Shown piece after piece: positions 1 to 64,000 of a DNA stretch of 64,000 nucleotides; positions within the stretch are counted from its first letter, which is position 1; each line of letters begins with the position of its first letter. This DNA is from Thalassovita gelatinovora (GTDB taxonomy: Bacteria; Pseudomonadota; Alphaproteobacteria; Rhodobacterales; Rhodobacteraceae), in NCBI RefSeq assembly GCF_001458355.1, contig NZ_CYSA01000028.1, positions 124,001-188,000 of the forward strand. Reading direction: 5' to 3'. The notes under the pieces were generated by a model. That model was not told the origin of the DNA and ran no database searches. It was given only the letters and a program-made list of their open reading frames with translations. A program made the translations under genes and the position numbers.

Positions 1-1503
1 CGGGATCGGGGCTCCCATCAGGGTGGAACCGGCACCCGGTGAGACCGGCGAAAACAACATCCGGTCGATGATTGGGCGCACCAGGCCAAGCACGATGATG
101 GCAAGGACCAAAATCTGAGCGATGTAGCGACCGGCGGTGGCGACCCAAGCTTCCTTGTACCAAGGTGTGGCGGCATTTTCGAAAGGATTGACGAAAGGCT
201 GTGCGGACAGCGTCACGCTATCGCCGCGTTCGATCTGAAAGCCGATCGCGCTGCGCACGAGGGCATTGGCATCCGTCATCACCGAGGCGGGCAATTCGCC
301 CGGCACCAACGACCCGTCTTCGGCCATCGTGCCGGAAGGGGCGCGCAGCAAAACGGCTGCATGGATGCGGGTGATCTGTGCCATCGACGGGGTGGTGGTT
401 TCGACAATGCGGCTGACTTCGTAATTGCGGGTCGAGTTGCTGGTCACGTTTTGCTGCGTGTCGGCCTTGGCGGCGGCACCATCCGGGCCCTCGGCAACCA
501 TATCGGTTTCCGACGGTGGTGAATTGGACACGGCACCGGGAATTCCCTTGGCCAACATCCCGTTGGATTGTTGGGTCATCGCCTGTTCCGACCGGATAAC
601 AGAACCGTTTGGCTGATATTGTTCGGAGGTAATTTCGGAACGGGTGAAATCCATGTCCACGGTCACTTCGGCGGCCACATTGCCGGGACCAACGATGGGG
701 CTGAGTAACGCTTCGATCCGTTCACGATACAGTGCCTCCATCCGTTTACGATGGGCCAGTTGCTGATCGTTCAGTTCGCTGAGCGGGTCGCTGGCTTCGC
801 GTGACAACAGGCGGCCGTTTTGATCCACAACCGACACGTTGCTCCGCGCCATGCCGGGAACCGAGGTCGAGACCAGGCTGACGATGGCGGAAACCTGACC
901 TTCGTCCATCGCGCGGCCCGGGGCCACCTGAACGAAGATCGATGCGCGCGGCGGTTTGGTGTCGCGGATAAAGGCGGTCTGTTCGGGCAGCGCCAGATGA
1001 ACACGGGCGGCGGTCACATTCTGGAATTCGGCGATCGATTGGCCTAGGTCGAGTTCCTGCATCCGGCGCAGACGGGCGGCTTCGACCGAGCGGCTGGCAC
1101 CCATCGGCATATCGGTCAGTGCCGACATGCCGTCGGGTGTTCCTGCGGGCAGGCCTTCGGTGGCCAGGATCATCCGGGCGCGGTGGTAATCAACTTCGGT
1201 AACACTTAGCGCACCGGTGGATTTGTCGAGAGAGGCGTCGATACCGCTGGAATTCAGCACTTCGACCGCGCGGGCCTTGTCGGCTTCGGGAAGATCGGAA
1301 TAAAGCGCCAACCGCGCGGGTTGGCTTAGAATCGCGTACAGTGCCAACCCCAGAACCGCCACGGTGACCATGACGATCGCGGGCAAGGCCCGGCGTATCG
1401 CTGGCTGCCGCGTGATGGCCTGAAACTGCATCAGATAGGCCTTGCCGCGGTTGGCGACGGCGGTGCTTCCGGGCTGGGCAAGAAGGTTCGTCGTGCTATC
1501 CAT
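1..1503 (-). CDS. fliF: Flagellar MS-ring protein FliF (C-terminus cut by window edge)
   Basis: FliF forms the MS ring in the inner membrane, the base on which the rotor and export apparatus assemble. I translated 501 codons from the ATG at 1503 to the window edge without a stop. A first membrane segment lies at about residues 40-60 (PAIVMVTMAVLGLALYAIL). The YscJ/FliF ring-building domains follow, with typical ALYSDLPEADKA and ILATEGLPAGTPDG stretches. A second membrane segment is reached just before the edge. The C-terminal FliG-binding tail lies outside the window. The gene follows fliE after 41 nt in the fleT-fliE-fliF operon. In R. sphaeroides the same operon continues into fliGHIJ, which is presumably the case to the left of the window. 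Confidence 0.96.
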   Translation of the reverse strand, partial: MDSTTNLLAQPGSTAVANRGKAYLMQFQAITRQPAIRRALPAIVMVTVAVLGLALYAILSQPARLALYSDLPEADKARAVEVLNSSGIDASLDKSTGALSVTEVDYHRARMILATEGLPAGTPDGMSALTDMPMGASRSVEAARLRRMQELDLGQSIAEFQNVTAARVHLALPEQTAFIRDTKPPRASIFVQVAPGRAMDEGQVSAIVSLVSTSVPGMARSNVSVVDQNGRLLSREASDPLSELNDQQLAHRKRMEALYRERIEALLSPIVGPGNVAAEVTVDMDFTRSEITSEQYQPNGSVIRSEQAMTQQSNGMLAKGIPGAVSNSPPSETDMVAEGPDGAAAKADTQQNVTSNSTRNYEVSRIVETTTPSMAQITRIHAAVLLRAPSGTMAEDGSLVPGELPASVMTDANALVRSAIGFQIERGDSVTLSAQPFVNPFENAATPWYKEAWVATAGRYIAQILVLAIIVLGLVRPIIDRMLFSPVSPGAGSTLMGAPIP

Positions 1504-1544
1504 GCAAATTCTCTACTCTCGCGTCTTGAAAAGAGCCTGGTGGA

Positions 1545-1868
1545 TTACACCGGCATGTTCATGATGTCGCGATAGGCGGAAAGCGCCTTGTTGCGGACGT
1601 TGAGGGTCATCTGAAATCCCAGTGACGCGACTTGCTGATCGACCATGACACCGGCCAGATTTTCGGTTTGGCCGGTTTCATAGGCAGTTGCCGAACTGGC
1701 GGCTTTGTTCTGAGCCTGAGCAACCTGTTCCAGCGCGCCGCCCAGTCGTTCGGAAAACGACGTCGTCTGTTTGGCCGTATTGGCAGAATTGCTTTCCTGG
1801 ACCGGCGTCGTGCTGCGCGATGTCAGCGCCGCGAGCGTGGATTGTCCTGACAGGCTTGAAATCGTCAT
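1545..1868 (-). CDS. fliE: Flagellar hook-basal body complex protein FliE
   Basis: FliE is the small adaptor joining the MS ring to the proximal rod. The 107-residue length is normal for the family. The C-terminal part (VMVDQQVASLGFQMTLNVRN, then KALSAYRDIMNMPV) is the conserved FliE signature, with the helix that contacts the rod. The Ser/Thr/Gln-rich N-terminus is variable, as usual. It starts 13 nt after the fleT stop and precedes fliF, so the three form one transcript, presumably driven by the sigma-54 site upstream of fleT. Confidence 0.95.
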   Translation of the reverse strand: MTISSLSGQSTLAALTSRSTTPVQESNSANTAKQTTSFSERLGGALEQVAQAQNKAASSATAYETGQTENLAGVMVDQQVASLGFQMTLNVRNKALSAYRDIMNMPV

Positions 1869-1881
1869 TGCTGAACTCCGA

Positions 1882-3057
1882 TCAGGCGGCGCGTGCGGCC
1901 ATTGCCGCAGTCGGGATCATGCCCGGAAGGATTGCGGTTTGCGTCGTCAGCATGATGTCGTTGACACAGACTTTATTGCCGGTCCGCAGAACCAGTGCCC
2001 GTTGAACTACGTTTTCCAGTTCGCGGACATTGCCGGGCCATTGATAATCGCGCAGCACGGCCATTGCGTCATCGCTCAACAGCGGCAGCGGCGCGGTTTC
2101 ACCGACATGACGGCGGATCATGGCGACGGCCAGGGCTGGGATGTCATCGGGACGAACGGCCAGCGCCTCGGTTGCCAGCGGGAAAACGTTCAGGCGATAG
2201 TACAGGTCTTCACGGAAATTGCCCGCCTGCATTTCGGTCAGCATGTCGCGGTTGGAGGTCGCGATCACGCGGATATTGACGCTTTCTTCTTTCTGCGATC
2301 CCAGCGGGGTGACTTTCTTTTCCTGAAGTACTCGCAGCAGTTTTGCCTGCAGGCCCAGCGGCATTTCGGAAATTTCGTCCAGCAGCAAGGTGCCGCCATC
2401 GGCTGCGCGGAAAATACCGCGATTGGCGGTCGATGCACCGGTGAAGGCGCCTTTTTCATGACCGAACAGCATCGCTTCAAGCATGTTTTCCGGGATCGCT
2501 GCACAGTTGACGGCGACGAACGGTTTGCCAGCGCGGGGTGACCGATCATGGATTAGGCGCGACAGTACTTCTTTACCGCTGCCGGTGGGACCATTGATGA
2601 AGACGGTGACATCGGATTGGGCGACGCGGGCAGCAAGGTCGATCAAGGCGCTGGTACTGGCGGCGGCGGCCACCATGCCGCCATGCGGGGTGGCGATCAG
2701 ATCGGACAGCGCCAGAAGCGAAGGCGTATAAAGCGGTGGCTGCGCTTCGCCGCGCAGGGGCAGGGTGACACGCTGCATCCGACCGCCCAGTTCGGCTTCG
2801 ACGGAGAAATCTTCGCCGGGGGCGACGATCACCAACTGGGTGATGCCCAGTTGCCGGGCACCGGTCACAAGACCCGATTGACCGCCCGCAGCCTGTTCTG
2901 CCGCTGCGGTGCAGACCAATGTGTTTCCCTTGCCGGGATTGGTATCCGGAGCACCAAGGCCATCGATGACAATGCTGTCGACCCGGCGACGGGTGAGCAG
3001 ATCGGCGAGTGCGCCTGCGTCGTCAAAATCTTGTCCGATGATAAAAACCTTAGCCAT
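1882..3057 (-). CDS. fleT: FleT-like sigma-54 activator without DNA-binding domain
   Basis: This is a bacterial enhancer-binding protein of 391 residues. Its AAA+ domain has Walker A GPTGSGKE (156-163), the sigma-54-contacting GAFTGA loop (203-208) and Walker B GTLLLDEIS (222-230). The sequence ends soon after the WPGNVRELENVV sensor II helix with an Ala-rich tail, and no Fis-type helix-turn-helix follows. In R. sphaeroides FleT likewise lacks a DNA-binding domain and works with FleQ, and it heads the same fliEF operon. The N-terminal 120 residues resemble a degenerate receiver-like domain. The start at 3057 is chosen over an in-frame codon 15 nt upstream because GGAG sits 9 nt before it. A sigma-54 site lies upstream at 3093-3109. 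Confidence 0.88.
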   Translation of the reverse strand: MAKVFIIGQDFDDAGALADLLTRRRVDSIVIDGLGAPDTNPGKGNTLVCTAAAEQAAGGQSGLVTGARQLGITQLVIVAPGEDFSVEAELGGRMQRVTLPLRGEAQPPLYTPSLLALSDLIATPHGGMVAAAASTSALIDLAARVAQSDVTVFINGPTGSGKEVLSRLIHDRSPRAGKPFVAVNCAAIPENMLEAMLFGHEKGAFTGASTANRGIFRAADGGTLLLDEISEMPLGLQAKLLRVLQEKKVTPLGSQKEESVNIRVIATSNRDMLTEMQAGNFREDLYYRLNVFPLATEALAVRPDDIPALAVAMIRRHVGETAPLPLLSDDAMAVLRDYQWPGNVRELENVVQRALVLRTGNKVCVNDIMLTTQTAILPGMIPTAAMAARAA

Positions 3058-3092
3058 GGTACGCTCCTGCAATTTGCTGTCGGTTTCTAAGA

Positions 3093-3109
3093 AGCAGGGA
3101 CCGTACCAA
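3093..3109 (-). promoter_or_regulatory. Sigma-54 promoter for fleT-fliE-fliF
   Basis: On the minus strand TTGGTACGGTCCCTGCT matches the -24/-12 consensus TTGGCACG-N4-TTGCW with exact spacing and two mismatches. The fleT start codon is about 36 nt downstream of the -12 element. Confidence 0.75.
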
Positions 3110-3402
3110 GTGGTAAATTATTTGCTAAAATGATTTTAAACCATTGAAATTAAATGGAAGAATTTTCTAAAATATCTAAAGTATATATCGGAGGATTACC
3201 CTTCGGATATGTCGGTTTGACGGCATTCCTGATAGTGTCGAAGATTTGACGATATCCCGACATCCCCGAACGCGCAGCCCCCCATACTTAGGGATGTATC
3301 GGGTTCCGAATGATAGGTCATATCTTTTGTGTGCGGTCTTAACTTTTCTGGGGGAGGGACGTTTTCCTAAGCAGACGTATAACCAAACTGCAGGCGTGTT
3401 CT
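3110..3402. other. Intergenic region between divergent fleT and chemotaxis operons
   Basis: About 290 bases without a credible gene. The half nearest fleT is AT-rich. The rest holds two TTGACG stretches about 25 bases apart (near 3217 and 3246) but no convincing -10 for either. No sigma-54 or sigma-28 site for the chemotaxis operon could be found here, although the operon promoter is expected in this region. Confidence 0.5.
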
Positions 3403-3708
3403 ATGTTGTCAAAAACGTACCATCTTAAATTTCCCAGCCTCGATGCAGCTCAGATCGCCGCACCTTTCGTTACAGAAACGCTTGGTAACGCAATTCCTGA
3501 ATGCCGTCTCTCGGGGCTTACCGTTCTGATCAGTAAAGAAGGGGACATTTCAGTCAATCTGTTCTTTCCCTCCGTTCCTGACCTCAAGAACTTCGAGAAA
3601 AAGCACGGAGGCTTCGTTGACATGATGAAGAAGACCTTCTTGTTCAAATCAACCGGTTTCGATGGAGTCTGTATCTTCAGCTTCGACGGAAACGAAAACG
3701 CGGCTTAG
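3403..3708 (+). CDS. Hypothetical protein preceding cheA4
   Basis: A 101-residue soluble protein that I do not recognise. It has a mixed alpha/beta character: hydrophobic strand-like stretches (SGLTVLISK, ISVNLFFPSV, GVCIFSFDG) alternate with helices. There is no signal peptide, membrane segment or Cys motif. It lies 72 nt upstream of cheA4 on the same strand and is probably the first gene of the chemotaxis transcript. The Shine-Dalgarno is weak (GCAGG about 11 nt before the ATG). Position suggests a chemotaxis accessory role, but nothing in the sequence shows it. Confidence 0.65.
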   Translation: MLSKTYHLKFPSLDAAQIAAPFVTETLGNAIPECRLSGLTVLISKEGDISVNLFFPSVPDLKNFEKKHGGFVDMMKKTFLFKSTGFDGVCIFSFDGNENAA

Positions 3709-3780
3709 ATCCGCCCGGCCACGTCCCTTGAGACGCTGTGTATGGTGAAGAGTTGAGTAATATAAAGGATCAAGGTCAGG

Positions 3781-4998
3781 ATGTCGGCTGAGGTTGAAAC
3801 CGTTGCAGACAAGCAAGCCACTGCTGGTGCCCTTCTGCGGGTCTCGTCGCAGAAGATCAGTCGGCTGATGGATCTTGTCGGCGAATTATCATTAAGCGTT
3901 ACGGAGACTGTGAATTCTCCGGATTTGGATCACACTGGGGACCGCACCCTTTTTGAAGCTGCGGCGCACAGATTGAACATGATTGTTCGGGAAGTTCAGG
4001 ATGCCGCGACCGAATTACGTCTGGTCCCGGTTGATGAAGTTTTCAAACGACTCAAACGTATGATCCGAGAAATGGAACGTCAGACCGGCAAGCGTATCAC
4101 CCTTGAAGTGATCGGTGCCGATACCGCGATCGATAAGATGGTGGCTGACCGACTTTATGATCCATTGCTGCATGTCTTGCGGAACTCGGCCGATCACGGT
4201 CTGGAACAGACCGATGAACGGGTTGCCGCTGGCAAGTCTGAAAAAGGCGTGATTACCCTGTCGGCCGCGCAGGTCGGTAGTGAAGTTCAGATTGTTGTCG
4301 GCGATGATGGCCGCGGGCTGAACCGGGAAAAGATTCTGAGCATTGCACGCAAGCGCGGCCTTTACGGCCCCGATGAGGAACCCGAGCCCAGCAAGCTTTG
4401 GAAAGTCATTTTCGAGCCCGGATTTTCGACGGCTGAGAAGGTTTCGAACCTGTCGGGCCGCGGTGTTGGCATGGATGTTCTGAACACCACGATGCGCGAT
4501 CTGCGTGGTCGGATCGCGGTGGAAAGCACAGAAGGCGAAGGGACCCAGGTTTCCTTGCATATTCCGGTGTCGCTGGCATTCTTGGATTGCATTCTTCTGC
4601 GCCAAGGCACCCATCTGTTCGCGGTGCCGGTAGAAGACATTTTCGAAATCGTCAAACCCGGAATTGAATCTTGCATGTCGATTTCCGCGGGGAGCAGGGC
4701 AGAAATGCTGCGTCTGCGCGAACGGCACGTGCCGGTGTGTCGGTTGGAACAGTTTTATGGCGATGCCTTGCCCGACCTAACCCCGCTGTCGGACACCGTG
4801 GCGATCGTGCTGAAGGCCGGAACCCGTTTGATCGCGGTTCCAGTCGATGAAGTTCTGGACCGTCAACAGGTGGTGATGAAACCCCTGTCTGGGGTTCTGG
4901 CGAAGGTGCGCGCCAGCTGGGGCTGTGCGCTTCTGGGGACCGGAGAAGTCGCGCTGGTCCTTGATTCCGAGCGCCTTGCGGCAGGAGAAAACGCATGA
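3781..4998 (+). CDS. cheA4: Chemotaxis kinase CheA lacking the P1 (Hpt) domain, CheA4 type
   Basis: Histidine kinase half of a split CheA. It is 405 residues long and starts directly with a P3 dimerisation helix pair (about 18-82). The P4 ATPase has an N box (LRNSADHGLE, Asn135), a G1 box (DDGRGL, 175-180) and a G2 box (GRGVGMDV, 226-233). A P5 CheW-like domain follows from about 265. No phospho-accepting His domain (P1) or P2 is present. This is the architecture of R. sphaeroides CheA4, which phosphorylates CheA3 in trans. The matching CheA3 is encoded at 9733. The stop overlaps the cheR start by 4 nt (ATGA), so the two are translationally coupled. Confidence 0.93.
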   Translation: MSAEVETVADKQATAGALLRVSSQKISRLMDLVGELSLSVTETVNSPDLDHTGDRTLFEAAAHRLNMIVREVQDAATELRLVPVDEVFKRLKRMIREMERQTGKRITLEVIGADTAIDKMVADRLYDPLLHVLRNSADHGLEQTDERVAAGKSEKGVITLSAAQVGSEVQIVVGDDGRGLNREKILSIARKRGLYGPDEEPEPSKLWKVIFEPGFSTAEKVSNLSGRGVGMDVLNTTMRDLRGRIAVESTEGEGTQVSLHIPVSLAFLDCILLRQGTHLFAVPVEDIFEIVKPGIESCMSISAGSRAEMLRLRERHVPVCRLEQFYGDALPDLTPLSDTVAIVLKAGTRLIAVPVDEVLDRQQVVMKPLSGVLAKVRASWGCALLGTGEVALVLDSERLAAGENA

Positions 4999-5819
4999 GT
5001 GTCATGGATCATGGGTCTTATCAGGACCACGCTGGATACGAACGTATCCGGTCCTGGCTTGGGGATCGTTGCGGCATTTCTTATCCCGATCATAAAGCCG
5101 ACCTGCTGCGCCAGCGTCTGTCCCGGGTAACCCGCAGCTTCAGCTTGACCGATCTGGATGAACTGGCCGGTGCGATCAGTAACGGTAAACGGCACGATGT
5201 CGAATTGGCGGTGATGCACGCGGCATCGACCAATCACACTTTTTTCTTCCGCGAACCCGAAGTTTTGGAAGCTTTCGCCAAGAATATCCTGCCGCAGCTC
5301 AATCAGCGCGAACAGATGCGGATCTGGTCCGCAGCAGCATCGACCGGTGATGAAGCTTATACGATTGCGATGCTGGTGGCTGAACATCTTGGCAAGAGCG
5401 CCTTGAATAAACTGATGATCTTGGGGTCCGATATCAGCGCGCCGGTATTGGAGCGGGCCGAACTGGGGGTTTTCAGTCGCCGCCAGATCGCACAGATGGA
5501 CCCAGTAATTCGGGAAAGATACATGTCGCCGACCGGTATCGAACAATACCGGGTGAACGAAGATTTGCGCCGGGCCTGCACTTTTCGCAGATTGAACCTG
5601 AAGGCAACGCCTTATCCTTTTGCAAAGCAATTCCAGGTCGTGTTCTGCCGGAACATTCTTTATTATTTCGAACCCGAAGATCAGATCGCCACGCTGAATG
5701 CACTGTATGACGCGACCGAACCCGGCGGTTGGCTGATCACCAGCGTGACCGAAGCTGTGCGCGACCTGTGTCCGGGATGGATTCCGGTGACCACCGGCAT
5801 TTACCGGAGGGCCGGGTGA
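4995..5819 (+). CDS. cheR3: Chemotaxis methyltransferase CheR
   Basis: It methylates glutamates on chemoreceptors using S-adenosylmethionine. The protein has 274 residues, with an N-terminal helical domain and a Rossmann methyltransferase. TNHTFFFREPE (79-89) is the family TxFFR motif. SAAASTGDEAY (112-122) is the SAM-binding loop, with Ala where many CheRs have Cys before STG. FCRNILYYF (217-225) is the conserved core motif. It lacks a TPR or pentapeptide-binding extension, which suits a cytoplasmic receptor without an NWETF tail. It overlaps cheA4 by 4 nt and cheB by 1 nt. Confidence 0.94.
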   Translation: MSVMDHGSYQDHAGYERIRSWLGDRCGISYPDHKADLLRQRLSRVTRSFSLTDLDELAGAISNGKRHDVELAVMHAASTNHTFFFREPEVLEAFAKNILPQLNQREQMRIWSAAASTGDEAYTIAMLVAEHLGKSALNKLMILGSDISAPVLERAELGVFSRRQIAQMDPVIRERYMSPTGIEQYRVNEDLRRACTFRRLNLKATPYPFAKQFQVVFCRNILYYFEPEDQIATLNALYDATEPGGWLITSVTEAVRDLCPGWIPVTTGIYRRAG

Positions 5820-6922
5820 TGCAGGACAAACGCAAAATCCGCACTCTGATCGTCGACGACTCGGCCATGGTGCGCAAAATCCTGTCGATCGGGCTGGGCA
5901 ACGATCCCGATATCGAGGTGATCGGGACCGCTGCTGACGCCAATATGGCAATGCAATACCTGGCGCGGAACAAACCCGACGTGATCACGCTGGATCTGGA
6001 AATGCCAAATATGGGTGGGCTGACCTTCCTGCGCAGCATCATGAAGACCGATCCGGTTCCGACGGTGGTAATTTCATCGCAAACCCAACGCAGCGCTCAG
6101 GCCACGGTTGATGCACTGGCGGCGGGGGCGGTTGATGTGATTGCCAAGCCTCGGATGGAATTGGGCGGTGGGCTGAACGATCTGATGACCAGCATCGTGC
6201 AGCGGGTGAAGGTCGCTTCGGGCGCACATGTGCGTCGCACGGTCGTCAGACAGCCGCCAATGCCACAAAGCCAAACACCGAGCCCCGCTGTGCGTGCAGC
6301 CCGGGCGGATATTCCCACTTGGATGATCGCACTGGGATCTTCGACGGGTGGGGTGCAGGCGTTGACGCGTGTTCTGGAAGGGTTGCCGGCCGATTGCCCA
6401 CCGGTGGTGATCGTGCAGCACATGCCCGAAGGCTTCACCGCATCTTTTGCCAAGCGTTTGAATCAGCAATTCCCGCTTCGCGTCAAAGAAGCCGAAGATG
6501 GCGATTTGCTGGAAAACGGGTTGGTTCTGCTGGCACCCGGCGGCCCGAAGCACATGACGATCGTCAAGGAAATGGGGCGTCACAAGGTGCGGTTGATTGA
6601 TGGTCCCGAGGTATGTTTTTCACGGCCTTCGGTAGACGTTCTATTTCATTCCGTTGCCCAAGTGGCGGGTGGAAAAGTGTCCTCGGCGATCCTGACCGGG
6701 ATGGGCAAAGACGGGGCGGATGGTCAGCTGACCATTCGGAAATCCGGCGGACGGACCGTTGCGCAGGACGAAGCGAGCTGCGTCGTGTTCGGTATGCCCT
6801 GTGCGGCATACGAGATTGGCGCACCGGAGACGCTTGTTCCCCTTGAAAACGTATCTTCGTGGTTGATGAATTCCTGTCCACGCGCCTCTGCGCGGAGCGG
6901 ACTCGAAAGTTACAGAGTGTGA
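5819..6922 (+). CDS. cheB2: Chemotaxis protein-glutamate methylesterase CheB
   Basis: Response regulator and methylesterase/deamidase that opposes CheR. The 367-residue protein has a receiver domain (DDS at 13-15, phospho-acceptor Asp59 in DLEMP, Lys110). A linker leads to the catalytic domain with GSSTGG (nucleophile Ser175), QHMP (His201) and GMGKDGADG (Asp298), the Ser-His-Asp triad. The ATG at 5819 overlaps the cheR stop (TGATG), which decides this start against an in-frame codon 90 nt upstream inside cheR. It would receive phosphate through CheA3. Confidence 0.95.
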   Translation: MQDKRKIRTLIVDDSAMVRKILSIGLGNDPDIEVIGTAADANMAMQYLARNKPDVITLDLEMPNMGGLTFLRSIMKTDPVPTVVISSQTQRSAQATVDALAAGAVDVIAKPRMELGGGLNDLMTSIVQRVKVASGAHVRRTVVRQPPMPQSQTPSPAVRAARADIPTWMIALGSSTGGVQALTRVLEGLPADCPPVVIVQHMPEGFTASFAKRLNQQFPLRVKEAEDGDLLENGLVLLAPGGPKHMTIVKEMGRHKVRLIDGPEVCFSRPSVDVLFHSVAQVAGGKVSSAILTGMGKDGADGQLTIRKSGGRTVAQDEASCVVFGMPCAAYEIGAPETLVPLENVSSWLMNSCPRASARSGLESYRV

Positions 6923-6935
6923 AAGGATCCTGAGG

Positions 6936-7460
6936 ATGACCGAAATGACCAAGGACCAAGCCGTTCCGGCGGAAGTTGAAAACCTGCTGCATGACGACGA
7001 CAACATCGACAACATGTATCTGACCTTTGCCATCGGTGAAGAAACCTATGGGGTTCCGATTGCCGTGGTAACGGAAATCGTAGGTATGCAGCGGATCATG
7101 ACCGTGCCGGACGTGCCGCGCTATATCAAGGGTGTGATAAACTTGCGTGGCAAGGTGATCCCACTGATGGATGTGCGCCTGCGCTTCAGTCTTGACGAAC
7201 GCGCCTATGACGATCGAACCGTGATCATCGTTTTAGAACTCGCCGGTTCACCGGTCGGCCTGATCGTGGATCGGGTCAGCGAAGTTCTGGAAATCGCGGA
7301 AGATCATATCGACAGCGCCCGTGGCGTTGGCGGCGGCGGCGAAAGCCAAAGCCTGGTCGAAGGTCTAGGCCGCGTCGGTGAAAACGTCGCCATTATCCTG
7401 AACACTGGCATGCTGGTTTCCGATGCCGAACTAAGCATGCCCGAGGCGGTCTCAGCCTAG
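6936..7460 (+). CDS. cheW4: Chemotaxis coupling protein CheW
   Basis: Adaptor coupling chemoreceptors to the CheA P5 domains. It has 174 residues, with a variable acidic N-terminus (about 25 residues) and one CheW fold: YLTFAIGEETYGVPI, then GVINLRGKVIPLMDVR and GLIVDRVSEVLEI. It starts 13 nt after cheB with AGGATCCTGAGG upstream. In R. sphaeroides the next gene would be ppfA/slp (ParA-like), which is not here. Confidence 0.94.
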   Translation: MTEMTKDQAVPAEVENLLHDDDNIDNMYLTFAIGEETYGVPIAVVTEIVGMQRIMTVPDVPRYIKGVINLRGKVIPLMDVRLRFSLDERAYDDRTVIIVLELAGSPVGLIVDRVSEVLEIAEDHIDSARGVGGGGESQSLVEGLGRVGENVAIILNTGMLVSDAELSMPEAVSA

Positions 7461-7464
7461 GTCT

Positions 7465-7524
7465 GCAGTGCAAGAGCCACTGCAAAGCAAGGACTATGGC
7501 ATTGCGGGAGGGCTATGGCCCTCC
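7465..7524 (+). other. Two hairpins after cheW4
   Basis: Two inverted repeats follow the cheW stop. The first is GCAGTG (7465-7470) with CACTGC (7478-7483). The second is GGAGGGC (7507-7513), loop TATG, GCCCTCC (7518-7524). Neither has a U tract, so they look more like processing or stability elements, or partial attenuation, than an intrinsic terminator. Confidence 0.5.
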
Positions 7525-7596
7525 AAATACAAGGTAAGTGTATTTGCCAACTGGGTGAATTTTGGTTGGTAACGAGTTGAATTTTAGAGGTTGTTC

Positions 7597-7728
7597 ATGA
7601 CCGAACAAAGGCCACCAGCAAAAAATCCGGCATCGGGATCAGATCAAGCCACGCGTGGCAAAGGCGGAAACGAGCCCTTTGCAGACCGCAGATTCAAAAC
7701 CGACACAAGCGCATGTTTAAGAGTCTAA
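7597..7728 (+). CDS. Possible small ORF (43 aa) in the ppfA position
   Basis: An open frame from ATG 7597 to TAA 7726-7728, with GAGG about 6 nt before the start. The product would be hydrophilic and basic (MTEQRPPAKNPASG at the N-terminus), with no recognisable domain. It sits exactly where R. sphaeroides cheOp3 has the ParA-like ATPase gene, but shows no Walker motif. It could be a real small protein, a remnant or chance. The stop codon overlaps the -35 element of the downstream sigma-28-like promoter. Confidence 0.35.
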   Translation: MTEQRPPAKNPASGSDQATRGKGGNEPFADRRFKTDTSACLRV

Positions 7729-7752
7729 AGAAAATCTGAAACCTGCCGCTAA
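7726..7752 (+). promoter_or_regulatory. Sigma-28 promoter for tlpT
   Basis: TAAAGAAA, an 11-base spacer, then GCCGCTAA. This fits the FliA consensus TAAAGTTT-N11-GCCGATAA with one -10 mismatch and exact spacing. The transcript would begin about 30 nt before the tlpT start. It gives tlpT-cheY6-cheA3 a promoter independent of the upstream chemotaxis genes. Confidence 0.75.
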
Positions 7753-7789
7753 TAAAAGAACAGCCCGCCCCCAGGAAAGGAATACTCCG

Positions 7790-9220
7790 ATGACCAACGC
7801 AAACGAAGAGGCCCAGCAAAAGCGGGAAGGCGAACTCAACACGCTACTCTCGCGGATCAAGGCCATGTGTATCGCACAGGAAAGCGGCGATATCGGTCAC
7901 TTCATTGACCATGACGATCTGACCCTCGACGAGATGAAGCAAACCGCCGAAGCGATCAACACGATGACCCGTGGTCATATCGGACCGATCCTTAGCGGCA
8001 TCAATGTATTCGAAAAGTTCAGCCAAGGCGACTTTTCCGCCGATATGGAACAGCTTCCAGGCGACAAGGCGCAGTTGAACCGTACGATCAACAGCACCCG
8101 CGAACGGTTCACCGACGTAACCAATGAAATCAAGCGCCTGTCCAACGCCATCATGGAAGGCAATCTGGACGTTAAGGCGGATACTGAAAAGTTCAGCGGC
8201 GCTTATCGTGAGGTTGTCGAAGCCTTCGATGCGACATTCACCAGCCTGAACAATTCGTTCCACGCGCTGAAATCGCAGGTCGATCAGGTCAGTCAAACTG
8301 TCGGTCAGATGTCCAGCGCCAGCCAGGAACTGGCGACTAATTCGCAGATCGCGTCGTCTTCGGTGGATGAGGTTTCAGCCTCGACCGAAGAAACCGATGT
8401 TCAGGTCAAGGCAAATGCCGAAGCCGCCAAAAACGCCGCGCATCTGGTGAACGTGAATGCCGAGGTGGCCGAGGAAGGCCAAGGCAAGATCAACGAAATG
8501 GTCGATGCGATGGAAGGTATCAATGCTTCGTCGCAGGATATTGCCAAGATCATCAAGGTGATCGACGAGATTGCCTTCCAGACCAACCTTCTGGCGCTGA
8601 ACGCAGCTGTTGAAGCGGCCCGCGCGGGCCAGCACGGTCGTGGCTTTGCAGTGGTGGCGCAGGAAGTGCGCAATCTGGCCGGTCGTTCAGCCAAGGCCGC
8701 GCGTGAAACCTCGGACCTGATCGAAGGTGCCGCAAGCCGGGTGACGGCGGGTGTGCGCCTTGCGTCAGAGACCAGCGAAAGCTTTGAAAAAATCGCCGTC
8801 AACATCGCCGAGGTGAAAGACCTGGTCGAAACCATCAATCGCGCTTCGGAAGAACAATCGCGCGGTGTGGCGCAGATCAATATCGCCATCGGCGAAGTCG
8901 CAAGAACCTCGTTGTCCACCAGTCAGCAAGCGGACGAACTGGCCGCCACTTCGGCCGAAATGACCGCTGCCACCGAACATATGAAAAAGGAACTCGGTCG
9001 CTATCATCTAAGTAACACCGCTGGAACCAGCGGCGATTGGAGCGCGATCGAAGGAATGGACAACCTGCCGCCGGAAATGATGGCCAAACTTCAGGAAATG
9101 ATGGGATCGGGCCATGCCATTCCGTCAATTCCAGCCGCTGTTTTGAACGGCAATGGAAAATCCAACGGCTTTGCCAATGGTCACGGTGACCACGACGAAC
9201 GTGGATTTAGCAACTTCTGA
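7790..9220 (+). CDS. tlpT: Cytoplasmic chemoreceptor, TlpT type
   Basis: Soluble methyl-accepting chemotaxis protein of 476 residues without signal peptide or membrane segment. The N-terminal 100 residues are helical, with HAMP-like stretches (GHIGPILSGINVFEKFSQGD). A long signalling coiled coil carries the kinase-contacting hairpin tip (IDEIAFQTNLLALNAAVEAA then RAGQHGRGFAVVAQEVRNLA), at about residues 261-300. The C-terminus is Gly/Asn-rich and ends FSNF, not the NWETF pentapeptide. Its position between cheW4 and cheY6 matches R. sphaeroides tlpT, a receptor of the cytoplasmic cluster. A good RBS (AGGAAAGGA) precedes the ATG. Confidence 0.93.
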   Translation: MTNANEEAQQKREGELNTLLSRIKAMCIAQESGDIGHFIDHDDLTLDEMKQTAEAINTMTRGHIGPILSGINVFEKFSQGDFSADMEQLPGDKAQLNRTINSTRERFTDVTNEIKRLSNAIMEGNLDVKADTEKFSGAYREVVEAFDATFTSLNNSFHALKSQVDQVSQTVGQMSSASQELATNSQIASSSVDEVSASTEETDVQVKANAEAAKNAAHLVNVNAEVAEEGQGKINEMVDAMEGINASSQDIAKIIKVIDEIAFQTNLLALNAAVEAARAGQHGRGFAVVAQEVRNLAGRSAKAARETSDLIEGAASRVTAGVRLASETSESFEKIAVNIAEVKDLVETINRASEEQSRGVAQINIAIGEVARTSLSTSQQADELAATSAEMTAATEHMKKELGRYHLSNTAGTSGDWSAIEGMDNLPPEMMAKLQEMMGSGHAIPSIPAAVLNGNGKSNGFANGHGDHDERGFSNF

Positions 9221-9227
9221 TGCCTGA

Positions 9228-9253
9228 AGCTCCCTGCGTGGGTGCAGGGAGCT
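9228..9253 (+). other. Perfect 10-bp hairpin between tlpT and cheY6
   Basis: AGCTCCCTGC (9228-9237), a 6-nt loop and GCAGGGAGCT (9244-9253) form a strong stem 8 nt after the tlpT stop. It is followed by a pyrimidine-rich stretch but no T run, so it is probably an mRNA stability or processing element within the operon, or a weak terminator. Confidence 0.55.
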
Positions 9254-9279
9254 AACCTTCTCTCAAGGAGTGAACTAAA

Positions 9280-9684
9280 ATGTCGTATAAAGTAATGATC
9301 GTGGATGATGCTGCGATGATGCGGCTTTACATCTCCAGCTTCCTTAAATCGCTTCCTGAATTCAATATGGTGGCCCAGGCCGCCAACGGTCAGGAAGCGT
9401 TGGACAAGCTGTTGGATTATCCCGATCTGGACCTGATCTTGCTGGATATCGAAATGCCGGTGATGGATGGCCTGGAATTCCTGCGCCATGCCAAGCTGAA
9501 GACACGCGCCAAGATCTGCATGTTGTCTTCGGTCACCGTGCAGGGGTCGCCGCACGCCGCGAAAGCGCGCGAACTGGGCGCCGATGGGGTTGTTGCCAAA
9601 CCGTCCGGGACCGTGTCGCACGATCTGGAAGAAAAAACTGGCGACGAACTTCGTGATACCATGCGTAGGCTGGTTGCGGCCTGA
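9280..9684 (+). CDS. cheY6: Chemotaxis response regulator CheY6
   Basis: Single-domain receiver (134 residues) that binds the flagellar motor when phosphorylated. Asp9/Asp10 form the acid pocket, Asp56 in LLDIEMP is the phospho-acceptor, Ser83/Ser84 occupy the Thr87 position and Lys107 is conserved. Its tail after residue 110 is longer than E. coli CheY (SHDLEEKTGDELRDTMRR). In R. sphaeroides CheY6 is the essential motor-stopping regulator, phosphorylated by CheA3 and dephosphorylated by CheA3. The gene pair cheY6-cheA3, 48 nt apart, is conserved here. Confidence 0.92.
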   Translation: MSYKVMIVDDAAMMRLYISSFLKSLPEFNMVAQAANGQEALDKLLDYPDLDLILLDIEMPVMDGLEFLRHAKLKTRAKICMLSSVTVQGSPHAAKARELGADGVVAKPSGTVSHDLEEKTGDELRDTMRRLVAA

Positions 9685-9732
9685 TCCGCGCGCAACCGGT
9701 CGTTAGTAGTATTCAGTAAGAACAGGTGAACC

Positions 9733-12700
9733 ATGTCGGACGAAATGGATGAAATCTGGGAACTCTTTGCCGATGACGGCTCTCAGTCCCTGGACGCGAT
9801 GGAAGCCGCGCTTGACGCTTTGACCGATGACGGGACCGAGGACCAGGTCCCGCATATTTCAGCCCTGTTCCGCGCGGTTCATACGTTCAAGGGGAATTCC
9901 CGTGTTCTGGGCCTGTCGGTGGTCGAAAGCAGGGCACATCTGGCCGAAGATCTGATTGGTTTGGTCCGAGATTCCGGCGTATCCTTGACGCCCGAAATTC
10001 TAGACCTGCTGTTTCTGACCGGAGACACATTGCGCATCATGCTGGATGACGTTGCCGCAACGCGTGCCGATGTCGATCCTGAACCGTCCGAAGATCTGCT
10101 GCGTCAGCTCAAGGACATGATTGCAAAATGCGATCCCGACGCCCCGGAAGCAAGCCAGCCCGAGACCGAGGAACAGACCGCTGAGGCAGCGCCCGAGGCA
10201 GAGGTGCCCATTCTTGATGCCGAAAAGGTCCCGGCCGCAGCCGCCCCCGTCATCGGCGGTATGGACATGTCAGCGTTGTTTGACGAAATGTCGGATGATG
10301 ACGGTGACGGGACTGCCAATGGCGGCGATGAAGAAGACGATTTCTGGCAATTTGACGAAGATCTCGACGCTGACGCACTGGCCGCCAAAAAAGCCGCTGC
10401 CGAAGCCGATATGGAAGAAGCCGAATCCGAACGCCCGGTTATGCACGGAGAGGCAGCTCCAGTCCCGGTGGAATCTTCGGTAAAAGTTGACGATGGTCCA
10501 CCGTTGCAATCGCTTGCGGACGATCCGACCTATCGCAAGATCTACGCTGAAATGACCGAAGCCATGGTCGAAAAGCTGAATGTGATCCTGCGCTCGGATG
10601 ATGCTTTCGAAGACAGACGCAAAGATGCAGAGAAACAAGCCGATGGCCTGTTGCACGCAGCCCAGCAAATGGGATTTTCCGACTGGGTCGCAGTGTTGGA
10701 AGATTTTGCATTCGATTGCCCTGCGTTGAGTGATGAAGCCGAGCTGGCTGCCGGGTTGAGCGCATTCCTTGGCATGATCGAAGTTTTGCAGAATGGCGGC
10801 GGTGCGCCGGCTGCTGCGGTTTCGGAACCAGCACAGGCTGCGGACGCCGCGCCTGAACCGGTCGCTGAAACTGTGGATGAACCGGCAAGCCCGAAATCGC
10901 TGGCCGATGATCCGACCTATCAGAAAATCTATGCCGATATGGCCGATGATCTGGTTGCGCGGCTGAATGCTATCCGCGACTCCGACGATGATGTCGAAAG
11001 TCGCCGCGACAATGTGGTCAAACAGGTTGGTGGCCTGCTTCATGCGGCGCGGCAGATGGGGTTCGACGACTGGATCGTCGTGCTAGAAACCTATGAAAAC
11101 GAAGCCGGGAAGCTGGCAGACGCCGCTGGGTTGAACGACGGGATAAACGGTTTGCTGGCCAATATCGAAGCGTTGCGCAATGGCGAAACGCCCGCAGCGG
11201 CAGTTCCAGCGATTGAACCCGCTCCTGAGCCGGTCGCGATTGCCGAACCGGCACCTGCACCGGAACCTGCCCCCGAACCAGTTGCCCAGGTCGAGACAGA
11301 TAGCGGGGCAGGGGATCAGCCGAAAACTCTGGCCGATGATCCGACCTATCGAAAAATCTATGCCGATATGACCGAAGAATTGGTCAAGAAGCTGAAGACT
11401 ATCCGAAAATCGAGCGATAGCGTCGAACAACGCCGTAACGATGTTGCCAAACATGTTGGCGGGTTGCTGCATGCTGCTCAGCAGATGGGTTTTGTCGACT
11501 GGATTACCTTGCTGCAGGTATTCGAATCCAATGCCGGTAAATTGTCCGATGATGCAGCCCTGAAGGAAGGCATCGACGGCTTTCTGGCCAATGTCGATGC
11601 GTTGCAGAAAGGCGGTGCGATTGCGCAGCCCAGATCGGGCAGCGACGAAGCCGACGATCTGTTCCGTCAACTGGAACCCTATTACAGTGGGATCGCCGAA
11701 GCGGTTCTGCGGTTGGATGACGATGTCGCGGCTGCGCAGGCCAAACTGAGCGAACTGGCCGATGAAGTCGTTACCAAGGTAGAGGCCTTTGGACTGGTCC
11801 GTGCCGAAGATGCAGTGCGCCGCATCGCCAAGGCCGAAACCGTCAAGGCAGCCCGGATTGCACAGCTGTCCTTTTATGAGGAACTGATTGGCTACGAACA
11901 GGTGATGCCGATCGAAAACAGCGTTTCGGGCGATCTTTTGGTCCGTCCGTCGCATCTGGTACAGCTTTGGGCTACCGATCAGATATTCGACACGCTGGGC
12001 GCATTGCGCAACATGATGGAGCGGGTGTCGCTGGATGGTGAAGGTGATGATTGGTTCGCAAGCTTCAACCACCACATGCGGTTGGTTTTCCACGCCTGCC
12101 ATCATTACAGGATGGAAACCGCCGCCAGCCTGACGATGGCACTGGTTGATCTTTTTGCCCGGGTGAATGAAACAAATTCCGTCGCTGATGCGCTGATGTT
12201 GCATATGGCGCGCGGGTTCCTGGAAACCATTGAGCTGGTCTATGACGCTTTGGATCAGGGTGACGATCCAGATCTGTCGAAAATCGATGATCTGTTCGAA
12301 GAAGCCACCAATATTTCTTTCCAACAGGGTGGCGTTGTTTCGGCCAGGACGATCGAACGCAAACTGGGTCTACCGGAGGAATTTCACCGGGTACTATCAC
12401 CCGACAGCGTGCGTGCCGCTCATGCCGCATTGGTGGATCACAAGAAATTCTATGTTGTCCGTGCCGATCTGAATGAAGATGAAGCTTTGGCCGAAAAGTT
12501 CCTGGAATGGATCGGCGAAGGCAATGCCCAGATGATCACCAATGTTACGGTGTTCGAAGGTGACAAGACGCTGTTCGATTTCCTGCTTGCAACAGAGTTG
12601 GAGCATGACGCCATTGTCGGCGCAATGACCGCGATGGATCCGACGGCCAGCAATCTGTTTGTCGAAATCGTGCTGGAACCCGATTACGAAACCGACGAAG

Positions 12701-13857
12701 ACGACGATCAGGACGACGACGAACCCAGTTCGGAAATCAATGCTTCTGGACCTTCGATCAGCCTGCCGTTGATGGAAGCGATCGGAGAAATTTCTGCCGG
12801 TCAGGCAATGGTGCATCACATTCTGGAAGACCTGTCTTCGACAGATTTGGTGCAAAGCCTCGATCATGTCCTGCGCCGGGTGGAACCGGACAAGGGACCG
12901 GCGCTGGAACCGGATACGTATAATGCGATGCGTGACATTATCGAAACTTATACCCATAAAGTCGCCCGCGCCGCCGAAGCTGAAACTCAGTTGAACGCTC
13001 AGATGGGTCGGTTGCAGGAAGAAACCGCCAAGCTTCGGGAACGTCCCGCAGGTATCTTGCTGCGTACGCTGGCTGCCTTTGTCGAAACCCGGTCGCGTCA
13101 GGAAGGCAAGGAAGCCCGTATGTCGCATAACGGCGAAAATGTCGTTCTTGATCAGGCTATGCTGGACGCGTTGGGCAAGTTGCTGAAAAAGGTGATCCGC
13201 AGTCGTCTGGGCGGTGAAAACGGTCCGGCGCAGTTCCACCTTTCTTTGTCGCGTGCAGATAACCGGGTTTCCGTGTTGTTGGAAGATGACGGAAAGACCG
13301 ATCTGGACCATGATGTATTGCAGGAACTGCATCAGGTGGCGGTGCGCGAAGGCGGTGAATTCCGCCCGGTGCAGATGCCGTCCGGCGGAATGCGGTTCCA
13401 TCTGTCGCTGCCGGTTCATATGGCGCTGCTGGAAGGGATGGTCGTGCGCGTCGGAGACGTCTGCTATGTCGTGCCGGTCAACGCGATCGAACGTATTCAG
13501 CTGGGCGCATCGGATGCTTTGTTGCCGGTTGCCGCGTCGAAGAACAGCGCCATGTTGCGCACCGATACTGGTGAACTGGCCCCGATCCGACCGTTGAGTG
13601 GCCCGATCGAAAACCTGTCCAATCTGACTGCGGCAAATGGGGATGGCAGTTGCTCTGCAAAGCTGTATGTCGTGCTGCGCAGCGATGACCATCGCATCGC
13701 GGTGCCCGTCGACGAGATGCTGGGCCAACAACTGGTGCTGCTGCGCCCGCTTCAAGGCCCGTTGATTGGTATTCGCAACATGATGGGGCTTGCCCTGCTG
13801 TCGGGGGGCGAAGTCGGTATGGTGGTTGCCGTGGATCGTCTGGCCGACGCGGCATGA
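9733..13857 (+). CDS. cheA3: Chemotaxis CheA3-type P1/P5 protein with three Hpt-like repeats and P4 remnant
   Basis: Phosphotransfer half of the split kinase, 1374 residues. P1 is at 1-105 with phospho-acceptor His50 (RAVHTFKG). A long acidic Pro/Ala/Glu linker follows, containing MDMSALFDEM at 177. Three copies of a roughly 95-residue helical repeat begin near 260, 389 and 532 (LADDPTYRKIYA, then GLLHAAQQMGF), separated by PEPA-rich linkers. A large helical region is followed by a degenerate P4-like segment (about 1137-1227) lacking N and G boxes but keeping EDDG. A P5 CheW-like domain closes the protein. R. sphaeroides CheA3 also has P1 and P5 separated by a long region, which carries CheY6-P phosphatase activity. 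CheA4 must supply the phosphoryl group. Confidence 0.92.
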   Translation: MSDEMDEIWELFADDGSQSLDAMEAALDALTDDGTEDQVPHISALFRAVHTFKGNSRVLGLSVVESRAHLAEDLIGLVRDSGVSLTPEILDLLFLTGDTLRIMLDDVAATRADVDPEPSEDLLRQLKDMIAKCDPDAPEASQPETEEQTAEAAPEAEVPILDAEKVPAAAAPVIGGMDMSALFDEMSDDDGDGTANGGDEEDDFWQFDEDLDADALAAKKAAAEADMEEAESERPVMHGEAAPVPVESSVKVDDGPPLQSLADDPTYRKIYAEMTEAMVEKLNVILRSDDAFEDRRKDAEKQADGLLHAAQQMGFSDWVAVLEDFAFDCPALSDEAELAAGLSAFLGMIEVLQNGGGAPAAAVSEPAQAADAAPEPVAETVDEPASPKSLADDPTYQKIYADMADDLVARLNAIRDSDDDVESRRDNVVKQVGGLLHAARQMGFDDWIVVLETYENEAGKLADAAGLNDGINGLLANIEALRNGETPAAAVPAIEPAPEPVAIAEPAPAPEPAPEPVAQVETDSGAGDQPKTLADDPTYRKIYADMTEELVKKLKTIRKSSDSVEQRRNDVAKHVGGLLHAAQQMGFVDWITLLQVFESNAGKLSDDAALKEGIDGFLANVDALQKGGAIAQPRSGSDEADDLFRQLEPYYSGIAEAVLRLDDDVAAAQAKLSELADEVVTKVEAFGLVRAEDAVRRIAKAETVKAARIAQLSFYEELIGYEQVMPIENSVSGDLLVRPSHLVQLWATDQIFDTLGALRNMMERVSLDGEGDDWFASFNHHMRLVFHACHHYRMETAASLTMALVDLFARVNETNSVADALMLHMARGFLETIELVYDALDQGDDPDLSKIDDLFEEATNISFQQGGVVSARTIERKLGLPEEFHRVLSPDSVRAAHAALVDHKKFYVVRADLNEDEALAEKFLEWIGEGNAQMITNVTVFEGDKTLFDFLLATELEHDAIVGAMTAMDPTASNLFVEIVLEPDYETDEDDDQDDDEPSSEINASGPSISLPLMEAIGEISAGQAMVHHILEDLSSTDLVQSLDHVLRRVEPDKGPALEPDTYNAMRDIIETYTHKVARAAEAETQLNAQMGRLQEETAKLRERPAGILLRTLAAFVETRSRQEGKEARMSHNGENVVLDQAMLDALGKLLKKVIRSRLGGENGPAQFHLSLSRADNRVSVLLEDDGKTDLDHDVLQELHQVAVREGGEFRPVQMPSGGMRFHLSLPVHMALLEGMVVRVGDVCYVVPVNAIERIQLGASDALLPVAASKNSAMLRTDTGELAPIRPLSGPIENLSNLTAANGDGSCSAKLYVVLRSDDHRIAVPVDEMLGQQLVLLRPLQGPLIGIRNMMGLALLSGGEVGMVVAVDRLADAA

Positions 13858-14181
13858 TCCGCTTCGTCAAACAGCATTTCGGATTTGGCCTTTGGTTTGG
13901 TTCGGCTGTTCTTCGACTGGCCCTGCTGACCGCGACGCGAAAACTGCAAAGGGCGTCATGGTCGCTGTACCGGCGACCTGGCCGAACGATGTCAGGTCGC
14001 GGTCCTGACCGACAGGGGTATCGTTCGAGCGGACGGGGGGACAGCCCAAACTATGGTACCGTACCGGGCTTTCGGGCCGATGTTGGTCTTGCACCGCGAC
14101 ACCTGCATGGCGGCCCGCTGACTGAAGTTCAGAAACATGTTCCTCTTTGGGTAAAATCGGGGACTTGAGCCGGAAAAAAAC
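13858..14181. other. Intergenic region after cheA3
   Basis: About 320 bases with no convincing gene. An open frame starting at 13854 overlaps the cheA3 stop (ATGA) and runs to 14168. Its composition is Arg/Gly-rich and unlike neighbouring proteins, and other frames across the same bases are also open, so I do not call it. No U-tailed hairpin was found. Confidence 0.5.
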
Positions 14182-14209
14182 TAAAGTCAATGGGGGGGCG
14201 TGCCGTTTT
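14182..14209 (+). promoter_or_regulatory. Sigma-28-like promoter for fliS
   Basis: TAAAGTCA (14182-14189), a 12-base spacer and GCCGTTTT (14202-14209). The -35 is good and the -10 keeps GCCG; spacing is one longer than the usual 11. The GCCGTTT core recurs upstream of fliC and of the 44431 gene. Confidence 0.55.
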
Positions 14210-14252
14210 ACTTAGTAACAAACGGTATAATGTTTCCAGAGGAACCCGCCCG

Positions 14253-14651
14253 ATGACATTTGCTCTTGCACGCTCCAAATATCGCCAAACCGGCAATTCG
14301 GGCATGACTGTTCCTGATGATCCATATCAGATCATTCGCGTGATCTTGCGCGAACTGGAACAGTCCTTGAACGTGCTTAAAGCCGCCGAGGAAACCGGTA
14401 CCGGATATCCTCAGGATCACGTCAATAAATCACTGCGCGCGATCTATCTTCTGCAATCCAGCCTGGATTTCGAACAAGGTGGCGATATCGCCGTCAGCCT
14501 GTTTGAACTTTATGAATACTGTCGCCAGAACGTCTTGTCGGCGTTCCGCCGGGAAGAAGGTGCGCAAATTGATCAGGCGGCCGATGCGATTTCGGGCATT
14601 CTCGATGCCTGGACCGAAATCGGTCCCGAGATCGGAAGGCATGCGGGATGA
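14253..14651 (+). CDS. fliS: Flagellin export chaperone FliS
   Basis: FliS binds the flagellin C-terminus in the cytoplasm, preventing polymerisation before export. The 132-residue helical protein has the family layout: DDPYQIIRVILRELEQSLNV, a middle helix containing AIYLLQSSLDFEQGGDIAVS and LFELYEYCRQNVLSAFRREE. The ATG at 14253 is preferred over an upstream in-frame codon (14190, which falls inside the promoter spacer) because AGAGGA sits in front of it. It overlaps the next ORF by 4 nt and probably forms an operon with two small genes. Confidence 0.85.
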   Translation: MTFALARSKYRQTGNSGMTVPDDPYQIIRVILRELEQSLNVLKAAEETGTGYPQDHVNKSLRAIYLLQSSLDFEQGGDIAVSLFELYEYCRQNVLSAFRREEGAQIDQAADAISGILDAWTEIGPEIGRHAG

Positions 14652-14986
14652 GCATCGAACCGATGAATGATGATCCCAGCGTTTTCTGTTTGCAGGAATT
14701 CGAAGATCTGATGCAGGAATTCGAAAGAGCCGCCCGCGATGGCAATCTGACGGAATTCCGCCGGCTTGATCACATTTTACGAAGCAAGGCATTGGCGGTG
14801 ATCGGTGGTATGCCTGATATGAACCCATCCGACGAACGGTATGTTGGTGCATTGAAAGATGCGGTCGCCCGGCTTGGTTTGGCTGCCGGTGAAATCCAAC
14901 TGGAACGCCAGCAGCTTAAGGCACGGCGAGAATCCGATCGTCGTGTTCGTCTGGCATATTCGCACAGGAAAGGGGTCATCAAATGA
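14648..14986 (+). CDS. Small helical protein after fliS (FliT-like position)
   Basis: 112 residues, fully helical and charged, with no membrane segment. The start overlaps the fliS stop (ATGA), implying coupled translation. FliT, a chaperone for the filament cap, often follows fliS and is similarly small and helical. The resemblance here is only in size, helicity and position, so FliT is a guess. The N-terminus (FCLQEFEDLMQEFERAARDG) and the basic C-terminus (RRESDRRVRLAYSHRKG) are the visible features. Confidence 0.7.
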   Translation: MSIEPMNDDPSVFCLQEFEDLMQEFERAARDGNLTEFRRLDHILRSKALAVIGGMPDMNPSDERYVGALKDAVARLGLAAGEIQLERQQLKARRESDRRVRLAYSHRKGVIK

Positions 14987-15204
14987 AGTCGACAGCCACT
15001 TGCCAACGCTGCCAATGGCTCCGGGCATTTCTGGCCATGGGGTTTGCGTTGATCGCTCTGATCGGAATGCAGCCAGAAGCCGCACAAATCGTAGCCAGCA
15101 TGATGCCGGCACCGCTGGCCCTTGCGGTCGGCGGCATGTTTCTTGGCTCTTTGGCCTTTTTCTTTCGCTTGTGGGTCTGGGTCCGGATCACCAAAGCGGG
15201 CTGA
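14983..15204 (+). CDS. Small membrane protein, unknown function
   Basis: 73 residues with two hydrophobic segments (FLAMGFALIALIGM and LALAVGGMFLGSLAFFFRLW). A CxxC pair (Cys7, Cys10: TCQRCQW) stands just before the first segment. It overlaps the preceding gene by 4 nt (ATGA) and ends head-on with the 60-residue gene on the other strand. Probably the third gene of the fliS operon. I do not recognise the family. Confidence 0.6.
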   Translation: MKSTATCQRCQWLRAFLAMGFALIALIGMQPEAAQIVASMMPAPLALAVGGMFLGSLAFFFRLWVWVRITKAG

Positions 15205-15214
15205 CGTTCAGCCC
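15198..15214. other. Hairpin at convergent gene ends
   Basis: GGGCTGA-CGT-TCAGCCC straddles the stop codons of the two convergent small genes. There is no T tract on either side, so a bidirectional stop is possible but weak. Confidence 0.4.
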
Positions 15215-15390
15215 TGCAAACCCTTGCGGTTACTTTTCGCCGATTTCAACGGCGACAGCAGATAATCCAGAGACAAAAAATGCCGTTTGACCGGGCGGTC
15301 ATCAATGTCGAAATGGACGACTTCGATGGCTAGATCGCCAGCTTGGGCATCGGTGTCGGGGAAAAAGCGATTGAAGCGGTGTTCCAGCAT
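15208..15390 (-). CDS. 60-residue protein with its own sigma-54 promoter
   Basis: A small soluble acidic/basic protein (MLEHRFNRFFPDTD at the start, VVHFDIDDRPVKRHFLSLDY in the middle) of no family I recognise. The gene is supported by a strong Shine-Dalgarno (AAGGAG, 7 nt before the ATG). A near-perfect sigma-54 site at 15424-15440 places the transcript start only about 20 nt upstream. It follows the FliL-like gene on the same strand. The promoter argues for membership of the RpoN2/FleQ flagellar regulon. Confidence 0.72.
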   Translation of the reverse strand: MLEHRFNRFFPDTDAQAGDLAIEVVHFDIDDRPVKRHFLSLDYLLSPLKSAKSNRKGLQG

Positions 15391-15423
15391 GTCAGCTCCT
15401 TTTGTCTGATCTGATGGTACCGC

Positions 15424-15440
15424 TGCAAGTTTCCTGCCAA
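15424..15440 (-). promoter_or_regulatory. Sigma-54 promoter for the 60-residue gene
   Basis: Minus-strand TTGGCAGGAAACTTGCA matches TTGGCACG-N4-TTGCA with a single mismatch and exact spacing. It lies in the gap between the FliL-like gene and the small ORF, not inside a coding region. Confidence 0.8.
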
Positions 15441-15456
15441 TTCGCTGAAACTGAAT

Positions 15457-15948
15457 TTAATTCGTTGTAATCAGTTTCAGGATCAGCACTTCAATTACGG
15501 GGTCCGGCAAAGCATCGGTTGCCAGAACCTTGTTCAGAGAGTCTTTGACGTAGTCAGGCAATTCGGCTTGGAACCTGTGAAGATCACCAATGTCGGGATC
15601 TTCCAGCAGCAAACGGATCGCTTCAGTAAGCGCGGGCATAACCAGAGACGTATCCTCGATGATCATGCTTTCGAGCGACTTCGAAACACCGTCGCTGAGA
15701 GCGAGTCCGATTTCGATATGCAGTGTCAGCCCGAACCGGGGCGCGTTGGTCGTCACTCCGATCGGAAAAGTTACATAGTGACGACGCCTTATGGGCGATT
15801 CTTCCCATGCTTCATTCTGAATCTCTGCAAGTGATACCCGGATCGGGTTTGCGAAAACAAACAAGCCACCAACATAGGCCAGAGATACGGCAAGACATCC
15901 CGCCGCAACGAAAAATCTTGGGTCGGCGGTGCGAATAGGTAACGCCAT
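15457..15948 (-). CDS. FliL-like basal-body-associated membrane protein
   Basis: 163 residues. An N-terminal membrane anchor (FFVAAGCLAVSLAYVGGLFVFA) is followed by a periplasmic domain. The pattern of that domain resembles FliL: a beta-rich stretch (HYVTFPIGV, FGLTLHIEIGLALSDG), long helices (ALTEAIRLLLEDPDIGDLHR) and a terminal strand (VIEVLILKLITTN). FliL proteins sit near the stator and affect motor torque. Identity is too low for certainty. It follows the hybrid kinase by 21 nt on the minus strand, within the operon headed by the sigma-54 site at 18923. Confidence 0.55.
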   Translation of the reverse strand: MALPIRTADPRFFVAAGCLAVSLAYVGGLFVFANPIRVSLAEIQNEAWEESPIRRRHYVTFPIGVTTNAPRFGLTLHIEIGLALSDGVSKSLESMIIEDTSLVMPALTEAIRLLLEDPDIGDLHRFQAELPDYVKDSLNKVLATDALPDPVIEVLILKLITTN

Positions 15949-15969
15949 ACTCGTTATCCTTTCAAATAC

Positions 15970-18309
15970 TCATAACAACGCAAGTGCCAACCGGGTTTCT
16001 TCCAGAAGTTGATCGGTTCCATCCAGTAACGTGGCCATTTCTTTCAAGCGACCGGTCTGGGCATGTTCTTCGATTTCGAGGAAATTCTGGTTCAGGGCCG
16101 CCGCGCCCACGGTGGTGACCGTGGTGCTGGCCTTGCGTGCCATAGCGATCATATCATCCGCTGCAGATGCGTCGAGCGCATTGCGTATATGGGCCAGTGT
16201 GGTCAGGCATTCCTTGTGCAACTGGTGCACAAAAACGGACCAGTTTTCACCGGCGATCTTGGCGATTTGCCGTGATACGGATCTATCCAGAACATCGACC
16301 GGGGCAGCCAGTTCGGCGTTGTTTTCCATTTCCAGATTGGTACCGTTCACCCGGTGGATCACCTCATAAAGCTGGTGGCGGCGCAATGGTTTGACATAAA
16401 CCTTGCTCATCCCGGCGATTTCCGCGCGTTCGCGGATGTCTGGGTCGCTGAATCCGGTCAGGCCGAAGACAGGCATTTCATCCAGCCCTTGCAGCGTCAG
16501 CAGTCGGCGGGTTGCTTCCAATCCGTCAATTCCGGGCAGGCCGATATCCATCAATACCGCGTCCACCTCATTCGTTTGGATCGCCTGCAACGCGGCTTCG
16601 CCGCTTTCAGCGCAAATCGACACACAGCCTTCGCTTGTCAACAGCTTCACCATTAATTCGCGATTCAGTGGGTTGTCGTCGACCACCAGGAACCGCACCC
16701 CCCGGGCATCCGGTGCACGCATTTCGGTGTTCGTGGAAATGGTCTTTGCGTCGATATCGGCAAGCGCAAAGCAAAGCGATACCTTGAATTCGGTGCAGAC
16801 CCCCGGAGTGGAACTGACCCGGATCGATCCGTTCATTGCATCAACCGCCCGTTTGACGATGCTCAACCCCAGACCGGCACTTTGTGCCAGCTTGCTGTAA
16901 TTGGATGAACCGGTTTCAAACGGTACGAACAGCCTGTCGATCTCATCCGCAGCGATTCCTTTTCCGGTGTCGGAAACACTCATGTCTATGGACAGCATTT
17001 TTTGACTGCCCCGACGTACCGATTTGCATTGTGCAGCCAAGGTGATGTTGCCTGAATCGGTATATTTAACAGCGTTGCCCATCAGGTTCTGCACCACCCT
17101 GTGGAACAGATGATGATAGCCTGAAACATATTGATCGGTATCGCAATCCAGCGCCAGTTTGACTTCCAATCCCTTGGAAGCGGCGGCGACGCGGCTTTGT
17201 TCGGCCAGTTTTTTCAGCATTTGATGCGGGTTAAAGACCGAAACCGGGTGATCCTTGATCGGTCGCATATCCATGCGCACATGTTCCAAGGTGTTATTGA
17301 TTTGATCCAAAGCGGTATCGGCAGAACCGCGGATCAATTCCATCAACTGGCGTTGTTCGGGTTTCAGATCTTTGTCCTGCAATAACAAATCCACCGCCGT
17401 GGCAATTGCCCCCATCGGCGTTCGCATTTCATGACTGACGGTGGCAAGGAATTGTGTTTTTGATTGCTCATTGGCACGCGCGATGTCGCGGGCGGCTTCA
17501 AGATATTGCGATCTGTCTAGGGCATCTTTGTATTCGGTACGGGCGACGATGTCGCGCATCACGACCACGAATTGCCGCGATCCGGGCTCTTCTTCGATCG
17601 TCGTGATGGTGACTTCGACCGGATAGCGATCCTTCAACACGCTTTCGACATATACTTCGATTGGGATGCCGGACATTTTTTGAAGAAAGCCACCTGGATC
17701 GGCGGGTTCTTCAAAGCTTTTCAATGTCGCGCCCATATCGACATTGCAAAACAGTGACTGGCCGATCAAATTCGGGCTGCCCAGCATTTTCGACAGGGCG
17801 GAATTTGCCATCGTAAAACAGCCGTTCGCATCGATAGCACCGATCCCGTCGACCGCACTGTTAAGGAATTGACGAAACCGCTTGTCGCTGCGTTTGCGGG
17901 CGCGGATCGCGCGCTGCAATTGCGAACTTTCCGAGCGCAGTTTCTGGAACTGATCCTCGACATCGCCGGGATCAAGCCGGGCCAGAACAAGTGGGATCGC
18001 TGTTCGAGCGGGCAAGCGGGCCATCCGGCTGCGAACTTCGAACGGGATACCGTTGGCATCGTTCAGAACCATCCGACCGATCTTGGGAGAGGTGGATTTG
18101 GCGCAGCGTTTGAGGAACCCGCTGTTGTTCTCGTAGGCATGCAATGCCTTCTGGAAGTCTTCGGTCGGACACAGGCGTTCGGCGGCGCTGTTGGAAAATA
18201 CCACCTTGCCGTCTTCCGTCAGCAGATAGCAGGGCGAAACATCCAGCGCGATGATGTCGGCATAACGCACCAGACTGTCGTCTTGTTGCAGGGTGTCGAT
18301 CTTAGTCAT
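15970..18309 (-). CDS. Cytoplasmic PAS hybrid histidine kinase with degenerate Hpt-like end
   Basis: 779 residues, no membrane segment. Two PAS-like domains (about 15-115 and 145-260) precede the dimerisation helix with phospho-acceptor His293 (ATVSHEMRTPMG). An HATPase_c domain with SDTGKGIA and LGLSIVKRAV follows. The receiver is at about 545-660, with phospho-acceptor Asp in VLMDIGLPG and Lys in YVKPLRR. The last 100 residues resemble an Hpt four-helix bundle (ARKASTTVTTVGAAAL), but Arg stands where the phospho-His should be. The ATG overlaps the stop of the upstream MetOD1 gene (ATGACTAA), so sensor and kinase are coupled. No output partner is obvious nearby. Confidence 0.85.
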   Translation of the reverse strand: MTKIDTLQQDDSLVRYADIIALDVSPCYLLTEDGKVVFSNSAAERLCPTEDFQKALHAYENNSGFLKRCAKSTSPKIGRMVLNDANGIPFEVRSRMARLPARTAIPLVLARLDPGDVEDQFQKLRSESSQLQRAIRARKRSDKRFRQFLNSAVDGIGAIDANGCFTMANSALSKMLGSPNLIGQSLFCNVDMGATLKSFEEPADPGGFLQKMSGIPIEVYVESVLKDRYPVEVTITTIEEEPGSRQFVVVMRDIVARTEYKDALDRSQYLEAARDIARANEQSKTQFLATVSHEMRTPMGAIATAVDLLLQDKDLKPEQRQLMELIRGSADTALDQINNTLEHVRMDMRPIKDHPVSVFNPHQMLKKLAEQSRVAAASKGLEVKLALDCDTDQYVSGYHHLFHRVVQNLMGNAVKYTDSGNITLAAQCKSVRRGSQKMLSIDMSVSDTGKGIAADEIDRLFVPFETGSSNYSKLAQSAGLGLSIVKRAVDAMNGSIRVSSTPGVCTEFKVSLCFALADIDAKTISTNTEMRAPDARGVRFLVVDDNPLNRELMVKLLTSEGCVSICAESGEAALQAIQTNEVDAVLMDIGLPGIDGLEATRRLLTLQGLDEMPVFGLTGFSDPDIRERAEIAGMSKVYVKPLRRHQLYEVIHRVNGTNLEMENNAELAAPVDVLDRSVSRQIAKIAGENWSVFVHQLHKECLTTLAHIRNALDASAADDMIAMARKASTTVTTVGAAALNQNFLEIEEHAQTGRLKEMATLLDGTDQLLEETRLALALL

Positions 18310-18778
18310 CTGCAAAATACTCGAGCCCCGGGGTGGCATCGTCGTTAAAAGAAACGCTGACGCGACACAGGCCGTCTCCGCGTGCGATCGTTTTTTCCAG
18401 ATTAACCTTAGCGTATCCTTTGCAGTTCGATGTCACGTGACCAAAAATATTTGAGGTCATCATGCAGACCGACCGCGTTCCTTGGACTTTTTCGCCGAAA
18501 GGGCAGGCGGAGTTTTCCAGAACAATCCGGTTTTCATCCTTTTCAATCAACCTGAAGGCACCGCCGACGCGCTTTTCCAGATCGATCAGAACATCCGGCA
18601 ATATTTCGCCGTTCGGGCACTCTTTCTCTAGTTGTGAAGCGTACTGATTATATATGATGTGCCCGACATCAGACCCCACTGTGCTAAAGAAGGCTTCAGC
18701 TTCTTCCTCACCTGCAACAGTCTCTAGGACTTTGGTCAAATAGTGCAGAGTGTCGGCCAAAAAACTTTCCCTATCCAT
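18302..18778 (-). CDS. MetOD1-like (methanogen output domain 1) sensory protein
   Basis: 158 residues. The second half matches the Cys-containing pattern of the MetOD1/V4R-related sensory family: NSACPFGEKVQ, then RSVCMMTSNIFGHV and YAKVNLEKTIARGDGLCRVS. Conserved Cys at CPFG, VCMM and LCRV could bind a metal or sense redox. The N-terminal 80 residues are helical. It overlaps the hybrid kinase by 8 nt, suggesting the two proteins act together, with this one as a possible input subunit. A sigma-54 site lies 145 nt upstream, tying it to flagellar control. The ligand is unknown. Confidence 0.75.
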   Translation of the reverse strand: MDRESFLADTLHYLTKVLETVAGEEEAEAFFSTVGSDVGHIIYNQYASQLEKECPNGEILPDVLIDLEKRVGGAFRLIEKDENRIVLENSACPFGEKVQGTRSVCMMTSNIFGHVTSNCKGYAKVNLEKTIARGDGLCRVSVSFNDDATPGLEYFADD

Positions 18779-18922
18779 ACCTTAGCGCCTTCATCGTTTT
18801 CGTGTTCGGTTCATTGTTTCCACAGCGGAACTAACCTGTTCACCTTCTCAAAACGAAACATGTCGCCATTTATCCACAACTTGGGCAATACCCGCATTGC
18901 GTGTCAAGTCCTGTCTTACATA

Positions 18923-18939
18923 AGCAAGATACGTGCCAC
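18923..18939 (-). promoter_or_regulatory. Sigma-54 promoter for the MetOD1/hybrid kinase operon
   Basis: Minus-strand GTGGCACGTATCTTGCT contains the full TGGCACG-N4-TTGCT consensus with exact spacing. The predicted leader before the ATG at 18778 is about 130 nt, with room for activator or RNA-level control. Confidence 0.8.
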
Positions 18940-19054
18940 TTTTTTCAACTTTCGGGTGGATTTCATTGGTTATGCGGTTCACGGCTAAGATGAACGGGCC
19001 GAGCGACGTTTTAGTTACTGAACCTTAAGGTCGAGCTTCCGAAAGGATAATGGA

Positions 19055-19441
19055 ATGTCATCGAAAAAGGTGCGATCTCTGACGCGCAACCTTGGCCAAT
19101 ACCGCATGGTGAATGCGCGCAATGATGAAGAAAGTCAGGGTTTCCAGCTTGTGCGGCAGGAAACCCATCTGTCCAACGTGTCTCAGGTCGAGCGTTTCCT
19201 GCCTGACATTTTGGGCCGTGCTTTGGCGCGGTGCTGGATAGACAAGGTTTTCCGTCAGAGCTTCTACTTGGCCCCCAAGGAAACGCTTACCGACTATCAT
19301 GTTCACCTTCCTGATGACATCACGGTTTCGGTCGAAACCGACCCTGGAGAGCGTTCTAAGGTGGTCGTATACGAACATCGTCCAGGCGAATTACCCAAAC
19401 GTGTGATGTATTTGCAACTGGTGATGATGGCAGGAAGATGA
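19055..19441 (+). CDS. Small protein resembling nitrile-hydratase-like leader (NHLP) domain
   Basis: 128 residues. Residues 52-108 (ILGRALARCWIDKVFRQSFY, then LAPKETLTDYHVHLPDDITV) follow the NHLP/nitrile hydratase alpha pattern: helix, W-x-D-xx-F-R, A-P-K-xx-L, then LP before a strand. That fold is used as a leader peptide in some RiPP systems. Here only about 20 residues follow (RPGELPKRVMYLQLVMMAGR), without a Cys/Ser/Thr-rich core, and no maturase is nearby, so a RiPP role is doubtful. It overlaps the Sel1-repeat gene by 4 nt (ATGA). RBS AAGGA is present. Confidence 0.65.
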   Translation: MSSKKVRSLTRNLGQYRMVNARNDEESQGFQLVRQETHLSNVSQVERFLPDILGRALARCWIDKVFRQSFYLAPKETLTDYHVHLPDDITVSVETDPGERSKVVVYEHRPGELPKRVMYLQLVMMAGR

Positions 19442-20076
19442 ATTGGAAGCGGGCGCATATTCTGGTTCTGGGTGTGGCCCTGACCGCCGCCGCGCAACCG
19501 GCGCAGCCCAATGCCTTTGCCGAAGCGGTTCAGGCCGCGCGCGACGGGCAGTCGGCACAGGCGGTCAGGATGTTCCGCACCTTGGCGCAGGACCGCAATG
19601 GCGAAGCCCAATTCAACCTGTCGGTTTTGTATGCACGCGGTGACGGCGTGCCGCAAAGTGATGAAATGGCATTGTACTGGGCTTGGCGCGCCCGGTTTTC
19701 CGGGATCAAACGCGCCAAGGTATTGACCAAATACCTGACTCGTTCGGCCCCGCCTGCAGTGTTGGAAAAGGTGCAGACGCGCTTGCGTGACGATCTGGGC
19801 CAACGCATCAATGACGGCCACAAAGAGGCGATGCTGTCGCTTGGCCGGGTCTATCTGGAATTGACCGATCCGGCGGATCCGGAACTGGCGCTGGTCTGGT
19901 TCACCATCGCCGCTGCGTTGCAACAACCGCATGCCAATACCTGGCGCGATGTGGTCGCGCGCAAACTGGATGACAAAACGCGCATTGCGGCGCAAGAACG
20001 GGCTGCCAGCCTGTACAAGCAATGGTGCGACGGTCACGGGACCGAAAACACGGAACTGTGCGGATACCAAAGCTGA
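19438..20076 (+). CDS. Periplasmic Sel1-like repeat protein
   Basis: 212 residues with an N-terminal signal-like segment (AHILVLGVALTAAAQPAQPNA). Sel1/TPR-like helical repeats follow: EAQFNLSVLYARGDGVPQSD, then EAMLSLGRVYLELTDPADPE. A C-terminal Cys pair (WCDGHGTENTELC) could form a disulphide. Coupled translationally to the NHLP-like gene. As I recall, R. sphaeroides has a periplasmic Sel1-repeat protein (MotK) needed for flagellar rotation. Location in the flagellar block makes such a role plausible, but orthology is not shown. Confidence 0.78.
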   Translation: MNWKRAHILVLGVALTAAAQPAQPNAFAEAVQAARDGQSAQAVRMFRTLAQDRNGEAQFNLSVLYARGDGVPQSDEMALYWAWRARFSGIKRAKVLTKYLTRSAPPAVLEKVQTRLRDDLGQRINDGHKEAMLSLGRVYLELTDPADPELALVWFTIAAALQQPHANTWRDVVARKLDDKTRIAAQERAASLYKQWCDGHGTENTELCGYQS

Positions 20077-20101
20077 TTCAGCAAAACGGCCCAACACGGT
20101 C

Positions 20102-22996
20102 TCACTTTGGAAAAAATTGATAGAGGTCATCCAGAGTGGCCTTTTTCGTCGGTTCCGCTAAGGGGGCTGGTTCTGCCTGTGATACAGGGTCATCGATAGC
20201 TTCAGGGTTGTCCACAGGGTCGGATGTTGAGGGCGTCAGCGGCGCGGCTTCTGTGGTTGTCGTCATCGGTGCCAGATCGTCGGGCAATTCCGCACGAGGG
20301 CTACCTTGAATATTGGACTCAGGTAATTGCGGTTTCATCTTGTTTTCCGCACTTGAAACCTTATCCGCATTTGTTGCCCCCATAAGCGCTTCGAATTCGG
20401 AGTAGTCTGGCGCGATATCCTCAGACGCGGGCTGCTCCGGTTCTTCTGTTTCCGTTTGCAATGGTGCCGCTGGGACCGGGTCGTGCGGTGCTGCCGCTTC
20501 GGCGCCAGCTTCGGGGCTGCCAACGGCTGAGGGTGAATCGAACTGTTCCGCCGCAGGATCCAATTCGGGTTCTGACCGGATCGGGGCCATCGAAGATGCT
20601 TCAGGTAGACCACCCATCAGTGCTTCGAATTCGGAATAATCAGGTTCGTCGGTATCGGGTTCGAACGCAGTTTCATGCTGCGCTGTGTCGGATTCTGAGC
20701 GGTAAGGTGTCTTGGTGGAGTCTTCGAGTCCGGAGATATCCTCTGGTGCATCTTCATTCGGCAACGCATCGCGCAAATCAGTAAGGCCGTCCGCCCCGCC
20801 AGCGATGATTTCCTGTTGTCCGTTGTCATCAGCGATATCATCGGGGGCGTTTTGCGCTGCATTCTCTGTGGGCGGGTGCGGTTGGGACAACATGTCGGAG
20901 AAGGCTTCTAAATCATCGTCGTTGGAGGATGTTGGCGCTTGTTGCGGGGCAGGGGCATGATCCTCTGCGGCCTGCAAATCGACCGTTGTTTGTTCCTGCG
21001 TGGAGAGCGATTGATCGTCCGGGTGATCGGCGTCGTCGGAACCAAGCGGTTCGGAATTGTGTATTGCGGCCATCGCGTCGGCTTCGGTGGTCGCAGTTGG
21101 GGACGGTTCCAATTCTGGCGCATCATCGGCCGCTAGATCAGGATCGACGGCGCCGCCCGACAGAGCTGCAAACAACGCCGTCAGGTCATCCGCGTCGTCA
21201 TCGATGGCGTCCGGTTGCTCCGCATACCCGTCATTGTCATCAAGATGCGCGGTTTGATCCGCAGGGATTTCTGTATCAGACGCTTCTATATGGTTCAGCG
21301 TCACTTCCAGGTCGGTTGAAACGCCGTCTTCTTTTACGTCTACGTCCGATGCCTGTTCCACAGTAGGCGCTGCTTCCACCCCGGCTGTTTCCAGTTCGAA
21401 TTCTACATTCGGGTTGTTTGGCGCATCAAGGCTTTGTGGTTCGGGCGGGGCACCGATATCTTCGGCCAGATCAGCGACGGTAAGCTCTTCCCCCCGATCA
21501 TCCGGAACGTCGGCGGCAGCCTTTGCGTTCGATCCGGCGTGATGGGGCCCCTGTTCGCCGGTGTCTTGCATCGCGGCCATCAGGGTCTCGAGGTCATCAG
21601 CGGTGTCATCTGAGGCAGTTTCTTCTGTATTGGGTTCCTCCGGCGCGTCGGACATCGCAGCCATCAGCGCTGTCAGATCATCGTCGCTTTCGTCCTGATC
21701 TTCATCGATCAAGGCCGACATATCGGGCATTTCCGCAGCACCCGAGGCCGGATCGTCAGGGACGGGGGGGATGGTTGGGGCGGGCAGATCAAGTTCAGCG
21801 ACGGTATCGTCATTGGTTTCAGGGACGCTGTCCTGCTGCAATGCACCCATCAGGGCGGTGAGATCGTCATCGGAATCATCCGCAATGGTCGCGGTTTCGT
21901 CTGCCTCCGGTTCCTCTGGCGTGTCGGACATCGCAGCCATCAGTGCCGACAGGTCATCGCCGCTTTCGTCCTGATCTTCATGGTTCAAATCGTTCAAGGC
22001 CGACATATCGGGCATTTCCGCAGCACCGGAGGTCGGATCGTCAGGAACGGGGGGGATGGTTGGGGCGGGCGGATCAAGCTCAGCGACGGTGTCGTCATTT
22101 GTTTCAGGGGCACTGTCCTGCTGCAATGCACCCATCAGGGCGGTGAGATCGTCATCGGAGTCATCCGCAATGGTCGCGGTTTCGTCTGCCTCCGGTTCCT
22201 CTGGCGTGTCGGACATCGCAGCCATCAGTGCCGACAGGTCATCGTCGCTTTCGTCTTCATCTGCATTGCCCAAGTCGTTTAGCGCGGACATGTCCGGCAT
22301 CTCGATCGCTGCGGAAGCCGGGGCCGATCGGGCGTTGTCGTTGGTCACGTCCGGGCCAGCATTTGCTTCAAGCGCAACGGTATCTTGCATTTCGCTTGCC
22401 GTGCCGTCCCCGGACATCGCGGCCATCAGCGCCGATAGATCGGAGCCATCGTCACTCTGATCTTTATCTTCTTCAGTGTCGGTCAAATCGTTAGTGTCGG
22501 CCAAATCGTTCACGGCCGACAGGTCTGGCAATTCAGTCGCATCGCCATCCTTATCGTCATCATCATCAGACATCAGCGCATTGAGTTCACCGAAATCCAC
22601 CGCCCCGGCCCCGGTCGGCTTTGTTGGAGCAGGGGGCGGTGTTTCTTCAGTTACGTTGGCGCTGCGCTCGACCGCTCCGAACAGAGCGCCGAGATTGTCC
22701 AGATCGACAGCGGTAACCGTGCCGGAATTATCCTGTTCAGGTTCCGGTTCGACCTCGATGATTTCTTCCACCACGGGTTTCGGTTTTGGCTTGCGTTTGC
22801 GCGAAGAACGTTTGGGTTTCTGCGTGTCCTGAAGAAGTTTGATCCGCGCCTGCAACAGCAGAACTTGATTTTCAACCGAGTCTTCTTCAGCCGCGGCCGC
22901 CTGCAATACGCTGGCGGCTTCTAGCGGCGGCTTGTCATCGAGCGCCTTCAAGATTTTTGAAATGACCGCAGGTACCCGCTTCTTTGTCCTGACCAT
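20102..22996 (-). CDS. Giant acidic, disordered repeat protein of the flagellar regulon
   Basis: 964 residues. A helical N-terminal part (about 1-70, [20 protein letters not shown]) leads to a Lys/Arg/Pro stretch ([15 protein letters not shown]) and then about 850 residues of Asp/Glu/Pro/Ala-rich sequence with no folded domain or membrane segment. A short motif of the form (D/A)DL(S/T)AL(M/F)xA(M/L) occurs at least eight times, with related forms PDMSAL and [10 protein letters not shown]. Three tandem 95-residue units lie around 21650-22310. The C-terminus is a conserved-looking DDLYQFFPK. The ATG at 22996 has GAGGA upstream. Transcribed from its own sigma-54 site, divergent from flgB. Function unknown; a multivalent scaffold is one possibility. 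Confidence 0.85.
21650..22310 (-). repeat. Three tandem 285-bp units inside the acidic protein gene
   Basis: The GGCAT of each PDMSAL-encoding segment recurs at 21726, 22011 and 22296, exactly 285 bases apart (95 codons). Units 1 and 2 are nearly identical over most of their length; the third diverges after its first half. The frame is kept throughout, so this is recent in-frame duplication. Confidence 0.9.
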
Positions 22997-23018
22997 CGTT
23001 TTTCCTCGCTTCGCCCGG

Positions 23019-23035
23019 TTGGCATTGTCCTTGCA
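23019..23035 (+). promoter_or_regulatory. Sigma-54 promoter for flgBCDEF
   Basis: TTGGCATTGTCCTTGCA fits the -24/-12 consensus with exact spacing. It lies 101 nt upstream of the flgB ATG. It faces the minus-strand sigma-54 site at 23077-23093, and the acidic-protein transcript would run through it. Confidence 0.8.
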
Positions 23036-23076
23036 TGGATCGCAGTGAATGGCGGCCCGTCGGACGAAACAGGAAT

Positions 23077-23093
23077 TGCAAGTATCGCACCAA
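23077..23093 (-). promoter_or_regulatory. Sigma-54 promoter for the acidic repeat protein
   Basis: Minus-strand TTGGTGCGATACTTGCA fits TTGGCACG-N4-TTGCA with two mismatches and exact spacing, about 80 nt before the ATG at 22996. It lies to the right of the flgB promoter, so the two point at each other. Confidence 0.75.
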
Positions 23094-23136
23094 CCGGACC
23101 CGTCACCGAAAAAAAGCAAGCAAAAGAGGTCAAAAG

Positions 23137-23520
23137 ATGTCTCTGATCCGCGATCACCTCAACGTTCACACCCAGGCGTTGCAGTTGCGTGAACAGCGCA
23201 ACAATATTCTTGCTTCGAATGTCGCCAATGCCGCGACACCGGGTTTCAAGGCCCGTGACATCGATTTTCAGTCATCTTTGAAACAGGCCATTGGCAGCGG
23301 GGAACTGAAGACCACAAGCGTCGGCCATATCCCGGTCAGCGGAAATGCGGGTGATCAACTGCAATACAGACAGCCGACGATCACTTCGCTTGATGGCAAC
23401 ACCGTTGAAATGGGGGTTGAACAGATGGAATTTGCCGAAAACACCGTGCGGTATCAATCCAGCCTGGAGTTCCTCAATGCCAAAATCCGGGGCCTGACGC
23501 AGGCGATGAGAGGAGAATAA
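23137..23520 (+). CDS. flgB: Flagellar proximal rod protein FlgB
   Basis: Proximal rod subunit in the periplasm, 127 residues. It has the axial-protein N-terminal motif ([20 protein letters not shown]) and the C-terminal helix ([20 protein letters not shown]) that form the coiled rod core. AAGAGG precedes the ATG. First gene of flgBCDEF, with flgC 3 nt downstream. An upstream in-frame extension to 23035 is rejected because it would start within the sigma-54 element. Confidence 0.95.
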
Positions 23521-23523
23521 AAC

Positions 23524-23934
23524 ATGACCATGAACGTTTTTGACATTTCTGGCCGCGCGATGTCGGCTCAGATGCTGAGATTGAATACCGTGGCCAGTAA
23601 CCTTGCAAACGCCAACACCGTCAGCACGAACAAAGACGATGCTTATCGCGCCATTCGTCCGGTTTTCGAAGCGGAATATTCCGACCAGTTGCAGCAGACC
23701 GGATTGTCCACGGTAAATGTGAGCGAGGTGGTGAAGCTGGATCGTGAAGTCACGCGCAGTTTCCAACCCGATCATCCTCTCGCTGACTCCGAAGGTTATA
23801 TCTACGAATCCGCCGTTAATACCGATGAAGAAATGGTCGAGATGATGGAAGCCAGCCGTCAATATCAAAATACGCTGGAAGTCGTTTCTACCCTGCGGAC
23901 CCTGATGGCCAAGACAATGAGGATGGGTCAATGA
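23524..23934 (+). CDS. flgC: Flagellar proximal rod protein FlgC
   Basis: Rod subunit of 136 residues with the family N-terminus (VASNLANANTVSTNKDDAYR) and C-terminal helix (NTDEEMVEMMEASRQYQNTL). The distance from flgB is 3 nt and the stop overlaps flgD by 4 nt. Exported by the flagellar type III apparatus without a cleaved signal, as for all axial proteins. Confidence 0.95.
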   Translation: MTMNVFDISGRAMSAQMLRLNTVASNLANANTVSTNKDDAYRAIRPVFEAEYSDQLQQTGLSTVNVSEVVKLDREVTRSFQPDHPLADSEGYIYESAVNTDEEMVEMMEASRQYQNTLEVVSTLRTLMAKTMRMGQ

Positions 23935-24593
23935 CCGACACGAGTATCAGCGGTTATAGCGGTGTTCGCACCCTGACGGATATGAACGCCAGCTCTGCGG
24001 CGACCAATAGCACCGACACAATGGGCAGCTCGGATTTCCTGACATTGCTGACGACGCAGTTGCAAAACCAAGATCCGTTCCAACCGATGGAGAACGGCGA
24101 GTTTCTGAGCCAGTTGGCGCAAATGTCGACCGTGCGCGGGATCGATGATCTGAACGCGACCATGGGGGCTATGGCGACGAGTTCACAGATATCAGAAGCC
24201 TCGAGCATGCTGGGACAGCGGGCGTTGGTCGACGGGTCGGTGGTGCGCGCCGATGAAACCGGGAATGTCGCAGGACGTGCCATCCTGGAACAGGATGCTG
24301 AATCGGTTGTCGTAACTTATACTGACGCCGATACCGGAGATATTTTGCACAGCGATACAGTCACCAATCAATATTCTGGAAATGTTGACTTTTCTTGGGA
24401 TAATGCCCCCACAGATGGACGTCGAATTCGGGTAAATGTATCGGCGACAACCGAAGATGGCACGCAAGATGCATCAACCCAAGTATACGCCTTGATCGAA
24501 AGCGTTGAACTCAATGCCTCTGTTGGGGGCATGACGCTGCAAATCCAAGACTATGGGGCCTATTTGGGCTCGGAAATTACCGCTTTGCGCTAA
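23931..24593 (+). CDS. flgD: Flagellar hook-capping protein FlgD
   Basis: Scaffold for hook polymerisation, discarded once the hook is complete. 220 residues. The conserved N-terminal segment (DFLTLLTTQLQNQDPFQPME and FLSQLAQMSTVRGI) is followed by the FlgD Ig-like/tudor domains of about 120 residues. Start overlaps flgC by 4 nt; 39 nt separate it from flgE. Confidence 0.95.
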   Translation: MTDTSISGYSGVRTLTDMNASSAATNSTDTMGSSDFLTLLTTQLQNQDPFQPMENGEFLSQLAQMSTVRGIDDLNATMGAMATSSQISEASSMLGQRALVDGSVVRADETGNVAGRAILEQDAESVVVTYTDADTGDILHSDTVTNQYSGNVDFSWDNAPTDGRRIRVNVSATTEDGTQDASTQVYALIESVELNASVGGMTLQIQDYGAYLGSEITALR

Positions 24594-24632
24594 GCGCGGG
24601 CATTCACAAGTTCGCAACCGAAGAGGACGCAA

Positions 24633-25892
24633 ATGACCAGTTCAATCGCATTGTCGGGCCTGAACGCTGCACAGGCAGACCTGAGCACGACGTCAAATAA
24701 CATCGCCAACACCAGCACTTATGGGTTCCATGCCAGTCGGACGGAATTTTCCGACCTGTTCACGCGTTCACCTTATGCGAACTCGGGAACTGAAAGCGGT
24801 TCAGGTGTACGGGTGAACTCCGTTCGTCAGAGCTTCACGCAAGGCGCCGTTAACCAGACAGCGAACACGCTCGATCTGGCGTTGCGGGGGCAAGGTTTCT
24901 TTGCGGTCAGTGAAGGCGCGGAAAATGGTGATCTCAGCTACACCCGAGCGGGTGCCTTTGGGGTCAATGCCGATAATTACCTGGTGAATGCAGCGGGCAG
25001 TTTCGTACAGGGCTACCCAAGCAATGCCGACGGTAGCATTTCGAACGAAATTGACATGCAAAGCATTCAAATCCCGTCGGAATACGGCGAACCAAGTGCG
25101 ACAACCGCCGTTGATCTGGCTGTGAACCTGCCCTTTGGTAATGCGGGTTTTGGCAATCAAGATGCCGTGCCACCGACGAATACCTTTGACCCCGCCGACG
25201 ACACCACCTTTGCCGCGTCCGCCGCAGTGAATGTCTGGAATGACGAGGGCGAAGCGGTGCCGGCGCATGTTTACTTTATTCAAAACCAATCGCCGACGGC
25301 GACAGATCCATCCACCACCTATGAAACACGTATGGTTGTGGGAGGTGAAGTTCTGACCACGGCGACGACTGCGGAATCGGAAATAAATTTCGACGAGTAT
25401 GGCACACCTTCAACCCCCATTTCATCCATGGCGTTTTCCTCGACCAGCTGGTCGTTCGACTTGGACATGACCGACAGCGGGATGAGCGATGAAAGCTTCG
25501 AGGTGATGAGCAGTGCGCATGATGGCGAAAGACCGAGCGGCCTTTCCGGCCTGGAAATCGCTGAAGACGGTGTCGTTTGGGCATCTTATTCCGGTCAGGG
25601 CTCGATTCCCTTGGGGCAATTGGCTGTGGTCAACTTCTCGAACGTGCAGGGGCTAAGACAGCTTGGCGACGCCAGCTATGCAGAAACCGTTGAATCGGGC
25701 GATGCGATTTCGGGCCGGGCCGCGACCAATGGCATGGGCAAGATTGAATCGGGGTCTTTGGAAATGTCCAACGTGGACCTGACTTCGGAATTGGTGAACC
25801 TGATCACCGCGCAGCGGAATTATCAGGCTTCAGCCAAGGCGCTGGAAACCTCGAATTCGGTGACCCAGACGATCATGAACATCCGGAGCTAA
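24633..25892 (+). CDS. flgE: Flagellar hook protein FlgE
   Basis: Hook subunit, 419 residues. The N-terminal axial motif (SIALSGLNAAQADLSTTSNN, then IANTSTYGFHASRTEFSD) and C-terminal helix (ELVNLITAQRNYQASAKALE) flank a variable surface domain. The GQGFFAVSEGA stretch is the typical flgE/F/G core. RBS GAGGACG upstream. In the operon between flgD and flgF. Confidence 0.95.
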   Translation: MTSSIALSGLNAAQADLSTTSNNIANTSTYGFHASRTEFSDLFTRSPYANSGTESGSGVRVNSVRQSFTQGAVNQTANTLDLALRGQGFFAVSEGAENGDLSYTRAGAFGVNADNYLVNAAGSFVQGYPSNADGSISNEIDMQSIQIPSEYGEPSATTAVDLAVNLPFGNAGFGNQDAVPPTNTFDPADDTTFAASAAVNVWNDEGEAVPAHVYFIQNQSPTATDPSTTYETRMVVGGEVLTTATTAESEINFDEYGTPSTPISSMAFSSTSWSFDLDMTDSGMSDESFEVMSSAHDGERPSGLSGLEIAEDGVVWASYSGQGSIPLGQLAVVNFSNVQGLRQLGDASYAETVESGDAISGRAATNGMGKIESGSLEMSNVDLTSELVNLITAQRNYQASAKALETSNSVTQTIMNIRS

Positions 25893-25916
25893 TCCGCAAA
25901 ACAGTAAGCTGAAACC

Positions 25917-26681
25917 ATGGACCGTATGATTTATACGGCGCTGAACGCCCTGAGCAATCAAAGGGATCAGCGCGTCACGCAAGCTCAGAACCTGGCCAAC
26001 CAGAATGTGCCGGGCTATCGCAGGGACCTTAACAACGAAGGTAAGGCCTTTTTTGCGAATGCGATGAATACGGCCATGGTTCGGGCCTACCAGACAGAAA
26101 CGGGGCCGGCGGGGTTTTCCCCCGATTCCGGCCCCCTTCAGCAAACCGGCAACACGCTGGACATGGCGGTCGTTGGTGAAGGCTATTTCTATGTTCAGCC
26201 CGATGGTGTCGGCGATCCGGCACTGTCCCGGCGCGGCGACATGCACCGCAATGCTGATGGGACTTTGGTGAATGGGGCAGGCGATATTCTGCTCGATACC
26301 GCCATGTTACCGGTGAAACTGCCGCTTTATAAGGAACTCCAGATCACCGATATCGGTGAAGTCTGGGTGCAACCGGTCGATGCAGAAGCGGGAGAAGAAC
26401 CTCTTTTGCTTGCCACATTGGCAACCGTCGTTCCAGACGAAGGGTTACAACTGCTCAAATCCGAAGATGCCCAAATTCGGGCCGTCGACGGCACAGTGCC
26501 AGCCCCCAACCAATTGGCAAAACTGTCTCAGGGCGTTTTGGAAGGCAGTAATGTCAACACGGTTGAAGAATTGGTGAATTCCATCGAAATGCAGCGCAGT
26601 TTCGAATTGGGCATTCGCATGGTTTCCACCGCCAGCGAACTTGATGAAGCTGGTGCGCGGCTGCTGCGGTCGCCTGAATAA
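25917..26681 (+). CDS. flgF: Flagellar proximal rod protein FlgF
   Basis: Rod subunit of 254 residues. It has the N-terminal motif (NALSNQRDQRVTQAQNLANQ), core GEGYFYVQPDG and C-terminal NTVEELVNSIEMQRSFELGI. The N-terminus (RMIYTALNALSNQRD) departs somewhat from the usual FlgF sequence. It is the last gene before the internal sigma-54 promoter of flgG, 90 nt further. Confidence 0.93.
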   Translation: MDRMIYTALNALSNQRDQRVTQAQNLANQNVPGYRRDLNNEGKAFFANAMNTAMVRAYQTETGPAGFSPDSGPLQQTGNTLDMAVVGEGYFYVQPDGVGDPALSRRGDMHRNADGTLVNGAGDILLDTAMLPVKLPLYKELQITDIGEVWVQPVDAEAGEEPLLLATLATVVPDEGLQLLKSEDAQIRAVDGTVPAPNQLAKLSQGVLEGSNVNTVEELVNSIEMQRSFELGIRMVSTASELDEAGARLLRSPE

Positions 26682-26706
26682 ACCTTTAAAATCATCACAT
26701 TCCTGC

Positions 26707-26723
26707 TTGGCACGGCTTTTGCA
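26707..26723 (+). promoter_or_regulatory. Sigma-54 promoter for flgGHIJKL
   Basis: TTGGCACGGCTTTTGCA is a perfect -24/-12 site (TTGGCACG-N4-TTGCA) in the 89-nt gap between flgF and flgG, 47 nt before the flgG ATG. It would allow distal rod, ring and junction genes to be expressed independently of flgB-F. Confidence 0.88.
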
Positions 26724-26770
26724 CCTGTAAGGGTAACAAAGCATGAAAAGTCGCCCGAAGGAGGATTGCC

Positions 26771-27559
26771 ATGTCAACCAGCGCAATGCACGTGGCCAAG
26801 ACAGGCCTGAACGCCCAGCAATCACGAATCCAGGTGATCTCTAACAATCTGGCCAACGTGAACACTACCGGGTTCAAGCGGGACCGGGCGAATTTCGAAA
26901 CGCTTCTGTATCAGACCTTTCGTCCTGCCGGCGCGCAGACTTCGGAAACGACCAAGCTGACGGCGGGGTCGGAAGTCGGTACCGGCGTTCGGATGGTGAA
27001 TACCGAAAAGAACTTTCAGCAGGGCAATTTGATCCCCACTGACAACGCGATGGACATCGCGATCGAAGGGGACGGTTTTTTCCAGGTGCTGCTGCCAGAC
27101 GGGCAGATGGGTTATACTCGCAACGGCACTTTCGGGCGTAATGCCGAAGGCCTAATGACCACCTCCAGCGGCTATCCCGTACAGCCCGAGATCATCATTC
27201 CCGCCGATGCGATGGAGGTTAACATTTCCAAGGATGGCATCGTCAGTGTGCAACAGCCGGGAAATGTCGAAGCGCAAGAAGTCGGCCAGCTCACGCTGGC
27301 GCGGTTCATCAACCCACGTGGGCTGACCCCGGTCGGGGAAAACTTCTCTGTCGAAACCCAAGCCAGCGGCCCGGCCGTTGTGGCCGAGCCGATGTCTGAT
27401 GGTACCGGCAAGCTGGTACAGGGGTCGCTTGAGGCATCCAATGTGAATGTGGTGCAGGAACTGGTGGATATGATCGAAGCGCAGCGCGCCTATGAGGTGA
27501 ACTCGAAATCGATCTCGGCCACCGATGAAATGCTGCGCTTCCTGTCCAACAAGCTGTAA
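26771..27559 (+). CDS. flgG: Flagellar distal rod protein FlgG
   Basis: Distal rod subunit, 262 residues, the usual size. N-terminal VAKTGLNAQQSRIQVISNNL and ANVNTTGFKRDRANFETLLY, core EGDGFFQVLLPDG and C-terminal NVVQELVDMIEAQRAYEVNS are textbook FlgG. AAGGAGG precedes the ATG by 6 nt. First gene after the perfect sigma-54 site. Confidence 0.97.
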   Translation: MSTSAMHVAKTGLNAQQSRIQVISNNLANVNTTGFKRDRANFETLLYQTFRPAGAQTSETTKLTAGSEVGTGVRMVNTEKNFQQGNLIPTDNAMDIAIEGDGFFQVLLPDGQMGYTRNGTFGRNAEGLMTTSSGYPVQPEIIIPADAMEVNISKDGIVSVQQPGNVEAQEVGQLTLARFINPRGLTPVGENFSVETQASGPAVVAEPMSDGTGKLVQGSLEASNVNVVQELVDMIEAQRAYEVNSKSISATDEMLRFLSNKL

Positions 27560-27571
27560 GGAGAGACAGCT

Positions 27572-28246
27572 ATGAAATTTCATAAAGTATTGGTTTTGTG
27601 TAGCGTTCCCGTCGCGATGGCCGTGTCCGGCTGTAGCACGGAAATGGAAGCGGTTTCTTCGGCGGATTGGGAACCGGTCTATGAACAACCGATGCAGCAG
27701 CCCAGCAGCCGGATGGCGAGTGGCGCGATTTTCTCGGGCGGTCAAATGGGGCTGTTTGCGACCGACCGCCGTGCTGCGCAGATCGGCGACATCCTGACCG
27801 TGGTGCTGAAGGAAAAATTCGCCGCCAGCAAGGCGCAGGGGGCTGCAAGTTCGAAATCCGACAGTTTCTCGGTTACTCTGCCGACCGCGCTGGTGGGTGG
27901 GTTCGACAATGCCAGCCTGAGTGCGGGTACGGACCGGTCCTTTGACGGCAGCGGTCGCGCCACTCAATCAAATTCGTTGACCGGACGGATGTCGGTCAGT
28001 GTCGTCCGGGTTTTGCCCAGCGGAAATCTGGAAGTGTTGGGGCAAAAGAAGCTGACGCTGAACAATGGTGACGAATATGTCCGCCTGCGCGGTATCGTGC
28101 GTCAGGCCGATATCACCGCCGACAATACGGTGGATTCCGACCGTCTTGCCAATGCGGAAATCAAATATGTCGGGGCCGGAGATGTTGCCGATACCGGCAA
28201 AAAGGGTTGGCTGCGGCGCGGGCTCGATACGGTTTCACCGTTCTGA
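27572..28246 (+). CDS. flgH: Flagellar L-ring lipoprotein FlgH
   Basis: Outer-membrane ring protein, 224 residues. It carries a lipoprotein signal peptide with lipobox VSGC (Cys21 expected to be lipidated). FlgH-type segments include GQMGLFATDRRAAQIGDILT, VVLKEKFAASKAQGA and EYVRLRGIVRQADITADNTV. The L ring is the outer-membrane bearing for the rod. It follows flgG by 12 nt. Confidence 0.96.
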   Translation: MKFHKVLVLCSVPVAMAVSGCSTEMEAVSSADWEPVYEQPMQQPSSRMASGAIFSGGQMGLFATDRRAAQIGDILTVVLKEKFAASKAQGAASSKSDSFSVTLPTALVGGFDNASLSAGTDRSFDGSGRATQSNSLTGRMSVSVVRVLPSGNLEVLGQKKLTLNNGDEYVRLRGIVRQADITADNTVDSDRLANAEIKYVGAGDVADTGKKGWLRRGLDTVSPF

Positions 28247-28263
28247 CCGGTTGAGGGAACAAG

Positions 28264-29409
28264 ATGACACGCAATCCCAGAATATGGAAACTGATCAGCG
28301 CTTTGATGACGGTGCTGTGCATCTTCGCAGGTGCCGCGATGGCGCAGGCGGACCGGATCAAGGACATGGTCGCGGTTGCAGGCGTACGCAGCAATGCTTT
28401 GGTAGGCTATGGCTTGGTGATGGGGCTGGCGGGAACCGGTGATGGTGGATCGCGGCTGACGCAGCAATCCATGCAATCGCTGATTTCTCGACTGGGTCTT
28501 GATACCGAACCTACGGATTTGGATACCAAGAATGTCGCAGCGGTCATGGTGACCGCGGACATGCCGCCCTTCATCAAGCCGGGTCAGGTGCTTGACGTGA
28601 CCGTGTCCACCGCCGGCAAGGCCAAATCGCTGAAAGGCGGCACGCTTCTGATGACACCGCTGATGGGGGCAGATGGCGAAGTTTATGCCATTGCGCAGGG
28701 CAATCTGGTTGTCGGGGGATTGGGGGTCGAAGCCAAGGATGGATCATCATTGGTAATCAATGTGCCCACCGTGGGCCGGGTCCCGGGCGGGGCGACCATT
28801 GAACGGATGGTAGAAACCCCGTTTCTGGACGCTGAATATCTGGTGCTGAACCTGCACCGTGGGGATTTCAGCACGGCATCCGCGATGGTCGACGCAATCA
28901 ACGAAATTTTCGGCAAGGGCGTGGCTGTGGCGCTGGATGGTACTTCGGTCAGGGTGCGTGCCCCGGCGGATCCGGCACAGCGCGTGTCCTTCATGGGGCT
29001 GTTGGAAAACATCGACGTGGTTCCGGCCGCTGCACCGGCGCAGGTGATCGTGAACGCGCGCACCGGTACAGTCGTGATCGGCGGGTCTGTTCGGGTGACG
29101 CCGTCGGCGGTCAGTCACGGGTCGCTGACCGTACGGGTTAACGAAGATTTCAACGTCGATCAGGGGGCCACAGTCGTGGCCGGGAACGGAGAAGTCGTGG
29201 TCGCCCCTGGCGAACCCGTTATCACCCCCGATTCCCAGATAGACGTCGCCGAAGCCGTCAATCCTGCCTTTGTTTTCGATCCGGGCGTGTCGCTGTCTTC
29301 GCTGGTCGATGCCATCAACGCGGTCGGGGCAAGCCCCGCCGACCTGGTGGCGATCCTCGAAGCGCTTCACAAGGCCGGATCGTTGCGGGCGGAGCTGATC
29401 ATCATCTAA
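28264..29409 (+). CDS. flgI: Flagellar P-ring protein FlgI
   Basis: Periplasmic ring protein, 381 residues, with a cleavable Sec signal ([16 protein letters not shown]). Conserved stretches are [33 protein letters not shown] and [20 protein letters not shown] near the C-terminus. It is 17 nt downstream of flgH. Its presence with FlgH fits a Gram-negative envelope. Confidence 0.97.
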
Positions 29410-29422
29410 GGAGGTACCCGTC

Positions 29423-29755
29423 ATGGTGGGGCCGCTTACTTCAAACACCGCACTCCCGGCCATCAAGACGCCGGACACTAATGGAAATAATAGCGTCGAG
29501 TCTGCCAATGAAATGCAGCGGATGCGCGATTCCGCCGAAGGTTTCGAGGCGTTGTTCTTGCAGCAGATGATGAAGGCGGGCCGGGCGGCATCTTTGGGCG
29601 ACGATCTGCTGGGCAGCAGCGGCGTCGATCAGATGCAAAGCATGCTCGACACGACCTTGACCGAAAACGCCGGCAGTCAGGCAAGTCTGGGCATGGCCGA
29701 CGCCATCGTGCGGCAGTTCACCCCGTATTTGAAGCACAAGGCCGATAACACATGA
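29423..29755 (+). CDS. flgJ: Rod-assembly scaffold FlgJ, without muramidase domain
   Basis: 110 residues corresponding only to the rod-capping domain of FlgJ (SAEGFEALFLQQMMKAGRAA and SMLDTTLTENAGSQASLGMA). The C-terminal peptidoglycan hydrolase of enterobacterial FlgJ is absent. In R. sphaeroides a separate lytic transglycosylase (SltF) provides that activity, and a matching gene lies at 33376. The stop overlaps flgK by 4 nt. Confidence 0.9.
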   Translation: MVGPLTSNTALPAIKTPDTNGNNSVESANEMQRMRDSAEGFEALFLQQMMKAGRAASLGDDLLGSSGVDQMQSMLDTTLTENAGSQASLGMADAIVRQFTPYLKHKADNT

Positions 29756-32076
29756 GCGATCTATTCAACGTCGCGAAATCCGGCATGGTAGCCAGTCGCG
29801 TCGCACTGACCACCACCAGTGAAAACGTCGCCAACGCGAATACCGAAGGGTATTCGCGGCGCGAGGTGATCACCAGCGAATTGTCCGGCAGCGCAGCAAA
29901 CCCTTTGTTCAGTTCGTTGAATGGTCATGGCGTGATGATTGAGGATGTGCGCCGGGCCTTCGATTCTCTGGTGATCGGCCAGGTTCGTCAGACGACTTCG
30001 GCGCTTACGTCTGCCGAAACAATGGAACCGGCTCTGGAACAGTTGGAAAACCGGATGCTGCCCGATGCGGGTGGGGTCACCGAAATGCTGGATAGCTATT
30101 TTGAAGCGTTGGAAGGTTTGACGGCGGTGCCCGACGATGCTGGCCTGCGCGGTGTCGTGCTGAGTTCTGGCGCGGCGCTGGCCAATTCGGTTGCCGATAT
30201 GGCCGACGATATTACCGATCTGGCCGAGTATCTGCAGGGTCAGGGCAGTCAGGTTCTCGACCGGGTCAATGGTATCCTGAACGAAATGCATACCCTGCAT
30301 CAACAACTTGGTATCTCTGCGGTGCCCGGTGCCAACAATTCGGTGCTGGACCGCCGTGACAAACTGCTGACGGACTTGTCCGAATTGGTCGAAGTACAGG
30401 TCAGTTATGGAGATTCCGGGGAAGCCACTATCACGCTGGGAAATTCACCCGGCGGACCGACTCTGCTGGACAGCAACGGTGCGGCGCGGGTGACAATGAA
30501 CAGTGATCTGGCGCTGGTGGTCCGCCCCGCTGCTGCTGGCAGCCCATCTGAAAACACCCTGACCCGCTATGCCACTGGGGGGCAATTGCACGGGTTGTCC
30601 GGGGCGCTAAGCGCGGTGAACGCGACTTTGGACGATCTCAGCGATTGGGCGGTGACGCTGACCGAAGAAATGAATGCGATACATATGGCGTCGCGCGATG
30701 AAAACGGCGACCCCGGGCAGCGGTTGTTTTCGCTCAATGGCTGGGATGCGGATCCCGCCCCGGCCAATCGCGGCACCTCGATCGTCACCATGTCAGAAGT
30801 TGAAGGCGAAACGCCGCCCACCGGGGATATCCGGCTGGTGCGGGATAATGCCGCCGGGCTTTGGATGGCCTATGACGACAGCAATACGTTGTTGGGATCA
30901 GGCACCAATCAGGTCGTGTTGGACGGTATGGTGATCGACGTGACCGGTACTCCAATCGAAGGTGATGTGATCGATATTCAGGCCACTCATGGTCAGGCGC
31001 AGAACATGCGCTTTTTGCTGGACGATGTGGATCAGATTGCGGCCGGGGGTGGGGTGACCGTGGTGGCCGATGCCGCCAATACCGGCGATGCAGAATTATC
31101 GGTTTCGACCGCAGTGCTGACGGCCAGTAATCAACCGAACTTGTCCGATATCCTGCCTTCTGATGGCAGTTCTGCGACCTTGGTATCTGCCGGGGTTGTC
31201 GGCATGGTGCCGGCCGGAGCCACCGAATTGACGCTGGCCAGCCTTGATACCGGGGGCGGGGCATCGGACATAATGGTGTTCACCCGTGAAGGTACGCAAA
31301 TCGCAGGCCCAGCACTGAGCGCAGCAGCGGCAGCGTCGCTGATGACCGAAGCCAATGGTTTCGCGGCGGGCGCGGTTTACGACGATACACTAACAGGACA
31401 GGCTGACAATTACCTTGGGACTCAGTTGTCGACAGATGGCAGCTCAGCTTCGGCGCAATGGCTGCGGTTGACCGAGCTGCCCTATGAGGACCTGATCGTC
31501 GTCGCGGGGGCGGGCGATCTGGAAATCGGTGGCAATATCACGTTGGGCAACGGGGGTGAACCCGATGACCGGTCGGTCACGCTGGAAGTGCTCAATGCGG
31601 GGACAGGCGAAGTGGAACTGCGTGATCAGGAAACCGGGCACCGCTTGGGCGGTGGTCTTCTGGATGCGAATGGTGATGTTGAAATTGCGGGATTCCGTCT
31701 GACCCTGTCCGGGACAGTTCAAACCGGTGATCTGTATGATATTGGTGCCACCAGCAGTGGTGCCGGTGATGCGCGCGGACTGAGCGCTTTGGCATCGCTG
31801 CGCAGCTACGATTCCGCGACCGGGGCAGGCGGGTATGACGCCCTTTTCGCCGGAATTCGAACCGAGGTGGGTAGCGCCTTGGCCGGCGTTCAGACCAAGC
31901 TGGAAGTCGCGCAAGCCCAGCACGAATCTTCTCAGATTGCTTATTCCGAAGCTTCTGGCGTCGATCTTGATACCGAAGCGGCCGCGTTGATCCAATATCA
32001 GCAGGCCTATCAGGCCAATGCTCGGGTTATGTCCGTGGCCCGCGACATCTTCTCGACCCTGCTCAATAGCCTTTGA
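29752..32076 (+). CDS. flgK: Hook-filament junction protein FlgK (HAP1), enlarged
   Basis: First junction protein between hook and filament. The N-terminal axial domain (ARTEGYSRRE-type motif, here NANTEGYSRREVITSE) and C-terminal domain (LIQYQQAYQANARVMSVARD) are typical. At 774 residues it is about 200 residues longer than the E. coli protein. The extra length lies in the central region, which is Gly/Ala/Asp-rich and probably surface-exposed. Confidence 0.95.
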   Translation: MSDLFNVAKSGMVASRVALTTTSENVANANTEGYSRREVITSELSGSAANPLFSSLNGHGVMIEDVRRAFDSLVIGQVRQTTSALTSAETMEPALEQLENRMLPDAGGVTEMLDSYFEALEGLTAVPDDAGLRGVVLSSGAALANSVADMADDITDLAEYLQGQGSQVLDRVNGILNEMHTLHQQLGISAVPGANNSVLDRRDKLLTDLSELVEVQVSYGDSGEATITLGNSPGGPTLLDSNGAARVTMNSDLALVVRPAAAGSPSENTLTRYATGGQLHGLSGALSAVNATLDDLSDWAVTLTEEMNAIHMASRDENGDPGQRLFSLNGWDADPAPANRGTSIVTMSEVEGETPPTGDIRLVRDNAAGLWMAYDDSNTLLGSGTNQVVLDGMVIDVTGTPIEGDVIDIQATHGQAQNMRFLLDDVDQIAAGGGVTVVADAANTGDAELSVSTAVLTASNQPNLSDILPSDGSSATLVSAGVVGMVPAGATELTLASLDTGGGASDIMVFTREGTQIAGPALSAAAAASLMTEANGFAAGAVYDDTLTGQADNYLGTQLSTDGSSASAQWLRLTELPYEDLIVVAGAGDLEIGGNITLGNGGEPDDRSVTLEVLNAGTGEVELRDQETGHRLGGGLLDANGDVEIAGFRLTLSGTVQTGDLYDIGATSSGAGDARGLSALASLRSYDSATGAGGYDALFAGIRTEVGSALAGVQTKLEVAQAQHESSQIAYSEASGVDLDTEAAALIQYQQAYQANARVMSVARDIFSTLLNSL

Positions 32077-32084
32077 GGTAAATC

Positions 32085-33359
32085 ATGACGATCGGGACTT
32101 CGCTTCAACACACTCTCGCAACGAAACAATTTACCCGACTGGATACTGAAATTTCCAGCCTGCAGTCCCAGATTTCTTCTGGCGAAACGGATCCGCGGGC
32201 GTCGGTCGATCCGGTGCGGGCGCTCAATATTTCGGCTTCACAAGATCAAAAGGGACTGTTGGAACAGTTCGAGAAAAATCTTGAGACTGCGGATCAACGG
32301 TTGTCGCTGTCGGATTCGGTGTTGGAAGAAGTCGGCAATATTCTGGAACGGTTTTCGGAAATTGCCATTCGTGGGGCTTCGGCATCGGTGTCTGATTCTG
32401 AACGCGACGCACTGCGGATCGAAGCGGTTCAGTTGCGCGATAACTTTGTTTTGCTGGCGCAGTCCCGCGACGATACCGGCAAAGCATTGTTCGGCGGATA
32501 TCAAACCCAAGGCGACCCCTTTGTTGATGACGGCAGCAATGTGGAATATGTCGGCGATACCGGTCGTCACACGTTGCGGGTGTCCGATAATGCCCTGCTG
32601 CCGACATCTCTGCATGGCGATGAACTGTTCATGCAGGTCGAAGTCGAAGGGGCTAATGGCACTGAGACGCGCGATGTCTTTTCGATCATCGAAGATACGC
32701 TGAGCACATTGGCAAAGGGCGGTGGATCGCGTCAGACCGGTGTAACCGTTGCGGATGATCTGCGTTTCAAACCGGGTGGGGCCGCAGCGGAAATCACCAT
32801 GACGATTGAAGGCCCGTCAGGCCGCGCAACCATCACTGCCCCTTACATGGCGGGGGCCCCTGATGCGTTGCTGGCGGCCGTGAACGCGGTCAGCGCCACC
32901 ACTGGCATTAGTGCAATTATTGACCCGTCCGATCCGGCTGCTTTGCGGTTGAGCGGGGTCGGTGATATCACTTTGTCAGATCTTCAGATGGAAGGTGGTG
33001 GTGCCCGGCAGGACAAAGAAGTAACGATCACCCCAATGACCAGCGGGACCGAAGGCAACCTGACAATGCTGGTACCTGAAGAACTGTCTTCAAACGCGCA
33101 GATATCTGCCATTGGCGCGGCGATCAATCATATTGCCGACAAGCGGGCCGAGGTTGGGTCCATTCAGCAGTCCGGTGAACGTCAGGCCAGCGCACTGGAC
33201 AGTCGTATGGAAATGGTAGAACGCGCATTGGCGGGGTATCAAGGCTTGGATATCGCCGCCGCAGTCACCGAATTGCAAGCGTTGTTGCTGAACCGTGAAG
33301 CGGCCCAGCAGACCTATGCCAAGATTTCATCCCAGACATTGTTCGATTTTCTGGGTTGA
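32085..33359 (+). CDS. flgL: Hook-filament junction protein FlgL (HAP3)
   Basis: Second junction protein, 424 residues, flagellin-like at both ends. N-terminal RLDTEISSLQSQISSGETDP and SDSVLEEVGNILERFSEIAI; C-terminal LDIAAAVTELQALLLNREAA and QTYAKISSQTLFDFLG. It follows flgK by 8 nt and is followed 16 nt later by the transglycosylase gene. Confidence 0.93.
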   Translation: MTIGTSLQHTLATKQFTRLDTEISSLQSQISSGETDPRASVDPVRALNISASQDQKGLLEQFEKNLETADQRLSLSDSVLEEVGNILERFSEIAIRGASASVSDSERDALRIEAVQLRDNFVLLAQSRDDTGKALFGGYQTQGDPFVDDGSNVEYVGDTGRHTLRVSDNALLPTSLHGDELFMQVEVEGANGTETRDVFSIIEDTLSTLAKGGGSRQTGVTVADDLRFKPGGAAAEITMTIEGPSGRATITAPYMAGAPDALLAAVNAVSATTGISAIIDPSDPAALRLSGVGDITLSDLQMEGGGARQDKEVTITPMTSGTEGNLTMLVPEELSSNAQISAIGAAINHIADKRAEVGSIQQSGERQASALDSRMEMVERALAGYQGLDIAAAVTELQALLLNREAAQQTYAKISSQTLFDFLG

Positions 33360-33375
33360 TCGTTGGGGGCGGTGC

Positions 33376-34257
33376 ATGGATAATCTGATGCACCTATTGA
33401 TCCGAGGCGGGTTTGCCCTGCTGTTGGGCCTGTGCGCTCTTGGTCCGGTCCCGGTCGAAGCCAGCGCCGTTGATTGCGAAGCACTTGCCGCCAAGACCGG
33501 CGCGCGTCACGGGTTGCCGCGCGATTTGATGCCCGCGATTTCCCGCGTCGAAACTGGGCTGAAACAGGGTGAAAACGGCGTTCGCGCTTGGCCGTGGACT
33601 CTGAATGTGCAAGGCAAAGGGTATTATTTTCCGACCCGTGAAGCGGCTTTGAAGAAGCTGCGTGAGGTGTTGGATAGCGGCGTTCGCAATGTCGATATCG
33701 GCTGCATGCAGATCAATTACCGTTGGCACAGTAGTCAATTTTCTTCCATCGAAGAAATGATGTCTCCAAAGGAAAATACAGAATATGCGGCGAAATTCCT
33801 GACCCGGCTGAAGGATCGACACGGGTCTTGGGAAGCCGCCACCCGGCACTATCATTCTGCGGACGGTGATCGCGGTGAAGCCTATCTAAACCGGGTTAAT
33901 CGGGTGGTTGCAAAGCTTCCTCAGCAGCAGCCTTCTTTCGTGGCTTCGACCGCCGCAGGCCGATCGGTGACGGAACCGCAGGCCGCGGCGCAGCCTGTGC
34001 GACGCCACGCGGAAGTGACGCAACAGCATGGGGTTCTGGCCTTGGCCGGAACGCCACTGATCGACATTGACGGGCAGGATTATCAAGCCAGATCAAACAG
34101 TCAGGCGGGGTATCCCGACCTGCCAGCAAGCCCGCTGCCGAAACTGGTCGACCCGAAACAGTCGCGAGGTACCATGCGCGGCCAACGCCGGGCGCAACTA
34201 GTGTCAGCGAATCGTCATGATCTGGTCGCTCGGCTGCGCATTGAATTTGCTGATTAA
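33376..34257 (+). CDS. sltF: Flagellar lytic transglycosylase, SltF type
   Basis: Peptidoglycan lytic transglycosylase that opens the wall for the rod. 293 residues with a signal peptide (GGFALLLGLCALGPVPVEA). Family-1 SLT motifs include the catalytic Glu59 in ISRVETG, DIGCMQINYRWH, and AAKFLTRLKDRHGSWEAATR. The C-terminal 90 residues look disordered and may contact FlgJ, as reported for R. sphaeroides SltF. The start at 33376 is preferred over a codon 81 nt upstream that would overlap flgL and lack a signal peptide. It compensates for the muramidase-less FlgJ. Confidence 0.87.
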   Translation: MDNLMHLLIRGGFALLLGLCALGPVPVEASAVDCEALAAKTGARHGLPRDLMPAISRVETGLKQGENGVRAWPWTLNVQGKGYYFPTREAALKKLREVLDSGVRNVDIGCMQINYRWHSSQFSSIEEMMSPKENTEYAAKFLTRLKDRHGSWEAATRHYHSADGDRGEAYLNRVNRVVAKLPQQQPSFVASTAAGRSVTEPQAAAQPVRRHAEVTQQHGVLALAGTPLIDIDGQDYQARSNSQAGYPDLPASPLPKLVDPKQSRGTMRGQRRAQLVSANRHDLVARLRIEFAD

Positions 34258-34319
34258 GGACGACGTGCAAGCCACGATAATACCGACGAAAGTATGTAAG
34301 CCACCCCTAAAGAGAGCGG

Positions 34320-34433
34320 GGTTTCGACGTCTGAGATATGGCGTCAATGTCGGCTTTTTGACTATGATGTGAATAAAGATGACGTGTCATTTATTTGAGT
34401 GACAGGCGTCAATTCAGCATCGAGGGTCCGTAA
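34320..34433 (+). promoter_or_regulatory. fleQ upstream region with repeated GGCGTCAAT
   Basis: The 176-nt gap before fleQ has no sigma-54 match. It contains GGCGTCAAT twice (near 34342 and 34407) and TGAC/GTCA inverted arms (TGACGTGTCA near 34380, TGACAGGCGTCA near 34401). These could be operator sites for whatever controls the master activator. The assignment is speculative. Confidence 0.3.
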
Positions 34434-35507
34434 ATGACGAATGTCTTCAGCAATCTCTTTTTCGACGCGGAAGCGCCGATATTATACGAGATTGATGCGC
34501 ATATCGTAGGATCCTCGCCCGCGACCCGCCGAATGAAACAAATGCTGACCGCCGTGTCGCCTTCGGATGCGCCGGTGATGTTGAGCGGGGATACCGGATC
34601 TGGCAAGGAACGCGCGGCCACTGCGATCCACCAGGCTTCGGGCCGTAAGGGGAAACTGGTGGCTGTGAATTGTGCTGCGATCCCCGGCGAATTGCTGGAA
34701 TCAGAACTTTTCGGTTACGAAAAAGGGGCTTTTACCGGTGCCGAGGAACAGCGCGTCGGGTTGATCGAAATGGCCGATGGCGGCAGCTTGTTTCTGGACG
34801 AAATCGGTGACATGCCGATGGCGCTGCAGTCGAAATTGCTGCGGGTTTTGGAAGCCCGTGAAATTCAGCGGGTTGGCGGACGCGAAAGCATCGCGGTAGA
34901 TTTCCGGCTGATCACGGCGACCCACCGTCGCCTGACCGATTCTGTGGCGGACGGAAAATTCCGTGCTGACCTGTTTTATCGAATAAATGTTCTGCCGGTT
35001 CCGGTGCCGCCACTAGCAGAGCGGTTGGAAGAAATTCCCGAACTGATCGACCGGATGTTGAGCGATCACACCAAACAGCACCCACATGCCAATCTGCCGC
35101 ATTTCGCGATGGATGCGATCGAACGGCTGCAAGCGCATAACTGGCCCGGCAACATACGCGAATTGCGCAATGTCGTAGACCGCGCCATCGTGATGTTCCC
35201 GGGGCGGATGTTGCATGCCGGCGAAGTCGACAATTTCCTGCTGCTGATCGAAACCGAAGGTGAAAATACCGGTAAGGGTCCGGGCAGCGGTTTTGCCGTC
35301 GGTGATCAGGATGCGGTTTTGAAAATGCTGCGGGACAAGGGCGCGATCGATATTCGTCTGATCCTGCGCGATATGGAAATCAGCATGATCGAAGGTGCGC
35401 TGCAAATGTGCGAAGGCAACGTAACTGGCGCGGCTCAATCGTTGGGTCTGCAACGCACCACCTTGATTGAAAAAATAAAGAAATACGGCATCCAGAAACC
35501 CCAATAG
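34434..35507 (+). CDS. fleQ: Flagellar master sigma-54 activator FleQ
   Basis: Enhancer-binding protein, 357 residues. It begins almost directly with the AAA+ domain: Walker A SGDTGSGKE (51-59), GAFTGA (98-103), Walker B LFLDEIGD (119-126) and the WPGNIRELRNVV sensor region. A Fis-type helix-turn-helix closes the protein (GNVTGAAQSLGLQRTTLIEK). The N-terminal FleQ/receiver regulatory domain of gammaproteobacterial homologues is missing. With FleT (no DNA-binding domain) it forms the R. sphaeroides-type activator pair for RpoN2. A strong terminator follows. Confidence 0.9.
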   Translation: MTNVFSNLFFDAEAPILYEIDAHIVGSSPATRRMKQMLTAVSPSDAPVMLSGDTGSGKERAATAIHQASGRKGKLVAVNCAAIPGELLESELFGYEKGAFTGAEEQRVGLIEMADGGSLFLDEIGDMPMALQSKLLRVLEAREIQRVGGRESIAVDFRLITATHRRLTDSVADGKFRADLFYRINVLPVPVPPLAERLEEIPELIDRMLSDHTKQHPHANLPHFAMDAIERLQAHNWPGNIRELRNVVDRAIVMFPGRMLHAGEVDNFLLLIETEGENTGKGPGSGFAVGDQDAVLKMLRDKGAIDIRLILRDMEISMIEGALQMCEGNVTGAAQSLGLQRTTLIEKIKKYGIQKPQ

Positions 35508-35538
35508 TACAAGTTTCCTCCTCCCTGTCAGACTGAAA

Positions 35539-35568
35539 GGCCGCTTCGAAAGAAGCGGCCTCTTTTTT
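35539..35568 (+). terminator. Intrinsic terminator after fleQ
   Basis: GGCCGCTTC (35539-35547), loop GAAA and GAAGCGGCC (35552-35560), followed by TCTTTTTT. A 9-bp perfect GC-rich stem with a U tract. Confidence 0.95.
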
Positions 35569-35653
35569 AGCCCTAACAGTGTGCGGGGCCAGAATTGTCG
35601 TCAAAGGGGGCCAGGCCGTCAATGTGATACCTGTTCCGATTGGGTTGGATTCG

Positions 35654-37303
35654 TTAACCGGCTTCCGCTGCCCAGGCGTCGAGCAGGCTTTCAATGTAAC
35701 TGCCAGTATTGTTCAACTGGGTGATTATTGTTTCCATCGCGGTGAACTGTGTCACATACCGCTCTTCGATGGTGGTGTATTTAACATCAAGTTCATCCAG
35801 CTGTTCTTCGTTTTCAGTCAGACTGTTTTTCAGCGCGGTTTCGCGGGACGCTATGGCGCTATCGCCCAACAATGCGTCTTTAATCCGGTCCAGCATCGTG
35901 TCTGCAAAACTACGACCATAAGTGACGTCAAAATCGGTAACGCCATCGGGAACCGTCAGCGAAATTCCTGACATGTCCCCAGATGAGGCGATATAAAACG
36001 TCAAACCAGCGCCGGGAAACAGCGAAGTCAGCTGAGAAGTTCCCAAATAGGCAGGATCCGTGTCACTGGCCCTATGAAATGTTTGTGTCAGGGTCGATGT
36101 GCCCGACGGTGGCAACCCGGCAATCGATACCGATGGATCTGACGCGACCACCTGTGATTCAAATAGGGCCATGACCTTTTCAGGGGTTTCATTCATGACA
36201 GTTTTGAAGGTGTCTTCGTCCAGTGTCAGCGTCCCTTGAAGGTTGACCGAGATACCAAAATCACTGAGATAAAGCGTTTCATCCCCAAACCCGTCAATCC
36301 CTGAACGCATCATGCTGCGAATGCTGCTCTTGACAGCCTCGATCGTGGATTCTCCAGCCAGATCGCCCGCGTCGGTGCCTTCCAGAATGCCGCGTGACGT
36401 TTGTTCTGTCAGAAATTCCAGAGTTTCGTTGATCTTGGCGACAAGGACCTGCGTCCGTGCGAGCGCTTCGTCGTATTCGATCGCGGTGGTGATCGTCGCG
36501 GTGCCAGAAGTTACATCGTTCAGGTTCAGCGTAACACCATCGATCAGATCGTCGATTTCGTTTGACGATCGGTAAACGGTGATGCCGTTATATTCCAGCA
36601 CCGCATCGGATGCAGCGCGGACCTGATGTGTTTCGATCGTAGCCGTGGTGTCGAAATCGGTCAGTGCTATATCTGCGGCGGCGCCGGTGGCGGTGGCGCT
36701 GAAGTTCAAACCGCTTGCCCCACCGGTATCGCTGAGAATGCCCAGCGTGAACGTGCCGTCGCCGACATCGATAATGCTGGCGGTGATGCCGACGACATAA
36801 TCGAACTGTTCTGCCAATTCTTTCAGAGTAGTGCCGTCAGCAACATTCATGGTCACGTCGGGGCGGTCGCCTGCGTAAAATACCGGTGGCGCATCCGCAG
36901 TCCAGACCCCGAAACTGATGTTGAGTGTCCCACCTTGAACAACCGCGTCTTCACCGCTGAACCCTTCGAATTGAAGAACTTGTTCTTTCGCAGTTGCAAT
37001 CACGCTGAGATTTGTGCTGCCGGCTTCAATCTTGCTGGCATCGGTCACCGTGGCCGAGATCGCCGAGCTGCTGGAATTGGTTTGGATCAAGGAGTCGTCG
37101 GTGATCACCGACAGCGAGTTTTCCAGATCCTCTAGCACCAAACGCGCTTCGGCCATTGCTGAAATGGACACCTCAATTCCGTCAATCCGTTCTTCGACGA
37201 TGTTTCGGCGCGGGCTGATTTCGGCGTTGGCAAGACTACTCGACAACTCCGTAATGTTCAGGCCGCTACCATTGGTATTCAACGAGCTAAGGATGTCGGT
37301 CAT
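35654..37303 (-). CDS. fliD: Flagellar filament cap protein FliD
   Basis: Cap that guides flagellin polymerisation, 549 residues. N-terminal GSGLNITELSSSLANAEISP and helix SISAMAEARLVLEDLENSLS are FliD_N. The C-terminal FliD domain ends with a coiled coil (TENEEQLDELDVKYTTIEER, then QFTAMETIITQLNNTGSYIE). ATG 37303 is chosen over a GTG at 37315 because GTGGAG sits 6 nt before the ATG. It lies 75 nt after motB on the same strand, so it may share the motA transcript or have its own promoter; no good site was seen. Confidence 0.92.
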   Translation of the reverse strand: MTDILSSLNTNGSGLNITELSSSLANAEISPRRNIVEERIDGIEVSISAMAEARLVLEDLENSLSVITDDSLIQTNSSSSAISATVTDASKIEAGSTNLSVIATAKEQVLQFEGFSGEDAVVQGGTLNISFGVWTADAPPVFYAGDRPDVTMNVADGTTLKELAEQFDYVVGITASIIDVGDGTFTLGILSDTGGASGLNFSATATGAAADIALTDFDTTATIETHQVRAASDAVLEYNGITVYRSSNEIDDLIDGVTLNLNDVTSGTATITTAIEYDEALARTQVLVAKINETLEFLTEQTSRGILEGTDAGDLAGESTIEAVKSSIRSMMRSGIDGFGDETLYLSDFGISVNLQGTLTLDEDTFKTVMNETPEKVMALFESQVVASDPSVSIAGLPPSGTSTLTQTFHRASDTDPAYLGTSQLTSLFPGAGLTFYIASSGDMSGISLTVPDGVTDFDVTYGRSFADTMLDRIKDALLGDSAIASRETALKNSLTENEEQLDELDVKYTTIEERYVTQFTAMETIITQLNNTGSYIESLLDAWAAEAG

Positions 37304-37378
37304 AGCAGACTCCACTTTCCCGCGATAACGTCGGCGGAACGGTTTTGTTTAGATTTAGGTGTCCAGACCGCAGGCGGC

Positions 37379-38572
37379 CTAGAAGCTGATTTCTATTTCA
37401 ATACGACGGTTGAGTTCACGCCCTTCAGGGGTGGAATTGTCGGCAATCGGGTTGCTTTCGCCTTCGCTTGTTGCGGTCAGGCGGGTGGGGTCGACAAGAT
37501 TGGTCGCTGCCAGTTCCCGTACCACACTGGCCGAGCGCGCCGCCGCCAGACCCCAGTTGTCGCGAAATTGCGACGAGGGATTCAGTGGAACATCGTCAGT
37601 ATGGCCTGTTACGGTGATGGTGCTGGCATCATTCATCGCGGCAAAAGCAATGCGTTCCATTATGCTGCGTGCTTCTTGGGTCAGTTCGGCCCGTCCTGAT
37701 GGGAACGCGCCCCCAGCCCCGACGGTGACATAAACTTTACCGTCACGTTGCTCGACCGCGACCAGCCCTTTGCCAACTTCCCGCCGCAGCGCCACCTGTA
37801 ATTTGTCATTGGCGACAGCCGCTTTGCCTTCGCCGGGATCGCCGGTCGGTTGATCCGAGGCTCCTTCGGCCGCCGAAGTGCCCTCCATTTCGGTTTCCAT
37901 CGCCTGCTGCGCAATTGTGTTGATGCTCTGCAATACTTCGGCCAGCAGGTCTTCGGTTTGTTGCATCTGTTCTTGTTGTTGCGGTTGACCCGTCGCTTGT
38001 TCGGGATTGTCCGACGGTTGGCTTTGCGGTTCACTTTGATCGAAAGCGTTGGTGCCGGGCTGATAATCCAGAACCACCTGATCATTTTCGATACGCGCCA
38101 TCAATTCGCCGTCCTGCAGCGCCTTTTTCAGCATTTCTGCGATCTGACGTTTCTGTTCTTCCTTACCCTGCAAATTGTCTTTCGCATCGCGTTTTTGTTT
38201 CTCGTCCACATCCGAACGAATTTTGGGCTGTTCGGTCGTGGTGGTGTCTTGTGTCATTGTCTTGCTGATCGACGGTTCCTTCGAAGGGCTGAAGTTCAAC
38301 TGTAGTACAGTCGTGCCGCGCGGCTGTTCCACAATCGGGATGTCACGCTGTACGCCAAAGGAATCCTTCAGCGATCCAGCAATCATTTTGAACTTGGGCT
38401 GACTGAATTCGGCAAAGGACAGGATAAGCACGAAAAACGCCATCAGAAGGATGGCGATATCCGAAAAGGTTGCCATCCAGGCGGGGGCACCAACCGGCGG
38501 GCATTTGGGGCAATCTTCCTGCGGCGGCTGTTCGACCGGCAAGACCGGAAGAGGGATCGGTTTCTTCGCCAT
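37379..38572 (-). CDS. motB: Flagellar stator protein MotB
   Basis: Stator subunit anchoring the motor to peptidoglycan, 397 residues. A single membrane segment (FSDIAILLMAFFVLILSFAE) carries the ion-binding Asp38. A long Gln/Glu-rich periplasmic linker follows (about 120-230). The C-terminal OmpA-like domain has VTGHTDDVPLN and ELNRRIEIEI. The linker is unusually long for MotB. A CPKC pair precedes the membrane segment. Which ion is used cannot be decided from this alone. Confidence 0.94.
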   Translation of the reverse strand: MAKKPIPLPVLPVEQPPQEDCPKCPPVGAPAWMATFSDIAILLMAFFVLILSFAEFSQPKFKMIAGSLKDSFGVQRDIPIVEQPRGTTVLQLNFSPSKEPSISKTMTQDTTTTEQPKIRSDVDEKQKRDAKDNLQGKEEQKRQIAEMLKKALQDGELMARIENDQVVLDYQPGTNAFDQSEPQSQPSDNPEQATGQPQQQEQMQQTEDLLAEVLQSINTIAQQAMETEMEGTSAAEGASDQPTGDPGEGKAAVANDKLQVALRREVGKGLVAVEQRDGKVYVTVGAGGAFPSGRAELTQEARSIMERIAFAAMNDASTITVTGHTDDVPLNPSSQFRDNWGLAAARSASVVRELAATNLVDPTRLTATSEGESNPIADNSTPEGRELNRRIEIEISF

Positions 38573-38595
38573 TGTCTGTCCTTATATATAGTGTG

Positions 38596-39357
38596 TCAGG
38601 CCGCCAGCATCTTTTCGGCGACTTTTGGCGGCAGCGATGCCACCATCTGATCCTGAACCGCGCGGCCAGATTCACCCTTGGCGATGTTGCGCAGCCCGGC
38701 GACCACCAGTTCGCGATAGATCGCCTCGTCAGCGCTATAGGTTTCGAGTTTGGACAAGATCGGCCCGAAAATCACATTGGCCAGGAACGCCCCATAGAGA
38801 GTCGTCAGCAGCGCCACGGCCATGGCGGGGCCAATCGCTTTGGGGTCTTCCATATTGCCCAGCATCTGCACCAGACCGATCAGGGTCCCGATCATTCCCA
38901 TTGCGGGGGCGATGTCGATCCAGCCCTTGACCACTCCTTGAGTGGATTCGTGTCGGATCTTCATGGATTTGATTTCCTGCTCCAGCTGCTTGACCATCTT
39001 CGGCTCATCCGCGCCGTCGACTAGCATCTGCAGACCCTTTTCAAAGAACTTGTCCGGCACGTCTTGGTTTTCCAACGCCATCAAGCCGTCTTTGCGGGCA
39101 AGGTCCGAAAGTTCGACCATGGTTTCGACCAGCTTCCCGTGTTTGGGCAGCTTAGGCATGAACGCCTTGGCCATGGATCCGAAGCTGCCAAGGAATGTGC
39201 CCATCGGTGCCGTGAACATGACGGCGAAGAAAGTGCCGCCAAACACGATCAATAACGAAGGCACATCAATGAATGGTCCAAGGCCCCCGGCAACGATCAT
39301 CGATCCGATGATCATGCCAACCGCGCCAATCAGACCAACAAGGGATGCGATATCCAT
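38596..39357 (-). CDS. motA: Flagellar stator protein MotA/PomA
   Basis: Stator ring subunit, 253 residues with four membrane segments. Conserved parts are FIDVPSLLIVFGGTFFAVMF and GWIDIAPAMGMIGTLIGLVQ (membrane 3, with the functional Pro), plus the charged cytoplasmic loop (ETMVELSDLARKDGLMALEN). Sequence and length resemble the shorter PomA/MotA group, in line with the gammaproteobacterial character of Fla1 systems. First gene of motA-motB(-fliD), 23 nt before motB. Confidence 0.95.
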   Translation of the reverse strand: MDIASLVGLIGAVGMIIGSMIVAGGLGPFIDVPSLLIVFGGTFFAVMFTAPMGTFLGSFGSMAKAFMPKLPKHGKLVETMVELSDLARKDGLMALENQDVPDKFFEKGLQMLVDGADEPKMVKQLEQEIKSMKIRHESTQGVVKGWIDIAPAMGMIGTLIGLVQMLGNMEDPKAIGPAMAVALLTTLYGAFLANVIFGPILSKLETYSADEAIYRELVVAGLRNIAKGESGRAVQDQMVASLPPKVAEKMLAA

Positions 39358-39392
39358 ATCGAATGCTCCATTCTCTATACAGAAAAGAACTG

Positions 39393-39409
39393 AGCAAGAA
39401 GCATACCAA
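39393..39409 (-). promoter_or_regulatory. Sigma-54 promoter for motAB
   Basis: Minus-strand TTGGTATGCTTCTTGCT fits TTGGCACG-N4-TTGCW with two mismatches and exact spacing, about 36 nt before the motA ATG. Confidence 0.72.
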
Positions 39410-39485
39410 GACCGATAAATCGGGAGCTAAGAAATATGCAAGTAAATAAAAACAAATAAAAACAATGATTTGAATGCAAAGTTGA

Positions 39486-39514
39486 TAGTTTTCTTTAAAC
39501 TTTTTTGCCGTTTG
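39486..39514 (+). promoter_or_regulatory. Possible sigma-28 promoter for fliC
   Basis: GCCGTTTG at 39507-39514 is identical to the -10 of the 44431 promoter and nearly that of fliS, and lies 53 nt before the fliC ATG. The -35 is poor: TAGTTTTC at 39486 with a 13-base spacer is the best found. Flagellin genes are normally FliA-dependent, so the placement is reasonable, but the match is incomplete. Confidence 0.4.
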
Positions 39515-39567
39515 TCGTTGGTAATTTCAAGCGCAGGACAGCGCTAGCCAACTTAATGGAGACGGCC

Positions 39568-41052
39568 ATGACTACTATTAACACGAATATTGGCGCGCTT
39601 TCGGCACAAGCAACGATGTCGCGTGTGAATACGGAATACCAAACCTCGATGGAGCGCCTTTCATCGGGTCAGCGGATTAACTCCGCCAGCGACGACGCCG
39701 CGGGGATGGCGATTTCGGAAAAGATGACCGCACAGATCAAAGGTCTGAGCCAAGCAGTCCGGAACGCCACCGACGGTAAGAACCTGCTGGACACCACCGA
39801 AGGTGCCCATGTCGAAGTTTCGAACATGCTGCAGCGTCTTCGCGAACTGTCTGTTCAGTCTGCGAACGACACGAACACCGCTTCGGACCGGAACAACCTC
39901 GCGGCAGAAGGAACGCAGCTGATCACCGAAATCAACCGCGTCGCCAAAGACACGACCTTCAACGGGATGAAAATTCTGGATGGTTCGTTCACCGGCAAGC
40001 AGTTGCAGATCGGTGCTGACTCGGGTCAGACCATCAATATCGACGTCGACAGTGCTGCCGCGACCGACATCGGCGCCCATACGGTTTCGAGCAAAGTGTC
40101 GCTGGCTTCCGGTGGGACTGATACCGGTATTGCCGCATCGACCACTCTGGACATCACCGGTCACTCGGGGTCCGCGTCGATCACCACCTCTGCAGGTCAG
40201 TCGGCCAAATCGCTGGCGGACGAAATCAATTCGAAATCAGCAGCTACCGGTGTCGACGCAACCGCCGTTTCCAAAGCCAAACTGTCGGGCTTCTCGGCCG
40301 CGTCGACCGTAACCTTCGAAGTGAACGGCACCACGATCGGTAACGTGAACATTTCGGATACCAGCGACTTGCGCGGTCTGCGGGATGCGATCAACACCCA
40401 AGCTGGTCAGACCGGCGTGACCGCCACCATGGGGAACAGCAACGGTGAAATCATCCTGACGGATCAGGAAGGTAACGATATCGAACTGACCAACTACGAT
40501 ACCGGCGTCGATGACACCACCCTGACCGTGACCGCGCTGAACGCTGATGGTACCGCAGCAGGTTCCACGGCCGATACCCACACCACCACGCTGACCGATA
40601 CAACTACGCCCATCACGTCGTCGCATATCTCGGGTCAGGTTTCGATGACTTCGACCAAAGGTTTCTCGGTCGGTTCTGACGTCACCACCGCTGGCACAAG
40701 CTTCTTCGAAGCGGCTGCGAACTCCTCCAGCTTGGAAAGCGTTGCCGAAATCGACCTGACCACGGCACAGGGTGCATCAAGCGCGATCAAGGTGATCGAC
40801 GTGGCGCTGGACAAGGTCAACCAGGCACGGTCCAACCTTGGTGCAGTTTCCAACCGTTTGGACAGCACGATTTCGAACCTGACCAACATCTCGGTCAACG
40901 TCGAAGCAGCCCGCTCGGGGATCCAGGACGCCGATTTCGCCAAGGAATCGACCTCTCTGGCCCGCGGCAAGATCCTGTCGCAAGCTTCGACCGCGATGCT
41001 GGCTCAGGCCAACTCGTCCAAGCAAAGCGTGATGCAGTTGCTCCAAGGTTAA
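39568..41052 (+). CDS. fliC: Flagellin FliC
   Basis: Filament subunit, 494 residues. The conserved N-terminal D0/D1 (TINTNIGALSAQATMSRVNT, then MERLSSGQRINSASDDAAGM) and C-terminal D1/D0 (LGAVSNRLDSTISNLTNISV, ARGKILSQASTAMLAQANSS) flank a Thr/Ser/Asp-rich variable domain (about 180-400). ATG 39568 has GGAG upstream, whereas the in-frame 39505 codon lies within the putative promoter. A terminator follows directly, so the gene is monocistronic. One flagellin gene is visible here. Confidence 0.97.
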   Translation: MTTINTNIGALSAQATMSRVNTEYQTSMERLSSGQRINSASDDAAGMAISEKMTAQIKGLSQAVRNATDGKNLLDTTEGAHVEVSNMLQRLRELSVQSANDTNTASDRNNLAAEGTQLITEINRVAKDTTFNGMKILDGSFTGKQLQIGADSGQTINIDVDSAAATDIGAHTVSSKVSLASGGTDTGIAASTTLDITGHSGSASITTSAGQSAKSLADEINSKSAATGVDATAVSKAKLSGFSAASTVTFEVNGTTIGNVNISDTSDLRGLRDAINTQAGQTGVTATMGNSNGEIILTDQEGNDIELTNYDTGVDDTTLTVTALNADGTAAGSTADTHTTTLTDTTTPITSSHISGQVSMTSTKGFSVGSDVTTAGTSFFEAAANSSSLESVAEIDLTTAQGASSAIKVIDVALDKVNQARSNLGAVSNRLDSTISNLTNISVNVEAARSGIQDADFAKESTSLARGKILSQASTAMLAQANSSKQSVMQLLQG

Positions 41053-41090
41053 TCACAATCCCTGACGGGATTTTGACACTACTGACAAGA

Positions 41091-41121
41091 TTTCGGCGCT
41101 TCGGCGCCGAAATTCTTTTTT
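41091..41121 (+). terminator. Intrinsic terminator after fliC
   Basis: TTTCGGCGC (41091-41099), TTCG tetraloop and GCGCCGAAA (41104-41112), then TTCTTTTTT. A strong, stable hairpin suited to an abundant flagellin mRNA. Confidence 0.95.
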
Positions 41122-41238
41122 AACAGTATGTTAACCACCTATACTTTTTGATGGGTTACATCCTGAAGGCTAGGTCAAACGTTTTACGTTGTTTAGGGCT
41201 AAAATGGGCTTCATCCTTTGTTTGCAAGGAGATGCCCA

Positions 41239-42567
41239 ATGCAGATTTCAACGGTTCAACATTTAGGTCAGCGTCAATCAGTCGTCATGACCGCACAGCT
41301 TCAGAAAGCGATCTGTCTGCTGCAGTATAGTAACGTCGATCTGCATTCGGTGATCGAAAGCGAATCCGAAGACAACCCGTTCATCGAAGTGAAGGCAGGC
41401 GCCACGGGCGACAGCCAGAGTATGCGCGGGATCGGCAGCCGGTCAAGCGGCGGCGGGATCGATCAGGGCGATGTTCTGGCCCGCATTCAGGAACATGATC
41501 AATCGCTTTACAGTCACGTCGCAAAGCAGTTCGACATGATGTTCCCCGTCCCGGTCGACCGGATCAAGGCAGACATCTTCCTCGAAGCGCTGGAACCCAG
41601 CGGCTGGTTGGGCGAACCGCTGGAAAGTCTGGCGATGCGCCTTGGCGTGGCGCTGGAAGACGCTGAAGATTGGCTGGTGCGCATCCAACAGGTCGAACCT
41701 TCGGGCCTGTTTGCCCGTTCGCTGGCCGAATGCCTAGCACTGCAGGCGGAAGAAAAGGGCGTGATGACACCGCTGTTCCGCACTTTGCTTGAAAATTTGC
41801 CGAAATTGGCCCAAGCCGACTTGAAAGGCCTGATGCGGGCCTGCAGCTGCGACATGGATGAACTGCGCCCGGCATTGAAGCTGCTGCGCAGTCTGAACCC
41901 CAAGCCAGGTGCCGATTTCAACGGCCCGGTGGCACCGCAGCGCGCGCCCGACCTGATCGTCAGCCGGGCAGACGACGGCTGGAAGGTCGATCTGAATAAA
42001 TCGACGCTGCCAAGCGTGGTGGTGAATGAAAAAAAGGCAGCGACGCTGAAGGCGGCGCATGGCGATTACGTTAACGATACGCTGTCAGTGGCGCTTTGGT
42101 TGCGCCGCGCGGTGGCGCATCGCAATCAGACCACGTTGGCTGTGGGTGCGGAAATTCTGCGTCGTCAGTCCAAGTTCATGGGCCAAGGAGCGTCGGGTCT
42201 GGTGCCGATGACGCTGAAGGATGTGGCCGAAGCGATTGGTGTGCATGAAAGCACCGTCAGCCGGGTGACCACGGATCTGTTGATGCAAACCCCGCAGGGC
42301 ACTTTCCCGCTGAAATACCTGTTTTCCGCTTCGCTGCGTAAAGATGAAGGGGAAGGCGGTGAATCCGCCGCCGCCGTGCGCCATCGCATTCAACAGTTGG
42401 TCCGTGAAGAGGATGCCTCCAGCCCGCTCAGCGACGATGCAATTGCCAAGGTCATCACCGGCGAAGGCACCCATCTGGCGCGGCGGACGGTGGCGAAATA
42501 TCGTGACATTCTGAAAATTCCTTCGTCGTTCCAACGCCGTCGCAATGCTTTGTTGCAGGCGGACTGA
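41239..42567 (+). CDS. rpoN2: RNA polymerase sigma-54 factor, flagellar RpoN2 type
   Basis: Sigma factor for -24/-12 promoters, 442 residues. Region I is the Gln-rich activator-interacting part (QAVVMT-type, here QRQSVVMTAQLQKAICLLQY). The core-binding and cross-link regions follow (KDVAEAIGVHESTVSRVTTD). The RpoN box is ARRTVAKYRD followed by ILKIPSS. AAGGAG lies 7 nt before the ATG at 41239. Its location inside the flagellar block beside fliC matches R. sphaeroides rpoN2, which is dedicated to flagellar genes with FleQ/FleT. The eight matching promoters in this window are its likely targets. Confidence 0.92.
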   Translation: MQISTVQHLGQRQSVVMTAQLQKAICLLQYSNVDLHSVIESESEDNPFIEVKAGATGDSQSMRGIGSRSSGGGIDQGDVLARIQEHDQSLYSHVAKQFDMMFPVPVDRIKADIFLEALEPSGWLGEPLESLAMRLGVALEDAEDWLVRIQQVEPSGLFARSLAECLALQAEEKGVMTPLFRTLLENLPKLAQADLKGLMRACSCDMDELRPALKLLRSLNPKPGADFNGPVAPQRAPDLIVSRADDGWKVDLNKSTLPSVVVNEKKAATLKAAHGDYVNDTLSVALWLRRAVAHRNQTTLAVGAEILRRQSKFMGQGASGLVPMTLKDVAEAIGVHESTVSRVTTDLLMQTPQGTFPLKYLFSASLRKDEGEGGESAAAVRHRIQQLVREEDASSPLSDDAIAKVITGEGTHLARRTVAKYRDILKIPSSFQRRRNALLQAD

Positions 42568-42778
42568 TCCAGGTTCCACTCTCGGACCAAGGGCGCAGCG
42601 AAAGACGGTTGATCCGTAGGTCGCTGTGCCCATTTGCGTGTTATTAGGTGCGAACGGGAGCGGTGAAATTGCGATGCTGAATGTCGGTTTCGGCCGCGTG
42701 CTCTTCAGTCCTTACTGTGTGCCGCAGCCGGTAAGGGTCGAAAAATTTTAACTATGTTTCACGCCGGGCCGGGCACCG

Positions 42779-43513
42779 CTAGGCATTCGCTTCGCTATGT
42801 TCGCCAAGATCGCCGGTCTCTGCCATCCGGGGGATAACGGGGACGGAAACCGCGCCGAACAGGAACTGATCATCCGGTTCCATGTTGCTGTAGGCAATAT
42901 GTGCTGCCGCTTCGCTTTCTGCCGCGACCACTGCATAGGGTGCCAATCCGCGGGCCAACCTATCTGAGCGGATCAGATAAGCATAATTGCGCCCCACATA
43001 AGCCGAGGCCAGTCCATACAGGATAGCGGATGCCCACCAGCCCGCAGGCCAACCCATTATGACCAGTGTCGCCAGGCCGCCCAAGTGTGGCCATAACCGC
43101 ATCTGGGCCAACCAAAGAGGTGCAGCGATCCATGCCAGCGGTGACACCCGATGGCGGAACAAGTCATAGTGCCCCCGAGAAGACCGCAACACTTCCCAGT
43201 TTTCGAACAGGTCGGGTGAGATATCGGGAAATTGCGGGTTGCCGACAGCCGGGCAGGGATGCCAGCGTCCTAGTTTCGGGGTCACGCTGATGACTGTCAG
43301 GTTGAGGTCGCCGCGCTGAAAATGCAAGGCGACTTTCCTAGTCTGCATTGGTGAAAACCGGCGCGAAAATTCGCGGGCACCATCGACGAAGGCAACGCCG
43401 TCAATCCCGACCAGCTTGTCACCTGGACGCAGGCCAAGTGAATTGCCGGCAGAGCCGACTTTGATCAGCTCCATATGAATTTCGGAAGGTTGTTCGGGGA
43501 GCTGTGGCAGCAT
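42779..43513 (-). CDS. PDZ-like membrane protein, second gene of a sigma-54 operon
   Basis: 244 residues. The N-terminal 75 residues look like a PDZ domain (VGSAGNSLGLRPGDKLVGID). A middle part contains a short Pro-rich region. One or two hydrophobic segments follow (LATLVIMGWPAGWWASAILY), then a tail of about 70 residues. Its ATG overlaps the stop of the upstream coiled-coil gene by one base (TAATG), so translation is coupled. I do not recognise the family. Promoter context points to a flagellum-linked membrane protein. Confidence 0.7.
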   Translation of the reverse strand: MLPQLPEQPSEIHMELIKVGSAGNSLGLRPGDKLVGIDGVAFVDGAREFSRRFSPMQTRKVALHFQRGDLNLTVISVTPKLGRWHPCPAVGNPQFPDISPDLFENWEVLRSSRGHYDLFRHRVSPLAWIAAPLWLAQMRLWPHLGGLATLVIMGWPAGWWASAILYGLASAYVGRNYAYLIRSDRLARGLAPYAVVAAESEAAAHIAYSNMEPDDQFLFGAVSVPVIPRMAETGDLGEHSEANA

Positions 43514-44277
43514 TACGGGTATTTGAACGGGTTCGTGCCGGAATTCGACGTGGTTTTACGCGGCTTGGGTGCCGTTGGGGGGGGGCTACGCGGTGTAGTC
43601 ACCTTTTTTGGCTGCGGTTGAAGGCGCGTTGTCGGTGTCGCCGCAGAAAGCCGGGTGTTCGGCTTTGATCCTGCTGCCGGGGCCGAGGCGAGAATTTGAT
43701 TGGCCAGTGTCGACAGCTTTTGCGACAAGGCCAATTGCAGATCTGAAATTCCGGCCAAGACGTCATCGCGTGATTTACCGATTTGAGGTTCGATAAGCGT
43801 GCTCATATGCGCGGCAAACCCTTCTGTCCCCTGCCCAAGCGTTGCCGTGATCACCGCATTGCTTTCGGTCAGTTGCGTTTCCAGCGTTTCGATCCTGCCA
43901 TTCATCCCGTCCAGTGCGGCAGTGATTTCTTGCCGTTCGTCGGATTGTCCTTCGATCATCTCGGTCGCCATTTCGACGGTCATTTTCAGCTGATTGACGT
44001 TCTGGGTAAACAGATGCAGCGCTTCGACATGGGTGTCGCGCGCGGTCCGCAAATCGCCAAGTGTGCGATAGAAAGTCATCGCGCTTAACCCGGCGCACAG
44101 GATGATTCCAGCAATGCCGCCCATGGCCGCAGGAATTAGTTTGCGGTCGACCCAATCGGCCTTGTCGCTCAGCCGTTTCGAAGTATCTTCAGCTAGCGAC
44201 GCGGCGTCACTGGCTGTTTCCGCTGACGCGAGCGCGATCTTGATGGCTTCGCTTGCATCTGGTTGTTCGGTGCTCAT
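43513..44277 (-). CDS. Bitopic coiled-coil membrane protein, first gene of a sigma-54 operon
   Basis: 254 residues. An Ala-rich N-terminal helix is followed by one membrane segment (LIPAAMGGIAGIILCAGLSA) at about residue 50. A long coiled coil (about 75-190, with ERQEITAALDGMNGRIETLE) leads to a Pro/Thr/Lys-rich tail (KKVTTPRSPPPTAPKPRKTT). GGAG precedes the ATG at 44277. A sigma-54 site about 30 nt upstream rules out the longer in-frame start at 44373. Such a protein could connect motor and wall, but there is no direct evidence. Confidence 0.75.
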   Translation of the reverse strand: MSTEQPDASEAIKIALASAETASDAASLAEDTSKRLSDKADWVDRKLIPAAMGGIAGIILCAGLSAMTFYRTLGDLRTARDTHVEALHLFTQNVNQLKMTVEMATEMIEGQSDERQEITAALDGMNGRIETLETQLTESNAVITATLGQGTEGFAAHMSTLIEPQIGKSRDDVLAGISDLQLALSQKLSTLANQILASAPAAGSKPNTRLSAATPTTRLQPQPKKVTTPRSPPPTAPKPRKTTSNSGTNPFKYP

Positions 44278-44308
44278 GTCGCACTCCATGTCTGTCCGAC
44301 AGGTTGAA

Positions 44309-44325
44309 TGCAGTTTTCGTGCCAT
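44309..44325 (-). promoter_or_regulatory. Sigma-54 promoter for the coiled-coil/PDZ operon
   Basis: Minus-strand ATGGCACGAAAACTGCA contains TGGCACG-N4-CTGCA, the consensus with one -12 mismatch and exact spacing. The leader would be about 20 nt. Confidence 0.75.
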
Positions 44326-44364
44326 TCTTGCCGACAAATGTGCGGGAAAAACAAATCTCAGACG

Positions 44365-44391
44365 TAAAAGCATGGCCGTTTGAGCCGTTTG
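44365..44391 (+). promoter_or_regulatory. Sigma-28-like promoter for the 44431 gene
   Basis: TAAAAGCA, an 11-base spacer, then GCCGTTTG (44384-44391). Spacing is ideal, -35 is good, and the -10 octamer is identical to that before fliC. It lies 39 nt before the ATG. Confidence 0.6.
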
Positions 44392-44430
44392 TAAGATCAG
44401 ACGATTGCGTTACCCGTTTAGGAGGCACAG

Positions 44431-45033
44431 ATGACGGTACATCAACCGACCTTTAGCGATGCCGGGCTTGCTGCGGCGTCCGGCAAAGCAGGCGCTACGG
44501 CAGACCCTGCGCTGGAGGTCGCGCCTTTTGCCCGGCTGGCCATCGGCGAATCCGCATATGAGGTCGGTACGGTGAAAACCGACACCGAAGCGGTAAACCG
44601 CGAAATTCTCGCTTTCCGCTCCGTCGGTGATGAAGCTTGGAAGCAGCTTAAGGCCGGGCTTGATGACGGCTGGCGTCCGGTTGCAGCGGAAGTGGTCCGC
44701 AATACCCGGGATGCCTTGCATGATTATGTGCGGATGCACATGATCCGTCGGTCCGGGAAATTCCACGCCGGTGACAAGGTGTCTCTGACGTTGTTCGGGT
44801 TCGACTGGGAAGTGCGGGTTTCTTCCGATGGTAAACGCGTTCAGGTCAAACTGCCCGAAACCGCTTGGGAAGAAGTGGATCGGGCGTTGGTACAGGAATA
44901 TTCGGACATGAAGGAGCTTGCCATCGCGGCTCTGATCCGGTTCAGCCCGTCGATCCACAAAGTCTTCGAAGATGATGTCGACGCTTGGGCTTTACGCTTG
45001 GCTGCGGGGGCGTCGGTGACGCCGATCATGTAA
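44431..45033 (+). CDS. Hypothetical protein with sigma-28-like promoter
   Basis: 200 residues, soluble, not recognised. The N-terminal 40 residues are Ala/Gly-rich. A helical middle (AEVVRNTRDALHDYVRMHMI) is followed by a small beta stretch (KVSLTLFGFDWEVRVSSDGK) and a C-terminal helix pair. No signal or membrane segment. AGGAGG precedes the ATG by 6 nt. Divergent from the coiled-coil/PDZ operon, with the two promoters back to back in the 153-nt gap. The promoter suggests a late flagellar or chemotaxis function. Confidence 0.75.
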   Translation: MTVHQPTFSDAGLAAASGKAGATADPALEVAPFARLAIGESAYEVGTVKTDTEAVNREILAFRSVGDEAWKQLKAGLDDGWRPVAAEVVRNTRDALHDYVRMHMIRRSGKFHAGDKVSLTLFGFDWEVRVSSDGKRVQVKLPETAWEEVDRALVQEYSDMKELAIAALIRFSPSIHKVFEDDVDAWALRLAAGASVTPIM

Positions 45034-45159
45034 GTCTGGTTCAGTTTAAAACGATTTGAAAGCCCGAACACAAGCTGCCTCAAGGCGTTTCTGAGCGTCT
45101 TGAGGAGCTGTCGCACGGGCTTGATGCCTCGTGGCGCAGTAAACTCTGCCCGTTTAAGG

Positions 45160-45774
45160 TCAAGCGCTGATGCTGTTCCACAGTTCGAATTCTTCGCTCC
45201 GCGCCTGGCGCAGCTCGGTCTCGACGTCGGTCGACAGCAGCAAGTCCATTTTGGGAGACACGTTTTCACGCGGCAAATCCAGCTTGATCGATAGCCGGTT
45301 TTCCAAAAACGCGATCAAACCAGACTGATCTTCATAGCGGAACAGGTGGTCAATCGAAGTCCCGTTGGGGCGTGGTTCGAGAAATTTGGCCTGACTGCCG
45401 ACATTGGCGAAACCAGGCGGCTTTTCCTGACAATAAGCGCTGACAAAGTCGTCGAAACTGACCTCATGGGTCGAATTCGGTTTGCCTTCCATGAAGGGGC
45501 GCTGGCGATATCGGTACCAGCTTCCCAGCCAACTGACCGGTTCGCGCATCACCGCCATGGTTTCCATCTGCGTCTTGCAAGCCTTTTCGAACATTGGTCG
45601 GAAAAACCGATTGTAGCGGTAAAGCGGAGCATGTTTCAGTTCAGGCGGATCCAGTACCGTCATCGATGCAAGCGGTGACAGGGCCTTTTCATATGCCGTG
45701 GTGCCGGTTTTCGGAACCGAGAGGAAGACTAATTTTTCTTTCCAAAACACCAACATATCGTGATCTTTGCCCAT
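45160..45774 (-). CDS. Sulfotransferase-family protein
   Basis: 204 residues with the PAPS 5'-phosphosulfate loop VPKTGTTAYEK (20-30) near the N-terminus. A second family motif (VMREPVSWLGSWYRYRQRPF) corresponds to the 3'-phosphate-binding region. It would transfer sulfate from PAPS to an unknown acceptor. It lies between flagellar genes and recA and could belong to either neighbourhood. The Shine-Dalgarno is weak. Confidence 0.75.
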   Translation of the reverse strand: MGKDHDMLVFWKEKLVFLSVPKTGTTAYEKALSPLASMTVLDPPELKHAPLYRYNRFFRPMFEKACKTQMETMAVMREPVSWLGSWYRYRQRPFMEGKPNSTHEVSFDDFVSAYCQEKPPGFANVGSQAKFLEPRPNGTSIDHLFRYEDQSGLIAFLENRLSIKLDLPRENVSPKMDLLLSTDVETELRQARSEEFELWNSISA

Positions 45775-45786
45775 TTTGTTTAAGTC

Positions 45787-45813
45787 TGTGCGGCCGATTA
45801 AACCATTCCTTAA
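45787..45813 (-). promoter_or_regulatory. Weak sigma-28-like site before the sulfotransferase gene
   Basis: Minus-strand TTAAGGAA, 11 bases, then GCCGCACA. Spacing is right and GCCG is present, but both elements have several mismatches. Confidence 0.25.
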
Positions 45814-45887
45814 CCTAAACGGTCAAACCTGAATATGTCAAAATTGATATTGCAATGTTCTTGTTTTGATCTCATAGATGAATATAA

Positions 45888-45902
45888 GAACAAGAGAAGA
45901 AC
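45888..45902 (+). promoter_or_regulatory. LexA (SOS) box upstream of recA
   Basis: GAACAAGAGAAGAAC is a perfect alphaproteobacterial LexA site (GAAC-N7-GAAC, the reverse complement of GTTC-N7-GTTC), 50 nt before the recA start. A second imperfect element (GTTC-N7-GATC) lies just upstream near 45857. Confidence 0.88.
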
Positions 45903-45952
45903 ATTATGGTGATTGCCGCCCCCTTGCGGGTGTGGGATAAGGAACCGGATAA

Positions 45953-47023
45953 ATGGCAATGGCAGATCTACTTTCCATGGATAACAAACGTAACGCGGAC
46001 AAACAGAAAGCGCTGGATAGCGCTTTGGCCCAGATTGAGCGTCAATTTGGGAAAGGCTCTATCATGAAGCTGGGCGGTGAAAATGCCGTGCAGGAGATCG
46101 AGGCGACATCGACCGGATCGTTGGGGTTGGACATTGCGCTTGGTATCGGCGGTCTGCCCAAGGGTCGGATTATTGAAATTTACGGACCGGAAAGTTCGGG
46201 CAAGACCACGCTGACGCTGCATTGCGTTGCCGAGGAACAGAAAAAAGGTGGCATCTGCGCTTTTGTTGACGCTGAACATGCGCTCGATCCGCAATATGCC
46301 AAGAAACTGGGCGTCAATCTGGATGAGCTGCTGATCAGCCAACCCGATACCGGCGAACAGGCATTGGAAATCGTCGACACGCTGGTGCGCTCGGGCGCGG
46401 TCAGCATGGTGGTGGTCGATTCCGTCGCGGCCCTGACGCCGAAATCGGAACTCGAAGGCGATATGGGCGACAGCAGCGTCGGCGTCCAAGCCCGCCTGAT
46501 GAGCCAGGCAATGCGCAAGCTGACCGGTTCGATCAGCCGATCGAAATGCATGGTTATTTTCATCAATCAGATTCGGATGAAAATCGGCGTGATGTTCGGC
46601 AGCCCGGAAACTACCACTGGCGGCAACGCGTTGAAATTCTACAGCTCGGTGCGTCTGGATATCCGTCGGATCGGTGCGATCAAGGACCGGGACGAAGTTG
46701 TCGGCAATGCTACCCGCGTCAAGGTGGTCAAGAACAAGGTCGCGCCGCCGTTCAAGCAGGTGGAATTCGACATCATGTATGGTGAAGGCATTTCCAAGAC
46801 CGGTGAATTGCTGGACTTGGGCGTCAAGGCCGGGGTGGTAGAAAAGTCCGGTGCTTGGTTCAGTTATAATGACGAACGTCTGGGGCAGGGGCGCGAAAAT
46901 GCCAAGCAATTCCTGAAAGACAACTCGGATGTGGCGCTAGAAATCGAAGACAAGATCCGCGCCGCCAACGGGCTTGAATTCGACATGAAACGCGAAGAAG
47001 GCGACGATATCATCGAAGCCTGA
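45953..47023 (+). CDS. recA: Recombinase RecA
   Basis: DNA strand-exchange ATPase and LexA co-protease, 356 residues. Walker [10 protein letters not shown] (78-86), Walker B region [10 protein letters not shown], and loop 1/2 motifs ([20 protein letters not shown]). The acidic C-terminus is typical. Controlled by the LexA box upstream and closed by a hairpin terminator. It marks the right boundary of the flagellar block. Confidence 0.98.
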
Positions 47024-47046
47024 GCGTTTCTTGATCGCCGATTACC

Positions 47047-47080
47047 AAAGGCCGGGTGCGTTCTGCGCGTCCGGCCTTTT
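47047..47080 (+). terminator. Intrinsic terminator after recA
   Basis: AAAGGCCGG (47047-47055) pairs with CCGGCCTTT (47071-47079), with TTTTAC after it. Confidence 0.88.
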
Positions 47081-47152
47081 ACTTGCTGTGGACACGGGGT
47101 CGTCAGAGGGATAAATCAGCGTGACCATTGTCTTGCCCGGGAACCCCAACCG

Positions 47153-49801
47153 ATGCCCAGCCTTAACGAAGTCCGTTCGACCTTTCTGAACTATTTCGAA
47201 AAACAGGGGCACGAAGTCGTGTCCTCCAGCCCGCTTGTACCGCGAAACGACCCGACATTGATGTTTGTCAATTCCGGTATGGTTCAGTTCAAGAACCTGT
47301 TCACCGGGGTCGAACATCGCGATTACAAACGTGCCACAACGGCGCAAAAATGTGTGCGGGCGGGTGGCAAACATAACGATCTGGACAATGTTGGGTACAC
47401 TGCGCGGCACCACACTTTCTTTGAAATGCTGGGCAATTTCAGTTTTGGCGATTATTTCAAAAACGAAGCGATCCCGTTTGCGTGGAATTTGGTGACCAAA
47501 GAATTCGGCATCGATAAGTCGAAGCTGCTGACCACCGTGTATCACACCGATGACGAAGCGTTCGAGATCTGGAAAAAGGTCGGCGTTCCCGAAGACAGGA
47601 TCATCCGCATCGCCACGTCGGACAACTTCTGGCAGATGGGCCCGACCGGCCCCTGCGGGCCTTGTACCGAGATTTTTTATGATCATGGCGATCATATCTG
47701 GGGCGGCCCTCCGGGCAGCCCGGAAGAAGATGGCGACCGCTTTATCGAAATCTGGAACGTCGTGTTCATGCAAAATGAACAATTCGAAGACGGTTCGATG
47801 CGGGCATTGGACATGCAATCGATCGATACCGGCATGGGGCTGGAACGGATCGGTGCCTTGTTGCAGGGCAGCCACGATAATTATGACACCGATCTGTTCA
47901 AATACTTGATCGAGGCCAGCGCGAATGCGACCAATGTCGACCCTTACGGTGACAAAAACGTGCATCACCGGGTGATTGCTGATCACTTGCGTTCGACCTC
48001 CTTCCTGATCGCCGATGGGGTGATGCCAAGCAATGATGGCCGGGGCTATGTTCTGCGCCGGATCATGCGGCGGGCGATGCGGCATGCACACCTGTTGGGG
48101 GCAAAGGACCCGGTTATGCACCGGCTCGTTTCGGCGCTGGTGACCCAGATGGGCGCGGCCTATCCCGAACTACGTCAGGCTCAACCGATGATCGAGGAAA
48201 CGCTGAAACTGGAAGAAACCCGGTTCAAGCAGACGCTGGATCGCGGGCTGAAGCTTCTGGATGATGAAATCGACGGCCTGCCCGAAGGTGCTGCATTGCC
48301 CGGTGCAGCGGCGTTCAAGCTGTATGACACGTTTGGTTTCCCGCTCGACCTGACCCAAGACGCGTTACGCGAAAAGGGGCTCAGCGTCGATATTGATGGG
48401 TTCGATTCCGCGATGAATGATCAAAAGGCCAAGGCGCGCGCCGCTTGGGCCGGGTCTGGCGAAGCCGCTGACGCGACCATCTGGTTCGACATTGCCGAAA
48501 ATAAGGGCGTGACCGACTTTCTCGGCTATGACACCGAGGTCGCGGAAGGTCAGGTGATCGCGCTGGTCAAGGACGGGATGCAGGTTGACAAGGTCGGCAA
48601 GGGTGACAGCGTACAGATCGCAATGAACCAAACACCTTTCTATGCCGAAAGTGGTGGTCAGGTCGGTGATACCGGGGTGTTGAAGTCCGAAACCGGGACT
48701 GTCCGGATCATCGACACAAGAAAAGCCGCCGGTGTCTTCATCCATTTCGGGGAAGTGACCGAAGGCCAGATTTCGCTGAACGAAGGCGCGGTGCTAGAGG
48801 TTGATCATGATCGCCGCACCGCGATCCGGGCCAACCATTCTGCTACCCACCTGTTGCACGAAGCCCTGCGCGAATGCTTGGGCGATCACGTCGCGCAGCG
48901 CGGCTCGCTCAATGCCCCGGACCGGCTGCGGTTCGATTTTAGCCATGGCAAGGCATTGTCTGATAGCGAGCTGAGCAAGGTCACCGAAGATGTAAATACC
49001 TTCATCCGTCAGAACACATCGGTTGAAACCCGGATCATGACCCCGGACGATGCGCGCGAAATCGGGGCGCAGGCCCTTTTCGGCGAAAAATACGGTGACG
49101 AGGTGCGGGTGGTCTCGATGGGCCAGGCCGCAACCGGCAAAGGACAGGATGGTCAAACCTATTCTCTCGAACTCTGCGGTGGCACCCATGTGAAACAGAC
49201 CGGCGATATCGGCATGTGCGTGATCCTTGGCGACAGCGCTTCCAGCGCTGGCGTGCGCCGGATCGAAGCGCTGACCGGGCAGGCGGCGCTGAACTATCTG
49301 CACGATCAGGCCGCAACTCTGGCGTCGGTGATGGCATCTCTGAAATCGCAGCCTTCTGAAGTGGCAGACCGGGTCGACGCTCTCTTGTCGGAACGCAAGG
49401 CACTCTCCAACGAGGTCGCGCAACTGCGCCGCGAACTGGCCATGGCCGGTGGCGCCGGGCAGGGCGGTGGCGAAGCCAAAGACATCAATGGGGTGAAATT
49501 CCTCGCTCAGGTGGTGACCGGTGTGTCGGGCAAAGACCTGCCGGCGCTGATCGACGAACATAAGGACCGGCTCGGGTCCGGCGCGGTGCTGCTGATTGCT
49601 GATACCGGCGACAAAGTGGCGGTGGCTGCGGGCGTGACCAAAGACCTGACCGACAAAGTGTCTGCGGTCGATCTGGTCAAGGCGGCGGTTCTCGAATTGG
49701 GCGGCAAGGGCGGCGGCGGTCGTCCCGATATGGCACAGGGTGGCGGCAAAGATGCATCGAATGCTGATGCCGCGATCAAGGCGGCCGAGGCGGTCATTTG
49801 A
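47153..49801 (+). CDS. alaS: Alanyl-tRNA synthetase
   Basis: Charges tRNA-Ala. 882 residues, full length. N-terminal class II motif ([20 protein letters not shown]), editing domain with [12 protein letters not shown], and [13 protein letters not shown] in the zinc/editing region. The C-terminal DHHA1-like domain ([20 protein letters not shown]) is present. Following recA is a common arrangement in Rhodobacterales. Confidence 0.97.
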
Positions 49802-49891
49802 TTTCGACCGTTTGGTCAAATTCTGATCGACCCCTTTGCCGAAATGCGTATGTTTCGGACGAAAGAGTCGATCAAATCAAAGGAGAAAGAA

Positions 49892-50179
49892 ATGGGCGCA
49901 CTTTGGATCGCACATGTGACCGTCACCGATGACGAAGCTTACGGCAAATACGCCAAATTGGCGGGCCCCGCGATTGCCAAGCACGGCGGTGAATTCATCG
50001 CCCGTGGGGGTCGTTTCGTGCAACTTGAAGGCAAGGAACGGCCGCGCAACGTGGTGGCGCGTTTCCCCGACGTGGATACCGCGGTCGCTTGTTATCACAG
50101 CCCGGAATACCAAGAAGCACTTAACCACGCGCGCGGTGCGTCTGAGCGTGAGTTGATGGTCGTCGAAACCACCGACTGA
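49892..50179 (+). CDS. DUF1330 family protein
   Basis: 95 residues of ferredoxin-like fold (ALWIAHVTVTDDEAYGKYAK, RFPDVDTAVACYHSPEYQEA). Family members are small and of unknown function. ATG 49892 is preferred over 49844 because AAGGAG lies 7 nt before it. Confidence 0.88.
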   Translation: MGALWIAHVTVTDDEAYGKYAKLAGPAIAKHGGEFIARGGRFVQLEGKERPRNVVARFPDVDTAVACYHSPEYQEALNHARGASERELMVVETTD

Positions 50180-50194
50180 GGCGTTCATCTTGGG

Positions 50195-50290
50195 TGAAAT
50201 ACTCCGGGGGTGAATGCGCGCCATGCGCGCAGAGGGGGCAGCGCCCCTTCAGCCCGCCCGCGGCAGGCGTGAAAGGGCAACGCCCTTTCT
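50195..50290. repeat. REP-like intergenic element with three hairpins
   Basis: Between DUF1330 and VOC genes lie GAAATACTCCGGGGGTGAAT, then GCGCGC-CAT-GCGCGC (50216-50230), GGGGC-AGC-GCCCC (50235-50247) and AAAGGGC-AAC-GCCCTTT (50272-50288). I recall similar GC-palindromes beside ACTCCGGGG in other Rhodobacterales genomes. It may also act as a terminator between the convergent genes. Confidence 0.6.
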
Positions 50291-50293
50291 GTT

Positions 50294-50875
50294 TCAGTAT
50301 GGGTTCTTTGCTGACCGGTCTTCAGACAGCGATATCTGCCGCCGCGTCACCAGCAATTCGATGGCATCGGCCAGATGCTCTTCTTGGATGTTGTAGTCAC
50401 CGCGCCCGACACGTAATTTATGCGCCTCGATCATGACATCGGCGTGCGAACACCCCATCGGTGGTTCAAACCGATAACAGGCCAGTTCGATCAGAAACCC
50501 CATTGGATCGGTGAAATAGATCGAATCCATGAAACCGCGATCCTTGGCCCCGGAATGTTTGATGCGGCGTTCGTCCAACCGTTTCACCGCCTGAGAAAAT
50601 GTCGCCTTGCTGACGTTGAGCGCCAGATGATGGACGCAACCGGGATCGGTTGGTGTGCGGCGCGGATCGGGTTTGCGGGTTTCATTGGTAAATACCGTGA
50701 TCAGACGCCCGTCACCTGGGTCAAAGTAAAGATGGCCTTCGTCCGGGTTGTCCAGATTGGGCTGATCGAAAACGAAGGGCATGCCAAGCAGGCCTTCCCA
50801 GAAATCAATCGATGTTTGCCGGTCGGCACCCGTCAGCGTGATATGGTGGATGCCCTGAGACTGCAATTTGCGCAT
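50294..50875 (-). CDS. VOC (glyoxalase/dioxygenase) family protein
   Basis: 193 residues with two beta-alpha-beta-beta-beta units (HHITLTGADRQTSIDFWEGL, and CVHHLALNVSKATFSQAVKR). His and Glu residues suggest a metal site. Substrate cannot be told. ATG 50875 has GGAGGA about 10 nt before it, which excludes the upstream in-frame start at 50923. Confidence 0.85.
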   Translation of the reverse strand: MRKLQSQGIHHITLTGADRQTSIDFWEGLLGMPFVFDQPNLDNPDEGHLYFDPGDGRLITVFTNETRKPDPRRTPTDPGCVHHLALNVSKATFSQAVKRLDERRIKHSGAKDRGFMDSIYFTDPMGFLIELACYRFEPPMGCSHADVMIEAHKLRVGRGDYNIQEEHLADAIELLVTRRQISLSEDRSAKNPY

Positions 50876-50939
50876 TTGTCCATTCCTCCCCGGCGAACTG
50901 TTGTTCAAGCAGTAGCGCAACATCGGGCTTGGGCAAAAG

Positions 50940-50967
50940 AAAACCCCGGCGCGAAGGCCGGGGTTTT
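50940..50967 (-). terminator. Terminator after typA
   Basis: AAAACCCCGGC-GCGAA-GCCGGGGTTTT symmetric hairpin, with TTTTCTTTT on the minus strand. Likely bidirectional in structure; it ends typA. Confidence 0.88.
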
Positions 50968-50970
50968 GTA

Positions 50971-52791
<1,821 letters not shown>

Positions 52792-52919
52792 GGGTAGTCC
52801 TTGGGTTGTTCGCGGCCCGGCTATACCGGATCGGGTCAAAAGACCAGAGATAAAGGGGCATCGGGGGTGTTTTTCGCATATGCAGCATTGGCTGGGCGCT
52901 GCAGGGCTGCCCCAGAACG

Positions 52920-52948
52920 AAAAAAGCCGCCCCATGTCGGGCGGCTTT
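52920..52948 (-). terminator. Terminator after ssb
   Basis: Minus strand: AAAGCCGCCC-GACAT-GGGCGGCTTTTTTC. Good stem with U tract between ssb and typA. Confidence 0.9.
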
Positions 52949-52969
52949 CAATTTGGGGTCTGACACAGA

Positions 52970-53494
52970 TCAAAACGGGATTTCATCATCCAGATCGCGC
53001 GACGACGTTCCGCCGCCTTGGCCAGACTGGCTATCTTGACCGCCGCCCTGGTTGCCACCGCCGTAATCGTTGCCACCATAGCCGCCGCCGTAGCCACCCT
53101 GATCGCCGCCACCATAGCTGCCACCGCCGCCGCCTTCGCCGCCGCGGCTGTCGAGTAGGGTCAGTTCCCCGCGATAGGGGCGCAGCACCACTTCGGTCGA
53201 ATAGCGGTCCTGACCGGATTGATCTTGCCATTTGCGGGTTTCAAGCTGGCCCTCGATATAGACCTTGGACCCTTTGCGCAGATATTGCTCCGCGATCCGC
53301 GCCAAAGGTTCGGAAAAAATCGCCACCGAATGCCATTCGGTACGTTCACGCCGTTCGCCGGTATTGCGGTCTTTCCAGTTTTCCGAGGTCGCAATCCGCA
53401 GATTGCAGACTTTGCCGCCATTCTGGAAACTGCGCACTTCGGGGTCACGGCCCAGATTGCCCACCAGAATTACCTTATTTACCGATCCGGCCAT
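52970..53494 (-). CDS. ssb: Single-stranded DNA-binding protein
   Basis: 174 residues. OB-fold ([40 protein letters not shown]), a Gly-rich linker with Tyr/Gln/Asp repeats (118-160), and the partner-binding tail DDEIPF. GGGGAG lies before the ATG at 53494; the long upstream extension has no family similarity. No LexA box was seen upstream. Confidence 0.96.
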
Positions 53495-53705
53495 TTTTTT
53501 TCTCCCCGTCGAGTCGTTTGAGCAATGCTTACACCACGCCCTGAAGGAAAGGTAAAGTTTTCCAGAAAACGGCGCCAACAGGGATAAACCGCAGTTATAG
53601 AGCGGTGAAAAGGGCGAATTCAGCATCGCGGTCCAATGGTTTTCTTCAGCTTTGTTCTTCATCCCCAAATGGGAAGCGAACGTCGCCAAAAAGGGAGATT
53701 TCGAA

Positions 53706-53969
53706 ATGAAACACGCTGTGAATGCGCTTGGCTTTGGTTTGGTCATGACCTTGAGCACCCTGCCGGTGCTGGCATCCGAAGGCTGGGTGGCTCTCACACC
53801 AGAAATCCGTGCCCGAATTGTCGAGAAACTGACGAACGAAGGTTTCGAGGTGCGCAAGATCAAGGTCGAAGATGGCTCTTACGAAGCCTATGCGCTGAAA
53901 GATGGCAAGAAGCTGGAAATTTATCTGGATGGCGCGCTGCAAGTGATGACCACCAAAGGCGACGATTGA
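53706..53969 (+). CDS. Small periplasmic PepSY-like protein
   Basis: 87 residues with a Sec signal ([20 protein letters not shown]). A single PepSY-like domain follows ([20 protein letters not shown], then [12 protein letters not shown]). AGGGAG lies 7 nt before the ATG. Such proteins often accompany cytochrome b561 or PepSY-linked redox sensors. It forms a likely operon with the two following genes. Confidence 0.82.
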
Positions 53970-54034
53970 TGGGAACATGGCTGGCACCGCGTTGCAACGG
54001 TGCCCGTGCCTATCTTACAGAAAGGGGAAGATAC

Positions 54035-54565
54035 GTGAAAAATTGCAAAGTCTGGGATTCGGTTGTCCGCCTGACGCATTGGGGCGTCGCGCTTGGAATC
54101 GTTTTGAACGGAGTGGTCATCAATGATGAAAGCAAGCTTCATACCCGCATCGGCTATACCGTTATAGCACTGGTGGTGTTGCGGCTGATCTGGGGGCTGA
54201 TCGGCAGTCACCATGCCCGATTTGCCGATTTTCCGCCAGATCCGGCCGCGTCAATGGATCAATTGTCCGACATGGTCAGCGGTCGCAAACACATCCATCT
54301 GGGCCATACGCCGCTTGGGGCGTTGATGATCTATAACCTTTGGGCGTCAATCCTGATGATTGGTCTGTCGGGTTACATGATGACCACCATTAGATTTTGG
54401 GGCGTTGAATGGGTCGAAGGAATGCACGAAATCTTTGCCAATTGGGTCTATTTTTCGGCGCTGCTTCATGTTGTCGCGGTCATATTGGAAAGCCGCAGAA
54501 TCGGGGTTAACCTGCCATTGGCGATGGTGACCGGTGTCAAATCCGTGCAGAGCAAGAAGGTATAA
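54035..54565 (+). CDS. Cytochrome b561-family protein (GTG start)
   Basis: 176 residues with four membrane segments. Candidate heme-ligand His occur in RLTHWGVALGI, in LHTRIGYTVIALVVLRLIWG, in the HLGHTPLGALM helix and in FSALLHVVAVILE. It would transfer electrons across the inner membrane. The GTG at 54035 with AGGGGA 8 nt before it defines the start, as the longer frame reads through the PepSY gene. Located 65 nt after the PepSY gene. Confidence 0.87.
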   Translation: MKNCKVWDSVVRLTHWGVALGIVLNGVVINDESKLHTRIGYTVIALVVLRLIWGLIGSHHARFADFPPDPAASMDQLSDMVSGRKHIHLGHTPLGALMIYNLWASILMIGLSGYMMTTIRFWGVEWVEGMHEIFANWVYFSALLHVVAVILESRRIGVNLPLAMVTGVKSVQSKKV

Positions 54566-54570
54566 CAGCT

Positions 54571-55113
54571 TTGAAATCTGGTAATCCCATATTGCGGGCA
54601 GGCATGGGTCTGGGTTTTCTGATCCTGGCCCAGAGCTTTGCAGCGTTCTTTTTCCTGTCCGATATCTTTTTTGATTTCATCAAGCAGGGCAGTCAAATTT
54701 TCAGCTCCGGCGATACCGGTCATCTGATCTTGGAAGTGGCCGCAGCGCTGACGCTTATCCTGTCGGTGGTGTTTGAAACCCGCTATCTCATCCGGTTGCT
54801 GTTGCGGCAGGAACAATTGACCCGGGGCATGCAGATTGCTTCGGGGGCGCTGCATGATCTGATGCTGGCCTATTACGAAGACTGGCGGCTGACGCCATCC
54901 GAACAAGATGTCGCCGGATTTGCGATCAAGGGCGCATCCATCGCCGAAATCGCTGAATTGCGCGGCACAGCACAAGGAACGATCAAGGCCCATCTCAATG
55001 CAATTTACCGCAAAGCGGGGGTCTCAGGCCGGGGCGAATTGATCAGTCTTTTGATCGAAGATCTGATGTCAGTGCCATTGTTGCAGGGCGATGGTGCGCA
55101 ATCGATTGCCTAA
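54571..55113 (+). CDS. Membrane-anchored LuxR-type regulator
   Basis: 180 residues. Two N-terminal membrane segments (GLGFLILAQSFAAFFFLSDI and HLILEVAAALTLILSVVF) are followed by a LuxR/GerE helix-turn-helix (LTPSEQDVAGFAIKGASIAE, GTIKAHLNAIYRKAGV). The start at 54571 would be TTG, 5 nt after the cytochrome gene; ATG 54604 is an alternative. Coupling to PepSY and b561 genes suggests sensing of redox or envelope state. Confidence 0.82.
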   Translation: MKSGNPILRAGMGLGFLILAQSFAAFFFLSDIFFDFIKQGSQIFSSGDTGHLILEVAAALTLILSVVFETRYLIRLLLRQEQLTRGMQIASGALHDLMLAYYEDWRLTPSEQDVAGFAIKGASIAEIAELRGTAQGTIKAHLNAIYRKAGVSGRGELISLLIEDLMSVPLLQGDGAQSIA

Positions 55114-55184
55114 TCCGAGGGGGAGGCTGGAAATTTGCGCTGTGTCGCGTATAGTAAGCACGGACATCGAAGTGAGTGACGATA

Positions 55185-55769
55185 ATGCGGATAGTTTGGG
55201 CATTGGGAATGGCGATGGCTTTGGTCGCTGGCGAAGGCGCAGAGGCTGATATTTTTTCCTCCAAATCGCGGACAAAACTATTCAAATCTCATACCAAGGT
55301 TTTGGACAACCGTGCAGCCAGCCAATACAGGAATTCCGTGCGTCTGAAACCGGCTACGGTGCATACGCCGACCAAATGGGGCAGCGCGGGTTTCAGCGGC
55401 AAATATAAAGGGCCTTATCTGGATATGGCCCGTTCAGCGGCGTCGCGCCATGGTGTACCCGAAGATTTGTTTTTGCGTCTTGTTCAGCAGGAATCCGGGT
55501 TTAATTCCCGCGCAAAATCGCCCAAGGGCGCGCTTGGGCTGGCGCAGCTCATGCCACAGACCGCTCGTACCCTGGGGGTCGATCCACATGATCCATCCGA
55601 AAATCTTGAAGGTGGTGCGCGGTATCTGGCGCAACAATATCGGCGGTTCGGGTCATGGCGATTGGCGCTGGCCGCGTATAACGCTGGACCCGAAGCCGTT
55701 GAAAAATATGGCGGTGTGCCACCGTATCAGGAAACCCGGAATTACGTAAAAGTCATCTGGGGCAGCTAG
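55185..55769 (+). CDS. Lytic transglycosylase (SLT family)
   Basis: 194 residues with a signal peptide ([19 protein letters not shown]). SLT motifs are catalytic Glu103 in [21 protein letters not shown] and [17 protein letters not shown]. Cell-wall cleavage, probably general rather than flagellar given the location. GTG 55176 is an alternative start; both give the same signal peptide. Confidence 0.9.
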
Positions 55770-55870
55770 TCTTTTAAATCCTATTTAATTTGTCAGGTAC
55801 TTGTGCGATACAAATCAGAATCGCGCAAACTTCGGGTGTCGCGGGTACGAAACGTACGCAAAGGTAACCC

Positions 55871-57013
55871 ATGCCAACGCTTGGAAATTTGAGTGTCGGA
55901 ACCGCAATTCTGGCGGCGCTTTCGACCGTGTCGACCATCGCCGCAGAACCTGCTTTCAGGACCAAGGTCGCTTTGGGGGAAGCAATGTTCTTCGACATGG
56001 AGCTGTCGAAGAACCGAAGTCAGGCCTGTGCCAGCTGTCACCAGCCGGAATATGGCTTTGCTGATGGGCGTGGTGCGGTATCGGTCGGCGATGATGGGAT
56101 TTCTCTTGGGGACCGCAATGCACCGACAGCCAGTTATGCCGCCTTTTCACCGCGATTTCATCAGCGCGAGGATGGGGCTTGGGTCGGTGGTCAGTTTTTG
56201 GACGGACGCGAACCGGATCTGGCCGGGCAGGCGGGCGGTCCGCCGCTCAATCCGGTGGAAATGGGAATGCCGGACAAGGCAAGCGTGGTGATGCGACTTC
56301 AAGAAAACCCTGACTATGTCATGTCGATGCGGGTGCTGTTTTCTGATGATATCTTTGATGATACCGACCGCGCCTTTGCGGCAATGACCGAAAGCATCGC
56401 GGCATTCGAACGGACCGATTTCTTTACCCCGTTCGATTCCAAATACGACCGTTTCTTGCGCGGTGAGGTGGCGTTGACCCCGCAAGAAGACCTTGGCCGT
56501 CTGCTGTTTTTTTCCGAACAGTTCACCAACTGCAACCAGTGCCATCAGTTGAACGCCAGTCCGGTATCGCGGTCCGAGACCTTCACCAACTATGAATATC
56601 ACAATATCGGTGTGCCGGTGAATGTCGCGGTACGGTCCGAAAACGGGCTGGGTGCGGATCACGTTGATCGCGGATTGTTGGATAATCCGGCAGTAGACGA
56701 TCCAAGCGAAGCGGGTAAATTCAAGGTGCCGACCCTGCGCAATGTCGCGGTGACCGGGCCGTATATGCATAATGGTGTGTTCTCTGACCTGCGCACCGTG
56801 GTGCTGTTCTACAACAAATACAATTCCAAGGCTGCCAAGCGTCAGATCAACCCGGAAACTGGTCAGCTTTGGGCGCTTCCGGAAGTGGACGGTACCTTGT
56901 CGATGGAACAATTGACCCATGGCCCGGCGCTGGAAGATGATCGGATCGATGCGTTGGTGGCGTTTTTGAAGACGCTGACCGATGCGCGCTACGAAGATTT
57001 TCTTGAGGACTGA
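55871..57013 (+). CDS. Di-heme cytochrome c peroxidase family protein
   Basis: 380 residues, periplasmic, with signal peptide (GTAILAALSTVSTIAA). Two c-type heme sites: CASCH (53-57) and CNQCH (about 221). Family features are FKVPTLRNVAVTGPYMHNGV and DGREPDLAGQAGGPPLNPVE. It could reduce hydrogen peroxide or be a MauG-like oxidase; the sequence does not decide. It overlaps the convergent AraC gene by 25 nt. Confidence 0.92.
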   Translation: MPTLGNLSVGTAILAALSTVSTIAAEPAFRTKVALGEAMFFDMELSKNRSQACASCHQPEYGFADGRGAVSVGDDGISLGDRNAPTASYAAFSPRFHQREDGAWVGGQFLDGREPDLAGQAGGPPLNPVEMGMPDKASVVMRLQENPDYVMSMRVLFSDDIFDDTDRAFAAMTESIAAFERTDFFTPFDSKYDRFLRGEVALTPQEDLGRLLFFSEQFTNCNQCHQLNASPVSRSETFTNYEYHNIGVPVNVAVRSENGLGADHVDRGLLDNPAVDDPSEAGKFKVPTLRNVAVTGPYMHNGVFSDLRTVVLFYNKYNSKAAKRQINPETGQLWALPEVDGTLSMEQLTHGPALEDDRIDALVAFLKTLTDARYEDFLED

Positions 57014-57855
57014 AGTAACGCATGTGCCGTCAGGCTATGATGTTGACCTGGTTGCTTTGAGCCGTTGCGCAAATCACGGGGCGATCGTCCGGTATGGTTC
57101 TGAATGAAGCGGGAAAAATAAGCGGCGCTGCCAAATCCCAGCTGGTCGGCGATGTCCTTGAGTGGGGTATCTGTGGTTTCGATCAGATCGCGTGCGGCAT
57201 ACAGGCTGCGCTGTGCCAGAATATCGGCTGCGGTGAGCCCTAAACAGTCCTTACAACTGCGGGACAGGTGGGTCGGGGTGACTCCCAAGATCCGGGCGAA
57301 ATCGGCCATCGTCATGACATCGGCAAAGTGTTTTCTGACCAGTGCAGAGAAGGCGTTGACCAGGCGCTGCGCCCCGGACATGCGCTGTGGTTCCGGCAAT
57401 GCATCAATACGGCGGCGCAGGCTGACCGATAACAGCGCCGCATATGCGCGGCAGGCATCTTCGTGAAACGGTTGGTCCGACTGGGCCTCTTTGTGGATCG
57501 CATCCAATGCGCCGGTGATTTCGGCCTGTTCCTGCACGCTTCGCAGCTGTAGCACCTGCGGGGCGTCGGGCAACTTGGCCTCGGTCACCCAAGCGGGGTC
57601 CAGCGCCAGCACCAAACCAGCACCAGTGCGGCCCAGATCAAGCGAAAATAATGTACCGGAAGGCACGATGATGGCGCAATGCACACCGATCCCGCGTTTG
57701 CGACCGTTCAAAGCCGCCAGCGCTTGGCCCTTGGTGGTCCAGATCAACCGATAATCGGAAACGTCATGCAACAGTGACAGCCGCCAAGGTGCGCCACGAA
57801 TAAAACGGGCGGTGGTATCCAGTGAAATTCTGGTGGCGTTTGGATCAAGTGTCAT
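56989..57855 (-). CDS. AraC-family transcriptional regulator
   Basis: 288 residues. A cupin-like N-terminal part (VPSGTLFSLDLGRTGAGLVL) precedes two AraC helix-turn-helix motifs (MTMADFARILGVTPTHLSRS, and PLKDIADQLGFGSAAYFSRF). ATG 57855 is preferred to a TTG at 57942 directly after the miaA stop, but neither has a clear RBS. Targets unknown; the convergent peroxidase is a candidate. Confidence 0.88.
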   Translation of the reverse strand: MTLDPNATRISLDTTARFIRGAPWRLSLLHDVSDYRLIWTTKGQALAALNGRKRGIGVHCAIIVPSGTLFSLDLGRTGAGLVLALDPAWVTEAKLPDAPQVLQLRSVQEQAEITGALDAIHKEAQSDQPFHEDACRAYAALLSVSLRRRIDALPEPQRMSGAQRLVNAFSALVRKHFADVMTMADFARILGVTPTHLSRSCKDCLGLTAADILAQRSLYAARDLIETTDTPLKDIADQLGFGSAAYFSRFIQNHTGRSPRDLRNGSKQPGQHHSLTAHALLQSSRKSS

Positions 57856-57942
57856 TGATGCACATAACGGTTTGCGGTGCGTGAACAGACGGTTGCCCCA
57901 TAGTTTGTCAGAATGTTGAAATATGTAAAGGATTTCCGCCAA

Positions 57943-58824
57943 TCAGGGGTTGGCGGGGTCGAATTTAGTCCAATATTTCATCTTCGACCGGAACCAGGTG
58001 CGTTGCCGTTTGGCGAATTGGCGGGTGGCGATGGTGGCCGCTTCGCGGGCTTCATTCAGCGTCAGGTCACCCTTGATATAGGCGATCAGTTCGGGCGCGC
58101 CAATGGCTTTGGATGACAACCGGCTGGGATCCCAGTCGGCCAGATTGTTCCGGGCTTCGTCAAGCGCGCCTTGCTCCAGCATCTGGTCGAAACGCCGGGC
58201 AATCCGGGCGTTTAACCAGTCCTTGCTCACGTCGAACAGGATCGGCGTTGCGTCACACAAGGGCAACAGAGGTGGCGGAGTGTCGTCCTGCCACGTGGCG
58301 ATACCGCGCCCGGTGCTGCGCAGCACTTCCCAAGCACGCTGCACCCGCATCGGATTGAGTTCATCAATCCGCGCGCGGCTTGCGGGATCAAGTTCGGCCA
58401 GCAATGCTTCGCGCCCGTCTTGCGTCATGCGGGCATCGGCTTCGGCGCGGATCGCGGACGGGGTGGCGGGAATATCGGCCAGACCTTCGGTCAGGGCCGT
58501 AAAATAAAGCCCGGTGCCGCCAACGATGATTGGACGGGGATCACTTTCCAAAATCTGTGCGACTTCTCGCAGCCAATGTCCGACCGAATAATCGGCCTGA
58601 GCCGGAACATGGCCATAAAGCCGATGCGCCAGCTCGGCTTCTTCTTCACTATTGGGACGGGCGGTCAGAATTCGCCAGTTGCTATAAACCTGAATTGCAT
58701 CGGCGTTGACGATGGCGCCACCATGCCGCCGCGCGATATCCAGCGCCAGGGCGGATTTGCCCGAAGCGGTGGGCCCGGCAATCAGCACCGGACGGTCGGC
58801 AGGGATGTCATCGATTGAAATCAT
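57943..58824 (-). CDS. miaA: tRNA dimethylallyltransferase MiaA
   Basis: Adds isopentenyl to A37 of tRNAs reading UNN codons. 293 residues. P-loop GPTASGKS (17-24), [26 protein letters not shown] and [13 protein letters not shown] are diagnostic. ATG 58824 fits the family N-terminus, though no Shine-Dalgarno is visible. Confidence 0.95.
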
Positions 58825-58963
58825 GAGGGGGAGATACAGCCAATCCTTGGTTTTTTTAAGAGGGAAGCCGCGAATTCTGCTATTCACCGCATCTGTCATT
58901 GAACCCGGCGGCGATTTCCGACATTTTGCGGCCAATTCCAAGACCTGAAAAACGGAGCACATA

Positions 58964-59713
58964 ATGGCCGCCGATGCCGAACCCCTCTCGCCCCCGGTTC
59001 CTGAAGCTAAATTCAAACGGGTGATGCTGAAAATTTCGGGCGAGGCGCTGATGGGTCCGCAGGGATTCGGGCTGCACCCACCGACCGTCGAACGGATCGC
59101 GCGCGAGGTCAAATCAGTCCATGACCTAGGCGTTGAAATCTGCATGGTCATTGGCGGCGGCAATATTTTCCGCGGGCTGCAGGGATCGGCGCAGGGGATG
59201 GAACGTACCACCGCCGATTACATGGGGATGTTGGCGACGGTGATGAACGCGCTGGCGATGCAATCGTCTCTCGAAGCCATGGGCGTGTTTACCCGGGTGA
59301 TCAGTGCCATTCCGATGGATCAGGTTTGCGAACCCTATATCCGCCGCCGCGCGGTGCGCCATCTGGAAAAGAAACGGGTCTGCATCTTTGCCGCAGGGAC
59401 CGGCAATCCCTATTTCACCACCGACACGGCTGCTACGCTGCGCGCCAACGAAATGGCCTGCCAGGCGATTTTCAAGGGCACCAAGGTGGACGGGGTCTAT
59501 GACAAGGACCCGGTGAAATACCCCGATGCCAAACGATTCGAACGAGTCAGCTATGACGAAGTTCTGGCCCAGCATCTGGGCGTCATGGACGCTTCGGCGA
59601 TTGCTTTGGCGCGCGACAACAACGTGCCGATCATTGTTTTCAGCCTGGATGAACCCGACGGGTTCCGGGGCATTCTGGCCGGGCAAGGCACCTATACAAC
59701 GGTTCACGGTTAA
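58964..59713 (+). CDS. pyrH: UMP kinase PyrH
   Basis: Phosphorylates UMP to UDP. 249 residues with amino-acid-kinase motifs [20 protein letters not shown], and [14 protein letters not shown] with [10 protein letters not shown]. First gene of the pyrH-frr-uppS-cdsA-dxr-rseP run common to Alphaproteobacteria. Confidence 0.97.
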
Positions 59714-59776
59714 GGCTAGTCTGACGCAGGCCGGACAAAACGGCAGGCGTGCGCTACCCAGATAAGGAAAAGCAAG

Positions 59777-60340
59777 ATGTCCGAAGATTTCATGATTGAT
59801 ACCGATGACCTTGAGCGCCGGATGCAGGGGGCCATGGGCGCTCTGAAAACCGAATTCGCGTCGTTGCGGACCGGGCGTGCCTCGTCTTCGATGTTGGAAC
59901 CGGTGATGGTCGAAGCTTATGGCCAGAGAACCCCGATCAATCAGGTTGGTACGATCAACGTGCCCGAACCTCGTATGGTTACCATCAATGTCTGGGACAA
60001 ATCGATGGTGGGCGCGGTGGAAAAGGCAATCCGCAACAGTGGTTTGGGCATCAACCCGCAACTGAACGGCACGATCATCATGCTGCCGATCCCGGAATTG
60101 AACGAAGAACGCCGCCGTGATCTGACCCGTGTAGCCGCGCAATATGCCGAAAGCGCCCGGGTAGCGATCCGCAATGTGCGTCGCGACGGGATGGATCAAG
60201 TGAAAAAAGCGAAAGCTGACGGCATGTCGGAAGACGACCAGAAATTCTGGGAAACCGAAGTGCAGGATCTGACTAACAAATACATTTCCAATGTCGATCA
60301 GGCGCTTGAAGGCAAACAAGCCGAGATCATGCAGGTCTGA
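59777..60340 (+). CDS. frr: Ribosome recycling factor
   Basis: Splits post-termination ribosomes with EF-G. 187 residues, three-helix bundle plus small beta domain: [20 protein letters not shown] and [20 protein letters not shown]. It follows pyrH by 63 nt with AAGGAAAAG upstream. Confidence 0.97.
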
Positions 60341-60353
60341 TCGGATTGATTTG

Positions 60354-61079
60354 ATGCTCAATAAACCCGCCTCCGAAACCGGTCCGCGCCATGTGGCCAT
60401 CATCATGGATGGCAATGGTCGCTGGGCGCAGGCACGGGGGCGACCGCGGTTGTTCGGGCACCATGCCGGGGCCCGAAGGGTGCGCGAAATCGTCGAAGCC
60501 TGCCCCGATCTGAGGGTGAAATACGTCACCATCTTTGCTTTCTCGACCGAGAACTGGAAACGAACCCAAGTCGAAGTGGCCGGGTTGATGAGCCTGTTTC
60601 GTCGCTATATCACCAAGGAAGCCAAGGCGCTGCACGACGAAGGTGTACGGGTGCGGTTCATCGGTGACAGGGTGCGGCTGGATAAAAAGCTGATCGCCAT
60701 GATGGACGAACTGGAGCTGTTGACCGCTGAAAATGATCGGGTGCATCTGACCATTGCGCTCAATTATGGCGGTCGGGACGAAGTCGCCCGCGCAACCAAG
60801 CGATTGGCGCAGGATGTAGCCGCAGGCAAACTCAATCCCGAAGAAGTGGATGAAGAAACCCTGCCTAGATACCTCGACACTTGCGTTTTGCCGGATCCGG
60901 ATTTGGTGATCCGTACCAGCGGTGAAGCGCGGATTTCCAATTTTCTGCTGTGGCAGTCGGCTTATGCAGAATATGAATTTATCGATACGCTTTGGCCCGA
61001 TTTCAGCCGGGACATCTTTGCCGATCTGGTTAAAAAATATGGGGCCCGGGATCGACGGTTCGGTGCGGTCAAGGCATGA
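60354..61079 (+). CDS. uppS: Undecaprenyl diphosphate synthase UppS
   Basis: Makes the C55 lipid carrier for wall synthesis. 241 residues. MDGNGRWAQ with Asp19, TIFAFSTENWKR and LVIRTSGEARISNFLLWQSA are signature motifs. ATG 60354 is the family start, 13 nt after frr. It overlaps cdsA by 4 nt. Confidence 0.97.
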   Translation: MLNKPASETGPRHVAIIMDGNGRWAQARGRPRLFGHHAGARRVREIVEACPDLRVKYVTIFAFSTENWKRTQVEVAGLMSLFRRYITKEAKALHDEGVRVRFIGDRVRLDKKLIAMMDELELLTAENDRVHLTIALNYGGRDEVARATKRLAQDVAAGKLNPEEVDEETLPRYLDTCVLPDPDLVIRTSGEARISNFLLWQSAYAEYEFIDTLWPDFSRDIFADLVKKYGARDRRFGAVKA

Positions 61080-61864
61080 GTGCGGATTCGAAATGGAATG
61101 ATCTGATACCGCGCGTTCTGTCGGCGTTGGTGATGGTTGTTGTCGGTGTCGCAGCGATTTGGGCCGGGGGCACGATATTCATTGCGTTGATAGCGGTGCT
61201 GGCCGGCCTGATGATCTGGGAATTGATGCGGATGCTGGAGCCAGAGAATGGCGCGTCGCGGATATGGATGGCGCTGCTGACCACCGCTGCCATCGCGGCG
61301 GTTTCGTTCTTGCCGCCACCTGCGCGGCTGCCGGTTGTCTTGGCCCCGGTTCTGGTCGGTCTGTCATCGGTTCGCAGCCATCGCGCGATCTGGCTGGCTT
61401 ATGGCGTGGTTGTGATGCTGGGGGCCTTTAGCGCCCTTAATTTGCGCGCGGGAGGGCCGATTTGGATTGTCTGGCTGGTCTCTGTCGTGGCCGTTTGCGA
61501 CATTGCCGGTTATTTTGCCGGGCGCGTTCTGGGCGGGCCTAAATTCTGGCCTCGGGTCAGTCCGAAAAAAACTTGGTCCGGAACCATCGCGGGATGGATC
61601 GGTGCGGCGCTGGTTGGGACATGGTTCATGACTCAAAGCCCCGCCGGCCCGGAATTGGTGTTTGTCAGCGTCATCATGGCGTTTGCGTCGCAACTGGGCG
61701 ATGTTGCCGAAAGTGCCATCAAGCGGACGGTCGGGATTAAGGACAGTTCCAATCTGATTCCGGGCCATGGCGGGGTGCTTGACCGGTTCGACGCCATGCT
61801 GGGTGCGCTGTTGCTGGCGCTGTTCGCCGGGTTTTTCACAAGCTTCTTGCCGGGTGTCGGATGA
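61076..61864 (+). CDS. cdsA: Phosphatidate cytidylyltransferase CdsA
   Basis: Makes CDP-diacylglycerol for phospholipids. 262 residues with several membrane helices and the C-terminal signature SAIKRTVGIKDSSNLIPGHG followed by GVLDRFDA. Overlaps its neighbours by 4 nt on both sides. Confidence 0.96.
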   Translation: MSADSKWNDLIPRVLSALVMVVVGVAAIWAGGTIFIALIAVLAGLMIWELMRMLEPENGASRIWMALLTTAAIAAVSFLPPPARLPVVLAPVLVGLSSVRSHRAIWLAYGVVVMLGAFSALNLRAGGPIWIVWLVSVVAVCDIAGYFAGRVLGGPKFWPRVSPKKTWSGTIAGWIGAALVGTWFMTQSPAGPELVFVSVIMAFASQLGDVAESAIKRTVGIKDSSNLIPGHGGVLDRFDAMLGALLLALFAGFFTSFLPGVG

Positions 61865-63030
61865 GACGGGTTTCTATCTTTGGCGCCACCGGGTCGATAG
61901 GTCAAAACACCATCGATCTGATCGCCCGTGCGCCCGAAACCTATGACGTCGTGGCGTTGTCGGGCGGGCGGAACATCGTGCAACTTGCACGGGATGCGCA
62001 CGATTTGCGCGCCGAGGTGGCAGTGACCGCCTTTCCCGAACTGTTGCCCGACCTGCGGGATGCGTTGGCCGGATCTGGGATCGAAGCAGCAGCAGGGCAG
62101 GCGGCATTGCTGGAAGCGGCCGAGCGGCCCGCTGACTGGGTGATGTCGGCGATCGTCGGCGTCGCAGGATTGGCACCGGGATTGAAAGCACTGGAACAAG
62201 GCGCGACGCTGGCGCTTGCCAACAAGGAATCTTTGGTCGCGGCCGGACCCTTGTTGATGGAAACCGCGCGCCGCCATAATGCCCGTGTACTGCCGGTAGA
62301 CAGCGAACATTCCGCGATTTTCCAAGGGCTTGTTGGGGAAGATATTGATGCCGTCGAACGCATCATCATCACCGCTAGCGGTGGCGCGTTCCGCGATTGG
62401 CCACTGGACAAACTGGCGGCGGCGACGCTGACCGAAGCGTCCAGCCATCCGAATTGGGATATGGGCCAAAGGATCACGATCGACAGCGCTTCGATGTTCA
62501 ACAAGGCGTTGGAAGTCATTGAAGTTAAGGAATATTTCGGCGTCAATCCTGATCAGATAGAGGTGCTGGTGCATCCTGAATCTTTAGTTCATGCGCTGGT
62601 TGGGTTCAATGATGGGGCGCTGATGGCCCATCTGGGCGCACCGGATATGCGCCATGCCATCGGTTATGCTCTGCACTGGCCAGAACGCAAGCGGTTGCCA
62701 GTCGACCGGTTGAATCTGGCCAAGATCGGGCAGTTGAATTTCCGTTCTCCCGACCCGGCACGCTATCCGGCGCTGCGGCTGGCTTGGGAAGTGATGGAAA
62801 CCGGCGGTTTGGCAGGGGCGGCGTTCAACGCGGCCAAGGAACGAGCGTTGGACTTTTTCATCGCGGGACACATTGGTTTTTTGGACATGGCACGAATCGT
62901 GGAACAGGTGCTGTCGGAAATATCCTCGGACGCGGTCCTGCTGCGGGCGGATGTCACCCTTGATAACGTCGCCCGGATCGACCAAATGTCCCGTAAGAGT
63001 GCTGACCGGTTGATCCGGGAACGCGCGTAG
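61861..63030 (+). CDS. dxr: 1-Deoxy-D-xylulose-5-phosphate reductoisomerase
   Basis: Second step of the MEP isoprenoid pathway. 389 residues. NADPH loop GATGSIGQNT, LANKESLVAAGPL, PVDSEHSAIFQ and SASMFNKALEVIE mark substrate and metal binding. Precedes rseP by 22 nt. Confidence 0.97.
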   Translation: MRRVSIFGATGSIGQNTIDLIARAPETYDVVALSGGRNIVQLARDAHDLRAEVAVTAFPELLPDLRDALAGSGIEAAAGQAALLEAAERPADWVMSAIVGVAGLAPGLKALEQGATLALANKESLVAAGPLLMETARRHNARVLPVDSEHSAIFQGLVGEDIDAVERIIITASGGAFRDWPLDKLAAATLTEASSHPNWDMGQRITIDSASMFNKALEVIEVKEYFGVNPDQIEVLVHPESLVHALVGFNDGALMAHLGAPDMRHAIGYALHWPERKRLPVDRLNLAKIGQLNFRSPDPARYPALRLAWEVMETGGLAGAAFNAAKERALDFFIAGHIGFLDMARIVEQVLSEISSDAVLLRADVTLDNVARIDQMSRKSADRLIRERA

Positions 63031-63052
63031 AGCAATATAAAGAGGCAAGAGC

Positions 63053-64000
63053 TTGGACATTATTTCGCAGATCCCCATCTTTGGCGGCGCGCTTTCGACC
63101 TTGCTGGCCTTTGTCGCGGCTTTGTCGGTGATCGTGGCGGTGCATGAATATGGCCATTACATCGTAGGGCGCTGGTCCGGTATCAAGGCCGAGGTGTTTT
63201 CGCTGGGGTTTGGTCCGGTGTTGTTTTCGCGCGTGGACAAACGCGGCACCCGTTGGCAGCTCGCGCTTTTGCCGTTTGGTGGATATGTCAAATTCCTAGG
63301 TGATGCCAACGCGGCTTCGGTTGGCGGTGATGACGCGGTGCTGAACGAAATCGGTGCTGATCAATCGCGCAGTACCATGTTAGGAGCGCCATTATGGGCG
63401 CGCACGGCAACGGTCGCTGCCGGGCCGGTGTTCAATTTCATCCTGTCGATAACCGTTTTCACGCTGATTGGGTTCAGCAACGGGATGGTCAAGGATCCGC
63501 TGACCGTTGGCGATCTGCATCCCATGCCTGAAGTTGTTGCGCTGCAGCCGGGTGATGAATTGGTATCAATCGCCGGGCTTGACGTACCGTCTTATAATGA
63601 CGCGACCTTTGCGGATTTCCTCGACGCCTTGCCGTTGCAGCGTCAGCTTGACTATGTTGTGCGCCGCGATGGCGGTCTGGTCGAAATTTCGGCACCCTAT
63701 CCGATGCCCGCAGCGATCCGTCAGCTGGCACCGCGCTCTGCGGCCTATGAAATCGACCTCAAGGTCGGGGATGTGATCACCAGTGTGGACGGTGAACCGG
63801 TTTTTGCGTTTTCGCAATTGAAAGACGCGGTCGAAACCGGTGATGGCAAAGCTTTGGCCCTGACCGTCTGGCGCGCGGGGGAAACATTGGACTTTACCCT
63901 TTCACCGCGTCGGGTAGATGAACCGCAGCTTGATGGTAGTTTTCAAACGAATTGGCGTATCGGGATTGTCGGCGCAACGCTGATGGAGCCGGCGACCGAG
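63053..64000 (+). CDS. rseP: Site-2 zinc protease RseP (C-terminus cut by window edge)
   Basis: Intramembrane protease of the envelope stress response. The visible 316 residues include zinc motif HEYGH (31-35), a PDZ region (LQPGDELVSIAGLDVPSYND), a second PDZ-like part and several membrane segments. The start is TTG at 63053, with AGAGG 9 nt before it. The C-terminal LDG motif lies beyond the window. Confidence 0.94.
   Translation, partial: MDIISQIPIFGGALSTLLAFVAALSVIVAVHEYGHYIVGRWSGIKAEVFSLGFGPVLFSRVDKRGTRWQLALLPFGGYVKFLGDANAASVGGDDAVLNEIGADQSRSTMLGAPLWARTATVAAGPVFNFILSITVFTLIGFSNGMVKDPLTVGDLHPMPEVVALQPGDELVSIAGLDVPSYNDATFADFLDALPLQRQLDYVVRRDGGLVEISAPYPMPAAIRQLAPRSAAYEIDLKVGDVITSVDGEPVFAFSQLKDAVETGDGKALALTVWRAGETLDFTLSPRRVDEPQLDGSFQTNWRIGIVGATLMEPATE

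Follow-up and report, generated by a model that had tools for sequence, protein, structure and literature searches.

The stretch of Thalassovita gelatinovora DNA analysed here (64,000 nucleotides, hereafter the window) carries, divergent from a Fla1-type flgB (23137-23520, plus strand, assigned by Pfam), an open reading frame of 964 codons plus stop whose ATG lies at 22996 on the minus strand (20102-22996). The product, designated P0001, had been described in an earlier note, made from the letters and translations, as a 964-residue acidic, low-complexity protein of multivalent design, and the counts agree with that description. Residues 91-960 hold 229 Asp and Glu vs 18 Lys and Arg, the entire protein has a pI of 4.05, and Trp and Cys are both absent (0 each). 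By the charge/hydropathy rule, P0001 is predicted to be disordered, a prediction made from composition only. The strict motif (D/A)DL(S/T)AL(M/F)xA(M/L) occurs six times, or eight times when two near forms are counted, so that the 'at least eight' copies of the earlier note hold for the relaxed form and not for the strict one; neither the strict motif nor a seven-copy relaxed pattern arose in 2000 shuffles of the protein (0 times each). By motif count, seven copies cluster at residues 185-476 (21569-22444, minus) and one stands alone at residues 603-612 (21161-21190, minus), accompanied by two further forms that the earlier note had also listed, PDMSAL (three times) and YSEFEALM (twice), the latter at residues 787-794 (20615-20638, minus) and 865-872 (20381-20404, minus). 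Copy number is owed in part to a tandem duplication of 285 bp within the gene, detected by repeat finding (21633-22267; 2.3 copies, 90% matches). Beyond the array, the conserved pieces, none of which the earlier note had anticipated, are an N-terminal domain at residues ~8-57 (22826-22975, minus), a first motif at residues 92-110 (22667-22723, minus) that is conserved between P0001 and its relatives L049 and L050 and has a counterpart in other class B proteins defined below, and a C-terminal tail (20105-20143, minus) whose conservation is confined to the three nearest kin; the middle region is poorly conserved.

The P0001 and flgB start codons are 141 bp apart (ATG to ATG), leaving an intergenic gap of 140 bp. 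A sigma-54 promoter beside flgB had been proposed in the earlier note, and sigma-54-like sites are in fact present in both directions: TTGGTGCGATACTTGCA faces P0001 (23077-23093, minus) and TTGGCATTGTCCTTGCA faces flgB (23019-23035, plus), each agreeing at 11 of the 13 scored positions. Among 77 comparable flgB loci, described below, a site with at least 11 of 13 positions lies on the flgB side in 75, and on the side of the divergent gene a site scores at least 11 in 25 of the 77 and at least 9 in 58, where the shuffle expectation, computed for at least 11 only, is 0.08. P0001 probably owes its transcription, like the flgB operon beside it, to a sigma-54 promoter, use of the sites being judged from their sequence. 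Farther from flgB, two overlapping genes convergent with P0001 (19055-20076) encode a protein of 128 aa without a confident family and one of 212 aa with Sel1 repeats, and between fliS and the P0001 region lie overlapping genes for a MetOD1-domain protein and a PAS hybrid histidine kinase (15970-18778).

Searches with P0001 itself gave little: BLAST with the whole protein found its own genome only (1 of 198), a plasmid search had no match, N-terminal peptides used as queries found no relative, and Pfam and NCBIfam contained no fitting family (0), in line with the earlier note, to which no named flagellar protein of this design was known. Relatives of P0001 were instead reached through its neighbour flgB. 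With a cut-off of E<=1e-25 for a Fla1-type FlgB, 23 of the 394 genomes in the family sample were positive, and all 23 (24 loci) carry a gene of similar plan divergent from flgB. A second, named set was drawn from the best 80 FlgB loci among the matches listed. Three of these (L052, L088, L125) were left out because their contigs end near flgB, and of the 77 with enough upstream DNA, 76 have such a gene, the sole miss being L106. Some hand work was needed: the L055 frame was corrected, starts were chosen for the family-sample (G) set, one of them TTG, and the L028 and L020 proteins run past their contig ends.

The family plan consists of an N-domain of ~50 residues, a hinge rich in Pro and acidic residues, and then either a C-domain of ~55 residues (class A) or an acidic motif region in proteins of 140-1454 aa (class B). 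Applied to 77 proteins (the 76 named ones plus P0001), the C-domain profile matches 56 and leaves 21 without a match. Two of the latter, L117 and L121, have weak C-domain matches (E 4 and E 0.19) and were excluded from class B, being counted as class A in the named co-occurrence set below, so that class B comprises 19 proteins including P0001. Both the C-domain and the motif are present in L055 and in L030 of the first set. A profile of class A proteins (set A2) was built from 53 of the 56, three with unknown residues being omitted. A profile of the class A N-domain matches P0001 at E 3e-5 among the 77 proteins and reaches E<0.001 in 6 of the 21 proteins lacking a C-domain match, with a profile-profile value of 95.8%; searched against the entire T. 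gelatinovora genome, the class A profile finds the P0001 gene at E 1.5e-4. A profile search for the class A C-domain had no match in P0001, which places it in class B. On these matches, and from its position divergent from a Fla1-type flgB, P0001 is a class B member of an unnamed flagellar-cluster family and not an orphan. The earlier note had named a restriction of homologues to genomes without flagella as evidence against its reading. No such restriction is seen: the 23 FlgB-positive genomes all have the divergent gene, and of the 16 genomes (of 394) that match the class A profile at E<=0.01, 14 are FlgB-positive with the match beside flgB, and in the other two (G255 and G327) the match is weak and located elsewhere. 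The class A profile had 5 weak matches among PDB sequences, judged to be chance (best E 0.0069), and among PHROGs there were weak matches to unnamed families only. The C-domain of class A bears a faint resemblance to DUF7210 (PF23843), with E<=0.1 in 24 of 53 members and a best value of 1.7e-4; P0001 lacks the C-domain.

The class B motif follows the hinge and reads roughly (S/T)-phi-D-L, a brief gap, then hydrophobic residues with acid. It is single in proteins of 140-144 aa from Roseovarius and Marivita and forms long arrays in Donghicola (1271 and 1454 aa, built of DPFAAF units), Thalassococcus (1008 aa) and P0001 (964 aa). A FlgB/C/F/G tree, from which L061, L083 and L112 are omitted and whose root is uncertain, groups the 18 class B rows with L055 to one side of a branch whose SH-aLRT is 100; L052 and L125, in which the divergent gene was not readable, fall on the same side. 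The suggestion that the motif is a remnant of a C-domain helix was not supported (13 of 55; of 100 permuted matrices, 10 did as well). Class A protein L090 (5123-5878, minus), of a lineage next to class B, has LSALMQEMEDK once in its acidic tail (p 0.002), so the motif is perhaps older than class B. Behind the class A genes of L029, L037, L038, L039, L042 and L044 lies a small conserved open reading frame (112-123 aa) whose product starts with a hydrophobic N-terminal stretch and finishes in a C-x(5-6)-F-x-M-like sequence; it is absent behind P0001.

A well-studied system with a comparable gene is that of Cereibacter (Rhodobacter) sphaeroides, where RSP_0084 by its numbering adjoins flgB (RSP_0083), as the P0001 gene adjoins its own flgB. 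Excerpts of one study list RSP_0084 as a hypothetical protein whose expression tracks that of the flagellar genes (log2FC 2.86 and -1.81; PMC9779115). Its orthology with the family is inferred from the presence of the divergent gene in L030 (G051) and L055 (from a close relative, Luteovulum azotoformans), whose products (388 and 269 aa) combine C-domain and motif; P0001 differs from them in having a long array and no C-domain. Fla1-type is used here in the sense of the R. sphaeroides 'Fla1' flagellum, which is itself counted as 'fla3-type' and not as the archetypal Rhodobacterales fla1 in the excerpted text of PMC12363192. In the full-text open-licence literature, no title among the matches listed concerned RSP_0084, and none dealt with a flgB-divergent protein or a disordered motor array for CheY~P.

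CheA3 is the split chemotaxis kinase/phosphatase of the R. sphaeroides Fla1 system, and a CheA3-like protein of 1374 aa, with Hpt, long middle and CheW regions, is encoded in the window (9733-13857, plus; Pfam and comparison). It is preceded by a CheY-like open reading frame, named by eye and taken from its position to be CheY6 (9280-9684, plus), and the window also has a CheA4-like gene (3781-4998) and genes for CheR, CheB, CheW and a receptor (Pfam). When a loose form of the P0001 pattern was run over 35 window proteins, P0001 gave 11 matches. The single match in CheA3 (GGMDMSALFDEMS) falls in the acidic linker that follows its Hpt domain, and three others (the hybrid kinase, FlgE and FlgG) gave one each. 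The motif MSALFDEMSDD in this linker (10267-10299, plus) is found by both pattern and matrix scan. The matrix was derived from the first motif of the divergent proteins, own kin excluded. Pooling two sets, 16 of 24 CheA3 linkers carry the class B motif at p<=0.05. The first set contributed 8 of 10 (one at 0.050; Fisher p 4e-10), with 0 of 200 column-permuted matrices as good, and the second 8 of 14 (Fisher p 1e-12), with 1 of 200 as good; the Fisher values are too small, since they assume independent genomes and these genomes are related, and the permuted matrices are the safer guide. In the second set, a fixed length of 140 residues was imposed on six linkers, and the L074 CheA3 has no Hpt start in its locus. 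As controls, class A acidic tails reached the threshold in 2 of 28 cases and class A linkers in 4 of 30, a count that includes L055's own motif. A scan of 101 open reading frames from regions of the T. gelatinovora genome (35,442 aa), with a matrix excluding P0001 and its two nearest kin, ranked the CheA3 linker first (17.4), ahead of P0001 (16.3) and FliG (14.2). Eight of the 24 linkers fell short of p<=0.05, among them those of G104, G368, L083, L105 and L127, in which the divergent proteins are nonetheless class B. The idea that each CheA3 linker is paired with the divergent protein of the same genome was rejected, as such pairs were no closer than mixed pairs (P 0.46), in a test whose shuffles gave p<=0.05 in 3 of 10, the scoring being misled by Pro/Glu runs. 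A DDFF signature was counted in 8 of 25 and 6 of 26 cases, with the printed context offset.

A second tie to CheA3 lies in its middle region, in which profile comparison delimits three copies of a repeat domain (10519-10806, 10906-11193 and 11335-11613, all plus). L050, the P0001 orthologue of Thalassobius sp. Cn5-15, contains three domains of this type (E 6.4e-41), two of them nearest to its own CheA3 (42% and 35%) and the third to that of L049; the other divergent proteins, P0001 included, had no match to the repeat domain at E<=1. The likeness to CheA3 thus consists of a similar motif in an acidic linker and, in L050, of the repeat domain in triplicate, whereas Hpt, CheW and kinase domains (Pfam) and the CheA3 repeat domain are all absent from P0001. 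In C. sphaeroides, the CheA3 middle is described as two degenerate Hpt domains (by HHpred) with a degenerate P2 and kinase domain (PMC10782961). An Hpt identity for the repeat domain was tried and rejected, its comparison with the Hpt domains of the same proteins giving a probability of 0.9%, and the repeat region had 10 weak matches among PDB sequences (best E 0.05), judged to be chance.

Class B membership tracks the presence of CheA3, and this is a new result. Pooled over 28 class B and 25 class A genomes, assumed all different, CheA3 is present in 25 of the former vs 0 of the latter; in the first set the figures are 10 of 13 and 0 of 10, and in a named selection (30 of the 76 loci) 15 of 15, L055 counted, and 0 of 15. 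Given that the genomes share ancestry and that class B forms a single branch, neither these co-occurrences nor the p values represent independent events. In G174, G326 and G289, the last a class B genome, CheA matches were only weak. CheA3 is missing from three class B genomes (G117, G289 and G351); these FlgB-positive genomes have no FliM either, which makes flagella in them doubtful. FlhA is missing from G117, and G289 and G351 have only one of a lower-scoring kind, which in other genomes is the second copy; their flagellar clusters may have decayed. Their rod-hook clusters (L188, L190 and L191) have the class B gene and no FlhA of the usual type. Gene content near flhA also varies: class A loci L180, L181 and L182 have the order flhA-flhF-flhG, class B loci L174, L175, L178, L192, L195 and L196 lack flhG and carry a short FlhF-like gene in the interval from flhA to fliA, and in class B locus L194 flhA adjoins fliA.

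The motif common to P0001 and CheA3 suggests that P0001 links the flagellum to chemotaxis signalling, and the class B evidence as a whole points to the chemotaxis branch, through CheA3, over rod assembly. It is enticing to speculate that the small N-domain anchors P0001, and that the long, presumably disordered acidic arm, with its short and putatively amphipathic motif copies amid acidic residues, docks a partner that CheA3 would also dock by way of the similar motif between its Hpt and repeat domains. In class B, the C-domain of class A is missing and one to many motif copies are present, L055 and L030 retaining the C-domain. The most likely partner would be the motor-stopping regulator CheY6, and the arm might then act as a multivalent dock that concentrates or buffers CheY6~P in the vicinity of the flagellum; we regard this as the leading interpretation, with a likelihood falling a little short of even. 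CheA3 phosphorylates CheY6 and dephosphorylates CheY6~P and no other CheY~P, and no CheZ is recorded for R. sphaeroides, according to the excerpted portions of two papers (PMC2924250, PMC6829392). The P2 domain of CheA proteins is a dock for CheY and CheB (PMC10782961), and the CheA3 linker motif could act like such a dock, although the degenerate P2 reported in the CheA3 middle means that a docking motif in the linker would not be required (PMC10782961). Class A proteins occur without CheA3, and hence the ancestral role of the family would be something else. A fuller and distinctly more speculative version, which we consider unlikely as a whole, would have class B proteins be multivalent, disordered docking arms for CheY6~P at the flagellum, of single origin, that arose with the uptake of the split CheA3/CheA4 system by the Fla1-type flagellum, motifs replacing the globular domain, copy number tuning CheY6~P at the motor, and one lineage additionally gaining CheA3 domains. 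Whichever partner is involved, a gene that lies beside flgB in nearly all loci examined, and that corresponds by position to the overlooked RSP_0084 of a well-studied flagellar system, gains a concrete, testable tie to CheA3. If the CheY6 proposal is true, a repeat array would handle CheY~P on the motor side, and the arrangement would shed light on the way in which a flagellum came by a new chemosensory input.

The same motif, domain-sharing and co-occurrence data would suit an arm whose motif binds CheA4, CheW4 or TlpT and so ties the cytoplasmic chemotaxis cluster to the flagellum. CheA3, CheA4, CheW4 and the Tlps do share one cytoplasmic cluster in R. sphaeroides (PMC6829392), but the CheW4, CheA4 and receptor interactions reported in the excerpts of that paper need no such protein, and each of the three partners is a candidate only; we consider this tether unlikely, if worth weighing. 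The earlier note, whose account of the protein's design, sigma-54-like site, position beside flgB and namelessness is borne out, had favoured a scaffold made with the basal body. On this reading the arm would bring together components of the rod, hook or export apparatus during assembly and play no part in chemotaxis. Divergence from flgB, the sigma-54-like sites and the existence of class A forms in genomes where CheA3 is absent (0 of 25) fit this, yet it does not anticipate that the change to class B accompanies CheA3 or that the motif recurs in CheA3 linkers, and that part of the note now appears rather unlikely.

The gene content near flhA prompts a further reading, in which the task of setting how many flagella there are, or where, passed from FlhF and FlhG to the class B proteins. 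At E<=1e-12, flhG was detected in 9 of 10 class A vs 0 of 13 class B genomes, and in the class B genomes whose flhA region was read, the gene between flhA and fliA is short and FlhF-like, or missing as in G341. The pattern may be coincidence, however, because a single branch is involved, and nothing in P0001 resembles either the GTPase or the ATPase, so that this substitution is very improbable. In enterics, flgA, flgM and flgN occupy the corresponding genomic place, and an export chaperone or regulator might on that ground be expected here; P0001 matched neither FlgN nor FlgM, nor any other family, in Pfam and NCBIfam, and both were absent among the matches listed (25 of 38 Pfam families) for the 53 class A members, which leaves this reading with even slighter prospects. 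Least credible of all is the proposition that the arm is drifting filler and that the N-domain is the only part that matters. The spread of lengths from 140 to 1454 aa, the recent duplication and the weakly conserved middle would be expected of filler, as would the fact that the P0001 array resembles the first motif of P0001 no more than shuffles do (z -0.95), but the C-terminal tail is conserved in three kin, the motif is present in CheA3 linkers, and across the family the motif echoes have a mean z of 1.77 with 0 of 60 permuted matrices as good, one strong match (L055) sitting in the L055 C-domain.

The FliM N-terminus is a CheY~P-binding site, and by eye its short, amphipathic, helix-like peptide is similar to the class B motif. 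Mimicry of FliM was suggested by this likeness; the matrix tests give it no support (mean z 0.21, with 23 of 60 permuted matrices as good), and the 3 of 19 FliM N-termini that reached p<=0.05 for the class B motif are not above chance. In the FliM N-termini read (from L147 and L150-L168), the motif of the class A genomes (9) has the form E-V-(D/N/E/S)-A-L, and that of the class B genomes (10) the form E-(V/L)-A-A-L.
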